Source: Streptomyces sp. SKN60
Lineage (GTDB): Bacteria > Actinomycetota > Actinomycetes > Streptomycetales > Streptomycetaceae
Length of the DNA stretch: 64,000 bases
Reading direction: 5' to 3'
Assembly (NCBI RefSeq): GCF_026236535.1
Contig: NZ_JAHTMW010000002.1
Coordinates: forward strand, 124,001-188,000
The stretch's first letter is position 1. Every line of letters starts with the position of its first letter. The notes under the pieces are model-generated. The model ran no database searches and was not told the origin of the DNA. It saw only the letters and a list, made by a program, of their open reading frames with translations. Shown here piece by piece: positions 1-64,000 of this stretch. The position numbers and the translations under genes were made by a program.

Positions 1-612
1 GTGGTGGTCGCGGCCTCCTCGGACGGCGGCTCGTTCCGGGCCGTGACCGATCTGCGGATCCTGCTGTACGACGCGGCGCCGGGCGCGGCGGGCGGCGAGC
101 CGCTCGCGGTGTTCGACGTGTCGGCGGAGACCGGCGAGGAGACCGCGATCATCTGCGGCGAGCTGTACCGGCGCGGCGAGGGCTGGAAGTTCCGGGCGGT
201 CGGGCAGGGCTATCCGACCGGTCTGGTCGGGCTCGCGACGGACTTCGGCGTCTCGGTCGACGACGGGGCGGACGGGGCGGAGGACGGTCCGGCCGTGGAC
301 GGCCCGGCCGCCGGGGCCCCGGAGGCCGCGGCGTCCGCGGAAGCCCCCGCGAACGACCCGGCGCACGACCCCGACGCGACGATGGTGCACCCGCCGGTCG
401 GCACCGGGTCCGGTGTGACGGCTCCGCCGCCGCCCACGGCGCCCCCGGGCGTACCGCCACAGCCGGCCACTCCCCCGGCGACGGCACCGGCCCCCGCGTA
501 CGGCTATCCGCAGCCGGTCGGCGCCCCGCTGCCGGCTCCGGCGTACGGCTATCCGCACGCGGCGCCCGAGTTCCGGATGCCGCCGATGGGCCCGCAGTTC
601 ACCGGCCGCTGA
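1..612 (+). CDS. TerD-family protein, C-terminal part (5' end outside window)
   Basis: This is the C-terminal part of a TerD (tellurite resistance/stress) domain followed by a low-complexity tail. The reading frame is open to the left edge, so the true start lies outside. Residues around 45-85 carry the TerD ending seen in its neighbours: GEETAIICGELYRR, then [10 protein letters not shown] and LATDFGVSVDD. From about residue 88 the protein is Ala/Pro/Asp rich and ends in two copies of an APAYGYP motif, a flexible tail that the shorter paralogues at 2714 and 3381 lack. It converges with the gene ending at 632, 19 bp away. Family assignment is firm; the biochemical role of TerD proteins (calcium binding, envelope or metal stress) is known only in outline. 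Confidence 0.85.
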   Translation: MVVAASSDGGSFRAVTDLRILLYDAAPGAAGGEPLAVFDVSAETGEETAIICGELYRRGEGWKFRAVGQGYPTGLVGLATDFGVSVDDGADGAEDGPAVDGPAAGAPEAAASAEAPANDPAHDPDATMVHPPVGTGSGVTAPPPPTAPPGVPPQPATPPATAPAPAYGYPQPVGAPLPAPAYGYPHAAPEFRMPPMGPQFTGR

Positions 613-631
613 CCCGGTACGGCCCGGGGCC

Positions 632-1369
632 TCAGGTCTTGGACTTGTAGCCGCGGCCCCACTGCAGGCCCCAGCCGTACAGCCGGTCGAGCTCGGCCTG
701 GAATCCGTAGACGAAGCGCACCTCGCGCCGGACGACCAGGTCGCCCTTGGTGTTCTCCAGGCTGAAGATCGCGCAGGAGCGGGCCTGCGGGGCGTGCTCG
801 TCGAGTTCGATCTCGATGCGCGGGCCGTTGCTCGGATAGAGCGTGGCCTTGGCGTGGGTGCGGTCGAAGGCCGGGGTCTGGTCGTAGATGTAGACGAAGA
901 ACAGCAGGCGCTTGATCGCGTCGCGGTGGTCGAGGTTGACGAAGATCGTCTCGCCGGACGGGGCGCCGAACCGGTCGTCGCCGCTGAGCTTCACGTACGG
1001 CGGCTCGTTCAGCGCGCCGAAGAAGCCGCCGAGCGGCTGGACCACGCCCTTGCTGCCGTCGGCCAGCTCGTAGAGGCAGCCGAGGTCGAGGTCGACGTTG
1101 ACCATGCCCTGGGTGTGCGCCTGCACCTCCTCGGGCTTGAAGAGCCGCAGCGGGTGCCGCAGCAGACTGCTGGAGCTGCGCGGGCGGCCCTCGATGTCGG
1201 AGGTGCGCATCCGCCAGGAGAGGTTGACCCGGAGGTTGCCGGTGGCGGCGCCCTGCTGGGTGAGGGAGACGCTGGGGCGGCGGCGGGTCAGGTCGATGGA
1301 GCCGGCGGCGGATCCGCCCGCGTCGAACGGCTCCCCCCGGCCGGGAAAGAGATTGTCGAAGAAGCCCAC
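632..1369 (-). CDS. TerD/TerA-like tellurium resistance protein, 245 aa
   Basis: A soluble, longer and more divergent TerD-superfamily protein. The GTG at 1369 gives MGFFDNLFPGRGEPF and is preceded by GGTGGGGAGCC, a good ribosome binding site; the upstream in-frame extension is low-complexity and lacks one. The N-terminal 45 residues are a linker with SIDLTRRRPSVSLTQQG. The core from about residue 50 has VNLSWRMRT, the acidic-aromatic VNVDLDLGCLYELADG and a DDRFGAPSGET loop, matching the calcium-site region of TerD (LDASALL and [12 protein letters not shown]). It is the last gene of the minus-strand ter group but is separated from the DUF475 gene by 156 bp with a strong hairpin, so it may be transcribed separately. 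Confidence 0.8.
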   Translation of the reverse strand: MGFFDNLFPGRGEPFDAGGSAAGSIDLTRRRPSVSLTQQGAATGNLRVNLSWRMRTSDIEGRPRSSSSLLRHPLRLFKPEEVQAHTQGMVNVDLDLGCLYELADGSKGVVQPLGGFFGALNEPPYVKLSGDDRFGAPSGETIFVNLDHRDAIKRLLFFVYIYDQTPAFDRTHAKATLYPSNGPRIEIELDEHAPQARSCAIFSLENTKGDLVVRREVRFVYGFQAELDRLYGWGLQWGRGYKSKT

Positions 1370-1442
1370 GGCTCCCCACCCCCACAGTCGGTCCCCTACG
1401 GTCCACCCCGGCCCGTGCGCACCCCGTCCGCACACACGCCGA

Positions 1443-1472
1443 CGGGGCGGCCGGGTGCTCCCGGCCGCCCCG
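1443..1472 (-). terminator. Hairpin terminator after the DUF475 gene
   Basis: Perfect 12-bp stem: CGGGGCGGCCGG at 1443-1454 pairs with CCGGCCGCCCCG at 1461-1472, with a 6-nt loop. It has no U tract, as is common in actinomycetes. It lies 54 bp past the DUF475 stop. Confidence 0.7.
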
Positions 1473-1494
1473 CTTGAAGCGTTCCTCATTCTCG

Positions 1495-1534
1495 GGGGTG
1501 TCACACCCCGGAATGGTCAGGGGTGTCACACCCC
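1495..1534. repeat. Two copies of a 15-bp palindrome, 25 bp apart
   Basis: GGGGTGTCACACCCC occurs at 1495-1509 and 1520-1534. Each copy has 7-bp arms around one central base. The second copy overlaps the TGA stop of the DUF475 gene (1526-1528). They could be stacked small hairpins or a protein-binding pair; the sequence alone does not decide. Confidence 0.6.
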
Positions 1535-2674
1535 GGACGGCACCTCGGTCTTGTCGTTCGAGGAGTCCGCGTCGCCCTCGGCCGCCGCGAGCGCCCTGTT
1601 GCGGCGCACGGAGGACCAGAAGGACCAGGCGATGAGCGCCACGCCGATGCCGCCGGTGACGATCTCGGGGATCTCGTACTGGATGGTGACCATGAGGACC
1701 ACGGCCAGGGCGCCGATCGCGTAGTGCGCGCCGTGCTCCAGGTAGACGTAGTCGTCGAGGGTGCCCTGGCGGACCAGGTAGACGGTCAGGGACCGCACGT
1801 ACATGGCGCCGACGCCGAGGCCGAGGGCCATCAGGACGATGTCGTTGGTGATGGCGAAGGCGCCGATGACGCCGTCGAAGGAGAAGGAGGCGTCGAGGAC
1901 CTCCAGGTAGAGGAACATGAAGAAGGCGGCCTTGCCGGCGAGCTGGACCACCGAGACCTTCTTGCCGGAACGCTTCGCCTCTTCCTCGGCCTCGTGCTCG
2001 CGCTCCTCTTCCTCCTCCAGCTTGTTCTCGAAGTAGCCGGAGAGACCGCCGACGACGAGGTACGTGATGAGGCCGGCGATGCCGGAGATCAGCACCGTCT
2101 GCGCCTTGTCGACGTGGGCGCCGCCGTGCTGGTGGGCCTGGGTCGCGAAGGTCATCGAGGTGATGAGCAGGACGACGAGGGCGATGCAGACCGACAGCAT
2201 GTCGACCTTGCCGAGCTTGGCGAGCGGGCGCTCGATCCAGCGCAGCCACTGGATGTCACGGTCCTCGAAGATGAAGTCGAGGAAGATCATCAGCAGGAAC
2301 ATGCCACCGAAGGCGGCGATCGACGGGTGCGCGTCGGTGACCAGTTCCTGGTAGCGGTCGGCGTCGTTGAGCGCGAGGTCGACGGCCTCGATGGGGCCGA
2401 TCTTGGCGCTGATCGCGACGATCACGACGGGGAAGACCAGGCGCATGCCGAAGACGGCGATGAGCACACCGACGGTGAGGAAGATCTTCTGCCAGAAGGC
2501 ATTCATCTTCTTCAGGATTCCGGCGTTGACCACCGCGTTGTCGAACGAGAGCGAGATCTCGAGGATGCAGAGGATGGCGACGACCCCGAAAGCCTCCCAC
2601 CCCCCGTAGAGCACCCCGGCGGCCAGGCCGAGGGCGGTGATCGCGAACGACCAGCCGAAGGTTTTCAGAATCAC
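1526..2674 (-). CDS. DUF475 (TerC-like) integral membrane protein, 382 aa
   Basis: A multi-pass membrane protein of the DUF475 group, related to TerC/YjbE carriers often encoded beside TerD genes. Hydrophobic segments start near residue 5 and continue to about residue 350. They are interrupted by a highly charged stretch near residue 225 (ENKLEEEEEREHEAEEEAKR) that is probably cytoplasmic. Acidic residues inside membrane segments, in EISLSFDNAVVNA near the N-terminus and LDASFSFDGVIGAFA near residue 265, are two related halves typical of the TerC superfamily and are candidate metal-binding positions. The GTG at 2674 follows GGGGTAGACA. It lies 39 bp after the TerD gene ending at 2714, so they probably form one operon. 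Manganese/metal export or metal homeostasis is an inference from the TerC family. Confidence 0.85.
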   Translation of the reverse strand: MILKTFGWSFAITALGLAAGVLYGGWEAFGVVAILCILEISLSFDNAVVNAGILKKMNAFWQKIFLTVGVLIAVFGMRLVFPVVIVAISAKIGPIEAVDLALNDADRYQELVTDAHPSIAAFGGMFLLMIFLDFIFEDRDIQWLRWIERPLAKLGKVDMLSVCIALVVLLITSMTFATQAHQHGGAHVDKAQTVLISGIAGLITYLVVGGLSGYFENKLEEEEEREHEAEEEAKRSGKKVSVVQLAGKAAFFMFLYLEVLDASFSFDGVIGAFAITNDIVLMALGLGVGAMYVRSLTVYLVRQGTLDDYVYLEHGAHYAIGALAVVLMVTIQYEIPEIVTGGIGVALIAWSFWSSVRRNRALAAAEGDADSSNDKTEVPSGV

Positions 2675-2713
2675 TGTCTACCCCATCGTGATATTTACGC
2701 GATACTCGCGGCT

Positions 2714-3289
2714 TTACGAAACGTTGACCCCGAAGTCTAGAGCGATGCCCCGAAGGCCGGACGCGTACCCCTGTCCCACGGCCCGGAACTTCCATTCGCC
2801 GTTGTAGCGGTACAGCTCGCCGAAGATCATCGCGGTCTCGCCCGAGGCGTCCTCGGAGAGGTCGTACCGGGCGAGTTCCTGCCCGTCGGCCTGGTTCACC
2901 ACACGGATGAAGGCATTGCTGACCTGGCCGAAGGTCTGGCCGCGATTGTCCGCCTCATGGATGGAGACCGGGAAGATGATCTTGTCGCACTGGACCGGCA
3001 CCTTGGTGAGGTCGACGATCAGGGACTCGTCGTCGCCCTCGCCCTCGCCGGTCAGGTTGTCACCGGTGTGCTCGACGGAGCCCTCGGGGCTCTTGAGGTT
3101 GTTGTAGAACACGAAGTACTCGTCGCCGAGCACCCGCCCCGACTGGCACAGCAGGGCGCTGGCGTCGAGGTCGAAGGGGGCTCCGGTGGTGGAGCGCGCG
3201 TCCCAGCCGAGACCCACGAGCACCTGGGTGAGGTTGGGTGCGGCCTTGGAGAGGGAGACATTGCCTCCCTTGGCGAGCGTGACGCCCAT
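2714..3289 (-). CDS. terD: TerD-family protein, 191 aa
   Basis: A full-length TerD domain protein. It opens [15 protein letters not shown], continues with [11 protein letters not shown] and [10 protein letters not shown], has the acidic loop [15 protein letters not shown] near residue 80, and ends [26 protein letters not shown]. The acidic loop and the LDAS aspartate are the calcium-binding elements known in this family. It is a close paralogue of the gene at 3381-3956, of identical length. The ATG at 3289 is preceded by GGGGAGG at 11 bases. It lies upstream of the DUF475 gene in what looks like one transcription unit. Confidence 0.9.
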
Positions 3290-3329
3290 GACGATGGTTC
3301 CTCCCCTGTCAGGTGTTTCTCTACAGGCA

Positions 3330-3364
3330 CGTCCGGCGCCGCACGGAGTGTGCGGCGCCGGACG
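3330..3364 (-). terminator. Strong hairpin between the two terD genes
   Basis: CGTCCGGCGCCGCAC (3330-3344) pairs perfectly with 3350-3364, leaving a 5-nt loop. It lies 17 bp after the stop of the upstream terD and 40 bp before the next start. It is either the terminator of a one-gene transcript or an attenuator that lowers expression of the downstream terD-DUF475 pair. Confidence 0.65.
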
Positions 3365-3380
3365 ATGTCGGGTGCGCGGC

Positions 3381-3956
3381 TCAGACGTTGACGCCGAAGT
3401 CCTGCGCGATGCCGCGCAGGCCGGAGGCGTAGCCCTGGCCGACGGCGCGGAACTTCCACTCGGCGCCGTTGCGGTACAGCTCGCCGAAGACCATGGCGGT
3501 CTCGGTCGAGGCGTCCTCCGACAGGTCGTAGCGCGCGATCTCGGCGCCGCCGGCCTGGTTCACGACGCGGATGAACGCGTTGCGCACCTGGCCGAAGGAC
3601 TGCTGGCGGTTCTCGGCGTCGTAGATCGACACCGGGAAGACGATCTTGGCGACATCCGCCGGGACGCCGGCCAGGTTGACCTTGACCTGCTCGTCGTCGC
3701 CCTCGCCCTCACCGGTCAGGTTGTCACCGGTGTGCTCGACGGAGCCGTCCGCGCTCTTCAGGTTGTTGAAGAAGACGAAGTCCTGGTCGTTGCGGACCTT
3801 GCCCGCCTCGTTCACCAGGATGGCGCTGGCGTCGAGGTCGAAGTCCGTACCGGTGGTGGTGCGGACGTCCCAGCCCAGACCGACCGTGACGGCGGTCAGG
3901 CCCGGGGCCTCCTTGGTCAGCGAGACGTTGCCGCCCTTGCTGAGGCTGACTCCCAC
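3381..3956 (-). CDS. terD: TerD-family protein, 191 aa
   Basis: The second complete TerD protein, opening [21 protein letters not shown] and ending [13 protein letters not shown]. It carries the same LDASAIL and [15 protein letters not shown] calcium-site elements as its neighbour. An in-frame ATG lies 12 bases further upstream, but the GTG at 3956 is preferred: GGAGGG sits at the right distance before it, and the resulting N-terminus and length match the paralogue exactly. This is the promoter-proximal gene of the minus-strand ter group. TerD proteins act in stress and tellurite resistance with TerC-like membrane partners; here the DUF475 gene fills that position. Confidence 0.9.
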
Positions 3957-4105
3957 GAGTCCCTCCATTGGTTTCAGGGGCAGCGCCCCCAGTCGTGCGT
4001 TGTCATCCGATCAACGTGTGGATCCTAGTGACGGGTTCCCCGTCGAAACAGACGTTTCGCCCGAGTGTTGGTCCGGCAGGGCCGTCCGGGGGTCCACGGG
4101 GTCCG

Positions 4106-4564
4106 TCAGAGGGCGGCGAGGGCCTTGGCGTACGCGTCGGCGTCGCGGGCGTCCGGGAGGGCGTTGACGACGGACCAGCGGACGGCGCCGGCCTTGTCGA
4201 TGACGAAGGTGCCGCGCACCGCGCAGCCCTTGGCCTCGTCGAAGACGCCGTACGCGCGGGAGACCTCGCCGTGCGGCCAGAAGTCGGAGAGCAGCGGGAA
4301 CTCCAGCTCCTCCTGCTCGCCGAAGACGCGCAGGGTGTGCATGGAGTCGGCGGAGACGGCGAGCAGCTGGGTGTCGTCGTTGACGAACTCTCCGGCCCGC
4401 TCGCGCAGGGCGCGCAGCTCGCCGGTGCACACGCCGGTGAAGGCGAAGGGGTAGAAGAACAGCACCACGCGCTTCTCGCCGCGGAAGTCGGAGAGCCGCA
4501 CGGTGCGGCCGTGGTTGTCCTTCAGCTCGAAGTCGGGGGCCTGTGCGCCGATCTCGATCGCCAT
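4106..4564 (-). CDS. Peroxiredoxin (AhpE/BCP-like), 152 aa
   Basis: A cytoplasmic thiol peroxidase reducing hydrogen peroxide or organic peroxides. The active-site pattern PxxxTxxC is present: Pro39, Thr43 and the peroxidatic Cys46 within YPFAFTGVCTGELR. The conserved downstream Arg is in EAKGCAVRGTFVID, where a second Cys (about 115) could be resolving. Length fits the small AhpE group. The ATG at 4564 is preceded by AAGGGA; the open frame continues upstream but contains only GC-rich non-homologous codons. It is followed by unrelated ter genes and preceded by the DUF3052 gene with a very strong terminator between, so it is probably monocistronic. Confidence 0.9.
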   Translation of the reverse strand: MAIEIGAQAPDFELKDNHGRTVRLSDFRGEKRVVLFFYPFAFTGVCTGELRALRERAGEFVNDDTQLLAVSADSMHTLRVFGEQEELEFPLLSDFWPHGEVSRAYGVFDEAKGCAVRGTFVIDKAGAVRWSVVNALPDARDADAYAKALAAL

Positions 4565-4645
4565 CCCGTACGCATCCCTTCGCCGGCGGCCCAGCTTTTG
4601 GGCCGAAACGGTGAAACCCACCTTATGGCCGCCGGGTGCGGGGAC

Positions 4646-4688
4646 GCGCGGAGCCCCCGCCGGAGGTGCTCCGGCGGGGGCTCCGCGC
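4646..4688 (-). terminator. Very strong hairpin terminator after the DUF3052 gene
   Basis: A perfect 19-bp stem: 4646-4664 (GCGCGGAGCCCCCGCCGGA) pairs with 4670-4688, with a 5-nt loop. It sits 15 bp after the DUF3052 stop and upstream of the peroxiredoxin gene. Confidence 0.85.
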
Positions 4689-4703
4689 AGTGTTCGGGGG
4701 TGA

Positions 4704-5126
4704 TCAGCGCTTCGGGGTGCCGAGTCGGGTGCCGACCCAGTCCTTGGCGACGCTGATGCTCTTGCTCTGTGTGAGACCAGCGGTCTGCGCGGCATCGTTG
4801 ATGTCGCTCGGCTCGATGTAGCCGTCGCGGCCCGTCTTCGGGGTCAGCAGCCAGATCTGGCCGCCGTCCTCAAGGAAGCCGATGGCGTCCACCAGGGCGT
4901 CGGTCAGGTCACCGTCCTCGTCGCGGAACCACAGCAGCACGGCGTCGGCGACGTCGTCGTAGTCCTCGTCCACGAGTTCCTGGCCGATAAGGGACTCGAT
5001 GCCTTCACGGAGATCGAAGTCGACGTCGTCGTCGTAGCCGATCTCCTGGACCACCTGTCCGGGCTCGAACCCCAGCCTCGCTGCCGGGTTGGTCCGCTCC
5101 TCCGCGTGGTCCGCGGTCGCGCTCAC
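4704..5126 (-). CDS. DUF3052 family protein, 140 aa
   Basis: A small acidic cytoplasmic protein of the DUF3052 family, found across actinomycetes. It has no signal peptide or membrane segment. The body contains ARLGFEPGQVVQEIGYDDDVDFDLRE near the start, an acidic middle (ELVDEDYDDVADAVLLW, then EDGDLTDALVDAIGFLEDGG) and IWLLTPKTGRDGYIEPSDINDAAQTAGL. The GTG at 5126 is chosen because AGGAGG lies 6 bases before it; an ATG at 5144 would put that site inside the gene. It is divergent from aceE, sharing a 426-bp intergenic region. The function is not known to me. Confidence 0.85.
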   Translation of the reverse strand: MSATADHAEERTNPAARLGFEPGQVVQEIGYDDDVDFDLREGIESLIGQELVDEDYDDVADAVLLWFRDEDGDLTDALVDAIGFLEDGGQIWLLTPKTGRDGYIEPSDINDAAQTAGLTQSKSISVAKDWVGTRLGTPKR

Positions 5127-5552
5127 GGCTTGCCTCCTGCTCATGTATCGGAAAATGCCTCACCACGCGCGGGCGCGCGGCGCTGGCCGTAGTCCACACG
5201 TGCCGGGGCGGATCGCGCAAGTACCCGGCCGATGAGACCGCCGAAACGGTGACGTTTGGGGCCGTCTCGCCGCAACTTCCGGCGAACACCCGTCGCGCTC
5301 CGTGACGAGTCCTGCACGCTTCGTCCCGCAATGTGGGTCTCTGCGGCTTCAGTCTGCCGAACGTATTGCCGGAACGCATGCGCGGGATGGGCGTAAGGTT
5401 GCGATTTGACCGGACTGGAACGTCCTTGGTACCCCACGAGGATTACCGCTCGGTAAAGATGACGTTTGCCTTCGGCGGGGTACACGATGAGCATCCCGGC
5501 CTCTGCGGGGTCTTCGGTCCCCCTGGGCTCCACCGACCAGCGAAGGAACAGC
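5127..5552. other. Divergent intergenic region between the DUF3052 gene and aceE
   Basis: No convincing gene is present in these 426 bases; the frames across them have no homology I recognise and no start with a ribosome binding site. The region must hold the promoters of both flanking genes. It contains the palindrome at 5443-5456. Confidence 0.6.
5443..5456. promoter_or_regulatory. Palindrome upstream of aceE, candidate operator
   Basis: TTACCG-CT-CGGTAA has perfect 6-bp arms around 2 bases and lies 97 bp before the aceE start. The size and shape resemble operators of TetR-type repressors. No regulator gene is adjacent, so the binding protein is unknown. Confidence 0.45.
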
Positions 5553-8285
<2,733 letters not shown>

Positions 8286-8290
8286 CCGTT

Positions 8291-8316
8291 CGGCCGGCCG
8301 GGCGTCAGTCCGGCCG
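8291..8316 (+). terminator. Possible aceE terminator
   Basis: CGGCCGG at 8291-8297 pairs with CCGGCCG at 8310-8316 (7 bp, 12-nt loop), 5 bp after the aceE stop. The stem is modest, so the call is tentative. Confidence 0.4.
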
Positions 8317-8379
8317 CGCGCGGGTGCGTCGTGGCTGGTCGGAGGGTGGCCCGTGCCCCTGAGGGGGTGCGGGCCTGCC

Positions 8380-8385
8380 TACGAT
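8380..8385 (+). promoter_or_regulatory. -10 element of a leaderless promoter for the ion channel gene
   Basis: TACGAT is followed by 7 bases and then the ATG at 8393. There is no ribosome binding site upstream, which fits transcription starting at or next to the start codon. Confidence 0.55.
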
Positions 8386-8392
8386 GCCCGGC

Positions 8393-9172
8393 ATGAAGGA
8401 ACGCTGGGAACGCCACACCCAAACGCCGCTGCTGGTGCTCGCGGTGGCGTTCGGGATCGCCTACGCCGTCCCGATCGTCGCCCCGGACGCCGACGCCTGG
8501 GTGCACCAGTGGTGCTCCCATGTGGAGTGGGCGGTGTGGGGCGCGTTCGCCCTGGACTATCTGGTGCGGCTGGCGCTCGCCCCGGACCGGTGGGCCTTCG
8601 TGCGCGGGCATCTGCTCGATCTGCTCGCGGTGATACTGCCGATGGTGCAGCCGCTGCGGCTGCTCAGGGTGGTCTCCACGCTCCTCCTGGTGGGCCGGCG
8701 GGCCCGGATGGCCCCGCAGATAACGCTCACCACCTATGTGGCGGGCGCCGTGGTCGGGCTGATGATGTTCGGCTCGCTGGCCGTGCTGCACGTGGAGCGG
8801 AACGCCCCGAACGGCAACATCAAGACGCTGGGCGACGCGGTCTGGTGGTCCTTCACCACGATGACCACGGTCGGCTACGGCGACCACGCCCCGACGACGG
8901 GCCTGGGCCGGGTGCTCGCGGTGGGCCTGATGCTGTCCGGGATCGCCCTGCTCGGTGTGGTCACCGCGAACATCGCCGCCTGGTTCATCTCCCGCTTCGA
9001 CCGGGACGACGAGGCCGACCGCCGGCAGACCGAGCTCCTGGAGGCGCTGACCTCCGAGGTGCGGGCGCTGCGGGCCGAGGTCGCGCGCCTCTCGCCCCCG
9101 AAGCCGGCGGACCCGTCGCCGACGGACCCGGACACTCCTGACCTTCCGCTGCCTACCGCTCCCAGATCTTGA
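8393..9172 (+). CDS. Two-pore-domain-like potassium channel (ion channel family), 259 aa
   Basis: A membrane ion channel protein. The potassium selectivity filter TVGYGD is at residues 159-164 within WWSFTTMTTVGYGDHAP, preceded by a pore helix and followed by a transmembrane segment (LGRVLAVGLMLSGIALLGVVTANIAAWF). Upstream helices, including LDYLVRLALAPDRWAFVRGHLLDLLAVILPMVQPLRLLRVV, resemble a compact voltage-sensor-like domain with an arginine-bearing segment. The C-terminus is a coiled-coil-like stretch (LLEALTSEVRALRAEVARL) and a Pro-rich tail. The ATG at 8393 is preferred over 8384 because of the -10 element at 8380. The 3' end overlaps the convergent gene at 9153 by 20 bp. Confidence 0.9.
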   Translation: MKERWERHTQTPLLVLAVAFGIAYAVPIVAPDADAWVHQWCSHVEWAVWGAFALDYLVRLALAPDRWAFVRGHLLDLLAVILPMVQPLRLLRVVSTLLLVGRRARMAPQITLTTYVAGAVVGLMMFGSLAVLHVERNAPNGNIKTLGDAVWWSFTTMTTVGYGDHAPTTGLGRVLAVGLMLSGIALLGVVTANIAAWFISRFDRDDEADRRQTELLEALTSEVRALRAEVARLSPPKPADPSPTDPDTPDLPLPTAPRS

Positions 9173-9548
9173 AGGCCCGCACCTGATAGGGCGACTGGGG
9201 CACCCACACCCCCTTCCCCGGATAGGTCTCGAACTCCCCGGTCTCCGCGCACTCCGCGGACTGGTACGTCGTGACCGGCCGCCCGGTCCGGTTGGCCAGG
9301 GACTGGGCGCTGGTGCCGGCCGGCAGGGCCGTGCAGCTCTCGATGTCGACCGAGGCCAGCTCATGGACCTGGGCCCTGCCCTTGAAGTCGGCCTTGGGCC
9401 ACAGACACAGCTGGCCGGGCCCGCAGGCGCCGAGCGCGGTGCCGGCGCGGGTGCCGGTGCCGGTGCCGCTCGGTGCGGCCGCCTGGGCCGGGATCGCGAG
9501 CAGGGCGGTCAGGACCACGCCCAGGGTGAGCAACGTCTTCGTATACAT
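9153..9548 (-). CDS. Small secreted protein, peptidase inhibitor I36-like, 131 aa
   Basis: An exported protein. The N-terminus MYTKTLLTLGVVLTALLAIPAQAAAP is a Sec signal peptide cleaved near residue 25. The mature domain has the pattern CGPGQLCLWPKADFKGR, then SCTALPAGTSAQSLANRTGRP, and TYQSAECAETGEFETYPGKGVWV, as in small secreted Streptomyces proteins annotated as peptidase inhibitor family I36 (SMPI-like). Four cysteines could form two disulphides. It may inhibit extracellular proteases such as those encoded at 45972 or 61512, but that link is only an inference. It overlaps the channel gene tail-to-tail. Confidence 0.7.
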   Translation of the reverse strand: MYTKTLLTLGVVLTALLAIPAQAAAPSGTGTGTRAGTALGACGPGQLCLWPKADFKGRAQVHELASVDIESCTALPAGTSAQSLANRTGRPVTTYQSAECAETGEFETYPGKGVWVPQSPYQVRAFKIWER

Positions 9549-9617
9549 GCAGGTGAACCCCCGTTTCGTAACTCTCTGTAATCAAGAGCATGGCGGAGGG
9601 TCCGCGGACATGGAAGA

Positions 9618-9654
9618 GGGGCCGCCCCCGTTCACGCGAACGGGTGACGGCCCC
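9618..9654 (-). terminator. Hairpin terminator of the MFS gene
   Basis: Outer stem GGGGCCG (9618-9624) with CGGCCCC (9648-9654), inner stem CCCGTT (9627-9632) with AACGGG (9639-9644). It starts 13 bp after the transporter stop. Confidence 0.65.
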
Positions 9655-9666
9655 CTACGGGAACCC

Positions 9667-11292
9667 CTAGATGTGGGCCGCTCCCGCGCCCGCCTCCGCG
9701 TTCTCACCGCGCTTGGTGAGGGTGGCGACGAGGGCCGCGACGACGGCGACGACACCGGCGACGGTGAAGGCGAGGCCCATGCCGTCCAGGAAGGTGTCGT
9801 GGATGACCTTGCCGATGGCCTGGACGGCCTCGGGCGTCATGCCCGGCGCCTTGGCGAGCTCCGGCGGCACCATGCCGAACTCGGCGGCCTGCTCCAGGCG
9901 CGGATCGGCGGGCCCGGGCAGATGGGCGGCGGTCCAGTTCTCGCCGAACGAGCTCGACACCTTGGAGGACATGACGGCGCCCAGCACGGCCGTACCGAGC
10001 GCGCCGCCGACCTGCATCGCGGCCTGCTGCAGACCGCCGGCCACGCCGGAGAGCTCCAGCGGCGCGTTGCCGACGATGACCTCGGTGGCGCCGACCATGA
10101 CCGGGGCGAGGCCCAGGCCGAGCAGCGCGAACCACAGGGACATCGCGAGCTTCCCCGTACCGGCGTCGAGGGTGAGCATGCCGAACATGGCCACCGCCGT
10201 GCAGACCATGCCGCCGACCAGCGGGACCCGCGGGCCGAACCTGGTGATCAGCAGACCGGCCAGCGGCGAGGAGACGATCATCATGCCGGTCAGCGGCAGC
10301 AGGGCCACACCGCTGTCGACCGGCTTGAGCCCCTGCACGCCCTGGAGGTAGAAGGTCACGAAGAACAGGCCGCCCATGAAGGCGAAGGCCATCAGGACCA
10401 TGAGGACCACACCGGCCGACAGCGGCACGGAGCGGAACATCTTCAGCGGGATCAGCGGCTCGCGGACCTTGGTCTCCCAGACCGCGAAGACCACGAAGAG
10501 CAGCACGGCGCCAAGCAGACAGCCCCAGGTCTTGACGTCGCTCCAGCCCCAGGACTCGCCGGCCTTGATGATGCCCCAGATCAGGGCGCCCATCGCGGCG
10601 GAGAGCAGCACGATGCCGGGGATGTCGAAGGAGCGCGGCGCGTTCTCGGCGCGGTGGTCCTTGAGGATCAGCAGGCCGAGGACGAGGGCGAGGACGCCGA
10701 CCGGCACGTTGATGAAGAAGACGTACTGCCAGTCGGCCTGCTCGACGAGCACACCGCCGAGGATCGGGCCGCCGGCCGTCGAGGCGCCGATGACCATGCC
10801 CCAGATGCCGATGGCCATGTTGAGCTTCTCGGCCGGGAAGGTGGCGCGCAGCAGCCCGAGCGCGGCCGGCATGAGCAGCGCACCGAAGAGGCCCTGCAGC
10901 ACGCGGAAGGCGATCACGAGCCCGATCGAGCCCGACAGGCCGATCGCGCCGGAGGCGGCGGCGAAGCCCGCGATGCCGATGACGAAGGTCTGCCGGTGTC
11001 CGAAGCGGTCACCGAGCTTGCCTGCGGTGATCAGCGCGACGGCGAGCGCGAGCAGATAGCCGTTGGTGATCCACTGGACCTGCGCCAGGCTGGCGTTCAG
11101 GTCCTCCTTGATGGCCGGGTTGGCGATGGCGACGATCGTGCCGTCGAGCGCGACCATCATCACGCCGGCCGCGACGCTGAACAGCGTCAGCCATGGGTGA
11201 CCGCGCAGTCCCTTCACCGGGGCCCCGTCCGGGGTCCGGCCGCCACCCCCCTGACCCTGCGGGGTCTTTTCCATGGTGATCTGACTAGTCAT
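9667..11292 (-). CDS. MFS drug exporter, DHA2 (EmrB/QacA) family, 541 aa
   Basis: A proton-driven multidrug exporter with 14 predicted membrane spans. Family motifs: LDGTIVAIANPAIKEDLNASLAQVQWITNGYLLALA (motif D1 and helix 2), GKLGDRFGHRQTFVIG (motif A), and the motif C signature GMVIGASTAGGPILGGVLVEQADWQYVFFINVPVG. The N-terminal 25 residues are a cytoplasmic Gly-rich leader. It is divergent from a TetR regulator starting at 11408 and almost certainly its target. The ATG at 11292 lies 6 bases after a -10 element, so a leaderless transcript is likely; a second ATG six codons in is the alternative start. Confidence 0.9.
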   Translation of the reverse strand: MTSQITMEKTPQGQGGGGRTPDGAPVKGLRGHPWLTLFSVAAGVMMVALDGTIVAIANPAIKEDLNASLAQVQWITNGYLLALAVALITAGKLGDRFGHRQTFVIGIAGFAAASGAIGLSGSIGLVIAFRVLQGLFGALLMPAALGLLRATFPAEKLNMAIGIWGMVIGASTAGGPILGGVLVEQADWQYVFFINVPVGVLALVLGLLILKDHRAENAPRSFDIPGIVLLSAAMGALIWGIIKAGESWGWSDVKTWGCLLGAVLLFVVFAVWETKVREPLIPLKMFRSVPLSAGVVLMVLMAFAFMGGLFFVTFYLQGVQGLKPVDSGVALLPLTGMMIVSSPLAGLLITRFGPRVPLVGGMVCTAVAMFGMLTLDAGTGKLAMSLWFALLGLGLAPVMVGATEVIVGNAPLELSGVAGGLQQAAMQVGGALGTAVLGAVMSSKVSSSFGENWTAAHLPGPADPRLEQAAEFGMVPPELAKAPGMTPEAVQAIGKVIHDTFLDGMGLAFTVAGVVAVVAALVATLTKRGENAEAGAGAAHI

Positions 11293-11298
11293 GCGGGC

Positions 11299-11328
11299 AG
11301 GCTAATGACAGCCACTGACAATTGACAA
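11299..11328 (-). promoter_or_regulatory. Promoter of the MFS exporter with overlapping TGTCA repeats
   Basis: On the minus strand, -35 TTGTCA (11323-11328), 18-bp spacer, -10 TAGCCT (11299-11304), then 6 bases to the ATG. TGTCA occurs three times across the region on this strand, a likely part of the TetR operator. Confidence 0.6.
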
Positions 11329-11407
11329 AGTGATTCACACGACGGTAACTGTCACGTACCTCACAGGTAGCCTGGGCCGGAAGAAGTGGCGGAAAGAGGA
11401 TCGACAC

Positions 11408-12040
11408 GTGACCACCGCGCCCGGCCTGCGCGAGCGCAAGAAGCAGCGCACCCGCGACGCGCTCATCCGGGCCGCCCTGGAGCTCTTCACCACCCAGGGG
11501 TACGAGCGGACCACCGTCGACGAGATCGCCGAAGCCGTCGAGGTCTCCCAGCGCACCTTCTTCCGCTACTTCGCCACCAAGGAGGACGCGGCCCTCGCCG
11601 TCCAGCAGATGGTGGAGGAGCGTTACGTCCGCGCGCTCGGCGAACGCCCGCCCGAGGAGGGCCCCTTCGACGCGATGCGCAACGCGGTCCTGGGCGCCTG
11701 GGACGCCATCGGCGAGGCGATCGAGGAGGTCGTCCCGGTCGAGCTCTACATCCGCGCCTACCACCTCATCGAGTCCACGCCCGCGCTGTTCGCCGCCCAT
11801 CTGCGCCGTTCCGCCGAGATCGAGGAGCGGATCGCCCGGCTGATCGCCGAGCGCGAGGGCCTGGACGTGGACGAGGACCCGCGGCCCCGGATCGCCACCG
11901 CCGCCTTCGGCGGGGTCATGCGGGTCACCGGCCGCCTCTGGGGACGCGGCGAGGAGGAGACCCTGGAGTCGATCCGCGCCCTGACCGAGCACTACCTCGA
12001 CCAGCTCGGCGCCGCCCTCGCCCCGCGCTGGCGCGCCTGA
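11408..12040 (+). CDS. TetR-family transcriptional regulator, 210 aa
   Basis: A dimeric repressor. The N-terminal helix-turn-helix is textbook: RDALIRAALELFTTQGYERTTVDEIAEAVEVSQRTFFRYFATKEDAA (residues about 15-60). The remaining helical domain binds an unknown ligand, probably a substrate of the divergent exporter. The GTG at 11408 is chosen because AGAGGA lies 7 bases upstream; the longer frame from 11330 would run through the promoter region. Its likely role is repression of the MFS gene and of itself. Confidence 0.9.
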   Translation: MTTAPGLRERKKQRTRDALIRAALELFTTQGYERTTVDEIAEAVEVSQRTFFRYFATKEDAALAVQQMVEERYVRALGERPPEEGPFDAMRNAVLGAWDAIGEAIEEVVPVELYIRAYHLIESTPALFAAHLRRSAEIEERIARLIAEREGLDVDEDPRPRIATAAFGGVMRVTGRLWGRGEEETLESIRALTEHYLDQLGAALAPRWRA

Positions 12041-12227
12041 GCCCACCCGCGGCTGAGCCCACCAGCCACCCGCGCCCCGCCCGTAGGCCGTACGCCCGCA
12101 CCCCACACCCCTACCCGTGCGTCGCGTACGCCTCCGCGCACGCACCGTCACCGCACGCGGGCCCCCGGCCGTGATCCGCGTCACTCGCGGCACGGGCGCC
12201 CTTCGGCGCCCCCTAGGGTGGCGGCCA

Positions 12228-13439
12228 ATGCCTTCCTTCGACTCCTCCCCCACCCTCACCGTCTGGCGGATGCTGCTCGCGCTCGCCGTGGTGTTCGTGC
12301 TCCTCGCGACGACCGGGTGGACCACGATCCGGCATCAGCGCACGCCAGGACCGACCCGGGAGGAGGCGCTCGCCGCGTGGACGCACGGCCGGATCGGCGG
12401 CCGCGCGCTGCCGGACCCGGCGTCCCCGGCCCGTACGATCGCCGCGTTCTTCGCCGCCGTCGGGCCCGCCCGGGGCGCCGCGCTCGCCGACGCCCACCCG
12501 CTCGTCGTGGGCAACCTCAACGGCGCGCCCGTCACCCTGCGCTACCGCGCCAACCGGGTCTCGCTGGCCCGGGCGCTCGACGCCGAGCGGGGCAGGGTCG
12601 ACGACCCGCGGCTCACCGCCGACGGGCGGCACGAGGCGCTGCGCCGGGTGCACCGCTTCACCAGTCTGATGCGGCCCGGCCGGCAGATCCTCGCCTTCGA
12701 CCCGACGGGCACGGGGCGGACCGCCGAGGTGCTCGGCGACCTGGCGCGGGCCCGCCGGGTGTCGGTGATCGTGCCGGGCGTCGACACCAATCTGCTGACC
12801 TTCCAGAAGACCGCCCGCCGCTACTCGGCGCCCGCCGGCATGGCCGAATCCCTGTACGCGGCCGAGCGCCGGGCCGATCCACGCGCGCGTACCGCCGTCA
12901 TCGCCTGGGCCGACTACACCGCCCCGGTGGGCGTGGGCGTCGAGGCCGCCATCGGCCGGCTCGCCGCGAACGGCGCGGTGCGGCTCGTCGACCTGACGGC
13001 GGCGCTGCCGGGCGACTCGCGCGTCACCCTCTTCTGCCACAGTTACGGCTCCGTGCTGTGCGGGGTCGCCGCGGACCGGCTGCCCGCCCGGGTCACCGAC
13101 GTGGTGGTGGCCGGCAGCCCCGGCATGCGGGCCGAGCGGGCCGCGGACCTGCGCACCCGGGCCCGGGTCTGGGCCATGCGGGACGCCGACGACTGGATCG
13201 CGGACGTGCCCCACCTGGAGCTCGGCGGGGTCGGACACGGCACCGATCCGGTGGCCCCGGAGTTCGGCGCGCGGCTGCTCTCGGCGGCCGGTGCGGCCGG
13301 GCACACCGGCTATTTCGAGCCGGGTACCCGCAGCCTGGCGAACTTCGCCGCGCTGGGCGTCGGCGCGTACGGCGCGCTGACCTGTGCGAGCGCCGACAGC
13401 GCTTGTCTCGACGGAATCTTCGGCGGGACACCCGCCTGA
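12228..13439 (+). CDS. DUF1023 alpha/beta hydrolase, membrane-anchored or secreted, 403 aa
   Basis: An exported alpha/beta hydrolase of the DUF1023 group. A hydrophobic segment at residues 15-30 (MLLALAVVFVLLATTGW) is a signal anchor. The nucleophile elbow is CHSYGS with Ser272 (the family usually has GHSYGS), and His359 in GHTGYF is a candidate catalytic base. Blocks ILAFDPTGTGRTAEVLGDL, VIVPGVDTN, AVIAWADYTAPVG and VVVAGSPGMRAERA are shared with the protein at 16788, so the two are paralogues flanking the DUF4429 gene and the two-component system. The ATG at 12228 follows a TAGGGT -10 element (12214-12219) by 8 bases. The substrate is unknown; esterase or lipase activity is inferred from the fold. 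Confidence 0.8.
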   Translation: MPSFDSSPTLTVWRMLLALAVVFVLLATTGWTTIRHQRTPGPTREEALAAWTHGRIGGRALPDPASPARTIAAFFAAVGPARGAALADAHPLVVGNLNGAPVTLRYRANRVSLARALDAERGRVDDPRLTADGRHEALRRVHRFTSLMRPGRQILAFDPTGTGRTAEVLGDLARARRVSVIVPGVDTNLLTFQKTARRYSAPAGMAESLYAAERRADPRARTAVIAWADYTAPVGVGVEAAIGRLAANGAVRLVDLTAALPGDSRVTLFCHSYGSVLCGVAADRLPARVTDVVVAGSPGMRAERAADLRTRARVWAMRDADDWIADVPHLELGGVGHGTDPVAPEFGARLLSAAGAAGHTGYFEPGTRSLANFAALGVGAYGALTCASADSACLDGIFGGTPA

Positions 13440-13491
13440 CGCGCGTAGATCACGGCGGATTTACGGTGGTTGCGAAGGGGCGACGTCGGGG

Positions 13492-13518
13492 CATACGCCG
13501 CATACGATGAGGCGTATG
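13492..13518. promoter_or_regulatory. Inverted repeat around the -10 element of the DUF4429 gene
   Basis: CATACGCC (13492-13499) and GGCGTATG (13511-13518) are perfect inverted repeats. They enclose the -10 TACGAT (13503-13508), and the right arm includes the ATG. This is a good geometry for a repressor blocking polymerase. Confidence 0.5.
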
Positions 13519-14373
13519 GGTGATGTGCTGGCCGGAATTCATGCCACCTGGGAGTTCGAGCACGACGCAGTCGTCATCCGCTTCGAACGGGGGATCCGCA
13601 GGCCGAAGCTCCTCAACGCGCTGCGCGAGCGGCGCGTTCCGCACGAGGCGCTGGCTTCGGTGACGCTCACCCCGGGCAAGCGGGGCACCGTCGTGCTGCA
13701 CGCGCAGCCGCGGCCCGGTGTCGATCCGCTGATGGAGGCGGCGGCCGGGCAGCTCAATGACGACAGCGATCCGTACCGCCTGGTGCTGCCCGCCGAGCGG
13801 GAGACCCTCGCCGAGTACTACCGCGACGAGCTGCGCGCCGCGATCGCGCCGTACCGGGACCTGGGTCCGGCGGACGGCTTCCTGGTGGCGGCGCCCGAGG
13901 GACCGCAGTCCTTCAAGGCGTACGACGGGAAGGCGAGCTTCGACGGGCAGTCGGAGGTCTCCTTCCGCTGGTCGTGGAGCGGGGCGTCCTCGGAGAAGTG
14001 GAAGGCCGGCGACCAGACCTTCCAGGTACGGGAGCTGAGCGGGGTCGAGTGGCGCTCGCCGGAGGGCCTGGACGGCTATCTGCGGCTCGTACGCCGGGAG
14101 GGGCATGACGACCGGCCGGTGCAGCCCGACCACGACCCGGCCTCGGTCGTCCTCGGCCTCGGCCTCGGCCCGGTACACACGTCCCTGCCCTTCGCCGCGT
14201 CCGTCCTGGCCGCGATCCGCGGCGCATCCGTGCGCGTGCCTGCCGTGGTGCCGTCCCGGGACCCGGCGGCTGTCGCAGAAAGGATCCGCCACCTCGGTGA
14301 GCTGCATCAGGCCGGTCTGGTGACGGACGAGGAGTTCTCCGCGAAGAAGGCGGAGCTGCTCGCGGAGCTGTAG
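13516..14373 (+). CDS. DUF4429 protein with C-terminal SHOCT domain, 285 aa
   Basis: A cytoplasmic protein with two DUF4429 repeats: GIHATWEFEHDAVVIRFERG near the start and GFLVAAPEGPQSFKAYDGKASFDG near residue 120, each followed by a beta-rich module. It ends in a SHOCT motif, HLGELHQAGLVTDEEFSAKKAELLAEL, a short helical pair found at the ends of many bacterial proteins and thought to promote oligomerisation. The function of this architecture is unknown. The ATG at 13516 sits 7 bases after the TACGAT -10 element without a ribosome site, so a leaderless mRNA is likely. It lies between a DUF1023 gene and the two-component system. Confidence 0.85.
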   Translation: MGDVLAGIHATWEFEHDAVVIRFERGIRRPKLLNALRERRVPHEALASVTLTPGKRGTVVLHAQPRPGVDPLMEAAAGQLNDDSDPYRLVLPAERETLAEYYRDELRAAIAPYRDLGPADGFLVAAPEGPQSFKAYDGKASFDGQSEVSFRWSWSGASSEKWKAGDQTFQVRELSGVEWRSPEGLDGYLRLVRREGHDDRPVQPDHDPASVVLGLGLGPVHTSLPFAASVLAAIRGASVRVPAVVPSRDPAAVAERIRHLGELHQAGLVTDEEFSAKKAELLAEL

Positions 14374-14396
14374 GCGCGGTCGCGGGGTCGTACCCG

Positions 14397-14429
14397 GGTA
14401 TGACCCCGCGCCCCGCACCCCGGTATGAC
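14397..14429 (+). promoter_or_regulatory. Direct-repeat activator site of the two-component operon
   Basis: GGTATGAC occurs at 14397-14404 and again at 14422-14429, exactly 25 bp apart. The second repeat begins 30 bp before the -10 TACCCT (14452-14457), where a -35 box would be. The same arrangement recurs at 16690. Confidence 0.6.
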
Positions 14430-14466
14430 GTACCGGCCCGTGCCCGCTGCCTACCCTGGGCGGGCC

Positions 14467-15939
14467 ATGAAGGACGAAGAGAAGCGGCGACTGCCGCGCA
14501 TGCCACGACCGACCGGGGCCGGGACCGGGACCCGAGTCGGGACCGGGACCGAAGCCCGGGTCCGGGCCCGCAAGCTGCTCACCGGCCTCGGGACCGCCCT
14601 GACGACGCCCACCGGCCCCGGCGAGGCGCTGCTCGCTCGCGCCGCCTCGCCCTGGGTGCGGTGGGCGCCGTACGCGATCGCGCTCGCCCTCGTCGCGGCC
14701 CTGCTGCCCGTCACGATCGTCGTGCTCGTGAACGACTACCACGTCAACGGGCCGATCGCCGGGGCGCTCGCCACCGCGCAGGCCACCCCGCTGCTGCTCG
14801 CCGTGTCCCGGCCGCTGCAGGCCTGGTGGGTGATCTTCACGGCGGACGTGGTGGGCGGATTCGTCGTGCTGATCGCCGACAACTACCGCGAACTGCCCTG
14901 GCCGTGGACCCCCATGGTGGTGATCGGCTACCTCTTCCTGATGCTCGCTCTCGGTCTGCGCGAGTCCCGGCGCGCGCTGCTCGGCGTGTGGCTGATGACC
15001 GGTGTCGCCGGCGCCGTCTTCGAGGCGGTCGCCCCGAATCAGCCCGGCGACGGCGTCGTCGTGCTGCTCTTCGTGCTCAGCGGGATCGTGCTGCTGCTCA
15101 CCTCGGCCCTGCGCGGGCGCGGCGAGGCGGAGCGCCGGCTCGTCGAGCAGGAGACCATCAGCGAGGCCGAACGGGCCCGCCGGACCCTCCTGGAGGAGCG
15201 CGCCCGGATCGCCCGTGAGCTGCACGACGTGGTCGCCCACCACATGTCGGTGATCACCGTGCAGGCGGACTCCGCGCCGTACCGCATCCCGGACCTGCCG
15301 GACGCGGCCGTCGAGGAGTTCGCGTCGATCGCGGGCGGGGCGCGCGAGTCGCTGGCCGAGATGCGGCGACTGCTCGCGGTGCTGCGCAGCGAGGGCACGG
15401 AGGGCGAGCGGGCGCCGCAGCCCGGGCTCGACCGGTTGCAGCAGTTGGTGGAGGCGACGGTACGGGCCGGGGTGCCGGCTGAACTGGCGCTCGCCGCGGA
15501 GCTGGGCGAGGTGCCGCAGGCGGTCGACCTCTCCGCGTACCGCATCGTGCAGGAGGCCCTCGCCAACGTGGTGCGGCACGCACCGGGCGCGCCCACCCGG
15601 GTGTCGGTGCGCGCCGACGACGCGGGCGACTGGCTGACCGTGCTCGTCGTCAACGGGCCGGCCGCGGAGCCGGCTTCGCCGGTCGAGCGCGGGACGGGCA
15701 CCGGTCACGGGCTCGTCGGGATGCGGGAGCGCGTACGGTTGACCGGCGGCTCGCTCGACACCGGGCCGCTGCCGGACGGGGGCTTCCGGGTCGCCGCCCG
15801 GCTGCCGCTGACCGAGCAGCCCACGGCCGGGCGACCCCCGGCCGGAACCCCGCTCGCCGGCTCGACCGACACCGCCACCACCGGCACGACCGGCACCACC
15901 GGCACCACCGATACGACCGACTCGAAAGGCGCTCCGTGA
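14467..15939 (+). CDS. NarL-type sensor histidine kinase, 490 aa
   Basis: The membrane sensor of a two-component system. The N-terminal 50 residues are low-complexity (TGAGTGTRVGTGTEARV). About five membrane helices follow at residues 60-215, and then the HisKA_3 dimerisation domain with phosphoacceptor His253 in ARELHDVVAHHMSV. The ATP-binding domain shows the N box AYRIVQEALANVVRHAPG and the G box GHGLVGMRERV. The C-terminus is a Thr/Gly run (TTGTTGTTGTTDTTD) built from repeated 9-base units. No large extracellular domain is visible, so the signal is probably sensed in or near the membrane. The stop overlaps the regulator start by 4 bases (GTGA). The ATG at 14467 is preferred over 14425 because TACCCT lies 9 bases upstream. 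Confidence 0.9.
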   Translation: MKDEEKRRLPRMPRPTGAGTGTRVGTGTEARVRARKLLTGLGTALTTPTGPGEALLARAASPWVRWAPYAIALALVAALLPVTIVVLVNDYHVNGPIAGALATAQATPLLLAVSRPLQAWWVIFTADVVGGFVVLIADNYRELPWPWTPMVVIGYLFLMLALGLRESRRALLGVWLMTGVAGAVFEAVAPNQPGDGVVVLLFVLSGIVLLLTSALRGRGEAERRLVEQETISEAERARRTLLEERARIARELHDVVAHHMSVITVQADSAPYRIPDLPDAAVEEFASIAGGARESLAEMRRLLAVLRSEGTEGERAPQPGLDRLQQLVEATVRAGVPAELALAAELGEVPQAVDLSAYRIVQEALANVVRHAPGAPTRVSVRADDAGDWLTVLVVNGPAAEPASPVERGTGTGHGLVGMRERVRLTGGSLDTGPLPDGGFRVAARLPLTEQPTAGRPPAGTPLAGSTDTATTGTTGTTGTTDTTDSKGAP

Positions 15940-16616
15940 CCATCCGCGTGATCATCGTCGACGACCAGGCCATGGTGCGGGCGGGGTTCGCCGCCCTGCT
16001 CGCGGCGCAGAGCGACATCGACGTGGTCGGCGAGGCGCCGGACGGGCGGCAGGGCGTGGAGGTGGCCCGCTCGACGCATCCGGACGTGGTCCTGATGGAC
16101 GTGCGGATGCCGGAGATGGACGGGCTCGCGGCGGCCCGCGAGATCCTGAACCCGCCTGCCGGGGTGGTGCACCGGCCGAAGGTGCTGATGCTCACCACCT
16201 TCGACGTGGACGACTACGTGTACGAGGCGCTGCGCGCCGGCGCCTCCGGCTTCCTCCTGAAGGACGCGCCGCCGGCCGATCTGATCGCGGCGGTACGGGT
16301 GGTCGCGGCCGGCGACGCGCTGCTCGCGCCGTCCGTGACCAAGCGCCTGATCGCCGACTTCGCCGCGACCCGGCCCGCGCCGCGCGCCGACCGGGCGGCG
16401 CTGCGGCTCAACGGCCTCACCCCGCGCGAGACGGAGGTCCTCGAACTGATCGCCCGGGGCCTGTCGAACCAGGAGATCGCCGACCATCTGGTCCTGGCGG
16501 AGCAGACGGTGAAGACCCACATCGGGCGGGTGCTCGCCAAGCTGGACCTGCGCGACCGGGCGCAGGCGGTGATCTTCGCGTACGAGTCGGGCCTGGTCAC
16601 ACCCGGCGCGCCGTGA
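15936..16616 (+). CDS. NarL/LuxR-type response regulator, 226 aa
   Basis: The DNA-binding partner of the kinase at 14467. The receiver domain has the acidic pocket Asp9-Asp10 and phosphoacceptor Asp55 in VVLMDVRMPEMDG, the switch Thr in LMLTTFD and Lys in FLLKDAP. The C-terminal LuxR helix-turn-helix is complete: LTPRETEVLELIARGLSNQEIADHLVLAEQTVKTHIGRVLAKLDLRDR. It is translationally coupled to the kinase (4-bp overlap). It is the obvious candidate to bind the repeated GGTATGAC sites at 14397 and 16690, making the system autoregulated and in control of the downstream hydrolase-acyltransferase pair. Confidence 0.93.
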   Translation: MTIRVIIVDDQAMVRAGFAALLAAQSDIDVVGEAPDGRQGVEVARSTHPDVVLMDVRMPEMDGLAAAREILNPPAGVVHRPKVLMLTTFDVDDYVYEALRAGASGFLLKDAPPADLIAAVRVVAAGDALLAPSVTKRLIADFAATRPAPRADRAALRLNGLTPRETEVLELIARGLSNQEIADHLVLAEQTVKTHIGRVLAKLDLRDRAQAVIFAYESGLVTPGAP

Positions 16617-16633
16617 GCAACTAGGGCCCGCAC

Positions 16634-16656
16634 CCGGGGGTTTCCCCCACCCCCGG
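16634..16656 (+). terminator. Terminator after the response regulator
   Basis: CCGGGGGT (16634-16641) pairs with ACCCCCGG (16649-16656) with a 7-nt loop. An outer GGGCCCG/CGGGCC pairing may extend it. Confidence 0.6.
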
Positions 16657-16689
16657 TCTCGGGCCGGCCCCTCGTCCCGCCCCTACCCC

Positions 16690-16722
16690 GGTATCAGTTC
16701 GGGGTTGGCGCCCCGGTGTGAC
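16690..16722 (+). promoter_or_regulatory. Direct-repeat activator site of the hydrolase-acyltransferase operon
   Basis: GGTATCAG at 16690-16697 and GGTGTGAC at 16715-16722 are 25 bp apart. The second begins 30 bp before the -10 TACCTT (16745-16750). Spacing and flanks (TACCC before the first, CC before and GT after the second) match the site at 14397. Confidence 0.6.
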
Positions 16723-16787
16723 GTCCGGTCACCCACTCCGTTCCTACCTTCCTCTCGCCAACGACAAGCGAGAGGAAGGGCCGTCGC

Positions 16788-17768
16788 ATGCGCCGCTTCA
16801 CGAGGACCCTGGTCGCCGCCGCACTCACCGTGACCGTGGTGGCCGGGACCGCCGGCTGGGCGTCCGGGAACAGCCAGCAGCCCGTCACCGGCGCGCCGGC
16901 CGGCACCGGGGCCTGGCGGGCCGCCGGCCTTCCCGACCCGCAGGGCATGACGCCCGTTCAGGTCGCTGACTTCTTCCGGGGGTTGGGCCCGGAGCGGCAG
17001 CAGGAGCTCGTACGGTCGCACCCGGACGTGGTGGGGAACCTGGACGGCGCCCCGCTCGCCCTGCGCTACCAGGCCAACGCCCGTACGGCGGGCGCCCGTT
17101 ACGCCGGGCAGCAGGTCCTCGCGTACGACCCGAGAGGGCGCGGGCAGGCCGTGCTCGTGTACGGGGATCTGGCGCGGGCCGCACACGTGGCCGTGGTCGT
17201 ACCGGGGTCGGACACCGACGCCGGGCACCTCGACGGGCTGGTGCGCAAGGCGACGGCGCTGCGCGGAGCGGCCGGCGGGCGGACCGCCGTCGTCGCCTGG
17301 GCCGGCTACACCACTCCCGTAGGGGTCGGCCTGGACGCCGCCTCGGGGGAGCTCGCCGAGGCCGGCGCGGCCCGGCTGACCGGCTTCCTGGCCGGGCTGC
17401 GCACGGTCAACGCGGCCGAGCCCGCGCTGTTCTGCCACAGCTACGGCTCGGTGGTGTGCGGGCTCGCCGCCCACCGGATCAAGGCCAAGGATCTGGTCGC
17501 GGTCGCCTCGCCCGGGATGCGCGCCGACGACGTGGCCGCGCTGAACACCGGCGCGCGGGTGTGGGCCGCGAAGGATCCGACGGACTGGATCGACCGGGTG
17601 CCGAACGTCTCGTTCGCGGGCCTCGGGCACGGCACCGACCCGACCGACCCCGGCTTCGGCGCCCGGATCGTGCCCGCGGGTGACGCCGACGGCCACGACG
17701 GCTACTTCGCGCCCGGCACCGCCTCCCTCCGTACCTTCGCCGCGATCGCCCGGGGTGACGTCCGATGA
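16788..17768 (+). CDS. Secreted DUF1023 alpha/beta hydrolase, 326 aa
   Basis: An exported paralogue of the hydrolase at 12228. The N-terminus MRRFTRTLVAAALTVTVVAGTAGWASG is a signal peptide. Family blocks follow in order: VLAYDPRGRGQAVLVYGDL, VAVVVPGSDTD, AVVAWAGYTTPVG, then the nucleophile elbow LFCHSYGSVVCG (near residue 220), VASPGMRADDV, and the C-terminal GHDGYFAPGTASL with the candidate His. Both paralogues have Cys in place of the first Gly of the GxSxG elbow. The ATG at 16788 follows GAGAGGAAGGG. A palindrome (16751-16758 with 16768-16775) lies across the likely transcription start. The stop overlaps the acyltransferase start by 4 bases. Confidence 0.87.
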   Translation: MRRFTRTLVAAALTVTVVAGTAGWASGNSQQPVTGAPAGTGAWRAAGLPDPQGMTPVQVADFFRGLGPERQQELVRSHPDVVGNLDGAPLALRYQANARTAGARYAGQQVLAYDPRGRGQAVLVYGDLARAAHVAVVVPGSDTDAGHLDGLVRKATALRGAAGGRTAVVAWAGYTTPVGVGLDAASGELAEAGAARLTGFLAGLRTVNAAEPALFCHSYGSVVCGLAAHRIKAKDLVAVASPGMRADDVAALNTGARVWAAKDPTDWIDRVPNVSFAGLGHGTDPTDPGFGARIVPAGDADGHDGYFAPGTASLRTFAAIARGDVR

Positions 17769-19000
17769 AGACGACGAGCCCGATGAAGACCCTGCACTCG
17801 ATGCGTCGGACGGCCGCGACGATCGAGGCCCGCACCCCCGCCCACCGCGACCGCGCGATCGACGGGCTGCGCGCCCTCGCCCTGCTCGCCGTGCCCACCG
17901 GGCACTGGCTGCTGGGCGGCTTCACACGCTCCGCCGACGGCGCGATCCACAACGCCAGCCCGCTCTCCGCCTTCGGCGGCCTCGCGCCGGTCAGCTGGAT
18001 CCTCCAGATGCTCGGCATCTTCTTCCTGGTCGGCGGCTACGCCTCCGTCCTCTCCTTCCGCCGCCACCAGGGCTCCACGCGCGCGTGGCTGGGCGGCCGG
18101 ATCGCCCGGCTCGGCCGGCCGGTGCTCGGGGTGACCGCCGTCTGGGCGGCGCTGCTGCCGCTGCTGCACTACGGCCTCGGGGTGCCGTCCGACACCCTGC
18201 GGACGGCGTCCACCCTGGTCGTCCAACCGCTGTGGTTCGTGGGCGTGTACGTGGTGGTCACCGCGCTCACCCCGTACTGCGTGCGCGCCGCCCGGCGGCT
18301 GGGCGTGTGGGCCGCGGCCCCGCTGCTCGGCTCGGTCGCCGTCGTCGACGTCCTGCGCTACGGCCCGTACGCCGACGCCATGCCGTCCTGGCTGAGCGTG
18401 CTCAACATCCTGCCCGGCTGGCTGTTCGCGTATCAGCTGGGCGTGTCCTGGGGCGAGGGCCGGGTCGGCCGCCGGCACGCGTGGGGGCTGCTGCTCGGCG
18501 GGGCGGCGCTGTTCGCCGCGCTGCTCGTCTGGTTCGGCTACCCGGCCTCGATGGTCGGCGTCCCCGGCGAGGCCCGCACCAACTCCCACCCGCCGTCGCT
18601 CCTGGTGCTCGCCCTCGCCGCCGCGCAGAGCGGCGCCGCGATCCTGCTGCGCGAGCGCTTCGGGCGGCTTCTGAAGCGGCCGGCGCTGTGGGCGCCGGTG
18701 GTCGTGATCAACCTGTCGGCGATGACGATCCTGTGCTGGCACCAGACGGCCATGCTCGCCGCCGCGATCCCCGCAGCCTCGTACGCGGGCGAGCTCACCG
18801 GCCTGGTCGGCGCGCCCGACTCGGTGACCTGGATCCTGGCCCGGCTCGCCTGGATGCCGGTCTTCGCGGGCCTGCTGGTCCTGATCGGGCGGTACGCGCG
18901 GGGCTTCGAGTCCCCGTGGACGCGCACCGGCACGGTCCGGCGGGCGGTCGCGGGCGTCCTGGCGGCGGGCTTCGCGGTCTTCGCGCTGGGCCTGGCGTGA
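17765..19000 (+). CDS. Acyltransferase-3-like integral membrane protein, 411 aa
   Basis: A ten-or-more-helix membrane protein of the acyltransferase family 3 type, which moves acyl groups onto extracytoplasmic sugars, lipids or polymers. The conserved opening RDRAIDGLRALALLAVPTGHWLLGG has the family Arg and membrane His, followed by GIFFLVGGYASVLSFRR (the family usually has GFFxxSGF). WHQTAMLAA near residue 325 is another family block. Its ATG overlaps the hydrolase stop, so the two are translationally coupled. An exported hydrolase paired with a membrane acyltransferase suggests they edit the same cell-surface or secreted ester. Convergent to the aldo-keto reductase gene with only 35 bp between. 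Confidence 0.8.
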   Translation: MKTTSPMKTLHSMRRTAATIEARTPAHRDRAIDGLRALALLAVPTGHWLLGGFTRSADGAIHNASPLSAFGGLAPVSWILQMLGIFFLVGGYASVLSFRRHQGSTRAWLGGRIARLGRPVLGVTAVWAALLPLLHYGLGVPSDTLRTASTLVVQPLWFVGVYVVVTALTPYCVRAARRLGVWAAAPLLGSVAVVDVLRYGPYADAMPSWLSVLNILPGWLFAYQLGVSWGEGRVGRRHAWGLLLGGAALFAALLVWFGYPASMVGVPGEARTNSHPPSLLVLALAAAQSGAAILLRERFGRLLKRPALWAPVVVINLSAMTILCWHQTAMLAAAIPAASYAGELTGLVGAPDSVTWILARLAWMPVFAGLLVLIGRYARGFESPWTRTGTVRRAVAGVLAAGFAVFALGLA

Positions 19001-19035
19001 CCCCCACGGGCCGCACGCCAGGACCGCGGCGGGCG

Positions 19036-20064
19036 TCAGGCCTCCCGGGCCGCCGAGGTGGAGCGCATGTCCGGGTAGCGGTCGCCGGTGACCAGGGCGG
19101 CGATGGGCTCCAGGGCGGCGAGGTCGGCGGCCGAGAGCTTGATCCGGGTGGCGGCGGCGTTCTCCAGGAGGCGGGTGCGCTTGCGGGTGCCGGGGATGGG
19201 GACGACGGTGAGGCCGTGGACGGCGGGGCGGTGGTGGAGCCAGGCCAGGGCGATCTGGGCCGGCGTGGCGTCGTGCTCGGCCGCGATCGCGCGGAGGGGT
19301 TCGAGCAGGGTCGCGTTGCGCTCGGCGTTCTCGCCGGTGAAGCGCGGCTGGCTGCGGCGGAAGTCTCCTTCCGCGAGCTCCTTTCCGGCATCCGCGAAGG
19401 AGCCGGTGAGGAAGCCGCGGCCGAGCGGCGAGTACGGCACGAAGGTCACGCCGAGCTCGGCGGCAGCGCCGACCGCGCTGTGCTCCACGTCGCGGGAGAA
19501 CAGCGACCACTCCGACTGGAGGGCGGCGATCGGGTGGACGGCGTACGCCTCGCGCAGCTCCGGGCCGGTCACCTCGCTCAGCCCGAGCTGCCGGACCTTG
19601 CCCTCCTTGACCAGCTCGGCCATGGTGCCGACGGATTCGGCGAACGGCACGGCCGGGTCGCGGCGGTGCATGTAGTAGAGGTCGATGGTCTCGACCCCGA
19701 GGCGGCGCAGGCTGCCCTCGACGCTCTTGCGGATGTAGGCGGGGTCGTTGTTGATGCCCCGGTAGGTGGGGTCGTCGACGCGCCGCTCCAGGGCGAACTT
19801 GGTGGCGAGGACGATCTCGTCGCGGTGCGCGGCGACGAACGGCGCGAGGAACTCCTCGTTGGCGCCGTGCCCGTACGCGTCGGCCGTGTCGATCAGGGTG
19901 ACGCCGGCCTCCAGGGCCGCTTCGAGGGTGTCGCGGGCGGCGGCCTCGTCGGTGTCGCCGTAGAACTCGCTGATGCCCATCGCGCCGAAGCCCTGCACAC
20001 CGGTCTCGGGGCCGTCCGGGCCGCCGAGGCGGACGGTGTCGATCTTGCCGTTCAGTGTGGTCAT
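19036..20064 (-). CDS. Aldo/keto reductase, 342 aa
   Basis: An NADPH-dependent oxidoreductase with a TIM-barrel fold. The catalytic tetrad is complete: Asp59 and Tyr64 (LIDTADAYGHG), Lys89 (LATKF) and His133 (YYMHRRD). The C-terminal coenzyme region has VVPIPGTRKRTRLLENAAA. It resembles the YakC/Tas group of general carbonyl reductases. Its ATG overlaps the stop of the MerR gene upstream by 4 bases, so the pair forms a merR-reductase operon, a common arrangement in which the regulator senses an electrophile that the reductase detoxifies. The actual substrate cannot be read from sequence. Confidence 0.92.
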   Translation of the reverse strand: MTTLNGKIDTVRLGGPDGPETGVQGFGAMGISEFYGDTDEAAARDTLEAALEAGVTLIDTADAYGHGANEEFLAPFVAAHRDEIVLATKFALERRVDDPTYRGINNDPAYIRKSVEGSLRRLGVETIDLYYMHRRDPAVPFAESVGTMAELVKEGKVRQLGLSEVTGPELREAYAVHPIAALQSEWSLFSRDVEHSAVGAAAELGVTFVPYSPLGRGFLTGSFADAGKELAEGDFRRSQPRFTGENAERNATLLEPLRAIAAEHDATPAQIALAWLHHRPAVHGLTVVPIPGTRKRTRLLENAAATRIKLSAADLAALEPIAALVTGDRYPDMRSTSAAREA

Positions 20065-20486
20065 GACGGGGTTCCTCCGCAGACGGTGCCGTAGTGGTCG
20101 ATCTTGAGGTCGAGCACGGCGAGGGCGTCCTGGAGTTCGGCGATCCGGGTGACGACGTCGTCCCGGGTGGCCTCCAGGAGGGCGCGCCGCTGGTCGTGGG
20201 TGTGGGCGCCCTCGCGCACCAGCTCCGCGTAGCGCACCATGTCGGCGACGGCCATGCCGGTGAGCCGCAGCTTGCCGACGAAGGCGAGCCAGTCCAGGTC
20301 GCGCCGGCCGAAGCGGCGCTGGCCGGTGTGGGACCGGTCGACGTGCGGCATGAGGCCGATCCGCTCGTACCAGCGCAGGGTGTGCGCGGTGAGGCCGGTG
20401 AGGGCCGCGACCTCGCTGATGGTGAACCGCTCCTGTGCGAGGGGGGCGGCCGCCGTGTTCGTGCTCGTGCTCTCGATCACGCTCAT
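20061..20486 (-). CDS. MerR-family transcriptional regulator, 141 aa
   Basis: A MerR activator/repressor. The winged-helix N-terminal domain is clear: FTISEVAALTGLTAHTLRWYERIGLMPHVDRSHTGQRRFGRRDLDWLAFVGKLRLTGMAVADM. A coiled-coil dimerisation helix follows (LLEATRDDVVTRIAELQDALAVLDLKIDHYG). The only cysteine is near the C-terminal end (TVCGG), unlike metal-sensing MerR proteins. The ATG at 20486 is chosen because GGAGG lies just before it. It is the first gene of the operon with the aldo-keto reductase and probably controls the overlong-spacer promoter at 20494-20524. Confidence 0.92.
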   Translation of the reverse strand: MSVIESTSTNTAAAPLAQERFTISEVAALTGLTAHTLRWYERIGLMPHVDRSHTGQRRFGRRDLDWLAFVGKLRLTGMAVADMVRYAELVREGAHTHDQRRALLEATRDDVVTRIAELQDALAVLDLKIDHYGTVCGGTPS

Positions 20487-20493
20487 GACCTCC

Positions 20494-20524
20494 ACGCTAA
20501 AAGGTTGGAGTGCACTCGAAGCAA
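20494..20524 (-). promoter_or_regulatory. MerR-type promoter with 19-bp spacer and central dyad
   Basis: Minus strand: -35 TTGCTT (20519-20524), 19-bp spacer, -10 TAGCGT (20494-20499). The dyad TTGGAGTGCACTCGAA (20505-20520, plus strand) fills the spacer. A 19-bp spacer with a dyad is the hallmark of MerR-activated promoters. Confidence 0.75.
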
Positions 20525-20525
20525 G

Positions 20526-20531
20526 TAGGCT
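20526..20531 (+). promoter_or_regulatory. -10 element of the divergent serine hydrolase gene
   Basis: TAGGCT followed by 7 bases and the ATG at 20539, without a ribosome site: a leaderless pattern. It lies immediately beside the MerR dyad, so the regulator may affect both directions. Confidence 0.55.
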
Positions 20532-20538
20532 CGGCTGC

Positions 20539-21375
20539 ATGCAGAGCAGCTTGCCCAGCCTGGCGTCGATCGAGAACTGGCCCGTCCCGCACGCGGCGGC
20601 CGCCGTGGTCCGCGCGGACGGCACCCTGGCCGGGTCCCACGGCCCCACCGACCGGCGTTTCCCGCTCGCCTCCGTCACCAAGCCGCTCGCGGCGTACGCG
20701 GTGCTCGTGGCGTACGAGGAGGGGGCGATCGACCTCGACGAGCCGGCCGGGCCGGAGGGCGCGACCGTACGGCATCTGCTCGCGCACACCTCCGGGCTCG
20801 CGTTCGACGAGAACCGGGTGACGGCGGCCCCCGGCACCCGCCGGATCTACTCCAACACCGGCTTCGAGGCGCTCGGCGACCATGTCGCCAAGGCGACGGA
20901 CATCCCCTTCGCCGAGTATCTGCACCAGGCCGTCCTGGAACCGCTGGGCATGACGGCCACCACCCTGGAGGGCTCGCCCGCCAAGGACGGGCTGTCGACC
21001 GTGGACGACCTGGTGCGCTTCGCCGCCGAGGTGCAGGCGCCGCGGCTGCTCGACCCGCGCACGGTCCTGGACGCGATGACCGTCACGTACCCCGGTCTGA
21101 CCGGAATCCTGCCGGGTTACGGGCACCAGCGGCCCAACGACTGGGGCCTCGGCTTCGAGATCCGCGACGGCAAGGCCCCGCACTGGACCGGCGCCACCTC
21201 CTCGCCGCGGACCTTCGGGCACTTCGGCCAGTCGGGCACCTTCCTCTGGATCGACCCGGAGGCGGGCGCGGCGTGCGTGGCGCTGACGGACCGCGCCTTC
21301 GGCCCGTGGGCGATCGAGGCCTGGCCCCCGTTCACGGACGCGGTCCTCGCGGAGCTGCGGGCGGCGCGCGGCTAG
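20539..21375 (+). CDS. Serine hydrolase (class C beta-lactamase-like fold), 278 aa
   Basis: A penicillin-binding-protein-like serine hydrolase. The SxxK nucleophile motif is Ser45-Val-Thr-Lys48 (FPLASVTKPLAAYA). The second motif is YSN in RRIYSNTGFEALG near residue 106, and the third is HFGQSG near residue 235, in place of KTG/HxG. It has no signal peptide, so it is cytoplasmic and more likely an esterase or peptidase than a true beta-lactamase; it is shorter than AmpC enzymes. It is divergent from the MerR operon and possibly co-regulated with it. The ATG at 20539 is preferred over upstream in-frame starts that would run through the MerR gene. Confidence 0.88.
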   Translation: MQSSLPSLASIENWPVPHAAAAVVRADGTLAGSHGPTDRRFPLASVTKPLAAYAVLVAYEEGAIDLDEPAGPEGATVRHLLAHTSGLAFDENRVTAAPGTRRIYSNTGFEALGDHVAKATDIPFAEYLHQAVLEPLGMTATTLEGSPAKDGLSTVDDLVRFAAEVQAPRLLDPRTVLDAMTVTYPGLTGILPGYGHQRPNDWGLGFEIRDGKAPHWTGATSSPRTFGHFGQSGTFLWIDPEAGAACVALTDRAFGPWAIEAWPPFTDAVLAELRAARG

Positions 21376-21391
21376 AGACCGGCCGGCGCCC

Positions 21392-22243
21392 TCACGGCCG
21401 GGTCGCCGTGACCAGCCAGGACGCGCTGCGCAGCCGTACCGTGCCGTCCGCGGTCTCATGGGCGCGGAGGTGGTCGGTGAGCGTCTGGCGGGCGCGGTCC
21501 CGAGTGGCCTGGTCGACCTGGGCCGTGAAGTGCTGCCCCGGGCCGGAGAGCAGCAGGAAGTCGGCGGCGTCTTCGGCGTCGGAGCCCCAGTTGCCGTGGG
21601 CGTCGGCGCGGTCGACGGCGATGTCGGTGAGGCCGGCGGGGGTGAGGACCGCGCGGATGCGGTCGGGGGCGGAGAGGGAGAACATCCCGGGCTGCCCGGG
21701 GGTGCCCAGGTCGCCGACCGGGAGCAGGTCGCGCAGTGAGGTCATGGCGACCAGCCAGTCGTTGAGCCCGGGTTCGGCCGGGCAGACGAAGGCGAGGCGG
21801 CCGCCGGGGCGCAGGGCCCGGGCGATGTTGCCGAAGGCGGCCTCGGGGTCGGCGAAGAACATCACGCCGTAGCGGCTGACGGCCGCGTCGAAGGCGCCGT
21901 CCTCCAGGGGGTGGGTCTGGGCGTCGCCCTGGACGAAGGCGGCGTTGCCGACGCCTTCGCGGGCGGCGCGGGCGCGGGCCTCGGCGAGCATCGGGCCGGA
22001 CAGGTCGAGCCCGAGGGCCCGGCCGGCCGGGGCGCGGCGGGCGGCGAGGACGGTGGTCTGGCCGGCGCCGCAGCCGATGTCGAGGGTGCGGGTGCGGGTG
22101 TCCTCGGCGATGCGGGCGGCGGTGAGCAGCGGCTCGTCGAAGCCCTCGTTGACGGCGTTCCAGCGGTCCTGGTGGCGGGCCCAGTGGGTGCCTTCGGGGC
22201 CGTTCCAGGCCTGCTCCTGGGCGGTGTTGACGATCTCGGGCAT
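21392..22243 (-). CDS. Class I SAM-dependent methyltransferase, 283 aa
   Basis: A Rossmann-fold methyltransferase. Motif I is TLDIGCGAGQTTVLAARR (residues about 53-70), with the acidic motif II GLDLSGPML and the motif III region FVQGDAQTHPLEDGAFDAAVSRYGVMFFADPEAAFGNIARALRPGGRLAFV. This pattern resembles the UbiE/ArsM-like small-molecule group. The substrate is not evident. The start has AGGAGG 5 bases upstream. It is divergent from a TetR gene at 22387 with two tandem operators in between, so it is probably repressed by it. It converges with the serine hydrolase gene, 16 bp apart. Confidence 0.9.
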   Translation of the reverse strand: MPEIVNTAQEQAWNGPEGTHWARHQDRWNAVNEGFDEPLLTAARIAEDTRTRTLDIGCGAGQTTVLAARRAPAGRALGLDLSGPMLAEARARAAREGVGNAAFVQGDAQTHPLEDGAFDAAVSRYGVMFFADPEAAFGNIARALRPGGRLAFVCPAEPGLNDWLVAMTSLRDLLPVGDLGTPGQPGMFSLSAPDRIRAVLTPAGLTDIAVDRADAHGNWGSDAEDAADFLLLSGPGQHFTAQVDQATRDRARQTLTDHLRAHETADGTVRLRSASWLVTATRP

Positions 22244-22271
22244 GGCTGCCTCCTACGACCGGGCTTGAGAA

Positions 22272-22308
22272 TGGGCGCTTGCCCAAACAGTATGGGCGCG
22301 TGCCCATA
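22272..22308. promoter_or_regulatory. Two tandem palindromes, TetR operators
   Basis: TGGGC-gctt-GCCCA (22272-22285) and TATGGGC-gcgt-GCCCATA (22291-22308). They share a core and a 4-base centre and are 21 bp apart centre to centre, two helical turns. They lie 28 bp upstream of the methyltransferase start and 78 bp upstream of the TetR start. Confidence 0.75.
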
Positions 22309-22386
22309 CCCGCAATCCCGATTACGATCCGGGGAGCAGCCGAGAGTGGGCCGAGAAAGGGCCGAGAGGGAGAGGTAGGGACCGTC

Positions 22387-22971
22387 ATGTCACCGCGTGG
22401 AGTGGCGACGCCCGACGTGCGCGAGCGCCTGTTCGCCGCCGCCGAGCGGGTCGTGGAGCGGGACGGCCCCGGCGCGCTCACCAGCCGTTCCGTGACGACC
22501 GAGGCGGGCTGTGCGAAGGGCCTGCTGCACGCGCACTTCGCGGGCTTCGACGAGTTCGTGGCCGAGCTCTGCCTCGACCGCTTCGCCCGCACCGCCGAAC
22601 GCGCCCGCGCCCTCGAAGGCCTGGCCGGCCGGGGCACCGTCACCGGCAACCTCGACGCCGTGGTCCTGGCCCTGTTCGCCTCCGACGGCCCCGCCGTCTC
22701 CGGCCTCGTCATGTCCCGCCCCGCCGCGTCGGCCCGGGTCCGCGAGGCCCTGGAGTCCGGCGCCCCCGGCTTCGCCGCGATCGAGGCCGCCATCGCCGGC
22801 TATCTGGCCGCCGAACGCGACCTGGCCCGGGTACCGGCCGGCCTCGACCCGGCCACCGCCGCCCTCGCCCTCGTCGGCACCGCCCACCACCTGCTGATGA
22901 CGTCCTGGCCGGGCGCACCCGACCCGCGCCCGGCGGTACGGCGGGTGGTGGCGGCGCTGGTCGCTCCGTAA
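22387..22971 (+). CDS. TetR-family transcriptional regulator, 194 aa
   Basis: A helix-turn-helix repressor: VRERLFAAAERVVERDGPGALTSRSVTTEAGCAKGLLHAHFAGFDEFVAEL (residues about 10-60). The recognition helix reads CAKGLLHAHF, where most family members have an aromatic-Tyr-Phe ending. The rest is a helical ligand-binding domain. The ATG at 22387 follows GAGAGGTAGGG. It is divergent from the methyltransferase and almost certainly binds the two palindromes between them. It converges with the lipoprotein gene ending at 22992. Confidence 0.9.
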   Translation: MSPRGVATPDVRERLFAAAERVVERDGPGALTSRSVTTEAGCAKGLLHAHFAGFDEFVAELCLDRFARTAERARALEGLAGRGTVTGNLDAVVLALFASDGPAVSGLVMSRPAASARVREALESGAPGFAAIEAAIAGYLAAERDLARVPAGLDPATAALALVGTAHHLLMTSWPGAPDPRPAVRRVVAALVAP

Positions 22972-22991
22972 CCGGCCTTACGCCTTACGCC

Positions 22992-23588
22992 TTACGACAC
23001 CTCGCAGCTCGTCGCGGGCAGCGCGCCGTCCGTGCCCGAGACGACGACCGGGATCCCGGTGCCGAACTTCTCGCCCTCGGCGTACGCGGCGGTGCACACC
23101 AACTGCTGGACGGCGACCGGGTCCAGGTCGCGGACCCGGACCGCGACCCGGAGGCTGAGCTGCCGGGGGCCGTTGGGGACGGGCAGGGTGAGATGGGGTT
23201 CGCCACGGCCGTGGAAGCTGAGCCGGGTGGTGAGACCTGCGGCGCGCTCCTCCGCCGCCGGGCCCTCCAGAAGCGCGGTCAGCACCTTGTCGGCGGCGAT
23301 CCGGTCGGAGCCGTCGGCCGGGAAGGTCGGGTCCACCCCGCGCCCGGTGCCCGCGCTGGACGCCGGGTCGGGGAAGAAGCCGACGGACCGGAGGACCATC
23401 ATCAGCCGCCCGTCCTTGCCGGTGAAGAACAGTACGACCCGCGGGCTGGCCGTCGGCTGCACGGTGACCGGCGCCGGGCCCCCGGCCTCGACCACGTCGC
23501 TGCCCTGGATGCCGCAGCCCGCGAGCACCGGCAGGCACGCCAGGCTCAGCAGGGCGGCGAGACCCGGCCACGTCCGGCGGCGGCTCAC
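22992..23588 (-). CDS. GerMN-domain lipoprotein, 198 aa
   Basis: A secreted lipoprotein with signal peptide and lipobox: RRRTWPGLAALLSLACLPVLAGCGIQGSD, cleaved before the Cys near residue 24. The mature part has a GerMN-like domain: VVLFFTGKDGRLMMVLRSV, DKVLTALLEGPAAEERAAGLTTRL, LSLRVAVRVRDLDPVAVQQLVCTAAYAEG. This is the same domain type as in LpqB, the accessory lipoprotein of the MtrAB system. Its GTG overlaps the kinase stop by 4 bases, so it is translationally coupled to the sensor and probably modulates it at the cell surface. Two further cysteines (VCTAAY and the C-terminal TSCEVS) could form a disulphide. Confidence 0.85.
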   Translation of the reverse strand: MSRRRTWPGLAALLSLACLPVLAGCGIQGSDVVEAGGPAPVTVQPTASPRVVLFFTGKDGRLMMVLRSVGFFPDPASSAGTGRGVDPTFPADGSDRIAADKVLTALLEGPAAEERAAGLTTRLSFHGRGEPHLTLPVPNGPRQLSLRVAVRVRDLDPVAVQQLVCTAAYAEGEKFGTGIPVVVSGTDGALPATSCEVS

Positions 23589-25078
23589 AGCGGGATCCTG
23601 ACCGTGAAGACGGCACCGCCGTCGGGGCGGTTGGCCGCGACGACCGTGCCGCCGTGCAGCCGTACGTTCTCCAGGGTGATCGCGAGCCCGAGCCCACTGC
23701 CCGCCGAACGCGTACGGGCCTGGTCGGCCTTGTAGAAGCGGTCGAAGACATGCGGCAGGACGTCCTCGGGGATGCCCGGGCCCCGGTCGGCGACCTCCGT
23801 GACCAGCACCCCCGGCCCCGACCCCGTCCCGGTCCCCGCCCCCTCCGCGTACACCCGCACCGTCACCGGCTGCGCGCCGTGCCGCAGCGCGTTGCCGACC
23901 AGGTTCGCCACGACCACGTCGAAGCGGCGCGGGTCGAGCCGGGCGCGGATGCCGTCGGCGAGCTCCGTCACCACCTGGTTCCAGTGCCGGTTCTGCAGGG
24001 TCTTGCGGACCATCTCCGCCGCGTCCACCTCGTCCGTGTGCAGCTCGGCGGCGCGCGCGTCGAAGCGCGAGATCTCCATCAGGTCCTCGACGAGCACGGC
24101 CAGTTTGCCGGTCTCCGCGCTGATCAGGCGTACCGCGCGGGCGGTGTCCGAGTCGAGCGCGCCGGCGTCCTCGTCGAGCACCTCGGTCACCGCGAGCATG
24201 CCGGCCAGCGGGGTGCGCAGCTCGTGCGAGACGTCCGAGGCGAACCGCCGGGCGCGCGCCTCGGCCCGCCGCAGCTCGGTCACCGACCGTTCCAGCTCCG
24301 CCGCCGATTCGTTGAACGTCCGTGCCAGATCGGCGAGTTCGTCGCTGCCCTTGGCGTGGATACGGGTGTCCAGGCGGCCCCGGCCCATGCTGTGGGCGGC
24401 GCGCCGCAGCTCCCGTACCGGCCGCAGCACACCCCGGGCGGCGAGCAGCGCCGGGACGAGGGCCACGAGCAGCGCGGGCAGCGCGCCGTCGCGGGCGGCA
24501 AGCAGCATGGCCTCGATGTTGGCCTCCTCCACGCCGAGGTCCATCACCGCGTAGACCACGAGCCCGGTGGGGTGGCCCTCCGGCTGGCCGGCGAAGTTGC
24601 CGAAGACCGCCGGGACGGCGACGGTGAGGTACGGCGTCCCATCCTTGACCACCCGCTGGAAGCTGCCGTGGATGGTGCCGTCGGCGGTGGCGCGGCGGCG
24701 CAGTTCGGGGGTGAGGACGCTGGACTCGGGCCGGTCGGTGGAGGAGACCCGCAGGTCGCCGTATTCCGCGTAGACCCGCCACGGGCGCGGCTTGCCCTGC
24801 CGGGCGATCCGCTGGAGCTCGTTCCGCAGTCCGTCGCGGCTGACCGGCAGCTGGATGGTCAGGGTCTCGACCTGCTGCCGGAAGGCGGAGACGGCGGTGT
24901 CCTGGGTCTGCTCCAGGATCGCGGTGCGCGCGGCGCGGTAGGTCAGCGCGGCAGTGGTGCCGCAGCCGACGGCGGCGACGAGGAGAAAGGCGAGGACGAG
25001 CCGGGTGCGCAGCCCGAAGGCGCGCGGCAGGCGCCGTCTCGGCGGCCGGTCGACGTCACCGGGGACATGGGCCTTCAC
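23585..25078 (-). CDS. OmpR-class sensor histidine kinase, 497 aa
   Basis: An envelope sensor. One membrane helix lies at residues 25-45 (TRLVLAFLLVAAVGCGTTAAL). An extracytoplasmic domain of about 150 residues follows, then a second helix near 205 (LLVALVPALLAARGVL) and a HAMP linker. HisKA has His285 in FASDVSHELRTPLAGM. The ATP-binding domain has the N box VVVANLVGNALRHGA, then VADRGPGIP and the G2 box SAGSGLGLAITLENV. The GTG at 25078 has GGGAGGG about 9 bases upstream. The gap to the regulator gene (25079-25178) is filled by five 15-bp tandem repeats. The signal is unknown; neighbours point to cell-wall status. Confidence 0.92.
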   Translation of the reverse strand: MKAHVPGDVDRPPRRRLPRAFGLRTRLVLAFLLVAAVGCGTTAALTYRAARTAILEQTQDTAVSAFRQQVETLTIQLPVSRDGLRNELQRIARQGKPRPWRVYAEYGDLRVSSTDRPESSVLTPELRRRATADGTIHGSFQRVVKDGTPYLTVAVPAVFGNFAGQPEGHPTGLVVYAVMDLGVEEANIEAMLLAARDGALPALLVALVPALLAARGVLRPVRELRRAAHSMGRGRLDTRIHAKGSDELADLARTFNESAAELERSVTELRRAEARARRFASDVSHELRTPLAGMLAVTEVLDEDAGALDSDTARAVRLISAETGKLAVLVEDLMEISRFDARAAELHTDEVDAAEMVRKTLQNRHWNQVVTELADGIRARLDPRRFDVVVANLVGNALRHGAQPVTVRVYAEGAGTGTGSGPGVLVTEVADRGPGIPEDVLPHVFDRFYKADQARTRSAGSGLGLAITLENVRLHGGTVVAANRPDGGAVFTVRIPL

Positions 25079-25110
25079 GCCGCGGCCCTCCCGAGGCCGG
25101 TGCGCACCGG

Positions 25111-25185
25111 CACGGGGCTCACTGACACGGGGCTCGCAAGCACGGGTCTCACCAGCACGGATCTCACCGTCACGGTCCTCACTGG
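25111..25185. repeat. Five tandem 15-bp repeats between regulator and kinase genes
   Basis: Units start at 25111, 25126, 25141, 25156 and 25171, with consensus CACGGNNCTCACNNN (the second unit has GC for AC). The last unit overlaps the regulator's TGA stop (25179-25181). They fill most of the gap to the kinase start. Confidence 0.85.
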
Positions 25186-25865
25186 AGCGGGCCGAAGCGG
25201 TAGCCGAATCCCCGCAGCGTCTGGATGTAGCGCGGCTCCCCCGGGGTGTCCTCGATCTTGTTGCGCAGCCGCCGGACGCACGCGTCGACCAGTCGCGCGT
25301 CGCCGTGGAAGCTGTGCTCCCAGACGTGTTCGAGGAGCTGCTGGCGGCTGAAGACCTGCTCGGGGGCGGCGGTCAGATGGAGCAGCAGCTTGAGCTCGGA
25401 GGGGGCGAGGGCGACGCGTTCGCCGTTCTTGGCGACGGTGAGGCCGGCCCGGTCGACGGCCAGTTCGCCGTGGAACTCCACGGCGGGCCGCCCGCCGCCG
25501 GGCTCCTCGATGCGGCGCAGCACGGCGCGGATGCGGGCCTCGATGACCTCGGTACGGGCTGGCTTGACGATGTAGTCGTCGGCGCCGGCCTCCAGGCCGA
25601 CCACCACGTCGAAGTCGTCGCCGCGGGCGGTGAGCATGATGATCGGCAGCTGGCTGCTCTCGCGGACCCGGCGGCACACCTGGACGCCATTCATGCCGGG
25701 CAGCATCAGGTCGAGCAGCAGCAGGTCGGGGCGGAACTCGCGGAGCGCGGCGAGGCCCGCCTCGCCGGTGGCGGCGGTCCGCACCTCGTGGCCGCGGCGG
25801 CGCAGGCCGAGTTCGACGCCCTCACGGACGGAGGGGTCGTCTTCGATCAGGAGCACGCGTGGCAT
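25179..25865 (-). CDS. OmpR/PhoB-type response regulator, 228 aa
   Basis: The partner of the kinase at 23585. The receiver domain has Glu8-Asp9-Asp10, phosphoacceptor Asp52 (LLLLDLMLPGMNG), switch residue in IIMLTAR and Lys in YIVKP. The winged-helix output domain ends ARLVDACVRRLRNKIEDTPGEPRYIQTLRGFGYRFG. The ATG at 25865 gives the normal MPRVLLIEDD start; a -10-like GATACT (25872-25877) lies 6 bases upstream, so it may also have its own leaderless promoter. It starts only 28 bp after the murJ stop on the same strand, so read-through from murJ is likely too. Confidence 0.93.
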   Translation of the reverse strand: MPRVLLIEDDPSVREGVELGLRRRGHEVRTAATGEAGLAALREFRPDLLLLDLMLPGMNGVQVCRRVRESSQLPIIMLTARGDDFDVVVGLEAGADDYIVKPARTEVIEARIRAVLRRIEEPGGGRPAVEFHGELAVDRAGLTVAKNGERVALAPSELKLLLHLTAAPEQVFSRQQLLEHVWEHSFHGDARLVDACVRRLRNKIEDTPGEPRYIQTLRGFGYRFGPLQ

Positions 25866-25893
25866 CTGTGGAGTATCCCAAGGTCGGGGGCGG

Positions 25894-27546
25894 TCATCGG
25901 GGCCGCCTGGTGAGACGGCGGACACGGCCGGTCGCGTTCCCGATCAGCGCCCGCACCTCGGTGAGCCGCAGCGGCCGGGCGAGCAGCACGAAGACGGCGC
26001 CGATCGCGGCGGCCCCGGCCAGGCCGGCGGGGACGGGTCCGGCCGGGCCGGTCAGATCGGCGGTGAGCAGCCCGAGCCCGGCGGCGGGCACGGCGGCGAC
26101 CAGGAGCCGTACGAGCGCGGCGCCCGCCCCCGTACCCCCGCTCTCCCCCGTACCCCCGGCGCTCGCCACGCCCCGCAGCCTCCTCGACAGCACCCACGCC
26201 GTGACCCCCCAGCCCGCCCACAGCGCGAGCGAGTAGCCGGCCGCCATGCCGGCGACCGCCCAGCGGGCCGGCAGGACGGCGTACGAGACGCCCGCGAGCA
26301 GCGCGTTCAGTCCGGCGATGACCAGGTTGAGCAGGAACGGGGTGCGGGTGTCGCGCAGGGCGTAGAAGGCGCGGGTGCACACGTACTGGCCGGACAGGGC
26401 GATCAGTCCGGGCGCGAGGGCCATCAGGATCCAGGCCATCGAGCGGACCGCGCCCGCGTCCGTGACGCCGTACTGGAAGACCGTCGCGAGCACCGGCACG
26501 GCGAGCGCGAACAGGGCGCAGGCGGCGGGGACGACGGCCGCGGCGGTGGTCCGCTGCGCGGAGGCGACGTCGCGGCGCACGGCGGCGAGGTCGCCGTCGG
26601 CCGCCGCGCCGCTCATCCGCGGCATCAGGGCGGTGACGAGGGCGACGGTGACGATGCCGTGCGGGACGGCCCACAGCAGATAGGCGTTGTTGTACGCGCT
26701 GAGTCCGGCGCCCTCGGCGCGCTGGCCGGCCGCGGTGGCGACCTTCGTCGTCACCCAGTACGCGGCCTGGTTGGTGAGCACGAGCAGCACCAGCCAGCCG
26801 GCCGCGCGCAGCGGCGCGGCGAGTCCGCTGCCGCGCCAGTCGAGGCGGGGCCGCCAGCGGAAGCCGGCGGCGCGCAGCGAGGGCACGAGGGCGAGGGCCT
26901 GGACGGCGATGCCGGCGGTGGTGCCCCAGCCGAGCAGCGCGGTCTCGCCGGCGGTCAGCTCGCCGCCGTCCGACACGACGAGGAAGAGGGCGAACACGCC
27001 GATGACGACGACGTTGTTGAGGACCGGCGTCCACATCATGGCGCCGAACCGACCGCGGGCGTTGAGGACTTGGCCGAGCAGGGTGAAGAGTCCCAGGAAG
27101 AGGATCTGCGGGAGACAGGAGCGGGCGAAGGCGATGGTGGTGTCGCGCTGCGCGCCGGTGTAGTCGGTGTAGCCGTCGACGATCGCGGGCGCGGCGAGCA
27201 CGGCGACCGCCGTGAGCACGGTGAGGGCGAGCACGCAGACGGTGAGCAGCCGGTCGGTGTAGGCGACGCCGCCGTCCTCGTGCTCCTTCGCGGCCTTGAC
27301 CAGCTCGGGCACGAACACGGCGTTGAGGGCGCCGCCGAGGAGCAGCATGTAGACGATGGTGGGGACCGAGTTGCCCACCGCGTAGCCGTCGGCGACGAAG
27401 CCGGTGCCGATGGCCGCCGCGACGACCGCGGACCGTACGAAGCCGGTGGCGCGGGAGACCAGCGAGCCGGCCGCCATGAGCGCGCCGCTGCGCGCCACGG
27501 ACGGCGCCTTCGTGGACCCGGTGCCCTCGGTGACGACAGCCGTCAT
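25894..27546 (-). CDS. murJ: MurJ-like lipid II flippase (MviN family), 550 aa
   Basis: A MOP-superfamily membrane protein with about 14 helices that flips peptidoglycan precursors across the membrane. Family blocks: GSLVSRATGFVRSAVVAAAIG near residue 27, GNSVPTIVYMLLLGGALNAVFVPELVKA near 60, the Arg-bearing SCLPQILFLGLFTLLGQVLNARGRFGAMMWTPVLNN, and FYALRDTRTPFLLNLVIAGLN. Length fits the canonical bacterial MurJ; it lacks the C-terminal kinase-like and extracellular domains seen in the main mycobacterial protein, and Streptomyces usually have another MurJ elsewhere, so this may be a paralogue. Its ATG overlaps the stop of the FemABX gene by 4 bases. Confidence 0.88.
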   Translation of the reverse strand: MTAVVTEGTGSTKAPSVARSGALMAAGSLVSRATGFVRSAVVAAAIGTGFVADGYAVGNSVPTIVYMLLLGGALNAVFVPELVKAAKEHEDGGVAYTDRLLTVCVLALTVLTAVAVLAAPAIVDGYTDYTGAQRDTTIAFARSCLPQILFLGLFTLLGQVLNARGRFGAMMWTPVLNNVVVIGVFALFLVVSDGGELTAGETALLGWGTTAGIAVQALALVPSLRAAGFRWRPRLDWRGSGLAAPLRAAGWLVLLVLTNQAAYWVTTKVATAAGQRAEGAGLSAYNNAYLLWAVPHGIVTVALVTALMPRMSGAAADGDLAAVRRDVASAQRTTAAAVVPAACALFALAVPVLATVFQYGVTDAGAVRSMAWILMALAPGLIALSGQYVCTRAFYALRDTRTPFLLNLVIAGLNALLAGVSYAVLPARWAVAGMAAGYSLALWAGWGVTAWVLSRRLRGVASAGGTGESGGTGAGAALVRLLVAAVPAAGLGLLTADLTGPAGPVPAGLAGAAAIGAVFVLLARPLRLTEVRALIGNATGRVRRLTRRPR

Positions 27547-28736
27547 CGGCGGGCCAGATACGCCTGGAAGGCGCGGTACAGCGTGTGGTTGGTCGTGCCG
27601 GGCATCGGTGTCTCCCACTCCCCCAGGGTCTCGACGACCTGGCCGCCGGTGCCGAGCTTCCAGCGCAGGAGTCCGTGGGCGCGGTCGTCCGGGTCGAGGG
27701 TGGAGGGTACCCCGCGCAGGTCGTAGACGTCGGCGCCGAGCGCGTGGGCGTCGAGCATCATGCGCCACTGCAGGGCGTTGGAGGGGCGGACCTCGCGGCG
27801 GTGGTCGGCGGAGGCGCCGGTCTGGTACCAGACCCGCCGGCCGACCGTGATCATGGTGTGGGCGGCCAGGATCTCGCCCTCGTGCCGGGCGAGATAGAGC
27901 TTCATGCGCCCCGGCTCCTCGGCGTTGAGGACGGCGTACTGCCGCTCGTAGTACGCCAGGGAGCGCCCGAGCCGGAAGCCGTCGCGCTCCTCCGTGATGC
28001 GCAGCAGGCGATGGAACTCGGGCAGGTCGGCCGCCGAGCCGACGACGACCTCGACGCCGCTCTTGCGTGCCTTGCGGATGTTGCGCCGCCACTCCTGGTT
28101 GAGGCCGTTCCACAGGTCGTCGGAGCTGCGGCCGGTCAGCGGCACCTGGTAGACGTGCCGGGGCTGGGCGTCGGCGCCGTCCTGGGAGTCGCCGCCGCAC
28201 TTGCGCCAGCCGCGGGCGCGCAGGCGTTCGGCGACGGCCGAGCCGAGCGGGTCGACCTCGCTGGCGAGGACGTCGCCGAGGCGCCGGCCGGGGCCGGTGT
28301 GCGCCTTGAGGGTGGCGGCGGTCCAGCGCCGGTAGTCGGGCCCGGGCCCGATGCGTACGGCGAAGGCGCCGGAGGCCCGCAGATGCTTCAGGAGGGGGTC
28401 GAGCCAGCCGTCGATGTCGGGGTCGGCCCAGTCGGCGACCGGCCCCTCGGGGAGGTAGGCGAAGTACTTGCGGGTGCCGGGGAAGGGGCGCAGGAGCACC
28501 AGGGCGACCCCGGTGAGTTCGCCCGACGCGGGCCCCCAGCCGACGAGTTGGTGCGACCAGCCCTCCTTCACCTGGGCCCAGGCGGGGAGTTGCAGGAAGC
28601 TGGGTCCGTCGGGGCCGGTGGAGCGGGTGGCGAGGAACGCGCGGTACGCCTCCGGTGTGACCGGTCCGAGCCGCGGCGGCACGGCGGCGTGGGCGGGCAC
28701 GGGCGCGGGTGCGGGCGTCACGAGCAGCGCTGACAC
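27543..28736 (-). CDS. femX: FemABX-family lipid II aminoacyl transferase, 397 aa
   Basis: A non-ribosomal peptidyl transferase that uses aminoacyl-tRNA to attach an amino acid to the peptidoglycan stem, giving the cross-bridge (glycine in Streptomyces). Two GNAT-like halves are visible: SFLQLPAWAQVKEGWSHQLVGWG in the first, and LWNGLNQEWRRNIRKARKSGVEV with the second half ending LLRWKLGTGGQVVETLGEWETPM. Length is right for the family. The GTG at 28736 is chosen because AAGGAGG lies 9 bases upstream; longer forms would extend through non-homologous sequence. It is translationally coupled to murJ and divergent from the L,D-transpeptidase gene at 28958. The gene symbol follows the Streptomyces FemX family and is a family-level name. 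Confidence 0.87.
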   Translation of the reverse strand: MSALLVTPAPAPVPAHAAVPPRLGPVTPEAYRAFLATRSTGPDGPSFLQLPAWAQVKEGWSHQLVGWGPASGELTGVALVLLRPFPGTRKYFAYLPEGPVADWADPDIDGWLDPLLKHLRASGAFAVRIGPGPDYRRWTAATLKAHTGPGRRLGDVLASEVDPLGSAVAERLRARGWRKCGGDSQDGADAQPRHVYQVPLTGRSSDDLWNGLNQEWRRNIRKARKSGVEVVVGSAADLPEFHRLLRITEERDGFRLGRSLAYYERQYAVLNAEEPGRMKLYLARHEGEILAAHTMITVGRRVWYQTGASADHRREVRPSNALQWRMMLDAHALGADVYDLRGVPSTLDPDDRAHGLLRWKLGTGGQVVETLGEWETPMPGTTNHTLYRAFQAYLARR

Positions 28737-28957
28737 AACGGGGAGCCTCCTTGTTCCGCCCCGTTCGGGTGGGGCGCACAGCAGGCTCACAGCCGGTGTT
28801 GACCGGTCCGCGCGAGGAATGTGACCGGACGATGACCGTTTTTCTGCAGCCGTCGTCACATGGGCCCGGGGCGGGGCGGAGGGTGCGCGGGGCGGCCTAC
28901 AGTCCGACGCATCCCACCTTTTGTCCGTCTCTCCCGGATCTCCCGGAGGTCTGCCCC

Positions 28958-30136
28958 GTGCTGCGCTCCCGCATACGCGTCCCCCTGCTCCTGCTCTCGG
29001 CCGTGGCCCTGACCGCCTGCTCGGCGGCGACGGCGGACGACTCCTCGCCCAAGGGCGGCGGCTCCGCCCCGGCGGACGGGGCGCCCGCGAAGGTGACCGT
29101 CGTCCCGCCGGCCGCCGGGAAGCCGGTCACCGTGACGGCGAGCGGCGGCTCGCTCGCCGAGGTGAAGGTCGTCGACACGAAGGGCGGCGTCCTGGTGGGC
29201 CGTACCGGCACGGGCGGCGCCTCCTGGACCTCCGACCGCAAGGCCGCGCCCGGCACCTCGTACACCGTCGAGATCACCGCGCGGGGCAGCGGCGGCAAGG
29301 AGACCACCTCCCGCTCGACCTTCTCCACGCCCGAGGCGGGCACGGTCAACAAGCTGAGCCTGGCGCCGGGGAAGGACACCACCGTGGGCGTCGCGCAGCC
29401 GCTGTCGATCGTGTTCGACCGGCCGGTGGCCAACAAGGCCGACGTGGAACGCCAGTTGAAGGTCACCACCTCCAACGGCACCGAGGGCTCCTGGGGCTGG
29501 GTCACGGACTACTCGGGCAAGGACCGCGCCGACTGGCGGCCCAAGGAGTACTGGAAGCCCGGCACGAAGGTCACCCTGGACGCGACCCTCAACGGCACCG
29601 ACTCGGGGAAGGCCGGCGGCTGGTTCGTACGGGACTACCGCACCGGCTTCACCGTCGACGCGGCCGCCCGGGTGGTCAAGGTCGACCTCGACCGCCACCA
29701 GCTCACCGTGGTCCGCGACGGCAAGGCCGTCACCACCATCCCGGTCTCCGGCGGCACGCCCGGCGGCGACAAGCGGTCCTGGCGGGGCACGGCCGTCCTG
29801 ATGGCGAAGGAGGGCACGATCAGGATGAACTCGGAGACGGTCGGCCTCGGCGACGCGTACAACAAGATGGTCGACTACTCGATGCGGCTGACCTGGTCGG
29901 GGATGTACGCGCACGCGGCGCCGTGGAACGCCGCGTACTTCGGGCGCGCGAACAAGAGTTCCGGCTGCATCGGCATGAGCACCGAACAGGCCTCGTCCCT
30001 GTTCGCGGCGCTCCGCCCCGGCGACCCCTTCGAGATCACCGGCGCGGAGACCAAGGGCGTGGTGGAGGAGGGCAACGGCTACGGCGACTGGAACCTGAGC
30101 TGGGAGCAGTGGCAGAAGAAGAGCGCCCTGCGCTGA
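28958..30136 (+). CDS. L,D-transpeptidase lipoprotein (Ig-like domains plus YkuD), 392 aa
   Basis: A cell-wall cross-linking enzyme making 3-3 bonds in peptidoglycan. The lipobox LLLLSAVALTACSAATADD puts the lipidated Cys near residue 21. Two Ig-like domains follow (VTVTASGGSLAEVKVVD and LAPGKDTTVGVAQPLSIVFDRPV, the second typical of Ldt enzymes), then the YkuD domain starting ARVVKVDLDRHQLTVVRDGK near residue 235. Catalytic residues are His319 (YAHAAPWN) and Cys337 in KSSGCIGMS. The GTG at 28958 follows GGAGG at 8 bases. It is divergent from the femX-murJ operon and could be co-regulated. It converges with the pirin gene with only 3 bp between. Confidence 0.93.
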   Translation: MLRSRIRVPLLLLSAVALTACSAATADDSSPKGGGSAPADGAPAKVTVVPPAAGKPVTVTASGGSLAEVKVVDTKGGVLVGRTGTGGASWTSDRKAAPGTSYTVEITARGSGGKETTSRSTFSTPEAGTVNKLSLAPGKDTTVGVAQPLSIVFDRPVANKADVERQLKVTTSNGTEGSWGWVTDYSGKDRADWRPKEYWKPGTKVTLDATLNGTDSGKAGGWFVRDYRTGFTVDAAARVVKVDLDRHQLTVVRDGKAVTTIPVSGGTPGGDKRSWRGTAVLMAKEGTIRMNSETVGLGDAYNKMVDYSMRLTWSGMYAHAAPWNAAYFGRANKSSGCIGMSTEQASSLFAALRPGDPFEITGAETKGVVEEGNGYGDWNLSWEQWQKKSALR

Positions 30137-30139
30137 TCG

Positions 30140-30808
30140 CTAACGCGGGGCGGTCTCCGTCATCTCCCACACCAGGACCTCCGCGTCCGCCGTCGCGAGC
30201 AGCGCGAGGCCCTGCTCGGCGGTGGTGCGGGCCGCGTCGCCCGGGGCCAGTTCCTCGCCCGAGAGGCGTACGGTGCCGCGCACCACGTGCACGTAGAGGT
30301 GGTCGGCGTCCGGGAGCGCGGTGCGCTCGCCCTGTTCGAGCCGGCGGACGTGGAGCATCGCGCCCGCCTCCGGGAGGGCGTACGGGGTGGCGTCGGCGAT
30401 GCCGCGGACGATCTCGTACGACGGCTCGCCGCCCGGGTCGAGCGGCGCCAGCCACATCTGCACGAAGACCAGCGGGTCGGGGCCGTCGTTGCGCTCCACG
30501 TGCCGGACCCCGGAGGCCGAGCCGAGCCGCTGGACGTCGCCGGGGCGTACGACGGTGGCGTGGCCGGCCGAGTCGCGGTGGGTCAGCTCGCCCTCGACGA
30601 CCCAGGTGACGATCTCGGTGTGGCTGTGCGGGTGCTCGTCGAAGCCCGCGCCGGGCGCGAGCCGCTCCTCGTTGCAGGCGAGCAGCGCGCCGAAGCGCAG
30701 GTTGTCGGGCTCGTAGAAACGCCCGAAGGAGAAGGCGTGCCGGGTCTCGATCCCGGCCTCCGGGTCACCGCCGGGGTACCGCTCCCCGCCGCGCTGGATG
30801 CGTATCAC
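30140..30808 (-). CDS. Pirin-family cupin protein, 222 aa
   Basis: A two-cupin metal protein. The pirin N-domain is clear: RHAFSFGRFYEPDNLRFGALLACNEERLAPGAGFDEHPHSHTEIVTWVVEGELTHRDSAG. The metal ligands are His59, His61 and probably the Glu of HTE and His in HVERN. Known pirins act as quercetinases, as redox-sensing co-regulators, or (in Streptomyces) as modulators of central carbon and fatty acid oxidation. The GTG at 30808 lies 6 bases after the -10 TACCGT (30815-30820), so a leaderless mRNA is likely. The promoter lies in four tandem 14-bp repeats. Its neighbour on the other side is fasR. Confidence 0.9.
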   Translation of the reverse strand: MIRIQRGGERYPGGDPEAGIETRHAFSFGRFYEPDNLRFGALLACNEERLAPGAGFDEHPHSHTEIVTWVVEGELTHRDSAGHATVVRPGDVQRLGSASGVRHVERNDGPDPLVFVQMWLAPLDPGGEPSYEIVRGIADATPYALPEAGAMLHVRRLEQGERTALPDADHLYVHVVRGTVRLSGEELAPGDAARTTAEQGLALLATADAEVLVWEMTETAPR

Positions 30809-30864
30809 GGGATCACGGTAGCGGGATCAGGGTGGCGGGATCAGGGTGGCGGGACCACGGTGGC
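30809..30864. repeat. Four tandem 14-bp repeats carrying the pirin promoter
   Basis: Units at 30809, 30823, 30837 and 30851, consensus GGGATCAGGGTGGC. In minus orientation the unit nearest the gene contains the -10 TACCGT; the other units carry CACCCT or CACCGT at that position. Confidence 0.85.
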
Positions 30865-30983
30865 GGCGCCGGGGTCCGGCGGGCAGCCCGCTCGGCCCCA
30901 CTCGGCCCCGAATCCGCACGCCGTTCGGGCGCGAGCCGCCCCGACCCGACACGTGGCCGTCCCGATAAGGCAGTCTTGTCCCC

Positions 30984-32165
30984 GTGTCTGAACCCGTGAA
31001 CGCCGCTCACCCGCATGCCGCGACCCTGAAGCGCCTGGAGCAGTCCTCCGGGCGGCTCTCCGCCAGCGCCATTGCCCGCATGGACGAGACGCTGCCGTGG
31101 TACCGGGCGATGCCGCCCGAGAACCGGTCGTGGATCGGTCTGGTCGCGCAGGCCGGCATCGCCGCGTTCACCGAATGGTTCCGGCACCCGGAGACGCCGC
31201 AGGCGATCTCCACCGATGTCTTCGGCACCGCGCCGCGCGAGCTGACCCGGGCGATCACGCTGCGCCAGACCGTCGAGATGGTGCGCACCACCATCGAGGT
31301 CATGGAGTCGGCGATCGAGGAGGTCGCCGCGCCCGGCGACGAGAGCGTGCTGCGCGAGGCGCTGCTCGTCTACGCCCGGGAGATCGCCTTCGCCACCGCC
31401 CAGGTGTACGCGCAGGCCGCCGAGGCCCGGGGCGCCTGGGACGCGCGCCTGGAGTCCCTGGTCGTGAACGCGGTGCTCTCCGGCGAGGCCGACGAGGGCG
31501 CCGTGTCCCGGGCCGCCGCGCTCGGCTGGAACTCGCCGGAGAACGTGTGCGTGGTGCTCGGCACCGCGCCCGACGGCGACAGCGAACTGACCGTGGAGGC
31601 GATCCGGCGGGCCGCCCGGCACGCCAAGCTGCAGGTCCTCACCGGTGTCCTCGGCGACCGTCTGGTCGTCATCGCGGGCGGCAACGATAATCCGCTCGCC
31701 GTGGCGAAGGCCCTGATCGGGCCCTACGCGGCCGGACCGGTGGTGGCCGGCCCCGTGGTGCCCGACCTGCTCGCCGCGACCCGCTCCGCCCAGGCTGCCG
31801 CGGCCGGCCTGAAGGCCTGCTCGGCCTGGCAGGACGCGCCCCGCCCCGTACTCGCGGACGATCTCCTGCCGGAGCGCGCGATCGCCTCCGACCCTTCGGC
31901 GCGCGAGCAGCTGGTGGAGGAGATCTACAGACCGCTGGAGGAAGCGGGCTCGGCGCTCCTGGAGACGCTCAGTGTCTATCTGGAGCAGGCGAGCAGTCTG
32001 GAGGGCGCGGCGCGGATGCTCTTCGTCCATCCGAACACCGTGCGCTACCGGCTCCGACGTGTGACCGACGTCACCGGCTGGTCGCCGTCCGACGTCCGCT
32101 CGGCCTTCACCCTGCGGATCGCCCTCATTCTCGGGCGCTTGGCCGACGCGGAGACGCAGTCCTAG
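30984..32165 (+). CDS. fasR: FasR, PucR/CdaR-type regulator of the fatty acid synthase operon, 393 aa
   Basis: The transcriptional activator described in Streptomyces coelicolor for the downstream fabD-fabH-acpP-fabF operon; identification here rests on position and family. The N-terminal two-thirds is a mixed domain with a GGDEF-like fold in this family. The C-terminal PucR helix-turn-helix is clear: LLETLSVYLEQASSLEGAARMLFVHPNTVRYRLRRVTDVTGW. The GTG at 30984 follows a CAGTCT -10-like element by 7 bases, without a ribosome site. It ends 89 bp before fabD on the same strand. A TTGT-N9-ACAA inverted repeat lies directly after its stop codon. Confidence 0.88.
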   Translation: MSEPVNAAHPHAATLKRLEQSSGRLSASAIARMDETLPWYRAMPPENRSWIGLVAQAGIAAFTEWFRHPETPQAISTDVFGTAPRELTRAITLRQTVEMVRTTIEVMESAIEEVAAPGDESVLREALLVYAREIAFATAQVYAQAAEARGAWDARLESLVVNAVLSGEADEGAVSRAAALGWNSPENVCVVLGTAPDGDSELTVEAIRRAARHAKLQVLTGVLGDRLVVIAGGNDNPLAVAKALIGPYAAGPVVAGPVVPDLLAATRSAQAAAAGLKACSAWQDAPRPVLADDLLPERAIASDPSAREQLVEEIYRPLEEAGSALLETLSVYLEQASSLEGAARMLFVHPNTVRYRLRRVTDVTGWSPSDVRSAFTLRIALILGRLADAETQS

Positions 32166-32170
32166 ACTTT

Positions 32171-32187
32171 TGTCGAACACCAACAAT
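32171..32187. promoter_or_regulatory. Candidate FasR site upstream of fabD
   Basis: TTGT-(9)-ACAA at 32171-32174 and 32184-32187, within a short AT-rich patch between fasR and fabD. The only other obvious elements here are T/C-rich. Binding by FasR is inferred from position. Confidence 0.45.
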
Positions 32188-32254
32188 TCCCCCGACGGTT
32201 CTTCGTCCTTGTCCCCACGGGCGTCCGGGACCGTCCCCAAGAGAGAGTGTGAGG

Positions 32255-33187
32255 GTGCTCGTACTCGTCGCTCCCGGCCAAGGCGCTCAGACGCCCGGCT
32301 TCCTGACTCCCTGGCTCGACCTCCCCGGTGCCGCCGACCGCGTCGCCGCGTGGTCCGACGCCATCGGGCTCGACCTTGCCCACTACGGCACGAAGGCGGA
32401 CGCGGACGAGATCCGCGACACCGCCGTGGCGCAGCCACTGCTGGTGGCCGCGGGTCTGCTGTCCGCCGCCGCCCTCGGTGAGGGCATCGACCTGAAGCCC
32501 GGCGCGGTCGCCGGTCACAGCGTCGGCGAGCTCACCGCGGCCGCGTTCGCGGGCGTCCTCGACGACACCGCCGCGCTGCGTCTGGTCCGCACCCGCGGTC
32601 TGGCGATGGCCGAGGCCGCCGCCGTCACCGAGACCGGCATGTCGGCGCTGCTCGGCGGCGAGCCCGAGGTGGTCGTCCCCCACCTCGAGAAGCTCGGCCT
32701 GACCCCGGCGAACGTGAACGGCGCCGGCCAGATCGTCGCCGCCGGCACCATGGAGCAGCTGGCCGCCCTCGCCGAGGACAAGCCCGAGGGCGTCCGCCGG
32801 GTGATGCCGCTGAAGGTCGCCGGCGCGTTCCACACGCACCACATGGCCCCGGCGGTCGCGAAGCTGGAGCAGGCCGCCGCGGAGCTGTCCCCGGCCGACC
32901 CGGCCGTGCGCTACGTCTCCAACAAGGACGGCAAGGTCGTGACCGGCGGCGGCGAGATCATCGCCCGCCTGGTCGGCCAGGTCGCCAACCCGGTCCGCTG
33001 GGACCTGTGCATGGAGACCTTCCAGGCACTCGGCGCGACCGCCCTGATCGAGGTGTGCCCCGGCGGCACCCTCACCGGCATCGCGAAGCGCGCCCTGCCC
33101 GGTGTCCGCACCGTGGCGCTCAAGACCCCGGATGACCTCGACGCGGCCCGCACGCTCGTCGCCGAGACGGCCACGGCTACGGCCTGA
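32255..33187 (+). CDS. fabD: Malonyl-CoA:ACP transacylase, 310 aa
   Basis: Loads malonyl groups from CoA onto the acyl carrier protein encoded at 34298. The nucleophile Ser89 lies in VAGHSVGELTAAAFAG and the catalytic His in GAFHTHHMAPA. The glutamine motif VLVAPGQGAQ opens the protein. The conserved Arg is in LRLVRTRGLAMAEA. Two in-frame GTG codons compete: 32249 and 32255. I prefer 32255, giving MLVLVAPGQGAQTPG, the usual N-terminus; 32249 adds two residues. First gene of the fabD-fabH-acpP-fabF operon, 18 bp before fabH. Confidence 0.95.
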   Translation: MLVLVAPGQGAQTPGFLTPWLDLPGAADRVAAWSDAIGLDLAHYGTKADADEIRDTAVAQPLLVAAGLLSAAALGEGIDLKPGAVAGHSVGELTAAAFAGVLDDTAALRLVRTRGLAMAEAAAVTETGMSALLGGEPEVVVPHLEKLGLTPANVNGAGQIVAAGTMEQLAALAEDKPEGVRRVMPLKVAGAFHTHHMAPAVAKLEQAAAELSPADPAVRYVSNKDGKVVTGGGEIIARLVGQVANPVRWDLCMETFQALGATALIEVCPGGTLTGIAKRALPGVRTVALKTPDDLDAARTLVAETATATA

Positions 33188-33205
33188 CAAGGAGTGTCGA
33201 GAAGC

Positions 33206-34237
33206 ATGGCGAAGATCAAGCCCAGCAAGGGCCACCCCTACGCGCGCATCATGGGCGTCGGCGGCTACCGCCCGACCCGTGTGGTGCCCAACGAGGTGAT
33301 CCTCGAGAAGATCGACTCGTCCGACGAGTGGATCCGCTCGCGCTCCGGCATCGCGACCCGTCACTGGGCGTCCCCCGAGGAGACCGTCACCGCGATGTCG
33401 GTGGAGGCCGCGGGCAAGGCCGTCGCCGACGCCGGGATCACCCCCGAGCAGATCGGCGCGGTCATCGTCTCGACGGTGTCGCACTTCAAGCAGACCCCGG
33501 CCGTGGCCACCGAGATCGCCGACAAGGTCGGCGCCGGCAAGCCCGCCGCCTTCGACATCTCCGCCGGCTGCGCGGGCTTCGGCTACGGCCTCACCCTCGC
33601 CAAGGGCATGATCGTCGAGGGTTCGGCCGAGTACGTCCTCGTGATCGGCGTCGAGCGGCTGAGCGACCTGACGGATCTGGAGGACCGTGCGACGGCCTTC
33701 CTGTTCGGCGACGGCGCCGGCGCGGTCATCGTCGGCCCGTCCGACGAGCCGCACATCGGCCCCACCGTGTGGGGTTCGGAGGGCGACAAGGCCGAGACGA
33801 TCAAGCAGACCGTGCCGTGGAACGAGTTCCAGGTCGGCGACGTGTCGAAGCTGCCCCTCAACGAAGCGGGCGAGATCAAGTTCCCCGCCATCACGCAGGA
33901 GGGCCAGGCGGTCTTCCGCTGGGCCGTCTTCGAGATGGCGAAGGTCGCCCAGCAGGCGCTGGACGCCGCCGGCATCTCGGCGGACGACCTGGACGTCTTC
34001 ATCCCGCACCAGGCCAACATGCGGATCATCGACTCGATGGTGAAGACCCTCAAGCTGCCGGAGCACGTCACGGTCGCCCGTGACATCGAGACCACCGGCA
34101 ACACCTCGGCCGCCTCGATCCCGCTCGCGATGGAGCGGCTCCTGGCGACCGGCAAGGCCAAGAGCGGCGACACGGCGCTCATCATCGGCTTCGGGGCGGG
34201 TCTCGTCTTCGCCGCGACGGTCGTTACTCTCCCCTAG
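33206..34237 (+). CDS. fabH: Beta-ketoacyl-ACP synthase III, 343 aa
   Basis: Starts fatty acid synthesis by condensing an acyl-CoA primer (branched or acetyl) with malonyl-ACP. The catalytic triad is complete: Cys122 (FDISAGCAGFGYG), His268 (IPHQANMRI) and Asn299 (TTGNTSAAS). The ATG at 33206 follows AAGGAG at 11 bases; a GTG at 33194 is too close to that site. It is in the operon between fabD and acpP. Streptomyces FabH accepts branched primers, which sets the iso/anteiso fatty acid pattern; that is family knowledge. Confidence 0.96.
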   Translation: MAKIKPSKGHPYARIMGVGGYRPTRVVPNEVILEKIDSSDEWIRSRSGIATRHWASPEETVTAMSVEAAGKAVADAGITPEQIGAVIVSTVSHFKQTPAVATEIADKVGAGKPAAFDISAGCAGFGYGLTLAKGMIVEGSAEYVLVIGVERLSDLTDLEDRATAFLFGDGAGAVIVGPSDEPHIGPTVWGSEGDKAETIKQTVPWNEFQVGDVSKLPLNEAGEIKFPAITQEGQAVFRWAVFEMAKVAQQALDAAGISADDLDVFIPHQANMRIIDSMVKTLKLPEHVTVARDIETTGNTSAASIPLAMERLLATGKAKSGDTALIIGFGAGLVFAATVVTLP

Positions 34238-34297
34238 GCACTCCGGATCTTCCGGAAGCCGATTTTCCTCAGTACAGACACAAGAAGGAGCGCCACC

Positions 34298-34546
34298 ATG
34301 GCCGCCACCGAGAAGGAGATCGTCGACGGTCTCGCCGAGATCGTGAACGAGATCGCCGGCATCCCGGTCGAGGACGTCGAGCTCGACAAGTCCTTCACCG
34401 ACGACCTGGACGTCGACTCCCTGTCCATGGTCGAGGTCGTCGTCGCCGCCGAAGAGCGCTTCGACGTCAAGATCCCCGACGAGGACGTCAAGAACCTCAA
34501 GACGGTCGGCGACGCGACCAGCTACATCCTCAAGCACCAGGCCTGA
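34298..34546 (+). CDS. acpP: Acyl carrier protein, 82 aa
   Basis: Carries growing acyl chains on a phosphopantetheine arm attached to Ser41 in DLDVDSLSMVEVVV. Acidic, 82 residues, all-helical, with no extra domains; this is the fatty acid type, not a polyketide one. Start with GGAGCG upstream. It lies 60 bp after fabH and 96 bp before fabF in the operon. Confidence 0.97.
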   Translation: MAATEKEIVDGLAEIVNEIAGIPVEDVELDKSFTDDLDVDSLSMVEVVVAAEERFDVKIPDEDVKNLKTVGDATSYILKHQA

Positions 34547-34642
34547 TTCGGGGCCCGGCCGGACCCCGGTCCGGCTGAACCGGTTCGCCACCCGGCGGTG
34601 GCGCCGTTTTTCGACCATCACACACATGGAGAAAGAATTCCT

Positions 34643-35905
34643 GTGAGCTCGACCAATCGCACCGTGGTCGTCACCGGTATCGGCGCAACCACTCCGCTGG
34701 GTGGCGACTCCGCTTCGACCTGGGAAGGTCTGCTGGCGGGGCGCTCCGGCGTCCGGCCCCTGGAGGGCGAGCGCTTCGCGGAGCTGCCCGTACGGATCGC
34801 CGCGCTCGCCGCGGTGGACCCCTCCGAGGTGCTGCCCCGGCCGCTGGCCCGCAAGCTGGACCGCTCGGCGCAGTTCGCGCTGATCGCGGCCCGCGAGGCG
34901 TGGGCCGACGCGGGCTACACCGCCCCGGCCGGTGAGGACGAGAAGATCGCGCCCGAGCGGCTCGGCTCCGTCATCGCCTCCGGCATCGGCGGTGTCACCA
35001 CTCTGCTCGACCAGTACGACGTGCTGAAGGAGTCCGGCGTGCGCCGCGTCTCCCCGCACACCGTGCCGATGCTCATGCCCAACAGCCCCTCCGCCAACGT
35101 CGGCCTGGAGGTGAACGCCCGGGCGGGCGTGCACACCCCGGTCTCCGCGTGCGCGTCGGGTGCCGAGGCCATCGGCTACGCCATCGAGATGATCCGCACC
35201 GGCCGTGCCGACGTGGTCGTCGCCGGCGGCACCGAGGCGGCGATCCACCCGCTGCCGATCGCGGCCTTCGCCAACATGATGGCGATGTCCAAGAACAACG
35301 ACGAGCCCGAGAAGGCCTCCCGCCCCTACGACAAGGCGCGCGACGGCTTCATCCTGGGCGAGGGCGCGGGCGTCATCGTGCTCGAGTCCGAGGAGCACGC
35401 CAAGGCGCGCGGCGCGAAGATCTACTGCGAGGCGCTGGGCCAGGGCCTGTCGGCCGACAGCCACCACATCGCGCAGCCCGAGCCGACCGGCCGGGGCATC
35501 GCCGCCGCCCTGCAGCACCTCCTCGACACCTCGGACCTGAAGCCCGCCGAGGTCGTCCACCTCAACGCGCACGCCACGTCGACGCCGCAGGGCGACGTCG
35601 CCGAGATCAAGGCGCTGCGGAAGGTCCTGGGCGACGACCTGTCCCACGTCGCGATCTCCGCGACCAAGTCGATGACCGGCCACCTCCTGGGCGGCGCCGG
35701 CGGCATCGAGACGGTCGCCACGGTCCTCGCGCTCCACAACCGCCTGGCCCCCCCGACGATCAACGTCGACGACCTGGACCCGGAGGTCGACGCGGACATC
35801 GTCATCAACGAGCCGCGGGAGCTGCCGCAGGGCACGATCGCCGCGATCAACAACTCGTTCGGCTTCGGCGGCCACAACGTGGTGCTCGCGTTCCGTTCGG
35901 TGTAG
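34643..35905 (+). CDS. fabF: Beta-ketoacyl-ACP synthase II, 420 aa
   Basis: The elongating condensing enzyme. Active-site Cys170 in TPVSACASGAEAIG, the two His blocks NAHATSTPQGD and KSMTGHLLGGAGG, and the C-terminal NSFGFGGHNVVLAFRSV that closes the thiolase fold. The GTG at 34643 follows GGAGAAAG; the longer frame from 34598 has no homology before MSSTNRTVVVTGIG. Last gene of the operon. The final 51 bases before its stop codon are duplicated exactly 149 bp downstream (36000-36050). Confidence 0.96.
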   Translation: MSSTNRTVVVTGIGATTPLGGDSASTWEGLLAGRSGVRPLEGERFAELPVRIAALAAVDPSEVLPRPLARKLDRSAQFALIAAREAWADAGYTAPAGEDEKIAPERLGSVIASGIGGVTTLLDQYDVLKESGVRRVSPHTVPMLMPNSPSANVGLEVNARAGVHTPVSACASGAEAIGYAIEMIRTGRADVVVAGGTEAAIHPLPIAAFANMMAMSKNNDEPEKASRPYDKARDGFILGEGAGVIVLESEEHAKARGAKIYCEALGQGLSADSHHIAQPEPTGRGIAAALQHLLDTSDLKPAEVVHLNAHATSTPQGDVAEIKALRKVLGDDLSHVAISATKSMTGHLLGGAGGIETVATVLALHNRLAPPTINVDDLDPEVDADIVINEPRELPQGTIAAINNSFGFGGHNVVLAFRSV

Positions 35906-35999
35906 CCGCCGACCGGGCCCGCGCCCAGCCGGCCGGACGGAGTCCGGCACAGCGCCCCGAAGCCCGCGCAGCGGTGCGAGGGGCGCACGGAGAAGAGGC

Positions 36000-36050
36000 C
36001 AACTCGTTCGGCTTCGGCGGCCACAACGTGGTGCTCGCGTTCCGTTCGGT
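36000..36050 (+). repeat. fabF: 51-bp exact duplicate of the fabF 3' end
   Basis: Identical to 35851-35901. It encodes NSFGFGGHNVVLAFRS again, followed by V and its own TGA, but is out of frame with fabF (offset 149). The 98 bp between copies show no gene or repeat. Confidence 0.9.
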
Positions 36051-36075
36051 CTGACCGGACGTCATAGCGCAGGCG

Positions 36076-36121
36076 GAAAGCCCCCTGCCGGAACACACCC
36101 GTGTTCCGGCAGGGGGCTTTC
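36076..36121. terminator. Terminator of the fatty acid synthase operon
   Basis: A perfect 21-bp stem, 36076-36096 with 36101-36121, and a 4-nt loop (ACCC). The arms begin GAAAGCCCCCTGCC and end CTTTC. It also faces the convergent gene ending at 36124, so it probably serves both directions. Confidence 0.9.
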
Positions 36122-36123
36122 GG

Positions 36124-36501
36124 CTAGGGCCTGTCCGGCGGGCGGATGTCGATCTCCGGGCCGAAGTCCCTCGCGTCGGGCCAGACCATCCAGAGGACCG
36201 TCAGGAAGACGGCGAGAGCGAGGAAGGCGAGCGGGAGGACGGCGCCGTCGGGCACGCCTCGGCGGCGGGCGGCGGGCTTCCGGTCCTCCGGTTGCCAGTC
36301 CTGCGGTTTCCGGTCCTCCGGTTGCCGTTCCTCCGGTTGCCGGTCCTGCGGCTCCCGCGGCCTGCGCCGCCGGCCCAGCGCGTACCCGGCCGCGAACGCC
36401 GCCACCACGGCGACCGCGGTGGCCGGCCACCACCACGAGGCACCGGCTCCGGACAGCAATACGGCGGCCGTTCCGGCCGCCGTGGTTCCCCGTGTCTCCA
36501 T
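36124..36501 (-). CDS. Small membrane protein with pentapeptide repeats, 125 aa
   Basis: Not recognised. Two membrane segments are visible (ASWWWPATAVAVVAAFAAGYALG near residue 20-43 and VLPLAFLALAVFLTVLWMVW near 90-109). Between them lies a charged stretch of five-residue repeats: REPQD, RQPEE, RQPED, RKPQD, WQPED, RKP, encoded by 15-base tandem repeats (36274-36348). The last codons (PPDRP and TAG stop) come from a sequence identical to the end of the 163-bp element, so the original C-terminus may have been replaced. The ATG at 36501 has a weak upstream site. Coding status is likely, function unknown. Confidence 0.6.
   Translation of the reverse strand: METRGTTAAGTAAVLLSGAGASWWWPATAVAVVAAFAAGYALGRRRRPREPQDRQPEERQPEDRKPQDWQPEDRKPAARRRGVPDGAVLPLAFLALAVFLTVLWMVWPDARDFGPEIDIRPPDRP
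36125..36142. mobile_element. Solo terminus of the 163-bp element family, with TA flank
   Basis: TA followed by GGGCCTGTCCGGCGGG matches the first 16 bases of the copy at 53509 exactly, then diverges. No partner arm is found nearby. Confidence 0.5.
36274..36348. repeat. Five 15-bp tandem repeats inside the membrane protein gene
   Basis: Units at 36274, 36289, 36304, 36319 and 36334, consensus CGGTTGCCGGTCCTC. They encode the RQPED-type pentapeptides. Confidence 0.8.
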
Positions 36502-36564
36502 CGCGCACCCCCGTGGGGGAATCTACGACCTCCCGGCCTCCGGGGCCAGATCATGGACCGGGTC

Positions 36565-37059
36565 CTAGACCACCTGGTGCAGCCAGCGGACCGGGGCGCC
36601 CTCGCCCGCGTACCGGAAGGGCTCCAGCTCGTCGTCCCAGGGCTTGCCGAGGAGCTTGGAGATCTCGGCCTCCAGGACCGTCTCGCCCTGCGCGGCGCGG
36701 GCCAGGGCGGCGCGCAGCCGGTCCTCGGGGATCAGGATGTCGCCGTGGATGCCGGTGACCGCGTGGAAGATGCCGAGGTCCGGGGTGGCGCTGTAGCGCT
36801 CGCCCTCGGCGGTGGCGCAGGGCTCGGCCGTGACCTCGAAGCGGAGCAGCTGCCAGCCGCGCAGGGCGGAGGCGAGTTTGGAAGCGGTGCCGGTCTCGCC
36901 CTGCCAGGAGAACTCGGCTCTCCACGTGCCCGGGGACGCGGGCTGCCGGATCCAGTCGAGCTGGACCCTCGCACCGAGGACGCCCGCGACCGCCCATTCG
37001 ACGTGCGGGCAGAGCGCGCGCGGTGCGGAGTGAACGTACAGGACTCCACGTGTCGTCAC
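36565..37059 (-). CDS. DUF3145 family protein, 164 aa
   Basis: A DUF3145 protein, a small actinomycete family of unknown function. The opening MTTRGVLYVHSAPRALCPHVEWAV is characteristic, followed by PGTWRAEFSWQGETGTASKLASALRGWQLLRFEVTAEP and GIFHAVTGIHGDILIPEDRLRAAL. No signal peptide or membrane span. The GTG at 37059 is chosen because GGAGG lies 5 bases before it; the open frame continues 100 codons upstream without homology, through an AT-rich regulatory region. Likely monocistronic. Confidence 0.9.
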   Translation of the reverse strand: MTTRGVLYVHSAPRALCPHVEWAVAGVLGARVQLDWIRQPASPGTWRAEFSWQGETGTASKLASALRGWQLLRFEVTAEPCATAEGERYSATPDLGIFHAVTGIHGDILIPEDRLRAALARAAQGETVLEAEISKLLGKPWDDELEPFRYAGEGAPVRWLHQVV

Positions 37060-37105
37060 CGGGACCTCCAGTGTGGGACGAGGTTCGCCTTTCCCAGCGG
37101 CCTCA

Positions 37106-37178
37106 GTAAACAACATCACGAAGAAGCGGCTTCGCAAACCCCCAAAAAGGGGACAGCATGTGACGTGATGTAATTTAC
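37106..37178. promoter_or_regulatory. Long-range inverted repeat in an AT-rich patch
   Basis: 37106-37120 (GTAAACAACATCACG) and 37164-37178 are inverted repeats, 13 of 15 bases matching, 43 bp apart. Between them is a small CCCC-AAAAA-GGGG hairpin. This is one of the few AT-rich spots in the window and probably contains promoter elements of the DUF3145 gene and perhaps of the gene at 37320. Confidence 0.5.
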
Positions 37179-37319
37179 CGGAGCCGATCGGCAGGGGCGC
37201 CTCTGGTTCGACGGGGGAAAAGCTACCGTGCCGCGCCCGGGTCGGGGTGACGTACGGTCGGTCGGGGGCGGGTGGACACCAAGCTTTCACTCGCGAGGAC
37301 GCCGAGGAGGGGCCGCGGG

Positions 37320-38213
37320 ATGCCGCACGGGCGAGACCGATTCCGTACCGCCGTCGCGGGGACGGCACTGCTGTGCGCCGTGGCGGTGCTCGCGGGCTGT
37401 TCGGGCGGCGGTGACGGGCCGGGCCCGCGGGCGGCGTCGGCTGCGCCGAAGCCGACGCCTCCGCCGAAGCCGGTGTGGAACGTCTCCCCCTCCTCGGTCG
37501 CCGCGGTCGGCGACTCCATCACCCGCGCCTTCGACGCCTGTACGGTCCTGGCGGACTGCCCCGAGATGTCCTGGGCGACCGGCACGGACACCGAGGTCAA
37601 CAGCCTGGCGCTGCGGCTTCTCGGCCCGGCGCGGGTGGCCGGCCGGAGCTGGAACCTGGCCCGGACCGGGGCGCGGATGGCGGAGCTGCCGGAGCAGATG
37701 GCCGCGGCGGCGGCCGAACGGCCCGAGCTGGTCACGGTGATGATGGGCGCGAACGACGCGTGCCGGGCCCGGGCCGAGGAGATGACCCCGGTCGGGGAGT
37801 TCCGGGCCTCCTTCGCCGCGGCGCTCACCCGGCTGCGCGCCGGGGCGCCGAAGGCCCAGGTGTACGTGTCGAGCCTGCCCGACCTGCGGCGTCTCTGGGA
37901 GACCGGCCGGGTCAGCCCGCTGGGCCGCCAGGTGTGGCAGCTGGGCATCTGCGGCGCCATGCTCAAGGACCCCACCGACCTGGGCCCGACCGCCGAGCGC
38001 CGCCGCACCGCGGTGCGGGACCGGGTCGTGGCGTACAACCGGGTCCTGCGCGAGGAGTGCGCGAAGGACGCCCGCTGCCGCTACGACGGCGGCGCCGTCT
38101 TCGGCTTCGCCTTCGACCAGCCGCAGCTGAGCCCCTGGGACTTCTTCCACCCGAGCAAGTCCGGCCAGGCGCGGCTCGCGGAGCTGGCGTACCGGCAGAT
38201 CACGAAGGCGTAG
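37320..38213 (+). CDS. SGNH/GDSL-hydrolase lipoprotein, 297 aa
   Basis: A secreted esterase-like lipoprotein. The lipobox lies in ALLCAVAVLAGCSGGGDGP (lipidated Cys near residue 27), followed by a Pro-rich linker. The SGNH blocks are AVGDSITRAF (nucleophile Ser near 62), VTVMMGANDAC (oxyanion Asn) and WDFFHPSKSGQ with the catalytic Asp-His. The ATG at 37320 follows GGAGGGG at about 8 bases; an earlier in-frame start has no such site. Its stop codon TAG uses the TA target plus the first G of the mobile element at 38213. The substrate is unknown; lipids or acylated wall sugars are plausible. Confidence 0.88.
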   Translation: MPHGRDRFRTAVAGTALLCAVAVLAGCSGGGDGPGPRAASAAPKPTPPPKPVWNVSPSSVAAVGDSITRAFDACTVLADCPEMSWATGTDTEVNSLALRLLGPARVAGRSWNLARTGARMAELPEQMAAAAAERPELVTVMMGANDACRARAEEMTPVGEFRASFAAALTRLRAGAPKAQVYVSSLPDLRRLWETGRVSPLGRQVWQLGICGAMLKDPTDLGPTAERRRTAVRDRVVAYNRVLREECAKDARCRYDGGAVFGFAFDQPQLSPWDFFHPSKSGQARLAELAYRQITKA

Positions 38214-38377
38214 GGGGTGTCTTGTGGATCAGGGTCGGATAGGCCGCGGCGTCTGGTGCGGTGCATCGCAAGGCGCCGGAGCGTCGCGATAGCGGAGCTA
38301 TCGGGGCGCTTCGGCAACGCGGCGTGGTGCCGTGCCAGGCGTCGCGGACCCGGCCATGATCCACAAGACACCCCCTA
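38211..38377. mobile_element. 163-bp palindromic element, copy 1, flanked by TA
   Basis: Perfect 19-bp terminal inverted repeats, GGGGGTGTCTTGTGGATCA at 38213-38231 and its complement at 38357-38375, with TA on both sides (38211-38212, 38376-38377). The interior folds as a long imperfect hairpin with an apical stem at 38288-38293/38297-38302. No transposase is encoded; it resembles a MITE. It sits between two convergent genes. The copy at 53509 has the same length. Confidence 0.85.
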
Positions 38378-38378
38378 A

Positions 38379-38414
38379 GGCCCCGGGGCGGATGTCAGGG
38401 TCCGCCCCGGGGCC
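38379..38414 (-). terminator. Terminator of the GH3 gene
   Basis: GGCCCCGGGGCGGA (38379-38392) pairs perfectly with 38401-38414 across an 8-nt loop. It lies 16 bp past the glycosidase stop. Confidence 0.8.
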
Positions 38415-38430
38415 GGTCTCAGGGGGCGCG

Positions 38431-40902
38431 TCAGGGGTTGACGCGGGTGGTGAGGCGGGGGTCCGTCAGGGAGTGGGCGGCGAGGAGGTCGTAGGGGCCG
38501 GGGATCGGGGTCCAGGCGGCCTGCTCCTCGTTCCAGATCTCGAAGGCGCGGCGCGGGAGGTCGACGGTGACCTCGACGGTCTCGCCGGGGGCGGCCTCGA
38601 CGCTCGCGAAGCCGGCCAGCCAGCGGGCGGGGCGTTCGACGGTGTCGGCGACGGGGGCCAGGTAGAGCTGGACGACCTCGCGGCCGGTGCGGGGGCCGGT
38701 GTTGGTGAGGCGGACCGTGGCGGACCCGGCGGTGGCCGTGAGCGCGTCGTACGACCAGGTCGTGTAGCCGAGGCCGTGGCCGAAGGGGTACGCAGGGACG
38801 GCGCCGGCCCGGTCCCAGGCGCGGTAGCCGATGAACAGGCCCTCGGCGTAGGCGAGTCGGCCGTCGGTCGGGGTGACCTCGGTGACCGGGACGTCGGCGA
38901 GGGCGACCGGCCAGGTGGTGGGCAGCCGGCCGCCGGGCTCCTCGGCGCCGGTGAGGACGTCGGCGAGCGCGGCGCCGCCCTCCTGCCCCGGGAACCAGCT
39001 GAGCAGGATCGCGGCCACGTCCTCGCGCCAGGGCATCTCGACCGGGGAGCCGGCGTTGACGACCACGACCGTGTTCGGGTTGGCGGCGGCGACGGCCCGT
39101 ACGAGGTCGTCCTGGCGCCCCGGCAGGGCCAGGTCCTTGCGGTCGAAGCCCTCGGACTCGACGCGCTCGGTGGTGGCGACGACCACGACGGCGGTGTCGG
39201 CGGCGCGGGCCGAGGCGACGGCTTCGGCGATCAGTTCGTCGGGGTCACGGCGCGGACCGAGGTGGACGAAGGAGAACATGACGGCCGGCAGCGGCGCCGC
39301 GAACTCCTTGTCCAGGGTGTGCCAGAGGGAGACCACGACGGTCTCGCCGGCCGTGAGGGCGACCTTGCCGCGCTCGACGGGCGAGCCGAAGAAGGCCTCG
39401 AAGGGGTCGGTCTCGGGACCCATGGACTGCACGCCGTCGAAGAGGACCCGGCCGCCGACGGTGAGCGCGTACGCGCCGAGGCCGCGGGTGCCGAAGGAGT
39501 GCTCGCCGCTCTCGCGCGGGGTGAAGGTGCCGGTGACCTCGATGGAGGCGAGGGCGTCGTGGGTGACGCCGGCCGGGAGGTCGTCGCCGATCCACTGGAC
39601 CTGCCCGTTCGGCAGGCTGCCCTCGCCGATGACCGCGCCTGAGGCGTCCCGGCACACGGCGCGCAGGGTGAACCCCTGGTCGGCGGGGGCGAGTTCGTCG
39701 CTGGGGTCGGCGCCGATCACGTACGAGAGGCTGCCCTCGGGGAGCGCGGCGGTCAGGCCGTCGAGCGGGGAGACGACGTGCTCGGGGAAGACCTGCGCGG
39801 AGCCGCCGCCGAGGACCCGCGCGTCGCGGGCGGCGGCGCCGGAGAGGGCGACCGACCCGGCCCGCAGGGGCAGGGCCGCGCCCTCGTCACGTACCTCGTT
39901 GCGTACGAGGACGAAACCGCGGCGGGCGATCTCGCGGGCGAGGGCGTCGCCGTCGATCGCGGCGGGCGGCTCGGTGACGGCGGCGGGGGCGCCGTCGAGG
40001 ACGCCGACGCGGGCGGCGAGCCGGAGCACGTTGCGCACGGCGGTGTCGACGGTGGCCTCGGCGACCTCGCCGGACCGGACGGCGGCGGAGAGCGCCTCGC
40101 CGTACACGGTCCGCGGCCCGGGCATGGCGACGTCGAGGCCGCCCTCGATGTCGCCGGTGGTGGAGCGGGCGGCCATCCAGTCGGAGACGTTGTAGCCGTC
40201 GAAGCCCCACTCGCCGCGCAGCACCTCGTTCACCAGGTAGCGGTGCTCGGTCATCGTCACGCCGTTGACCTGGTTGTAGGCGGTCATGATGCCCCAGGGG
40301 TGGGCGTTGGCGACGATGGCCTCGAAGGGCGCGAGGTAGAGCTCGCGCAGCGGGCGGGCGGCGATCCGGTTGTCGACGGTGAAGCGGTCGGTCTCGGCGT
40401 CGTTGCCGACGAAGTGCTTGACGGTGGTGCCGACGCCGCCGTCCTGGACGCCCCGCACATATCCGGTGCCGATGGCGCCGGTGAGGTACGGGTCCTCGCT
40501 GTACGCCTCGAAGTGGCGGCCGCCGAGCGGGGTGCGGTGCAGGTTGACGGTGGGTGCGAGGAGGACGTGGACGCCCTTGCGGCGGGCCTCCTGGGCGAGC
40601 AGCCGGCCCGCGCGGCGGGCGAGCTCCGGGTCCCAGGTGGCGGCGAGGGCGGTCGGGGACGGCAGCGCGACGGACGGGTCGTCGGCGGTCCAGCGGACAC
40701 CGCGGACGCCGATCGGGCCGTCGGACATGACCAGCGAGGCCAGGCCGATCTCGGGCAGGGCGGGCAGCGACCACATGTCCTGGCCGCCGAGCAGCCGGGT
40801 CTTGGCGTCCAGGTCGAGCTTGGCGAGCGCCGACTCGACGGCTTCCTCGCGCGCGGTGTCCGCGTGCGCCGCGTCGGCGTGCACCGCGTTCGTCTCTGCC
40901 AT
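38431..40902 (-). CDS. Glycoside hydrolase family 3 beta-glycosidase with PA14 domain, 823 aa
   Basis: A large beta-glucosidase-type enzyme. The GH3 N-domain has LVMSDGPIGVRG and GVHVLLAPTVNLHRTPLGGRHFEAYSEDP, with KHFVGND for substrate binding and the nucleophile Asp241 in DGYNVSDWMAARST. The GH3 C-domain follows, with a PA14 insert near residues 430-540 (VTHDALASIEVTGTFTPRESGEHSFG) and a fibronectin-III-like domain at the end (SATVRLTNTGPRTGREVVQLYLAPV). No signal peptide, so it acts on imported oligosaccharides. The ATG at 40902 follows GAGGAGG. It is divergent from a TetR gene at 41045 with a palindrome between, probably its repressor. Confidence 0.93.
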   Translation of the reverse strand: MAETNAVHADAAHADTAREEAVESALAKLDLDAKTRLLGGQDMWSLPALPEIGLASLVMSDGPIGVRGVRWTADDPSVALPSPTALAATWDPELARRAGRLLAQEARRKGVHVLLAPTVNLHRTPLGGRHFEAYSEDPYLTGAIGTGYVRGVQDGGVGTTVKHFVGNDAETDRFTVDNRIAARPLRELYLAPFEAIVANAHPWGIMTAYNQVNGVTMTEHRYLVNEVLRGEWGFDGYNVSDWMAARSTTGDIEGGLDVAMPGPRTVYGEALSAAVRSGEVAEATVDTAVRNVLRLAARVGVLDGAPAAVTEPPAAIDGDALAREIARRGFVLVRNEVRDEGAALPLRAGSVALSGAAARDARVLGGGSAQVFPEHVVSPLDGLTAALPEGSLSYVIGADPSDELAPADQGFTLRAVCRDASGAVIGEGSLPNGQVQWIGDDLPAGVTHDALASIEVTGTFTPRESGEHSFGTRGLGAYALTVGGRVLFDGVQSMGPETDPFEAFFGSPVERGKVALTAGETVVVSLWHTLDKEFAAPLPAVMFSFVHLGPRRDPDELIAEAVASARAADTAVVVVATTERVESEGFDRKDLALPGRQDDLVRAVAAANPNTVVVVNAGSPVEMPWREDVAAILLSWFPGQEGGAALADVLTGAEEPGGRLPTTWPVALADVPVTEVTPTDGRLAYAEGLFIGYRAWDRAGAVPAYPFGHGLGYTTWSYDALTATAGSATVRLTNTGPRTGREVVQLYLAPVADTVERPARWLAGFASVEAAPGETVEVTVDLPRRAFEIWNEEQAAWTPIPGPYDLLAAHSLTDPRLTTRVNP

Positions 40903-40950
40903 GGCCGTACCTCCTCGTGATGAAGCCCTTGGTGCGGCCATACTGACTCG

Positions 40951-40970
40951 CCTACCTGTAGATCGGTAGG
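40951..40970. promoter_or_regulatory. Palindrome between GH3 and TetR genes, candidate operator
   Basis: CCTACC (40951-40956) and GGTAGG (40965-40970) with an 8-base centre, 49 bp before the glycosidase start and 75 bp before the TetR start. Confidence 0.6.
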
Positions 40971-41044
40971 TTACGTGAGCATTTCGTTATCATCGCGATG
41001 GCGTACGGTCCTCACGACAGGGACCTGCGGAAGGGGGAACGGGC

Positions 41045-41614
41045 ATGGCGCGTACCAGGAGCGAGGAGCGCAAGGCGGAGATCGTCCGCGCCGCCCTGGA
41101 GGTGATCGCCGAGCGCGGCTACCGGGGCGCCTCCCTGGGCGCGGTCGCCGAGCGGGTCGGGCTCACCCAGCAGGGTCTGCTGCACTACTTCCCCACCAAG
41201 GAGGCGCTGCTCGTCGCCGTCCTGGAGGAGCGCGACCGCTGGGACACCAGCGGCGCCCGGGACCGGGAGCGCTGGCGGCTCGACCTCATGGAGTCGCTGG
41301 TCGAGTACAACGCGATGCGCCCGGGAATCGTGCAGACCTTCTCGGCGCTGCTCGGCGAGAGCGTCACCGAGGACCACCCGGCGCGCGCCTTCTTCACCGA
41401 GCGCTACGCGCAGGTGCGGGAGAACATGGCGGACGTGCTGCGCGCCGAGTTCGGCGACGAACTCCCGGGCGGGCTCACCCCGGAGCGGGCGGCGCCGCTG
41501 CTCACGGCGGTGATGGACGGCCTGCAGTACCAGTGGCTGCTCGACCCGGACGCGGTGGACATGCCGGCCGCCTTCCGGGACTTCGTGCGCCTGCTGCGGC
41601 CGGAGGAGCGCTGA
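41045..41614 (+). CDS. TetR-family transcriptional regulator, 189 aa
   Basis: A repressor with the N-terminal helix-turn-helix RKAEIVRAALEVIAERGYRGASLGAVAERVGLTQQGLLHYFPTKEALLVAVL (residues about 9-58). The C-terminal part resembles the TetR_C_6-like domain of sugar-utilisation repressors (EYNAMRPGIVQTFSALLGESVTEDHPARAFF and DGLQYQWLLDPDAVDM). The start has GGGGGA at about 8 bases. It is divergent from the GH3 glycosidase, its likely target, with the palindrome at 40951. Confidence 0.92.
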   Translation: MARTRSEERKAEIVRAALEVIAERGYRGASLGAVAERVGLTQQGLLHYFPTKEALLVAVLEERDRWDTSGARDRERWRLDLMESLVEYNAMRPGIVQTFSALLGESVTEDHPARAFFTERYAQVRENMADVLRAEFGDELPGGLTPERAAPLLTAVMDGLQYQWLLDPDAVDMPAAFRDFVRLLRPEER

Positions 41615-41641
41615 AACCCCTCCGGGGAGGGGTGGTTCGGG

Positions 41642-41765
41642 TGCGGGGCGACGGGATTCGAACCCGTGCGACTCTCCCGCCAGGTCCGGCGACGAGCCCC
41701 TCGCCCCGGGCTTCGGGGACCTCCTCCGCCCGGGACCGCGATCGACCGCTCTGCCACGGCCCCGC
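41642..41765 (-). tRNA. Atypical tRNA-like gene, 124 nt
   Basis: On the minus strand, acceptor GCGGGGC (41765-41759) pairs fully with GCCCCGC (41649-41643), followed by A. A normal T arm lies at 41667-41651 (ACGGG-TTCGAAT-CCCGT). The 5' part GTGGCAGAGCGGTCGATCGC looks like a serine-type D arm. The centre is not a normal anticodon arm: a CCCGGGC/GCCCGGG hairpin with a 16-nt loop, then a GGCGA/TCGCC hairpin, both enclosed by GGTCC/GGACC. One unpaired C separates T stem from acceptor. Total length exceeds class II tRNAs (about 85-100 nt). No seven-base loop with a recognisable anticodon is seen. It could be a specialised tRNA, a tRNA-derived RNA or a pseudogene. Confidence 0.5.
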
Positions 41766-41860
41766 ACCCTGCGGGGCCGCGCGCGGACCCGCTGCGCCCG
41801 ACCCTAACGCGGGCCGCGGCGGGGCCACATGTGGATTTCGGCGCCGTGCCGGGCGACGCC

Positions 41861-43078
41861 TCAGCGCGGGGCGATGCCGCCCGCGTACACGTGGTCCGGC
41901 GTGATGACCTGGGTGATCGCGCGGGCCAGCAGGGTCGAGGGCTCCTGGCCGCCGACGAGGACGTCGGTGTTCATCATCAGGACCATGGTGGCCTTCTCCT
42001 CGGGCAGGTAGACGGTGACCGTCTCGTAGCCGGGGATGGAGCCGTTGTGGCCGATCCAGCCGTCGGTGTCGAGGATGCCGAGGCCGTAGTCGGTGCCGGG
42101 GAAGCCGGTCGGCAGCGTCTTCAGGCGCTGCGCCTGGGTCTGCGGGCTGAGCAGCTTGCCGGTGGCGAGGACCTCGGCCCAGCGGCGCAGGTCGCCCAGG
42201 TCGGAGATCATGCTGCCGGCCGCCCAGGCCCAGCTGGGGTTCCAGTCGGTGACGTCCTGGACGGTGCCGTCCAGGGTCTGGTCGGTGTAGCCGCGGGCGT
42301 GCGGCGAGGGGAACTCGGTGCCCTTCGGCATGAGGGTGTGCCGCAGCCCGGCGGGCCGGAGCACCCGGTGGTGCAGGACGTCGGCGAGGTTCTGCCCGGT
42401 GACCTTCTCGACGACGAGGCCGAGGAGCAGCAGGTTGGAGTTGGAGTACTGGAACCGGGCGCCGGGGGCGAAGGTGTTGGCGTGCCGGTAGCCGTACGAC
42501 AGCGCCTCCCAGGGGTTGAAGGCGCGCTCGGGCTGCGTCTGCAGGTCGCGGATGAAGTCGGCGTCGGCGGTGTACGGGAAGAGGCCGCTGCGCATCTCGG
42601 CGAGGTGGCGGAGGGTGATCTTGTGCCCGTTCGGCACGCCCCGGACGTAACGGTCGATCGGGTCGTCGAGCCCGATCCTGCCCTCGTCGACGAGTTCGAG
42701 GAGCGCGGTGACCGTGAAGGTCTTGGTCTCGCTGCCGATGCGCACGAACGTGTCGAGGGGCATCGGCGCGCCGGTCTTCTTGTCGGCGACGCCGGTCGCC
42801 TTCACGTAGCAGCCCCGGCCCGGCAGCCACAGGCCGACGACGACGCCGGGGATGCCGGCCTGGGCACGGACCTGGGCGATGGTCTTGTCGAGGCGGGCGC
42901 TGAGCGCGGGGTCGAGGCCGTCGTCGCGCGGGCAGTCGGTGCCGTGCGGTCCCTCGCCGCCGGCGGCGGGGAACGCGGTCGTGGGAGCGGCGGTGGCCGG
43001 CACGGCTGCCATCGGGGCGAGGACGCTCACCGCGAGCAGGGTCGCGGCGAGCAGCCGACGGCGGGGGGTACGTCGCAT
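41861..43078 (-). CDS. Secreted serine hydrolase, D-alanyl-D-alanine carboxypeptidase-like, 405 aa
   Basis: An exported beta-lactamase-fold enzyme of the R61-like class. The signal peptide is RRRLLAATLLAVSVLAPMAAVPATAAP, cleaved near residue 31. Motif 1 is Ser116-Glu-Thr-Lys119 (FVRIGSETKTFTV), motif 2 YSN in RFQYSNSNLLLLG, and motif 3 HNGSIPG in place of KTG. Length and motifs fit the secreted Streptomyces carboxypeptidase/esterase group (family S12). It could trim wall peptides or hydrolyse esters or lactams. The upstream 216 bp (43079-43294) contain no gene that I can support, only GC-rich sequence with several short ACGG-type repeats. Confidence 0.9.
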   Translation of the reverse strand: MRRTPRRRLLAATLLAVSVLAPMAAVPATAAPTTAFPAAGGEGPHGTDCPRDDGLDPALSARLDKTIAQVRAQAGIPGVVVGLWLPGRGCYVKATGVADKKTGAPMPLDTFVRIGSETKTFTVTALLELVDEGRIGLDDPIDRYVRGVPNGHKITLRHLAEMRSGLFPYTADADFIRDLQTQPERAFNPWEALSYGYRHANTFAPGARFQYSNSNLLLLGLVVEKVTGQNLADVLHHRVLRPAGLRHTLMPKGTEFPSPHARGYTDQTLDGTVQDVTDWNPSWAWAAGSMISDLGDLRRWAEVLATGKLLSPQTQAQRLKTLPTGFPGTDYGLGILDTDGWIGHNGSIPGYETVTVYLPEEKATMVLMMNTDVLVGGQEPSTLLARAITQVITPDHVYAGGIAPR

Positions 43079-43294
43079 GGGCGGGGTGCCTCTTCCGGGT
43101 CACGGAGCGCGGATCACGGAGTACGCGGCACGGCACGGGCCCGGGCCACGGCTGCGGGCCGGGGCCCGGACGGCCAGCATCGGCACCGGACCGTGCGCCG
43201 GGAGCCCACCGCCCGGTCCGCGCTCCGGCGAGTCCACTCGTTCGGCGCCGCGCGCGGACGCCGGGTGGGTGGACCCGTCAGGTGAGCGCCCGCG

Positions 43295-44113
43295 TCACTG
43301 GGTGACGACGGCCGCCAGGTCCTCCGCCGCGAGGGCCGGGTTCCGGGTGAGGGCCTGGTGGACGGCCTCCAGGATCGGGAGCTTCGCCTCGGTGGCGGCG
43401 GTGGCCAAGGCGACATCCTTGGCGGCGAGGGCCACCGGGAAGTGGACGCCGGTCGCGGTGGCGCGGCCGACGGCACCGGCCAGCGGGCCCGCACCGAGGG
43501 TGCGGAGGGCGAGCTCACGGGGCAGGCCCAGGGCGTCGGTGAGGGCGAGGGCCTCGCCGATCAGGGCGACGCCGCCGATGACGGCGTTGATGAGGACGAG
43601 CTTGAGGGCGGCGCCGGTGCCCGGTCCGCCGCACGGGGTGACGGTGCCGAGCCGGTCGAGGACGGCGGCGACGGGCGCGGTGTCGCCGCCCGCGAAGATG
43701 AGCAGTTCGCCGGTGGCGGCCCGGTCGACGCTGCCCATGACGGGCGCGTCGATCAGGGTGACGCCCTCGGGGAGCCGGTCGGTGAGCTCGCGCACCGCGT
43801 CGGGGCCGATGGTCGAGGTGTCGATCCAGTGGGTGCCGGGGCGCAGCGCCGGCAGCATGGTGTCGGCGACGGCGCGCGCGGCGGCCGGGTCGGCCAGCAT
43901 GGTGATGACGACGTCGGCGTCGGCGACCGCCTCGGCGGGGTCCGCGGCGCGCACGGCGCCGTCGGCGACGAGGGCGTCGGCCTTGCCGGGCGTGCGGTTC
44001 CACACGGTGAGGGGGTGGCCGGCGTCGAGGAGCCGGCGGGCCATGGGGAGGCCCATGTTGCCGAGCCCGAGGAAAGCGATCTTCTGAGCGGTCTCGTTCC
44101 GCGTGTTCTCCAT
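43295..44113 (-). CDS. NAD(P)-dependent beta-hydroxyacid dehydrogenase family protein, 272 aa
   Basis: A Rossmann-fold dehydrogenase of the 3-hydroxyisobutyrate dehydrogenase family. The dinucleotide motif GLGNMG is at residues 16-21, the substrate block DAPVMGS near 122, and catalytic Lys171 in [15 protein letters not shown]. Asn40-Arg41 after the second beta strand (TVWNRT) favours NADPH. Length is a little short but complete. Possible substrates are glyoxylate or succinate semialdehyde, or imines for related reductases; the catalytic Lys argues for a hydroxyacid. The ATG at 44113 lies 7 bases after the -10 TAGCGT. It is divergent from the LysR gene at 44172, its likely regulator. Confidence 0.87.
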
Positions 44114-44120
44114 GCTTCCG

Positions 44121-44149
44121 ACGCTAGAGAGCAAGGCGGCATGCCACAA
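44121..44149 (-). promoter_or_regulatory. Leaderless promoter of the dehydrogenase, overlapping the LysR region
   Basis: Minus strand: -35 TTGTGG (44144-44149), 17-bp spacer, -10 TAGCGT (44121-44126), 7 bases to the ATG at 44113. A GGCATGCC palindrome sits in the spacer and could be the LysR site. Confidence 0.6.
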
Positions 44150-44171
44150 GCGAATGTCTAGCATGGGAACC

Positions 44172-45077
44172 ATGCCCAACCCGCATGCCTCTCAGTCCCT
44201 GTACGAGGTGTTCCTGGCCGTCGCCCGCGCCGGCTCCTTCACCGCCGCCGCCCGGACCCTCGGCTACACCCAGTCCGCGGTGTCCCGGCAGATCCAGGCC
44301 CTGGAGGACGAGACCGGCGCCGCCCTGTTCGAGCGGCTCCCGCGCGGGGTGCGGCTGAGCGAGGCGGGCCGGGTGCTGCTGCCGCACGCGGAGGCGGTAC
44401 GGGACCGGCTCGCCCTGGCCCGCGCCGAGCTGGCGGCGCTGCGCACCCTGGACGGCGGGCTGCTGCGGCTCGGCGCCTTCGCCAGCGCGGGCGCCGCGCT
44501 CGTACCGCGCACCCAGGCGGCCTTCCGGGCGCAGCATCCGGGGGTCGTGGTGACCCGAGTCGAGGGGCCCTCGGTCAAGCATCTGCGGCTGGTCGCGGCC
44601 GGCGAGGAGGACCTCGCGGTGGTCAGCCCGGCGACGAGCGGGGCCGCGCCGGACGGGGTGACGCTCCATCACCTCCTGGACGAGCCGATGCTGGTGGCCC
44701 TGGAGCGCGGGCACCCGTACGCGGGGCGGCGGGACGTGCGGCTGGCGGAGCTGGCCGACGAGGAGTGGATCGTCGCCAACGAGCGCCTGGAGGACACCCT
44801 GTTCCGGCCCGCCGTCGCCGCCGGGTTCCGGCCGCGCACCGGGCTGCTCGCGCTTGACTGGATCGCCAAGCTGGGCGCGGTGGCGGCGGGGCTCGGCGTC
44901 ACCCTCGTGCCGGCGCTCGCGGCCGCGTCCGTACGGCCCGATGTGGCGCTGGTGACGATCCACCCGGACGACGTGCCGTACCGGCGGATCTGCGCCGCGA
45001 CCCCGCCGGTGCCGACGGTGGCGGCCACGGCCTTCCTGGCGCTGCTGCGGGAGACGGCTGCGATGATGCGGGCATGA
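44172..45077 (+). CDS. LysR-family transcriptional regulator, 301 aa
   Basis: A LysR regulator with the winged-helix N-terminus [57 protein letters not shown] (residues about 9-65) and a periplasmic-binding-like effector domain from about residue 90. The ATG at 44172 follows the -10 TAGCAT (44159-44164) by 7 bases, with no ribosome site, so it is probably leaderless. It is divergent from the dehydrogenase at 43295 and overlaps the following nitrilase-like gene by 4 bases, so it likely controls both. Confidence 0.92.
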
Positions 45078-45802
45078 TCGTCGCCGCCACGCAGTTCGCC
45101 CCGGTCGCCGGGGACATCGCCGCCAACGTCGGGGCCGTCGCCGCCCTGGTCCGCGCCGCCGGGGCCGAGGGGGCCCGGGTCGTGGTCTTCGCCGAGCTCT
45201 CGGTCACCGGGTACGAGCCGAGCCTCATCCGGGACAACCCCGAGCTGGTGCTCACCGAGGACGACCCGCGCCTGGAACCCGTACGGGAGGCGTGCCGGGC
45301 GGTGTCCGCGGCGGCCGTGGTCAACGGGCCGGTGGCGGGGCCCGGTTCGCCCCCCGGTTCGCGCCCCGGGATCACCACCCTCGTCATCGGCCCGGACGGC
45401 GGGCTGCTCGCCCGTTACGACAAGCGGCATCTGTACGGGGTGGAGGCCGAGGTCTTCGAACCGGGTGCCGTGGACGGGCGGTTCGCGCTCGACGGGGTCC
45501 GCTTCGCGCTCGCCACCTGCTACGACAACCGCTTCCCGGAGCTCGCCGAGCGGGCCGCCGCCGACGACTGCTCCGTCTATCTGGCGAGTTCGGTGCTCGG
45601 CGCCGACAACGACTCGTTCACGGCGGTCTATCCGGCGCGCGCCCGCGACTTCGGGCTGCATGTCGTCCTCGGCAATGTCCTCGGGCCCAACGAGGACGGG
45701 GTGGGCGGCGGCATGGCCGGCGCCTGGGGGCCGGACGGGGAGCGGCTCGCGGACGCGGGTCCGGACGAGCCGGGCTTCGTGCTGGTGAAGGTCGCCGTGT
45801 GA
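45074..45802 (+). CDS. Carbon-nitrogen hydrolase (nitrilase superfamily), 242 aa
   Basis: A hydrolase acting on amide or nitrile C-N bonds. The catalytic triad is visible: Glu41 (VVFAELSVTGYEP), Lys117 (YDKRHLYGVE) and Cys149 (FALATCYDNRFPELA). It is shorter than true nitrilases and fits the amidase/omega-amidase-like group. Translationally coupled to the LysR gene (4-bp overlap). A shared pathway with the divergent dehydrogenase is likely but not identifiable. A strong hairpin follows. Confidence 0.9.
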   Translation: MIVAATQFAPVAGDIAANVGAVAALVRAAGAEGARVVVFAELSVTGYEPSLIRDNPELVLTEDDPRLEPVREACRAVSAAAVVNGPVAGPGSPPGSRPGITTLVIGPDGGLLARYDKRHLYGVEAEVFEPGAVDGRFALDGVRFALATCYDNRFPELAERAAADDCSVYLASSVLGADNDSFTAVYPARARDFGLHVVLGNVLGPNEDGVGGGMAGAWGPDGERLADAGPDEPGFVLVKVAV

Positions 45803-45841
45803 ACGGTCGGCGCGTGACCGGCCGGCGGGTGAACCGCGCAT

Positions 45842-45882
45842 GAGGGCCGGACCGCCGTGGGACATACGGCGGTCCGGCCCTC
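45842..45882. terminator. Terminator after the carbon-nitrogen hydrolase
   Basis: GGGCCGGACCGCCGT (45844-45858) pairs perfectly with 45866-45880; two more pairs (GA/TC) extend the stem to 17 bp. The loop is 7 nt. It may also stop the convergent protease transcript. Confidence 0.85.
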
Positions 45883-45971
45883 CGGGGAAGCCGTCACGGA
45901 ACCCCCTGCCCGTGACGGACCTGCCCCGTCCCCGTGGCGGGGCGTTCAGGGACTCCCCTTACGGGGCGGCT

Positions 45972-48167
45972 CTATGGGGCGCTCAGGCCCAGGGTGTAGG
46001 CGCCGGAGCCGCTGTAGGCGTGCACCACATAGCGGTAGTAGCCCGCGGAGCCGTAGTAGCTGGTGTCCTCGTCGGCGCCCGCGGTGCCGCCCACGGCCAC
46101 GTCGGCCCAGTTGTAGCCGTTCCACTTCTGCAGGTAGAGGTCGAAGTCGGTGCCGGCCGGGCCGCGCAGACAGCCGACGTGGGTGCCGGAGGTCGCGGAG
46201 TAGTAGTACGAGCCGTCCGGCTGGACCTCGGCCTGCCCGGAGGCGAGGCTGCCCTGGTAGGTGTACTCGCTGTTGTCGCAGCCGGTGGGCGGCGGGGTGT
46301 CGGTGCCGACCGTGAGCTGGTAGGTCACGGTGTGGGTGGCGGAGCCCGTACCGGTGACGGTGATCGGGTACGTGCCGTTCGCGGTGTCCGCCGCGACCTG
46401 GACGGTCATGGTCGAGGAGTCGCCGGAGGTCACCGAGGTCGGGCTGAAGGAGACCTTGACGCCGCTCGGCACGCCGCTCGCGGAGAGCTGCACGGTCTGG
46501 GCGCTGCCGCCGGTGGTCGTGGTGCCGACCGTGGAGTTGACCGAGCCGCCGGCCTGGACCGTGCCGGCGGCCGGGTTCAGGGCGAGGGAGAAGTCGGGGT
46601 TGGTGGTGCCGCCGCAGTCGGTCTCACCGGACTGGGCGGGGACGCCGATCGCGTTCCAGGCCGTCTTCACCGCGTTGCACTCGGCGCTGCCGTAGGTGTT
46701 CTTGGCGGTGGCGAGGGTCGCCCTGCGGGCGGCGAGGTGGTTCCAGGAGGAGGTCTTCATCAGCAGCGCGCCCATGAAGATCTTGCCGGCCTTCTGCACG
46801 CCGATGCCGGTCACGGAGGACGGGCCGCCGGAGCATATGGGGCTGGCGGGCTTGCCGCCGCCGGGGTTGGAGCCCTCCGCGAGCAGGTAGAACCAGTGGT
46901 TCTGCGGGCCGGCCGCGGCGTGCACCTCGGTACCGGAGTTCAGCTGCGGGTAGCAGTTGGGGTCGCCGGCGAGCGACGGGTTGTACATGTAGCGGATCGG
47001 CTTGTTGTCGCCGAGGAAGTTCAGCTTCTCGCCGACGGTGTAGTCGGGGGTGTCGTTGGGGTTGTTCGCGAAGTGCTCGGTGAGCGCGCCGAAGATGTCG
47101 CCGGTCGACTCGTTCATGCCGCCGTTCTCGTTGGACGAGCCGGCGCTGCCCGGGGTCTTGTCGAAGATCTCGTGCCCGTACTCGTGGGCGACCACGTCGA
47201 TGCCGGTGAGCTGCATCGTGCCGTTCTGGTTGTGGCCGAAGGTGGTCTTGGTGCCGTCGTAGTAGGCGTTGACCTCGCTCAGCCCGGCGCGGGCCGGGAC
47301 CATGCCGCCCTGGCCGTTCTGGCCGTTGTAGCCGAACCACTGCTTGAGCATGTCGGACTCGCGCTGGGCGGCGTACATGATGTCGACGCAGGCGGTGACC
47401 AGGTCGTTGGCGCTGCCGTTGCCCCAGGGCGAGGAGCCGGTGTAGGCGCTGCCGTTCTGGCCGCCGCAGCGGAACGGGGAGCGGGTGGCGTCGGTCATCG
47501 AGGTGGTGGCGGTGTCGATGGTGACGTTGCCGTTGTGGTAGCCGCGGCCGTCGGCGTGCAGCACCTTGTCGGTGGCCTGCGCGACCTTGCCGGTGCGGGC
47601 GTCGACGTAGGTGTCGAGCGAGCTGGGCAGACCCTTGGCGGTGCGGCCGACGACGAGGGTGTGCCAGGCGAGGACCGGTTTGTTCCCCTTGAGCAGCACG
47701 CTGAGTTCGGGGGCGCTCGCGCTCTCGACGCCGGCCAGCTGCGCGCGGGCGGTGGCGAGCGCGGCGGCGGAGCCGACGGTGGCCTTCGTGGACAGCTTCA
47801 GCGCGGGGGCGGGCGCGGCGGCGACGTGCCGGACCTTGCCGGCGCTGTCGGTCAGGACGACGGCGTCGCCGCCGCCCGCGACCGGGAGGCCCTTGTAGGT
47901 CCGCTGGTAGGCGGCGTAGTAGAGACCGCCGGCCCACGGGGTGACCGCGGTCCTGACGAGTTCCTCGTCGGTGCCGTGCCGGAGTCCGTCGAGTCCGCTG
48001 TCGGCGGCCTTGTCGGCGGCGGCCAGGGCGAGCGACCTGCCCTGCCCGGGCGGTACGGGCTGAGCCTGCGGGTTCGCCGCGGCACTGGCGGTCCCCGCGA
48101 GGGTGCCCGCGAGGCTCGCCGTCAGGGCGAGCGCCGCGACGGCCGCCGAGAGTCTGGTGGGGTGCAC
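45972..48167 (-). CDS. Secreted M4 (thermolysin-like) metallopeptidase, 731 aa
   Basis: An extracellular zinc protease made as a pre-pro-enzyme. The signal peptide (TRLSAAVAALALTASLAGTLAGTASAAA) is followed by a pro-region with FTP and PepSY parts to about residue 205 and the M4 catalytic domain. Zinc ligands: His328-Glu-Tyr-Gly-His332, with the third ligand Glu in GGMNESTGDIFG; the catalytic-domain end has EVHAAAGPQNHWFYLLAEG. After it come an Ig-like domain (FSLALNPAAGTVQAGGS) and a C-terminal PPC domain (GPAGTDFDLYLQKWNGYNW). The GTG at 48167 follows GGAG at 6 bases. Divergent from a LysR gene, the usual arrangement for secreted Streptomyces metalloproteases. Confidence 0.93.
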   Translation of the reverse strand: MHPTRLSAAVAALALTASLAGTLAGTASAAANPQAQPVPPGQGRSLALAAADKAADSGLDGLRHGTDEELVRTAVTPWAGGLYYAAYQRTYKGLPVAGGGDAVVLTDSAGKVRHVAAAPAPALKLSTKATVGSAAALATARAQLAGVESASAPELSVLLKGNKPVLAWHTLVVGRTAKGLPSSLDTYVDARTGKVAQATDKVLHADGRGYHNGNVTIDTATTSMTDATRSPFRCGGQNGSAYTGSSPWGNGSANDLVTACVDIMYAAQRESDMLKQWFGYNGQNGQGGMVPARAGLSEVNAYYDGTKTTFGHNQNGTMQLTGIDVVAHEYGHEIFDKTPGSAGSSNENGGMNESTGDIFGALTEHFANNPNDTPDYTVGEKLNFLGDNKPIRYMYNPSLAGDPNCYPQLNSGTEVHAAAGPQNHWFYLLAEGSNPGGGKPASPICSGGPSSVTGIGVQKAGKIFMGALLMKTSSWNHLAARRATLATAKNTYGSAECNAVKTAWNAIGVPAQSGETDCGGTTNPDFSLALNPAAGTVQAGGSVNSTVGTTTTGGSAQTVQLSASGVPSGVKVSFSPTSVTSGDSSTMTVQVAADTANGTYPITVTGTGSATHTVTYQLTVGTDTPPPTGCDNSEYTYQGSLASGQAEVQPDGSYYYSATSGTHVGCLRGPAGTDFDLYLQKWNGYNWADVAVGGTAGADEDTSYYGSAGYYRYVVHAYSGSGAYTLGLSAP

Positions 48168-48312
48168 GTCTGCTCCGTTCGGGTGGGGGGAGACGGTGGG
48201 ACGCGCCGAGTATGGGTGTGGACATGGCAAGGAGGGGACCTCTCACCGGGCATAAGACCCGCGTTATGGCGCGAGCGGGCCCGAAGGGTGTCGTCCGCCC
48301 TGGGCGCGTGTC

Positions 48313-48318
48313 TAACCT
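48313..48318 (+). promoter_or_regulatory. -10 element of the leaderless LysR gene
   Basis: TAACCT, 6 bases, then the ATG at 48325, without a ribosome site. Confidence 0.55.
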
Positions 48319-48324
48319 GGTGAA

Positions 48325-49284
48325 ATGCAGCTGGAGTTGAGGCATCTGGAAGCCGTCTGCCGGATAGCGGAGGCGGGCAGCCTGGGGCGGGCGGCGGTCC
48401 GGCTCGGGGTGTCTCAGCCGGCCCTGTCGGCTCAGCTGCGGCGGATCGAGCGGGCCGCGGGCGGCGAGTTGTTCGTGCGCGGGCGGCACGGGGTGGACCC
48501 CACGCCGCTCGGCGAGTTCGTGCTGTCCAAGGCGCGCCGGGTGCTCGGCGAGATGGACGCGCTCGCGGCGGGCGCGCGGGCGGCGGCGCCGCATCCGACA
48601 CTGCGGCTCGGCTGCATCCTGCTGGTCCTGGTGGACCGGCTGATCGGGCGCCTGGAGCAGGAGTTGGCGGGGCCTGAGATCGCGGTCAGCGTCGAGCACT
48701 CGGTGACCACGCTCAGCCGGATGCTGGGCGCCGGGCAGTACGACGCGATCGTGTACGGGGAGGTCGCCGACCACGAGGTGCCGCTGCCCGACGGGGTCGC
48801 GGCCCGCACCCTGATCCCGAAGGAGCCGTTCTGCGTGCGGCTCTCGGCGGCGCACCCGCTGGCCGGGCGGGACCGGATCGAGCTGGCGGAGCTCGCGGAC
48901 GAGACCTGGATGACGCTTGTCGAGGACGACGACGGCGGCCCGGAGGCACTGGTCGCCGCCTGCCGGCGGGCCGGGTTCACCCCGTCGCTGCGCTACCGGA
49001 TCGCCGACCGCAAGATGCACTACGACCTGATCGCCGGCGGCCGGGCGATCTCACTGAGCCAGCCGACGGCGCCGCCCGCCGCCGGGACCGTGCTCCGGCC
49101 GCTGGCCGGCGACCCGATCACCGGCCGCATCCGGCTCGCCTGGAACCGGGCCGCCGTCGCCGAGCCCCGGGCGGCCCGGCTGTACCGGGCGGCGGGCCTG
49201 GCCTACCTGGACAACGTGCCGCACAACGCCTTCCACCGCGCCTGGTGGGAGGCCCGCCCGGAACTGCACCCGGACCTGGGCTGA
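48325..49284 (+). CDS. LysR-family transcriptional regulator, 319 aa
   Basis: A LysR regulator: MQLELRHLEAVCRIAEAGSLGRAAVRLGVSQPALSAQLRRIERAAGGELFVRGRHGVDPTPLG is the DNA-binding domain, and the effector domain starts near residue 90. Its divergent neighbour is the M4 protease gene at 45972 and the intergenic region is 157 bp, so it is the likely activator of the protease. In Streptomyces, similar LysR genes beside secreted proteases are known to activate them. Confidence 0.92.
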   Translation: MQLELRHLEAVCRIAEAGSLGRAAVRLGVSQPALSAQLRRIERAAGGELFVRGRHGVDPTPLGEFVLSKARRVLGEMDALAAGARAAAPHPTLRLGCILLVLVDRLIGRLEQELAGPEIAVSVEHSVTTLSRMLGAGQYDAIVYGEVADHEVPLPDGVAARTLIPKEPFCVRLSAAHPLAGRDRIELAELADETWMTLVEDDDGGPEALVAACRRAGFTPSLRYRIADRKMHYDLIAGGRAISLSQPTAPPAAGTVLRPLAGDPITGRIRLAWNRAAVAEPRAARLYRAAGLAYLDNVPHNAFHRAWWEARPELHPDLG

Positions 49285-49321
49285 GCGCGGGCGCGGCTAG
49301 GGCACGCCCTAGGCCCGGAGG

Positions 49322-50128
49322 TCAGCCGAGGGGGCTGCCGGCGCCGTTCGTCTCGTGCGGGGCGGGCGCCTCGTCCTCGTCCTCCGCCGGCGTCTCGCCG
49401 TTCAGCTCGCGGGCCATCAGGGTGGCGCCGGCGACGGCGCCCGGCATCAGCAGGACGGCGACGAAGGGGATCAGGAAGGCGAGGACGAGCGGTAGGCCGA
49501 AGCCGAGGGCGGCGGCCCGGCGGCCGCGCAGCATCCCGAGGCGCTCCTTGAACTCGACGCGGCGGCGCTGGAGCGCGACCGCGGTGAGCTCCTCGGTGAG
49601 GAAGAAGCCGGAGACGCAGAAGCCGATGGCGGGGACGACGGTCTGGCCGACGACCGGGATGAAACCGGCGGCGAAGAGCAGGATGCCGTAGAGCGCGACC
49701 CGGGCGAGGACCCGCAGGCTGTCGCGGGCGGAGATCCACAGTTCGCGCCAGAGCGGAAGCCCTGACTCGGGCGCCTCGCCGTCCTCGCCGCGGTCGACGG
49801 CCTCGGACAGCGACTCGTAGAAGGGCTGGCCGACCAGGAGGGTCACGGCGGTGAAGGTGATCACTGCGAGGAACAGGCCGAGCGCGAAGACCAGGAAGGT
49901 GAGGGCGCCGCGGAGCAGGCCCTGCCAGGGCGAGCTCCAGTCGTCGGCGAAGGGCGTCGCCCAGGCCGTCAGGTCGTCCGCGCCGTAGCCGAGCCCGGTC
50001 AGCGCCGCCACGTACAGGACGAGGGTGACGAGCCCGGGCAGCAGGCCGAAGCCGAACCAGCGTCCGTGGCCGGCGACCCACTTCTGGCCGCGCAGCAGAT
50101 AACCGAAGCCCACCCCGAAATCACGCAT
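49322..50128 (-). CDS. EI24/CysZ-like membrane protein, 268 aa
   Basis: An integral membrane protein of the EI24 domain family, which includes the sulfate transporter CysZ. Four to six hydrophobic segments are visible (WFGFGLLPGLVTLVLYVAALTGLG, LLRGALTFLVFALGLFLAVITFTAVTLLVGQPFY, VALYGILLFAAGFIPVVGQTVVPAIGFCVSGFF, LGFGLPLVLAFLIPFVAVLLMPGAVAGATL). FYESLSEAVD and the block LTEELTAVALQRRRVEFKERL match the family. The acidic C-terminal tail is cytoplasmic. The ATG at 50128 lies 7 bases after the -10 TAGGGT (50136-50141), suggesting a leaderless mRNA. Substrate uncertain. Confidence 0.85.
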   Translation of the reverse strand: MRDFGVGFGYLLRGQKWVAGHGRWFGFGLLPGLVTLVLYVAALTGLGYGADDLTAWATPFADDWSSPWQGLLRGALTFLVFALGLFLAVITFTAVTLLVGQPFYESLSEAVDRGEDGEAPESGLPLWRELWISARDSLRVLARVALYGILLFAAGFIPVVGQTVVPAIGFCVSGFFLTEELTAVALQRRRVEFKERLGMLRGRRAAALGFGLPLVLAFLIPFVAVLLMPGAVAGATLMARELNGETPAEDEDEAPAPHETNGAGSPLG

Positions 50129-50160
50129 GGCGATCACCCTAATGGGACCGGTCGAGCGGT

Positions 50161-50200
50161 ACGAAAAAGGGCCGCACCCTGGTCGGTCAGGGTACGGCCC
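50161..50200 (-). terminator. Classical intrinsic terminator of ohr
   Basis: GGGCCGCACCCTG (50169-50181) pairs with CAGGGTACGGCCC (50188-50200) with one wobble. In the minus-strand RNA it is followed by CUUUUU, a rare U tract for this genome. Confidence 0.85.
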
Positions 50201-50237
50201 CTCTTCAGTCTGCGGCCCCGGCGCCGGGGCGTCGAAC

Positions 50238-50660
50238 TCAGACCGCGAGCTCGACCGTGATGTTGCCGCGGGTCGCCTTGGAGTACGGGCAGACCTGGTG
50301 GGCCTTCTCGATCAGGCTCTTGGCGGTCTCGGCGTCCACGTTCGGAATGCTGGCCGAGATCTTGACGATGATGCCGAAGCCCTCGTCGTTCTTGCCGATG
50401 CCGACCTCGGCGGTGACCGTCGAGCCGGCGATGTCCGCGTTCTCGTTGCGGGCCACGACGCCCAGGGCGCCCTGGAAGCAGGCGCTGTAGCCGGCGGCGA
50501 AGAGCTGCTCCGGGTTGGTGCCCTCGCCGGAGCCGCCCATGGCCTTCGGCGGGTTCACGACGACGTCGAGCCGGCCGTCGTCGGTGGCCACGCGGCCGTC
50601 GCGCCCGTTCTCGGCGGTGGCGACGGCGGTGTACAGGACGTCGGAGTGCTGAATCGACAT
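50238..50660 (-). CDS. ohr: Organic hydroperoxide resistance protein, 140 aa
   Basis: An Ohr peroxidase (OsmC superfamily) that reduces fatty acid and other organic hydroperoxides using lipoyl-protein thiols. Both active cysteines are present: Cys61 in AAGYSACFQGAL and Cys124 in HQVCPYSKATRGN, with the conserved Arg20 (ENGRDGRV). The ATG at 50660 follows GAAGGAAG. The oxidoreductase gene on the same strand starts far upstream; the MarR gene at 51863 is not immediately adjacent, so it may or may not act as OhrR. Confidence 0.95.
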   Translation of the reverse strand: MSIQHSDVLYTAVATAENGRDGRVATDDGRLDVVVNPPKAMGGSGEGTNPEQLFAAGYSACFQGALGVVARNENADIAGSTVTAEVGIGKNDEGFGIIVKISASIPNVDAETAKSLIEKAHQVCPYSKATRGNITVELAV

Positions 50661-50724
50661 GCTGCTGTCTTCCTTCTGCTGTTCGCCGCGACTCGCGCCC
50701 ACGATCGCGACGGCTGAGGGAAGA

Positions 50725-51744
50725 CTAACGGGTCGCCGAGACGATCATCTTTCCGGTGTTGTCGCCGCGGAGCATGCCGAGGAAGGCGTCCACGCCGTTC
50801 TCGATGCCCTCGACGAAGGTCTCGCCGTACTTCAGCTCGCCGGAGCGCAGCCAGCCGCCGACCTCCTGCACGAACTGCTGCTGCATCCCGTAGTGGTCGC
50901 CGACGAGGACGCCCTGGAGGCGCAGCCGCTTGCCGATGATCATGGCCATGTTGCGCGGGCCGGGGACCGGCTCGGTGTCGTTGTACTGCGCGATCATGCC
51001 GCAGATGGTGGCGCGGCCGTGCACGTTGAGTGAGGAGATCGCGGCTTCCAGGTGGTCGCCGCCGACGTTGTCGAAGTAGACGTCGATGCCGTCCGGGGCG
51101 GCCTCGCGCAGCTGGTCCTTGACCGGGCCGTTCTTGTAGTTGAAGGCGGCGTCGAAGCCGAGCTCCTCGACCAGCCACTTGACCTTCTCGTCGGAGCCGG
51201 CCGAGCCGATGACCCGGGAGGCGCCCTTGAGCCGGGCCATCTGGCCGACCTGGCTGCCGACGGCGCCGGCCGCGCCGGAGACGAAGACGGCGTCGCCCTC
51301 CTTGAAGGAGGCGACCTCGAAGAGGCCCGCGTAGGCGGTGAGGCCGGTCATGCCGAGCACGCCGAGGTAGGCGGAGAGCGGGGCGAGCTCCGGGTCGACC
51401 TTGGTGGCGTGCTGGGCGGGCACGTCCGCGTACTCCCGCCAGCCGAGGCCGTGCAGCACGTGGTCGCCGACGGCGAAGCCCTCCGCGTTCGAGGCGACGA
51501 CCACGCCGACCGCGCCGCCGTCCATGGGGTGGTCCAGCTTGAACGGGGGGATGTACGACTTCACGTCGTTCATCCGGCCGCGCATGTACGGGTCGACCGA
51601 GAAGTGCAGGTTGCGCACGAGGACGCGGCCCTCGGCGGGCTCGGTGACGGGGGTCTCGCGGAGCGCGAAGTCCGCGGGCACGGGCCAGCCGTGCGGACGG
51701 GTGACGAGGTGCCACTCACGGCTGGACGCGGGGAGTACGGACAT
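50725..51744 (-). CDS. NADP-dependent oxidoreductase, MDR superfamily (zinc-free), 339 aa
   Basis: A zinc-independent medium-chain reductase of the leukotriene B4 dehydrogenase/curcumin reductase group, reducing enone double bonds. Family blocks: LHFSVDPYMRGRMND, LGVLGMTGLTAYAGL, the dinucleotide motif VFVSGAAGAVGSQVGQMARLKGASRVIGSAGSDEK and VYFDNVGGDHLEAAI. No zinc-binding Cys cluster is seen. The start has GGAGG at 8 bases. It is divergent from the MarR gene at 51863 with two inverted repeats between, so it is probably derepressed by electrophiles or oxidants. It lies 64 bp upstream of ohr on the same strand, so an oxidant-response operon is possible. Confidence 0.93.
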   Translation of the reverse strand: MSVLPASSREWHLVTRPHGWPVPADFALRETPVTEPAEGRVLVRNLHFSVDPYMRGRMNDVKSYIPPFKLDHPMDGGAVGVVVASNAEGFAVGDHVLHGLGWREYADVPAQHATKVDPELAPLSAYLGVLGMTGLTAYAGLFEVASFKEGDAVFVSGAAGAVGSQVGQMARLKGASRVIGSAGSDEKVKWLVEELGFDAAFNYKNGPVKDQLREAAPDGIDVYFDNVGGDHLEAAISSLNVHGRATICGMIAQYNDTEPVPGPRNMAMIIGKRLRLQGVLVGDHYGMQQQFVQEVGGWLRSGELKYGETFVEGIENGVDAFLGMLRGDNTGKMIVSATR

Positions 51745-51792
51745 CGGCTGGGCCTCCGGATAAGGATCTCCCGGAAGGGGGCTCCCGGGAAA

Positions 51793-51845
51793 GTTTCACT
51801 ACCTGAAACAACCATGCGCCTCGATATTTCATGTTGTCAAGTATC
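51793..51845. promoter_or_regulatory. Two inverted repeats between oxidoreductase and MarR genes
   Basis: GTTTCA-ctacc-TGAAAC (51793-51809) is perfect. GATATTT...AAGTATC (51823-51845) is nearly perfect with a 9-base centre. Both lie in the 118-bp divergent promoter region and are candidate MarR operators, the second just upstream of the regulator's own -10 box. Confidence 0.65.
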
Positions 51846-51862
51846 GGAGTACGATGGTTCGC

Positions 51863-52327
51863 ATGCCCACCGCACGCACGCCCCGCACGGACCCGCTGAC
51901 CCGCGAGGTCGTGGAACTCATCGGCACGGTCGTGACCCGCTACCACGAGGAGTACGAGGAGGCCGCCGCCGCGCACGCCCTCACCGGCGCCCAGGCGCGG
52001 GTCCTCGGACTGCTCGCCGTGGAGCCCACGCCCATGCGGAAGATCGCCGAGCAGCTCAAGTGCGAGCCGTCGAACGTCACGGGGATCATCGACCGCCTGG
52101 AGTCCCGCGGCCTGGTCGAGCGCCGCCCCGACCCCGCCGACCGGCGCGTCAAGGTCGCGGCCCCCACCGACGAGGGCCGCGAGACCGCCCGCCGGCTCCG
52201 CGACTCGCTGCGCTTCGCCCGCGAGCCGCTCGGCGAGCTCACCGACGTCGAGCGCACCCTGCTGCGCGACCTGCTGAAGCGCATGCTCGGCGAGGGCGAG
52301 GCCGGGGGCGACGCGGCGACGGCGTAA
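51863..52327 (+). CDS. MarR-family transcriptional regulator, 154 aa
   Basis: A winged-helix dimeric repressor: ALTGAQARVLGLLAVEPTPMRKIAEQLKCEPSNVTGIIDRLESRGLVERRPDPADRRVKVAAPTDEGRE (about residues 38-107). A single Cys lies in the recognition region (LKCEPSN); it is not the N-terminal Cys of OhrR proteins, so this is probably not a classical OhrR. The ATG at 51863 follows the -10 TACGAT (51850-51855) by 7 bases, a leaderless pattern; a second ATG at 51854 overlaps that box. Likely represses the divergent oxidoreductase and itself. Confidence 0.92.
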   Translation: MPTARTPRTDPLTREVVELIGTVVTRYHEEYEEAAAAHALTGAQARVLGLLAVEPTPMRKIAEQLKCEPSNVTGIIDRLESRGLVERRPDPADRRVKVAAPTDEGRETARRLRDSLRFAREPLGELTDVERTLLRDLLKRMLGEGEAGGDAATA

Positions 52328-52337
52328 GGCCGCCGCC

Positions 52338-53249
52338 CTACACGCACCACCACAGGAAGCGCGTGCACGTCGGCTCCGGGCTCGGCGAGGTCGTCGGGGT
52401 CGGCGCGCTCGACGAGGGGCCCGGGGCCGTGCCGCTCGCCGAGGGCGAGCCGCTGCCGCTGGGGGTGGCGGAAGGTTTCCCCGGCCCGGTGGGCGTGGCC
52501 CGCGGCGAGGGCCCCGACCCGTCACCCGTGCCGTCGCCGGACCCGTCGCCCGTACCGGAGCCCGACCCCGTACCCGTACCCGTGTCGCTGCTGTGCGCGC
52601 TGCCGCCGCCGGTGCGGCCGGAGCCGCGGGCCGGGTGGGGGGTGGTGGAGGGACGGGCCGAGCCGGACTCGACCGGGCCGGGGCCGTCGGGGATCCCGGC
52701 GCTCTCGGAGGGCGTCGGCTGGTCGGGGTCGAGGGTCTCGACGACGTCCTCCTCCTCGACCGCGGTGGCCGCGCCGCCGTCGGCCGGCTGCTCCAGGGCC
52801 AGCTTGGCCATCGTCAGCGAACCGACCGCGAGCGCGAAGCCGAGGGTGCCGAGCAGCACCGTGCGTCCCCGCCGCGAACGCGCCCGCCGCCCGCCGTTCC
52901 GGCCGGCGGCCCGGCCACCGACTGCCCGGCCATCGGACGCGTCGCCGGATCCACCGGCACCCCTTCTCCCACCACTCCTGCCGCCGTCCTTGGCGCGGCG
53001 GCGCGCGGCGGCGCGCCCCTCGGCGGGGCGGGGCGGCTCGAGCGGGTCCAGTTCGTAGCTGAACTCCGGTTCCACGGGCGGCGGCGTGGTGACCGCCGGC
53101 TCCGCGAGCGGCTGGAAGGACGCGGCGGGCGCGGGGGGTGTGGGGGGCGTGGGGGGAGCGAGGTACCGCAGCTCCTCGGCGGGGGTCCCGCAGCCTGCGC
53201 AGGCCAGGGCGCCGTTGAGATGCCGTCGGCACTGGTGGCAGTAGTCCAT
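52338..53249 (-). CDS. Zinc-ribbon membrane protein with low-complexity extracellular tail, 303 aa
   Basis: Not assigned to a function. The first 25 residues form a zinc ribbon (CHQC and CAGC pairs in MDYCHQCRRHLNGALACAGCG), followed by a Pro-rich cytoplasmic stretch and an Arg/Gly-rich stretch. A single membrane helix lies near residue 130-150 (TVLLGTLGFALAVGSLTMAKL). The remainder is Ser/Thr/Gly/Pro rich, with GTGTGSGSGTGDGSGDGTGDGSG runs, and ends CTRFLWWCV. Similar proteins are common in Streptomyces. Repeats make its true length variable among strains. It converges with the MarR gene. Confidence 0.75.
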   Translation of the reverse strand: MDYCHQCRRHLNGALACAGCGTPAEELRYLAPPTPPTPPAPAASFQPLAEPAVTTPPPVEPEFSYELDPLEPPRPAEGRAAARRRAKDGGRSGGRRGAGGSGDASDGRAVGGRAAGRNGGRRARSRRGRTVLLGTLGFALAVGSLTMAKLALEQPADGGAATAVEEEDVVETLDPDQPTPSESAGIPDGPGPVESGSARPSTTPHPARGSGRTGGGSAHSSDTGTGTGSGSGTGDGSGDGTGDGSGPSPRATPTGPGKPSATPSGSGSPSASGTAPGPSSSAPTPTTSPSPEPTCTRFLWWCV

Positions 53250-53392
53250 GGCGCCCGCAGGCTATGCGCCGTGAGGACCCGGCAGATAGGCGCCGACGTG
53301 AGGATCCTGTGAGGAAAGCACGGGTCGGCGGCGCGTCGTCGTGAATTTCCCGCTAAGTCCCGCCGGACGGGACGTAAGGGCAGGATGGGTGC

Positions 53393-54179
53393 ATGAGCCC
53401 CGCCGCCCGCCCCGCCGCCCCTTTCGGGCCGCGCGAGTTCCAGTTCGTACTGCTCCGCCGGATGGCCGACCACCAGCCCGCCCTGGTCGACGACGCGCTG
53501 CGCGAACTGGGCCTGTCCGGCGGGTCAGGGTCGGATAGGCCGCGGCGTCTGGTGCGGTGCATGGCAAGGCGCCGGAGTGTCTTCATAGCGGAGCTATGGG
53601 GGCACTTCGGCAACGCGGCCAGGTGCCGTGCCAGGCGTCGCGGACCCGGCCCTGACCCGCCGGACAGGCCCAGCCACGCACACGGAGATGCGCGAGGCGA
53701 ACAAGCGCTGGCAGGCCGGGGCGCACGCGCGGCAGGGGCCGGGCGAGTTCGCCCGCTACCACCGGGCGCTCGGCGAGCCGGAGGCCCGGCGTCCGGTGCG
53801 CGGGGACGTGCTGCGCGGTGACGCGGAGGCCTGGCTGTGGCGGGTCCCGTTGTGGCCCGAACTCCGTTTCACGGTCCTGGTCGGGCCGGGCCGCGCCGTG
53901 TGGTCCCGCACCCTGACGAGGGCGCCGGGAGCCCCCGTACCGGAGCTGCGCACCGCCGCCGACCTGCGGCCCTGGGGGTGCACGATCGACGAGGTGTGGC
54001 GGGCGTTCGAGGGGGTCGAGCCGCGCGAGGGGGTGGCACCGACGCTGGCCAGGCTCGACTTCACGCTGCCCGGCGGCGCGCGCTGCGCGGCGGAGTTCGC
54101 CTGGGGTCTGCTGCAGCGTCAGGTTCCACCGCTCCCCTCGCGCCCCACCCACCCCATTCACCCCGCTCGCCCCACGTGA
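53393..54179 (+). pseudogene. Conserved hypothetical gene disrupted by a 163-bp element
   Basis: Two coding pieces belong together. The 5' part (53393-53508) encodes GPREFQFVLLRRMADHQPALVDDALREL. The 3' part (53672-54179) encodes THTEMREANKRWQAGAHARQGPGEFARYHRALGEP, then WLWRVPLWPELRFTVLVGPG and RPWGCTIDEVWRAFEG. They are in different frames. Removing exactly the 163 bases 53509-53671 puts them in frame, giving ...ALRELATHTEMREANK... and restoring a CTAG at the junction. As it stands translation runs through the element in a wrong frame to 53821. An internal restart for the 3' part is possible (ATG at 53688). The family is not known to me. Confidence 0.75.
53509..53671. mobile_element. 163-bp palindromic element, copy 2, inside a gene
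   Basis: Terminal inverted repeats GGGCCTGTCCGGCGGGTCA (53509-53527) and complement (53653-53671); the symmetry extends outward by CT/AG and inward by GGG/CCC to 24 bp. Same length and interior as the copy at 38213, but six positions in each terminal arm differ, always with the matching change in the opposite arm. Flanks are CT and AG, not TA. No coding capacity. Confidence 0.85.
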
Positions 54180-54377
54180 GGCCATGCCCACCCCGCGTGA
54201 AGCCATGCCCACGACCTGACGTTCCGTCAGTGCTTTTCCCTCCCGCAGACGGCGTGTCGTGACCCCGGGCGGCTCAGCTCAGCGCGCGCGCCACGCGGGG
54301 CGGCAGCACGATGCCAACAGGACCGCGCTCCCGCGCGCCGCCTCGCCCGTGCCAGCACCGCACTCCGGAGGACCGCC
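54180..54377. other. Intergenic stretch before the MreB-like gene
   Basis: Non-coding as far as I can see. It starts with an imperfect repeat (GTGAGGCCATGCCCAC / GTGAAGCCATGCCCAC at 54176 and 54198, 22 bp apart). The promoter of the next gene must lie here. Confidence 0.5.
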
Positions 54378-55427
54378 GTGACCGTCAGCCTTGAGCAGCT
54401 ACGCCGCTGCCATGTCGCCGTCGACCTGGGCGCCGCCCGCACCAGGGTCTTCGTCAAGGGCGCCGGCCTCGTCGTCGACGAGCCGTCCGTCGCCGCCGTC
54501 AACACCCGCACCGGCGCGCTGATCGCCGTCGGCGCGCTCGCCGAGAAGATGACCGGCCGCACCCCCGACTACATCCGGGTGGTCAGACCCGTGTCCGGCG
54601 GCACCGTCGTCGACATCGAGATGGCGCAGCGGATGCTCCGTCACCTCCTCGGCGACAAGCTCCGCCGCCAGCTGCGCCGCAAGCCCCGGCTGCGCGCCGC
54701 CGCCTGCACCCCGCACGACAGCGACCCGCTCGCCCAGCGCGCCGCCGTGGAGACCCTGGTCGGCCTGGGCGCCCGCCGGGTGGAACTGGTCGACACCCTG
54801 ATCGCCGCGGCCGTCGGCTGCGGCCTCCCGGTCGAGCAGCCGACCGCCACCATGATCCTGGTGTGCGGGGCGGCCACCACCCAGGTCGCGGTGCTCTCGC
54901 TCGGCGCGATCGTGACCGCCGAGCGGATGCCGGTCGGCGGCGACGCCATCGACCACGCCGTCATCCAGCACCTGCGCCACCAGCACGAACTGATGCTGCC
55001 GAGCCAGTCGGTCCGCCCGCTGCAGGTCGCGCTGCACGGCAACGGCCTGACCCTGCAGGGCCCCACCTTCACCGAGATCCACGGCCGTGACGTGGCCACC
55101 GGCCTCGCCCGCTCGGTGACCGTCGACACCGCCGCCGTCCGCGAGGCCATCCAGACCCCGCTGACCGCCGTCCTCGACGGCATCGGCAAGGTGCTCCGCG
55201 ACTGCCCGCCCGACCTGGTCGCCGACCTCGCCGACCGGGGCATCATGATGGTCGGCGGCAGCGCCCTGCTGCCGGGCCTCGACCAGATGCTGCGCGAGGC
55301 GACCGGCATGCCGGTGCACATCGCCGAACGGCCCGACGTGTGCGCCGTGCTCGGCCTCGGCGCGATGCTGGAGGGCCGCATCCAGCCCCTCGTCCTCGAC
55401 CCGCTGGCCGAGACCACCACCGAGTAG
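54378..55427 (+). CDS. MreB/Mbl-like actin-family protein, 349 aa
   Basis: A bacterial actin homologue. The phosphate-1 motif VAVDLGAARTRVFVKG, the VNTRTGALIAVGALAEKMTGRTP block and the phosphate-2 region MILVCGAATTQVAVLSLGAIV are visible, and GIMMVGGSALLPGLDQMLREATGMPVHIAERPDVCAVLGLGAMLEG is the adenosine motif and C-terminal helix typical of MreB. The canonical DIGGGTT is replaced by CGAATTQ, so nucleotide chemistry may differ. It is not in an mreBCD cluster, so it is probably one of the extra Streptomyces MreB-like proteins (Mbl type) linked with spore-wall formation. The GTG at 54378 has GGAGG at 6 bases. Confidence 0.88.
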   Translation: MTVSLEQLRRCHVAVDLGAARTRVFVKGAGLVVDEPSVAAVNTRTGALIAVGALAEKMTGRTPDYIRVVRPVSGGTVVDIEMAQRMLRHLLGDKLRRQLRRKPRLRAAACTPHDSDPLAQRAAVETLVGLGARRVELVDTLIAAAVGCGLPVEQPTATMILVCGAATTQVAVLSLGAIVTAERMPVGGDAIDHAVIQHLRHQHELMLPSQSVRPLQVALHGNGLTLQGPTFTEIHGRDVATGLARSVTVDTAAVREAIQTPLTAVLDGIGKVLRDCPPDLVADLADRGIMMVGGSALLPGLDQMLREATGMPVHIAERPDVCAVLGLGAMLEGRIQPLVLDPLAETTTE

Positions 55428-55454
55428 TCGGGCGTTTTGTACGACAATGAGGCC

Positions 55455-56924
55455 ATGTCGATCATGGACGAGGACGCGCACGGGCCCGCGGGCACCGACC
55501 CCGGCACCGGGACCGGCTCCGGCACCGATCCGGGTACGGCGCCCGCGCCCCGGCTGCCCATGCTCCTGGAGGCCGTCCTCGGCGTCGGCAGCGAACTCGA
55601 ACTGCGGGCCACCCTCCAGCACATCGTGGACACCGCGACCGCGCTGACCGGCGCCCGCCACGGCGCGCTCGGGGTCGTCGACCCCGAGCGCGGCCGCACC
55701 ACCGAACGGTTCACCGCCGGCACGGCGGCCGACGACGAGCCCGACGCCCCGACCGACGAACCGCTCGTCCTCGACGTGCCCATCCGCGTGCACACCGAGG
55801 TCTTCGGCCGGCTCCACCTCACCGGCAAGCGGACCGGCCCCTTCACCGAGGAGGACCGGGCCTTGCTCCGGGTCCTCGCCACCCAGGCCGGCATCGCCAT
55901 CGGCAACGCCCGCCTCTACGAGACCGCCCGCCGCCGCGAGCGCTGGATCGAGGGCGCGGCGGCCGTCACCACGGCGCTGCTCGCCGGGAGACCGGCCGAG
56001 GACGCCCTGACGACCGTCGCCGAACGGGCCAGGCTGCTCGCCGACGCCTCCGCCGGCGTGGTGCTCCAGCCCACCGAGGAGGGCGGCATGGAGATCGTCG
56101 CCGCCTCCACCCCCGACGACCCCGGCGATCTGATCGGCACCACGATCGCGCCCGGCTCCCCCGTCCTGGTCCAGCTGCTCGGCGGCGAACCGGTGTTCAT
56201 CGAGGACTCGGCCACCGACCCCCGGATGACCACCCACGTCCGCAGCCGCTTCGGGCCCTCGATGATGCTGCCGCTGCAGAGCGGCGGCCGGCTCATCGGC
56301 ACCCTCGCGCTCCCCCGGCGGCGCGGCGACCGCCCCTACTCGGCCGTCGACCGGCTGCTCGCCTCACAGTTCGCCTCCCAGGCGGCGCTCGCCCTGGTGC
56401 TCGCCGACGCCCAGCACGACCGCGAACAGCTCGCCGTCTACGAGGACCGCGACCGGATCGCCCGCGACCTGCACGATCTCGTCGTGCAGCGGCTCTTCGC
56501 CACCGAGATGATGCTGGAGTCGACCCGCCGCCGGGCCGCCGTGCGCGAGGTCGACACCCTCCTCGCGCGGGCGGTGGACGAGCTGGACTCCACCATCCAG
56601 GAGGTCCGCACCACGATCTTCGCGCTCCAGCAGCCGCCCGCCGACGCCCCGGCCTCCTTCCGCGGCCGGGTGCTGCGCGAGACCGGCGGTGCGGCGGCGC
56701 TGCTCGGCTTCCAGCCGTCCGTGCACTTCTCCGGCGCCGTCGACACCCTCGCCGACGAGACCGGGGCCGACCGGCTGCTCGCCACGCTGCGCGGCGCGCT
56801 CGCCGCCGCCCACCGGCGCTCCGGCGTCGGGGCGGTCACGGTCGAGGTGGGCGCGGGCGCGGACGGCCTCCGGCTGCGGGTCGCGGACGACGGACGGCCG
56901 CCGACCGTGGTGACCTGGCCCTGA
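55455..56924 (+). CDS. GAF-domain sensor histidine kinase (DevS/DosS-like), 489 aa
   Basis: A cytoplasmic sensor with two GAF domains (about residues 40-155 and 170-310) and a HisKA_3 domain with phosphoacceptor His340 (ARDLHDLVVQRLFATEMMLE). The arrangement matches the DevS/DosS redox and gas sensors of actinobacteria. The C-terminal ATPase part is reduced: an ordinary N box is missing and the protein ends GLRLRVADDGRPPTVVTWP without the GLxxM G box, so ATP binding is doubtful. No response regulator is adjacent. The ATG at 55455 lies 6 bases after a weak -10 (GACAAT). The next gene is a NarK-type transporter, which in mycobacteria belongs to the DosR regulon. Confidence 0.85.
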   Translation: MSIMDEDAHGPAGTDPGTGTGSGTDPGTAPAPRLPMLLEAVLGVGSELELRATLQHIVDTATALTGARHGALGVVDPERGRTTERFTAGTAADDEPDAPTDEPLVLDVPIRVHTEVFGRLHLTGKRTGPFTEEDRALLRVLATQAGIAIGNARLYETARRRERWIEGAAAVTTALLAGRPAEDALTTVAERARLLADASAGVVLQPTEEGGMEIVAASTPDDPGDLIGTTIAPGSPVLVQLLGGEPVFIEDSATDPRMTTHVRSRFGPSMMLPLQSGGRLIGTLALPRRRGDRPYSAVDRLLASQFASQAALALVLADAQHDREQLAVYEDRDRIARDLHDLVVQRLFATEMMLESTRRRAAVREVDTLLARAVDELDSTIQEVRTTIFALQQPPADAPASFRGRVLRETGGAAALLGFQPSVHFSGAVDTLADETGADRLLATLRGALAAAHRRSGVGAVTVEVGAGADGLRLRVADDGRPPTVVTWP

Positions 56925-57027
56925 CCCGTAAGCCTGCGTACGAAGACCAAGGCCCCGGGCCCCCGGCGTCCCTCGTACGGAGCAGTTCCGCGCGCCCCGC
57001 CTCCTCCCCCGATCTTGACTTGGGGGC

Positions 57028-58284
57028 GTGGACACCGCAGCGAAGCCCCCCGCCGCCCCCGCCGAGAAGATCCCCGCGGCCGCCTACCGCAATCTCGTCA
57101 TGGCCACGGTCGGCTTCACGCTCACCTTCTGGGCCTGGAACCTGATCTCCCCGCTCGGCGGCTGGTACGGCGACCGGCTCTCGCTCAGCTCCTTCCAGCA
57201 GTCGCTGCTCGTCGCGATCCCCGTCCTGGTCGGCTCGATCGGCCGGATCCCGGCCGGCGCGCTCACCGACCGGTACGGCGCCAAGCTGATGTTCCCGCTG
57301 GTGTCGGCGCTGACCGTCGTACCCGTGCTGCTGCTGATCGTCGTCAAGGACTCGTACGGTCTGATGCTGGCCGTGGCCTTCCTGCTCGGGCTCGGCGGCA
57401 CCACGTTCGCCATCGGCGTCCCCCTGGTCAACTCCTGGTTCCCGCCGGTCAAGCGGGGCTTCGCGCTCGGTGTGTTCGGCATGGGCATGGGCGGGGTGGC
57501 GCTCTCCGGCTACTTCACCCCGCGGATCGCCAAGCACGGCGAGAACCTGCCGTTCATCGTGGTGGCCATCGCCCTCGCCGGATACGCCGTGCTCGCCGCC
57601 GTGCTGATCTCCGACCGCCCCGACCGGCCCGTCCCCGCCGCGTCGCTCGCCACCCGGCTCGGCCGGGCCGGGCGGCTGCGGGTCACCTGGGAGCTGTCGG
57701 CGCTGTACGCGATCGGTTTCGGCGGCATCGTCGCGTTCGGCGTCTACCTGCCCACGTATCTCAAGACCTGGTACGAGCTCGACCCGACCGACGCGGGTAC
57801 CAAGGCCGCCGGATTCGCCCTGGTCACGGTGGTGTTCCGGCCGTTCGGCGGCTGGCTGTCGGACCGGGTCCACCCGGCCCTGGTGACCGCCGCGGCGCTC
57901 GCCGTCGTCGCGCTCCTGGCCATCGTCCAGGCCTTCGACCCGCCGCTCGACCCGGGCGGCACCATCGCCCTGCTCATCATGGCGGCCGGCCTCGGCACCG
58001 CGTCCGGCTCGGTCTTCGCCCTGGTCTCCCAGGTCACCCCGCAGGCCCAGGTCGGCAGCGTCACCGGCATCGTCGGCGCGATGGGCGGGCTCGGCGGCTT
58101 CGTGCCGCCGCTGGTCATGGGCGCGATCTACAGCGCCAAGGACTCGTACTCGATCGGGTTCATGCTGCTCTCCGACCTGGCGCTTGCCGGCTGCGTGTAC
58201 GCCTACGGCCGGATGCGGAACATCCGGCCGGAAAGCGGGGATCCCGCGCCCGACGTGAGCAAGGTCGCAGCGCGCCGGACCTGA
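57028..58284 (+). CDS. narK: MFS transporter, NarK nitrate/nitrite family, 418 aa
   Basis: A 12-helix major facilitator of the nitrate/nitrite porter group. The nitrate-binding Arg and signature regions are visible: FTLTFWAWNLISPLG in helix 1, IPVLVGSIGRIPAGALTDRYGAKLMFP, LGLGGTTFAIGVPLVNSWFPPVKRGFALGVFGMGMGGVALSG (first nitrate signature) and GLGTASGSVFALVSQVTPQAQVGSVTGIVGAMGGLGGFVPPLVMG (second). The GTG at 57028 follows TTGACT by 7 bases, a possible leaderless promoter. No nitrate reductase gene is in the window. The symbol is family-level. Confidence 0.88.
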   Translation: MDTAAKPPAAPAEKIPAAAYRNLVMATVGFTLTFWAWNLISPLGGWYGDRLSLSSFQQSLLVAIPVLVGSIGRIPAGALTDRYGAKLMFPLVSALTVVPVLLLIVVKDSYGLMLAVAFLLGLGGTTFAIGVPLVNSWFPPVKRGFALGVFGMGMGGVALSGYFTPRIAKHGENLPFIVVAIALAGYAVLAAVLISDRPDRPVPAASLATRLGRAGRLRVTWELSALYAIGFGGIVAFGVYLPTYLKTWYELDPTDAGTKAAGFALVTVVFRPFGGWLSDRVHPALVTAAALAVVALLAIVQAFDPPLDPGGTIALLIMAAGLGTASGSVFALVSQVTPQAQVGSVTGIVGAMGGLGGFVPPLVMGAIYSAKDSYSIGFMLLSDLALAGCVYAYGRMRNIRPESGDPAPDVSKVAARRT

Positions 58285-58305
58285 CGGGTGGGCAGAATCC
58301 CCGGC

Positions 58306-59793
58306 ATGAGCGCCCGCCTCCTGGCCCTGAAGACATCCGACCGGCCCGCCCTGCGGTTCGGCGCCGGCACCCTGACGTACGAGGAACTGGCGCGCGCCGC
58401 CGGCGCCCTGGCCCCGCGGCTGCGTGCCGCCGGCCGGGTCGCCGTGTGGGCCACGCCCACGGCCGGGACGGCGGTCGGCGTGGTCGCCGCGCTGCTCGCC
58501 GGCGTGCCGGCCGTCCCGCTGAACCCGCGGATCGGCGAGCGCGAACTCGCGCACATCCTCCGCGACAGCGCGCCCGGCGCGGTGCTCGCGGCCGCGGGGG
58601 ACGAACTGCCGGCGGGGCTCGCGGGGCTGCCGCGGATCGACGTGGACGTACCGGCGTCCGGGTCGTACGCGGACGGCGACCCGTACGCCGAGGAGCCGGT
58701 CGACCCCGACGAGCCGGTCGACCCCGAGTCCGCGGCCCTGATCGTCTACACCTCCGGCACCACCGGCCCGCCCAAGGGCGTCCTGCTGTCCCACCGCGCC
58801 ATCGCCGCCTCCCTCGACGCGCTGGCGGCCGCCTGGGCCTGGACCGAGGACGACGTCCTCGTGCACGGCCTCCCGCTCTTCCACGTCCACGGCCTGGTCC
58901 TGGGCGTCCTCGGCCCGCTGCGGCGCGGCGGCGAGGTACGGCACCTGGGCGGCTTCTCCGTCGAGGGCGTCGCGAAGGAGCTGGGCGAGGGCGGCGGCAC
59001 GATGCTGTTCGGCGTACCGACCATGTACCACCGGATCGCGGAGGCCCTCCCCCACGACCCGGCGCTGGTACGGGCCCTGACGGGCGCCCGGCTCCTCGTC
59101 TCCGGCTCGGCGGCGCTCCCGGTGCACGACCACGAGCGGATCACGGCGGCGACGGGGCGGACGGTGATCGAGCGGTACGGGATGACCGAGACGCTCATGA
59201 ACACGTCCGTCCCCGTGGGGTCGGGCCCGCGCCCCGGCTCGGTCGGGCTGCCGCTCGACGGCGTCGAACTGCGGCTCGTGGAGGAGGACGGCTCCGTGCT
59301 GCCGGTGGCCGACGGGGAGACCGTCGGCGAGATCCAGGTGCGCGGCCCGAACCTGTTCACCGCGTACCTCAACCGGCCGGACGCGACGGCGGCGGCCTTC
59401 GCCGAGGGCGGCTGGTTCCGTACCGGGGACATGGCGGTACGGGAGCCCGACGGCTACGTCCGGATCGTCGGCCGCAAGGCCACCGACCTCATCAAGAGCG
59501 GCGGCTACAAGATCGGCGCCGGCGAGATCGAGAACGCGCTCCTCGACCACCCCGGCGTCCGCGAGGCCGCGGTCACCGGCGAGCCCGACCCGGACCTCGG
59601 CGAGCGCATCGTCGCCTGGATCGTCCCCACCGACCCCACCGCCCCGCCCGCCCCCGGCCCCCTCGCCGACCACGTCGCCACCCTCCTCGCCCCCCACAAG
59701 CGCCCCCGCGAGGTCCGCTACCTGGACGCCCTGCCCCGCAACGACATGGGCAAGATCCTGAAGAAGGCGCTCCGGGAGCCGACCGATGGCTGA
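58306..59793 (+). CDS. matB: Malonyl-CoA synthetase (acyl-CoA ligase family), 495 aa
   Basis: Activates malonate (or methylmalonate) to its CoA thioester through an adenylate, giving extender units for fatty acids or polyketides. The ANL motifs are A3 YTSGTTGPPKGVLLSH (near residue 150), FGVPTMYHRI, VSGSAALP, ERYGMTETLMNTSV, the hinge GRKATDLIKSGGYKIGAGEIE and the C-terminal catalytic Lys in GKILKKAL. These match the MatB protein of S. coelicolor closely as I recall it. The ATG at 58306 follows a CAGAAT -10-like element by 7 bases. It overlaps the carboxyltransferase gene by 8 bases, the same pairing as in S. coelicolor. Confidence 0.9.
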   Translation: MSARLLALKTSDRPALRFGAGTLTYEELARAAGALAPRLRAAGRVAVWATPTAGTAVGVVAALLAGVPAVPLNPRIGERELAHILRDSAPGAVLAAAGDELPAGLAGLPRIDVDVPASGSYADGDPYAEEPVDPDEPVDPESAALIVYTSGTTGPPKGVLLSHRAIAASLDALAAAWAWTEDDVLVHGLPLFHVHGLVLGVLGPLRRGGEVRHLGGFSVEGVAKELGEGGGTMLFGVPTMYHRIAEALPHDPALVRALTGARLLVSGSAALPVHDHERITAATGRTVIERYGMTETLMNTSVPVGSGPRPGSVGLPLDGVELRLVEEDGSVLPVADGETVGEIQVRGPNLFTAYLNRPDATAAAFAEGGWFRTGDMAVREPDGYVRIVGRKATDLIKSGGYKIGAGEIENALLDHPGVREAAVTGEPDPDLGERIVAWIVPTDPTAPPAPGPLADHVATLLAPHKRPREVRYLDALPRNDMGKILKKALREPTDG

Positions 59794-61147
59794 GCGCCTC
59801 TCCGCCCGCGCGGCGATCGCCCTGGTGACGGACGACTTCACGGAGCTGACCGCGCCGCCGACGCCGGCCGACGGGGCCGGCGAACAGGGCACCGGGCAGG
59901 CAGACGGGCCCCTCGGCTGGGACGGCTACGGCGCCTCCCGGGCCCGCGCCGCGGAGCGTACCGGCGAGGAGGAGTCCGTCGTCTTCGGGACCGCCGCCGT
60001 CGGGGGGCGGTCGTGCGTGCTGGTCGTGTTCGAGTTCGGGTTTCTCGGGGGGTCGCTCGGGCGGGCGGCCGGGGACCGGTTGGTGGCGGCCTACGCGGCG
60101 GCGGGGGCGAGGAGGGTGCCGCTGGTGTCCCTCGTCGCCACCGGGGGCAGTCGGATGCAGGAGGGGATGATCGCCCTCACCCAGCTGCAGCGGGTCGCCG
60201 CGGCGGCCGTCCGGCTGCGGGCGGCGGGGCTGCCGCATGTCACCGTGCTCCGCGACCCGGCCACCGGCGGGGGCTGGGCCACCGTCGGGGCCGGGGCGGA
60301 TGTGGTGCTGGCGCTGCCTTCGGCGCAGGTGGCGTTCGCGGGGTCGCGGGTGCGGCCGGCGGACGCCGACCCCGCCGCGTACACGGCGGAGGACCAGCAC
60401 GCGCACGGCCATGTCGACGCCCTCGTACCGCCGGAGCGGCTGCGCGAGGCCCTCGCGCTGTGGCTGCGGCTGCTGACCGCGGAGGCCGGGGAGGAGCCCG
60501 TGGCCGCTCCGCCGCCGCACGCGCTGCGCGAGCGGGAGCTGCCGGCCACCGGGTGGGACGCCGTGCGGGCGGCCCGCGCGCCCGAGCGGCCGCGGGCCGG
60601 GGCGTACCTCGACGCGTACTTCGCCGTGCGGGCCGCGATCAGCGGCGACCGGGCCGGCGGGGTGGACCCGACGGTGGAGTGCGGATTCGGGGTCCACGAG
60701 GGGCGGGCGGTGGCGTACGCGGCGCAGCTGGGCGGGGCGACCCGGCCGGCCGGGTTCCGTACGGTGGCGCGGCTCGCCCGGCTCGCGGACCGGCTCGGCA
60801 TCCCGGTCCTGACGCTGATCGACACGCCGGGCGCGGCCAACGACGCCGCGGCGGAGCGGGCGGGGGCCGGGCCGGCCATCGCGGAGGCGTTCACGGCGAT
60901 CGCCGAGGCCCGTACGCCGGTGACCTCGCTGCTCGTCGGCGAGGGCGGTTCGGGCGGGGCGCTCGCGCTCGCCGCGCCCGGCAACACCTGGGTCACGCCG
61001 GACGGCTATTTCTCGGTGATCGCGCCCGAGCTCGCCGCGCAGATCCTCAAGCGCCCGCCGGAGCGGGTGCCGGCCACCGCCGACCAGCTGCGGCTGCGCC
61101 CGCAGGACCTGGTGGCGCTCGGGGTGGTGCGCGGCATCGTCGGCTAG
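59786..61147 (+). CDS. Acetyl-CoA carboxylase carboxyltransferase-like protein, 453 aa
   Basis: A fused alpha/beta carboxyltransferase subunit of the acetyl/propionyl-CoA carboxylase superfamily. The N-half has VVFEFGFLGGSLGRAAGDRLVAAY and VPLVSLVATGGSRMQEGMIALTQL; the C-half has IPVLTLIDTPGAANDAAAERAGAGPAIAEAFTAIAEARTPVTSLLVGEGGSGGALALAAPGN, the usual biotin-carboxyl-CoA pocket sequence. Length is normal for a short fused form. It overlaps matB by 8 bases, so the two are made together; it may decarboxylate malonyl-CoA or transfer carboxyl groups. A biotin carboxylase subunit is not adjacent. Confidence 0.87.
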   Translation: MAERLSARAAIALVTDDFTELTAPPTPADGAGEQGTGQADGPLGWDGYGASRARAAERTGEEESVVFGTAAVGGRSCVLVVFEFGFLGGSLGRAAGDRLVAAYAAAGARRVPLVSLVATGGSRMQEGMIALTQLQRVAAAAVRLRAAGLPHVTVLRDPATGGGWATVGAGADVVLALPSAQVAFAGSRVRPADADPAAYTAEDQHAHGHVDALVPPERLREALALWLRLLTAEAGEEPVAAPPPHALRERELPATGWDAVRAARAPERPRAGAYLDAYFAVRAAISGDRAGGVDPTVECGFGVHEGRAVAYAAQLGGATRPAGFRTVARLARLADRLGIPVLTLIDTPGAANDAAAERAGAGPAIAEAFTAIAEARTPVTSLLVGEGGSGGALALAAPGNTWVTPDGYFSVIAPELAAQILKRPPERVPATADQLRLRPQDLVALGVVRGIVG

Positions 61148-61171
61148 GCGGTGTGGGGCCCGGGCGTGGGA

Positions 61172-61198
61172 AAGGCCCCCTCGGTTCGAGGGGGCCTT
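61172..61198. terminator. Terminator after the matB operon
   Basis: AAGGCCCCCTCG (61172-61183) pairs perfectly with 61187-61198 with a 3-base loop. It also faces the small secreted protein gene, so it probably acts on both strands. Confidence 0.85.
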
Positions 61199-61221
61199 CG
61201 CCGTGACGACGGCAGAGCGGC

Positions 61222-61395
61222 TCAGGCGGCGTCGCCCGCGCACATGCTGAAGTCGCCGCAGACGACGACCGTGTGGTCCACCACGGTCACGCTGTCGCCG
61301 TCCGAGTCGCCGTCGTAGCCGTAGGCGAGGGCCGTGCCCGAGCCGGAGAGGACGACGGCGGCGGCCAGGGCGGCCGTGGCGAGGAACTTGCGCAT
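61222..61395 (-). CDS. Small secreted peptide, 57 aa
   Basis: A very short exported protein: MRKFLATAALAAAVVLSGSGTALA is a clear signal peptide and the mature part is about 33 residues, acidic, with DGDSDGDSVTVVDHTVVV and two cysteines (VCGDFSMCAG) 6 apart that could form a disulphide. AGGAGG lies 7 bases before the ATG at 61395. Chaplins are the best-known small Streptomyces surface peptides but their GNVVS-type motif is absent. Function not known. It lies between the matB operon and the S8 protease gene on the same strand as the protease. Confidence 0.75.
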   Translation of the reverse strand: MRKFLATAALAAAVVLSGSGTALAYGYDGDSDGDSVTVVDHTVVVCGDFSMCAGDAA

Positions 61396-61511
61396 GAAAT
61401 TACCTCCTGATGAGCCGGGTTGCTCAGACCGGAGCCTGACCTGGGCATAGACCGACGGCAAGGACACGCGCCCGGACCCGCCCCGGGACGACCCGTTCGG
61501 GGGGCGCGCGA

Positions 61512-64000
61512 CTACTTCGCGCCCACCGCCCGGATGATCTCCTGGACGACGCTGCCGCCCCGGTCGTCGCTCGCGCCGGCCCGCAGCGAGACGGAGCCGG
61601 CACCGGCCGGGACGCGCAGCTCGCCGCGGCCCTGCGCGTTCAGCGCCGTCCTGGTCCAGGTCGCGCCCTCGTCGTAGGAGACCTCCAGGGTGGCGGCGCC
61701 GATGGTGCCGGTGCCGGCCGCGCCCTTCACGTACTCGGTGAAGATCCGTACGGGCACCTTCGACCCGGCCCGCACGTCGCCGGCGAGGTCGGTGTCGAGG
61801 TCGAAGCCGAGGTTGATCAGCGGCAGGTAGGTGGTCCGGTCGGACGGGGTCTCGGCGGAGCGGAAGGTCCATTCGGCGTGGCCCTTGGTGCCGAGCCGCC
61901 AGCGCTCGCGGTCGAGCGCGGTGTCGGTGACGACCCTGTACGTGGCCTCCTCGGCCGGGGCGTCCCAGGCGTAGGCGCCGGAGCTCTTCTTGCGGTCGAC
62001 GCGGACGCCGTTCACGTACACCTCGGTGTACTGGGTCATCGTCGGGTCGCTCCACACGTTGCCGAATCCGGTGTGGTCGGCGCCGGAGTCGCCCCACCCG
62101 GGGGTGTTGAACCGCAGGTCGTTGCCGGTGCGCTGCTGGCCCCAGCCGAGGCCGGTGCCGAGCCAGGGGTGCCAGACCGGCTCGAACCAGTCCGTGGCCT
62201 GCTCGCTGCCGCCGCGGTAGACCGACAGGCCGCCGCGCTGCTCCAGGGACTCGCCGAGGTCGACGGACTCGTGCCACTTCTGGCCGGGGCCGGTGGAGAC
62301 GTACTCGGTGCGCTCGGCCGGGAAGGCGATCCACTCCTTGAAGCCGAAGCCGCGCGGGAAGGTGTCGGTGATCGAGTAGCGGAACTCGCCGCCGAGCTCC
62401 TTCTTCGCGGTCGGCATGTGGTACGTCGCGTCGATGGTCGCGAGGTCGCGGGCGCCGGGCCGGTAGACCAGGTCGGTGCCGATGGCGCCCGGGTGGCCCT
62501 CGGAGAGGTCGTACGTGAAGGGGGTGAAGCGGGTGCCGGTCAGGTCGAGGCGGCCGCCACGCGCGGCGGCGGTCGCGAGCCGGGCGGCGTCGGCGGCGTT
62601 CACGGTGGCGACGGGCAGCTTCCGGTCCTGGTAGTCGGCGGTGCCGAACCACGACATCAGCCGGCCGGGCTCGTCGTCGGTGACGAACAGCGCCGCGGCG
62701 CCCGCGTCCTCGGCGGTCTGGGCGAGCTGCGCGGTGTCCGCGCCGGCGGTGCGGCGGACGAGGACGGCCTTGCCGGTGACGTCCTCGCCCGCGTACTCGG
62801 CGGCGGTGCCGGTGCCCGCGTCGACCACGGGGAGGCGGTGGCGGCCTGCGAGCAGGCCGCTGCCGGCCTGCGGGGTGAGCTCGCCGAGCCCGACGCCGCC
62901 GCCTGCGGTGCCTTCGAGCATCGGCTTGCCGAGCCGCCAGACCGTGCGGTACTCGAAGCTGCCGGTGGCGGGCTTCGCGGTGGGCGCGGCGAAGATCGAG
63001 TCGTACGTCATCGGGACCTGCACGGCCCCGCCGTAGGAGGCGCCGTTCGCCTTGCGGTCGAACTCCATCAGGAGCTGCCGGGTCTCGGTGCGCCGGTCGA
63101 CCTCGGCGCGGATCTCGCGCAGCTGCCGCCCGTCGAGGGTGATCTCGCGGTCCCGGTCGAGGACGATCTCGGGCGCGGTGAGGAAGCCGAGGCCGAGGGA
63201 GTCCTTGCCGTGCGAGCCGCGCACGTCGAGGAAGGTGTCGACGCTGTACGTGCCGGGCTTCAGGCGCAGTTGGAGGGTGCCGGACTCGCCGACGGTGACC
63301 GGGAAGGGGTCCACACCCGCGGTCAGCTGCTGCACGCCGAGATAGGCGGCGGTGGCGGCTCCGTCACGGTCCTTGACGTGGACGGTGAGGGTGTAGCGCT
63401 CCTCCTCCTTCACCAGGCCGAGCGCGGTGTGCGCGACGACCGATCCGGCGGACGTCGCGGTGATCCGGCCGGAGTTGGTGCCGACCGGCGCCTTGGTGCC
63501 GTCGCCGGTGACGGTGGTGCTCGCGGTGCCGTGCGCGGGGACGGTGAGGGTGCTGTCGGCGAGGGTCGCGCTGCCGGCCGGCATGCCCTCGACGGCGAGG
63601 TTCAACTCGACGGGCGCGTCGGAGGAGTTGGCGTACGTGACGGTCTTGGCGACCGGCTTGTTCGCCTCGTACGGCCAGGCGAGGAAGCCCAGGTCGGCGG
63701 AGCCGGTGGCGGTCACATCGGCGTTGATCGCGGCGGCCACGTCGACCCGGCCCGCGCCGAGGTCGTAGGCGGAGTCGGCCAGCGTCTTGGAGCTGGACAT
63801 CAGGGCGTCCTTGAGCCGGGCGCCGGTCCAGTCGGGGTGCTTCTCGGCGAGCAGCGCGGCGACGCCGGCGACGTGCGGGGTCGCCATCGACGTACCGCTC
63901 ATCGAGGTGTAGAGGCCGCTGCCGGGGAGGAGTTGGGAGCGGGCGGCGAGGATGCCGACGCCGGGGGCGGACACATCGGGCTTGAGCGCCTGGTCGCCGA
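61512..64000 (-). CDS. Subtilisin-like S8 serine peptidase, C-terminal part (5' end outside window)
   Basis: The C-terminal 829 or so residues of a large extracellular subtilase. The catalytic Ser block is present at the window edge: GTSMATPHVAGVAALLAEKHPDW, followed by a large tail. That tail contains beta-rich Fn3-like repeats and a PA (protease-associated) domain near the sequence DVTGKAVLVRRTAGADTAQLAQTAEDAGAAALFVTDDEPG. The catalytic Asp and His would lie in the missing N-terminal part, along with the signal peptide. The frame is open to the right edge, so the gene continues beyond it. Its large tail is typical of the high-molecular-mass Streptomyces subtilases. Confidence 0.9.
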   Translation of the reverse strand, partial: GDQALKPDVSAPGVGILAARSQLLPGSGLYTSMSGTSMATPHVAGVAALLAEKHPDWTGARLKDALMSSSKTLADSAYDLGAGRVDVAAAINADVTATGSADLGFLAWPYEANKPVAKTVTYANSSDAPVELNLAVEGMPAGSATLADSTLTVPAHGTASTTVTGDGTKAPVGTNSGRITATSAGSVVAHTALGLVKEEERYTLTVHVKDRDGAATAAYLGVQQLTAGVDPFPVTVGESGTLQLRLKPGTYSVDTFLDVRGSHGKDSLGLGFLTAPEIVLDRDREITLDGRQLREIRAEVDRRTETRQLLMEFDRKANGASYGGAVQVPMTYDSIFAAPTAKPATGSFEYRTVWRLGKPMLEGTAGGGVGLGELTPQAGSGLLAGRHRLPVVDAGTGTAAEYAGEDVTGKAVLVRRTAGADTAQLAQTAEDAGAAALFVTDDEPGRLMSWFGTADYQDRKLPVATVNAADAARLATAAARGGRLDLTGTRFTPFTYDLSEGHPGAIGTDLVYRPGARDLATIDATYHMPTAKKELGGEFRYSITDTFPRGFGFKEWIAFPAERTEYVSTGPGQKWHESVDLGESLEQRGGLSVYRGGSEQATDWFEPVWHPWLGTGLGWGQQRTGNDLRFNTPGWGDSGADHTGFGNVWSDPTMTQYTEVYVNGVRVDRKKSSGAYAWDAPAEEATYRVVTDTALDRERWRLGTKGHAEWTFRSAETPSDRTTYLPLINLGFDLDTDLAGDVRAGSKVPVRIFTEYVKGAAGTGTIGAATLEVSYDEGATWTRTALNAQGRGELRVPAGAGSVSLRAGASDDRGGSVVQEIIRAVGAK

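Follow-up and report, generated by a model that had tools for sequence, protein, structure and literature searches.

Between an open reading frame (ORF) for a TetR-type protein and one for a beta-lactamase-like protein, both named from their translations, the minus strand of a 64,000-nt stretch of the Streptomyces sp. SKN60 genome (hereafter the window) carries a tRNA-like unit. The TetR-type ORF is convergent with this RNA and is the next gene downstream. A first-pass annotation of the window had reported a 124-nt gene at positions 41642–41765; the tRNA-like unit is indeed there, but its limits need to be redrawn, as the conserved unit runs from about 41793 to 41639 and includes an additional 5′ hairpin. 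Within the interval originally reported, the T arm can be read directly from the minus strand, and the D arm, an acceptor-like helix and two hairpins are also visible. The lack of a recognizable anticodon arm was correctly noticed as well: the element has no usable anticodon loop and receives no tRNA call. Its parts are listed in Table 1.

Table 1. Parts of the window copy and the two flanking ORFs; percentages and counts of double-change pairs refer to the alignment of 68 sequences or to relatives.
Feature	Position	Strand	Remarks
TetR-type ORF	41045..41614	+	
GC-rich hairpin then TTT, possible terminator	41616..41633	-	seen directly; ends at the TetR stop codon
Closing helix P1, 3′ strand CGCCCCGCACCC	41639..41650	-	one-base deletion, CGG to CG at 41650-41649
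T arm ACGGG-TTCGAAT-CCCGT	41651..41667	-	direct sequence; 99.7% paired in relatives; loop nearly invariant in relatives, partly through selection by the locus-finding pattern
Hairpin 2, variable-arm position	41670..41698	-	outer stem 41698-41694/41674-41670, 86.7% paired; inner stem 41691-41688/41681-41678, 93.2% paired; 9 double-change pairs
Hairpin 2 loop GGACCT, kissing partner	41682..41687	-	loop-loop helix 95.8% paired
Hairpin 1, anticodon-arm position	41704..41735	-	stem 41735-41728/41711-41704; double changes in 10 of 11 pairs
Hairpin 1 loop AGGTCC, kissing partner	41717..41722	-	complementary to GGACCT
D arm	41738..41754	-	stem 41754-41751/41741-41738, 92.6% paired, one A-C mismatch in the window copy; core positions invariant or nearly so
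T8-G9	41756-41755	-	directly before the D arm, which holds the G18G19 equivalents
Closing helix P1, 5′ strand GGGTGCGGGGCCG	41757..41769	-	97.4% paired in relatives, 6 double-change pairs
5′ hairpin P0, GCGGG...GCGCG...CCCGC	41771..41792	-	92.6% of cells paired, 3 double-change pairs
-10-like promoter box TAGGGT	41801..41806	-	14 nt upstream of P0; from a TANNNT scan of 68 loci
Beta-lactamase-like ORF	41861..43078	-	

Standard tools pass the element over. ARAGORN, which the first-pass annotation had proposed as a check, made no tRNA or tmRNA call in the whole window. The sole Rfam 15 match in the 3.5 kb around the element was a chance hit to mir-2366 below threshold, and the element is absent from the 72 tRNAs that the RF00005 model found in the genome of the same strain. 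Single-sequence folding was only weakly better than that of shuffled sequences (z = -1.52), and the case therefore rests on comparison with relatives.

Relatives were collected in several ways. A DNA search of 101 genomes of the genus returned two clear copies and four of the same anatomy with different hairpin sequences; most of its matches below about 60 bits were GC-rich coding noise, and G042, G054, G019 and G098 were accepted as real by their structure. A covariance model built on the end helices only (R1) detected the RNA in 46 genomes of the genus out of 393 sampled; four of these have two copies. A pattern run against 84,980 species yielded 78 loci, in Streptomyces, Kitasatospora, Yinghuangia, Embleya, Actinacidiphila, Pseudonocardia and Saccharothrix; one locus stands under a Microtetraspora title, and its sequence matches a Streptomyces copy. 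Two of the 78, one in a Nocardiopsis tRNA array (L153) and one in Qipengyuania that is ordinarily tRNA-like (L154), were false positives and were dropped. With the full model (R2), several genera of the Streptomycetaceae proved to have strong members, and a class-wide sample gave no strong member outside this family; class-wide matches below about 65 bits were discarded because those examined were tRNA-Ser. A strict pattern, which also misses the window's own type, gave no match in 296 sampled genomes of the phylum. Searches of plasmids with the window copy, of phage records with the window copy and with a B-type copy, and of IMG/VR with the pattern all remained without a match, and the plasmid search with a B-type copy identified four Streptomyces or Embleya plasmids that carry the RNA, unannotated there.

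Some loci depart from the common form. Three loci in one genus of the Streptomycetaceae (L296, L297 and L298; genus g7) belong to a third variant that has neither the 5′ hairpin nor the long closing helix and whose loops, for instance AGGTAC and GGATCT, are not clearly complementary; this variant is possibly a separate branch of the family. Pseudogenes of the family also exist, with intact 3′ halves and disrupted or missing 5′ halves (L108 in G170 and L109 in G070). Two contigs of Streptomyces omiyaensis (L079 and L080) both end at the same base, 11 nt upstream of the RNA, as if the assemblies broke at a repeated upstream region. Near positions 1501–1530 of L006, a perfect tRNA-like minihelix (GTGCGGGGCC-ACGGGTTCGTATCCCGT-GGCCCCGCAC) is followed by TTTT, the other tRNA arms being absent.

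An alignment of 68 sequences (A4), in which 56 pairs were scored against shuffled and slid-structure controls, supports a structure composed of the 5′ hairpin P0, the 13-bp closing helix P1, the D arm, hairpins 1 and 2, the T arm and a helix between the two hairpin loops. Standard pairs fill 93.9% of the paired cells, compared with 37–51% in the slid controls. Double changes affect 34 of the 56 pairs, against 21.0±2.4 in shuffles (0/500), and 293 cells, against 76; no shuffle matched any of these measures. Every helix covaries except the T stem, which hardly varies, and RNAalifold, left to itself, recovered the majority of the nested helices. Half of the loci were located through D- and T-arm motifs, and P1 was part of R1, so that the invariance of these parts is partly selected; this holds for the elbow bases T8, G18G19 and T54T55C56, whose columns are near-invariant partly through the pattern search. 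As structure, P0, both hairpins and the loop-loop helix played no part in assembling the A4 set. The first-pass annotation had argued against neutral decay and had named random divergence of the stems in relatives as an observation that would refute its reading; the pairing and double-change figures above bear its argument out, and on this comparative evidence neutral decay can be regarded as refuted for the family. A structured RNA family almost certainly exists. The feature in the window is real; it is no tRNA in decay and very probably no functional tRNA either.

In the loop-loop helix, double changes are seen in five of the six pairs, and all six pairs are kept in 55 of the 68 sequences. 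When each of the 28 distinct loop combinations is counted once, mean pairing reaches 5.43 of 6, as against 4.99 when the loops are re-dealt (0/20,000). The covarying partners include AGGTCC/GGACCT, AGGCCC/GGGCCT, AGGGCC/GGCCTT, GTGCCT/GGGCAC, AGACTC/GGGTCT and AGGTTC/GAACCT. The complementarity of GGTCC and GGACC had already been noticed in the window copy, where the two were thought to enclose a pair of hairpins; the complementarity stands (AGGTCC/GGACCT), but each segment is the loop of one hairpin. What occupies the anticodon position throughout A4 is a six-base kissing loop rather than a 7-nt anticodon loop. A Shine-Dalgarno-like GAGGAGGT in loop 1 was considered and rejected, as changes in this loop track the partner loop and not the anti-Shine-Dalgarno sequence. 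At the other end of the molecule, the discriminator position is paired with position -1 (CG in 55 of 68 sequences) inside the 13-bp covarying helix, and CCA is not encoded.

The window copy belongs to a type A clade of eleven, eight of which have an examined and shared gene order. Conservation in this clade is 0.89 for P0 and 0.90 for the RNA, compared with about 0.54 for the non-coding flanks, and its limits are sharp. Ten of the eleven read GTCGGCCCC where the window has GTC-GCCCC; the window alone has CGCCCC in the 3′ strand of P1, one G being missing from the CGGCCCC of the ten others. P1 runs through GGGT...ACCC and measures 13 bp in relatives, whereas the window copy forms 10 bp, a 1-nt bulge and 2 bp. 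This private one-base deletion explains two features of the original description, the seven-pair acceptor register and the 'extra C' from which a likeness to selenocysteine-type tRNAs had been argued. The register proves to be off, the inner acceptor of the family being GGGGCCG/CGGCCCC followed by T8-G9, and the selenocysteine argument loses its basis. The kissing loops of the window copy are perfect; given its private deletion, this copy might be losing function.

The family has a candidate expression signal of its own. A TANNNT box lies 13–15 nt upstream of P0 at 50 of the 68 loci, where 0.0005 per position is the background. About 18 nt above the box stands a TTCGYC-like block, and there is also an A-rich stretch. 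Strict scans for sigma-70 promoters and terminators gave no match, hence no consensus -35 element; the possible terminator of the window copy was missed by the strict scan and is not conserved in the window clade. From these upstream motifs, we infer that the RNA is independently transcribed from a promoter-like element.

Type B loci lie between ORFs in unrelated neighbourhoods with almost no common neighbour genes. In a Pfam search, 148 neighbours fell into 142 families, each found in at most four, and no common neighbour gene was found. Inverted repeats flank the RNA on both sides at 14 of 97 loci and on one side at eight, with 36 matches in the expected orientation and four in the other. 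The paired terminal repeats are related to those at transposase genes of the ISL3 family, and such repeats are found by themselves as well as on either side of, or directly beside, ISL3 transposase genes. Similarity between close copies stops at about -119 and +222, leaving about 340 bp in common. Of the 12 non-A copies placed on complete chromosomes, 10 map within the outer 15% at one end or the other (p = 0.0002). Neither of two copies examined for an 8-bp target duplication had a clear one, and in a search for the empty site of the G292 copy the joined flanks matched a repeated element, the flank itself being repetitive. Judged from these sequence features, ISL3-type non-autonomous elements appear to carry some members of the family, but not the window copy. 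Several Streptomyces also have short units with ISL3-type inverted repeats and no RNA gene, e.g. on contig C2 of G319 at 142–142.3 kb (L221), and such units include a tandem array with a spacing of about 150 bp.

A relationship to class II tRNAs had been suspected from the window copy and is upheld by the searches: the next-best matches examined, at 50–65 bits in the class-wide R2 search, are genuine tRNA-Ser genes according to ARAGORN. The core is of tRNA-Ser type, with T8-G9, a D arm, G18G19, a TTCRAAT loop and a long arm at the variable position. The family thus appears, by its sequence kinship, to descend from a serine tRNA and, with two of its arms locked to each other, to have lost the ability to read codons. 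Specialized decoding, one of the roles suggested for the window copy, is improbable, since the loop at the anticodon position pairs with that at the variable position and a covarying helix seals both the 5′ and the 3′ end; the RNA is very probably not a decoding tRNA.

We propose, with a probability of about one half for the explanation as a whole, that a tRNA-Ser-derived gene yields an independently transcribed, non-translating RNA of about 155–175 nt that acts in trans as a tRNA-shaped ligand. As the alignment shows, this RNA keeps the tRNA elbow (T8, the D arm with its GG and the T arm with TTCRAAT); what were once the anticodon and variable arms are now two hairpins, held to each other by a six-bp kissing interaction. 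The 13-bp helix, preceded by the 5′ hairpin, seals its two ends. It could then present the elbow and the acceptor-T helix to a tRNA-binding protein, and so serve as decoy or competitor for a protein that handles tRNAs, for example SerRS, RNase P or an enzyme that targets tRNAs. Action in trans is suggested by the blocked codon reading, the sealed ends and a set of neighbours that changes with nearly every locus; each of the other roles examined (decoding, aminoacyl donation, cis regulation, service as an integration target) is less likely. That the RNA is a trans-acting tRNA mimic, a role reached by exclusion, nevertheless falls somewhat short of an even chance.

Several other explanations have to be weighed. 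The RNA may be a passenger or a working part of ISL3-type non-autonomous elements, serving transposition, copy control or survival, in which case copies that lack repeats would be old or domesticated elements. The flanking repeats and their orientation, the points at which similarity ends, the related repeats at ISL3 transposase genes, the plasmid copies and the position of non-A copies near chromosome ends all agree with this; however, about three quarters of the loci are repeat-free and yet keep the RNA structure, among them the syntenic window clade, Pseudonocardia and Saccharothrix, and we consider the explanation rather unlikely. Far less can be said for a cis-acting leader or attenuator of an adjacent gene, of the T-box kind. 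Although a structured RNA with its own promoter-like element would suit such a role, the next gene downstream in the window is convergent, and downstream neighbours and their orientations vary at almost every locus, which leaves this reading barely credible. A tRNA pseudogene, or the remnant of an attachment site kept through integrase use, is hardly more probable. The one-base deletion in the closing helix of the window copy and an integrase on the same contig, at a distance of about 51 kb, could point that way, but they are opposed by compensatory changes in the helices, including the loop-loop helix, and by the sharp limits of conservation. Moreover, no integrase lies near any locus among the matches listed, no neighbour gene is common to the loci and the window holds no second copy of the T-arm half, and the integration target once suggested for this element finds no support.

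More deserves to be said for a functional seryl-tRNA isoacceptor or aminoacyl donor, whose transcript RNase P and 3′ enzymes would trim to the 7-bp acceptor before CCA is added; SerRS would then charge it, and the product would go to a biosynthetic enzyme or into unusual decoding. A G discriminator and a long arm at the variable position are identity features for SerRS. Both are present, the G in 60 of 68 sequences, so serylation after processing could still take place, and the cross-matches of the model with tRNA-Ser speak for the same possibility. Against it, the part of the helix outside the 7-bp acceptor shows covariation as strong as elsewhere and holds the discriminator position in a pair, the kissing helix occupies the anticodon-position loop, and neighbour genes are not shared among loci. 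Nor are extra copies of SerRS in excess in genomes with the RNA (9/40 carriers versus 5/40 non-carriers, p = 0.38), and the role of aminoacyl donor that had been put forward gains no support from SerRS copy number; we regard this explanation as improbable. A second SerRS gene was seen in the Streptomyces genomes G042, G103, G115, G209, G224, G269, G322, G329 and G387, and also in G003, G024, G033, G040 and G057; its link to the RNA is not significant.

Genes for tRNAs are usually either annotated as working copies or dismissed as pseudogenes. In the non-translating, tRNA-shaped ligand that we favour, a tRNA-Ser has seemingly been rebuilt into a different and strongly selected RNA, with a tertiary contact that can be read from covariation. 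It is tempting to speculate, though tentatively, that it represents a new bacterial RNA class, in which a tRNA-Ser gene has been made into a stable tRNA-shaped decoy with kissing-locked arms; this decoy would be spread by ISL3-type elements and plasmids through Streptomyces and its relatives and kept for its interference with tRNA-handling proteins (such as a toxin aimed at tRNAs, a phage factor or SerRS). As a kind, the tRNA-derived non-decoding RNA is already known; the family would be a new RNA class if its function were shown. A literature search found no description of the family, which is apparently undescribed; subscription papers lay outside the scope of this search, so that one may exist.

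One of the closest published precedents is the Bacillus cereus pseudo-tRNA tRNA-Other, a tRNA-like element without a translation function that has been proposed to act within a larger regulatory RNA (PMC3399842). It is situated beside a genomic island, and the part of its published description used for this comparison, which is one of descriptions only, mentions neither kissing hairpins nor a sealed helix (PMC3399842). With class II tRNA-Ser, the present family shares the D arm, T8-G9, the T arm, the inner 7-bp acceptor and the long extra arm; it differs in having no anticodon loop, a stem of 8–11 bp at the anticodon position, six-base kissing loops, a 13-bp closing helix with a paired discriminator position and a 5′ hairpin, and neither ARAGORN nor RF00005 calls the window copy. 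tRNA-Sec (8/5) likewise has a long extra arm and a longer acceptor branch. In the family, however, the UCA anticodon is absent, the inner 7 bp are followed by T8-G9 in relatives, and the added length is leader-trailer pairing rather than an 8-bp acceptor.

Allo-tRNAs and allo-tRNA(UAU)-like RNAs were reportedly described by Mukai et al. in 2017. Allo-tRNAs also combine serine-type features with an unusual acceptor branch, which in the portion of the source considered is a 12-bp branch of the 8/4 or 9/3 type accompanied by identifiable anticodons, and the allo-tRNA-like RNAs are suspected there of links to transposable elements (PMC7609411). In contrast, the family described here has a 7/5 core with six extra bp, a T stem of 5 bp and a locked anticodon position. 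By way of analogy only, eukaryotic tRNA-derived SINEs are also RNA genes of tRNA origin whose movement is tied to short non-autonomous elements. The present family differs from them in its DNA-type inverted repeats of the ISL3 kind, its low copy number and its strongly selected RNA structure.
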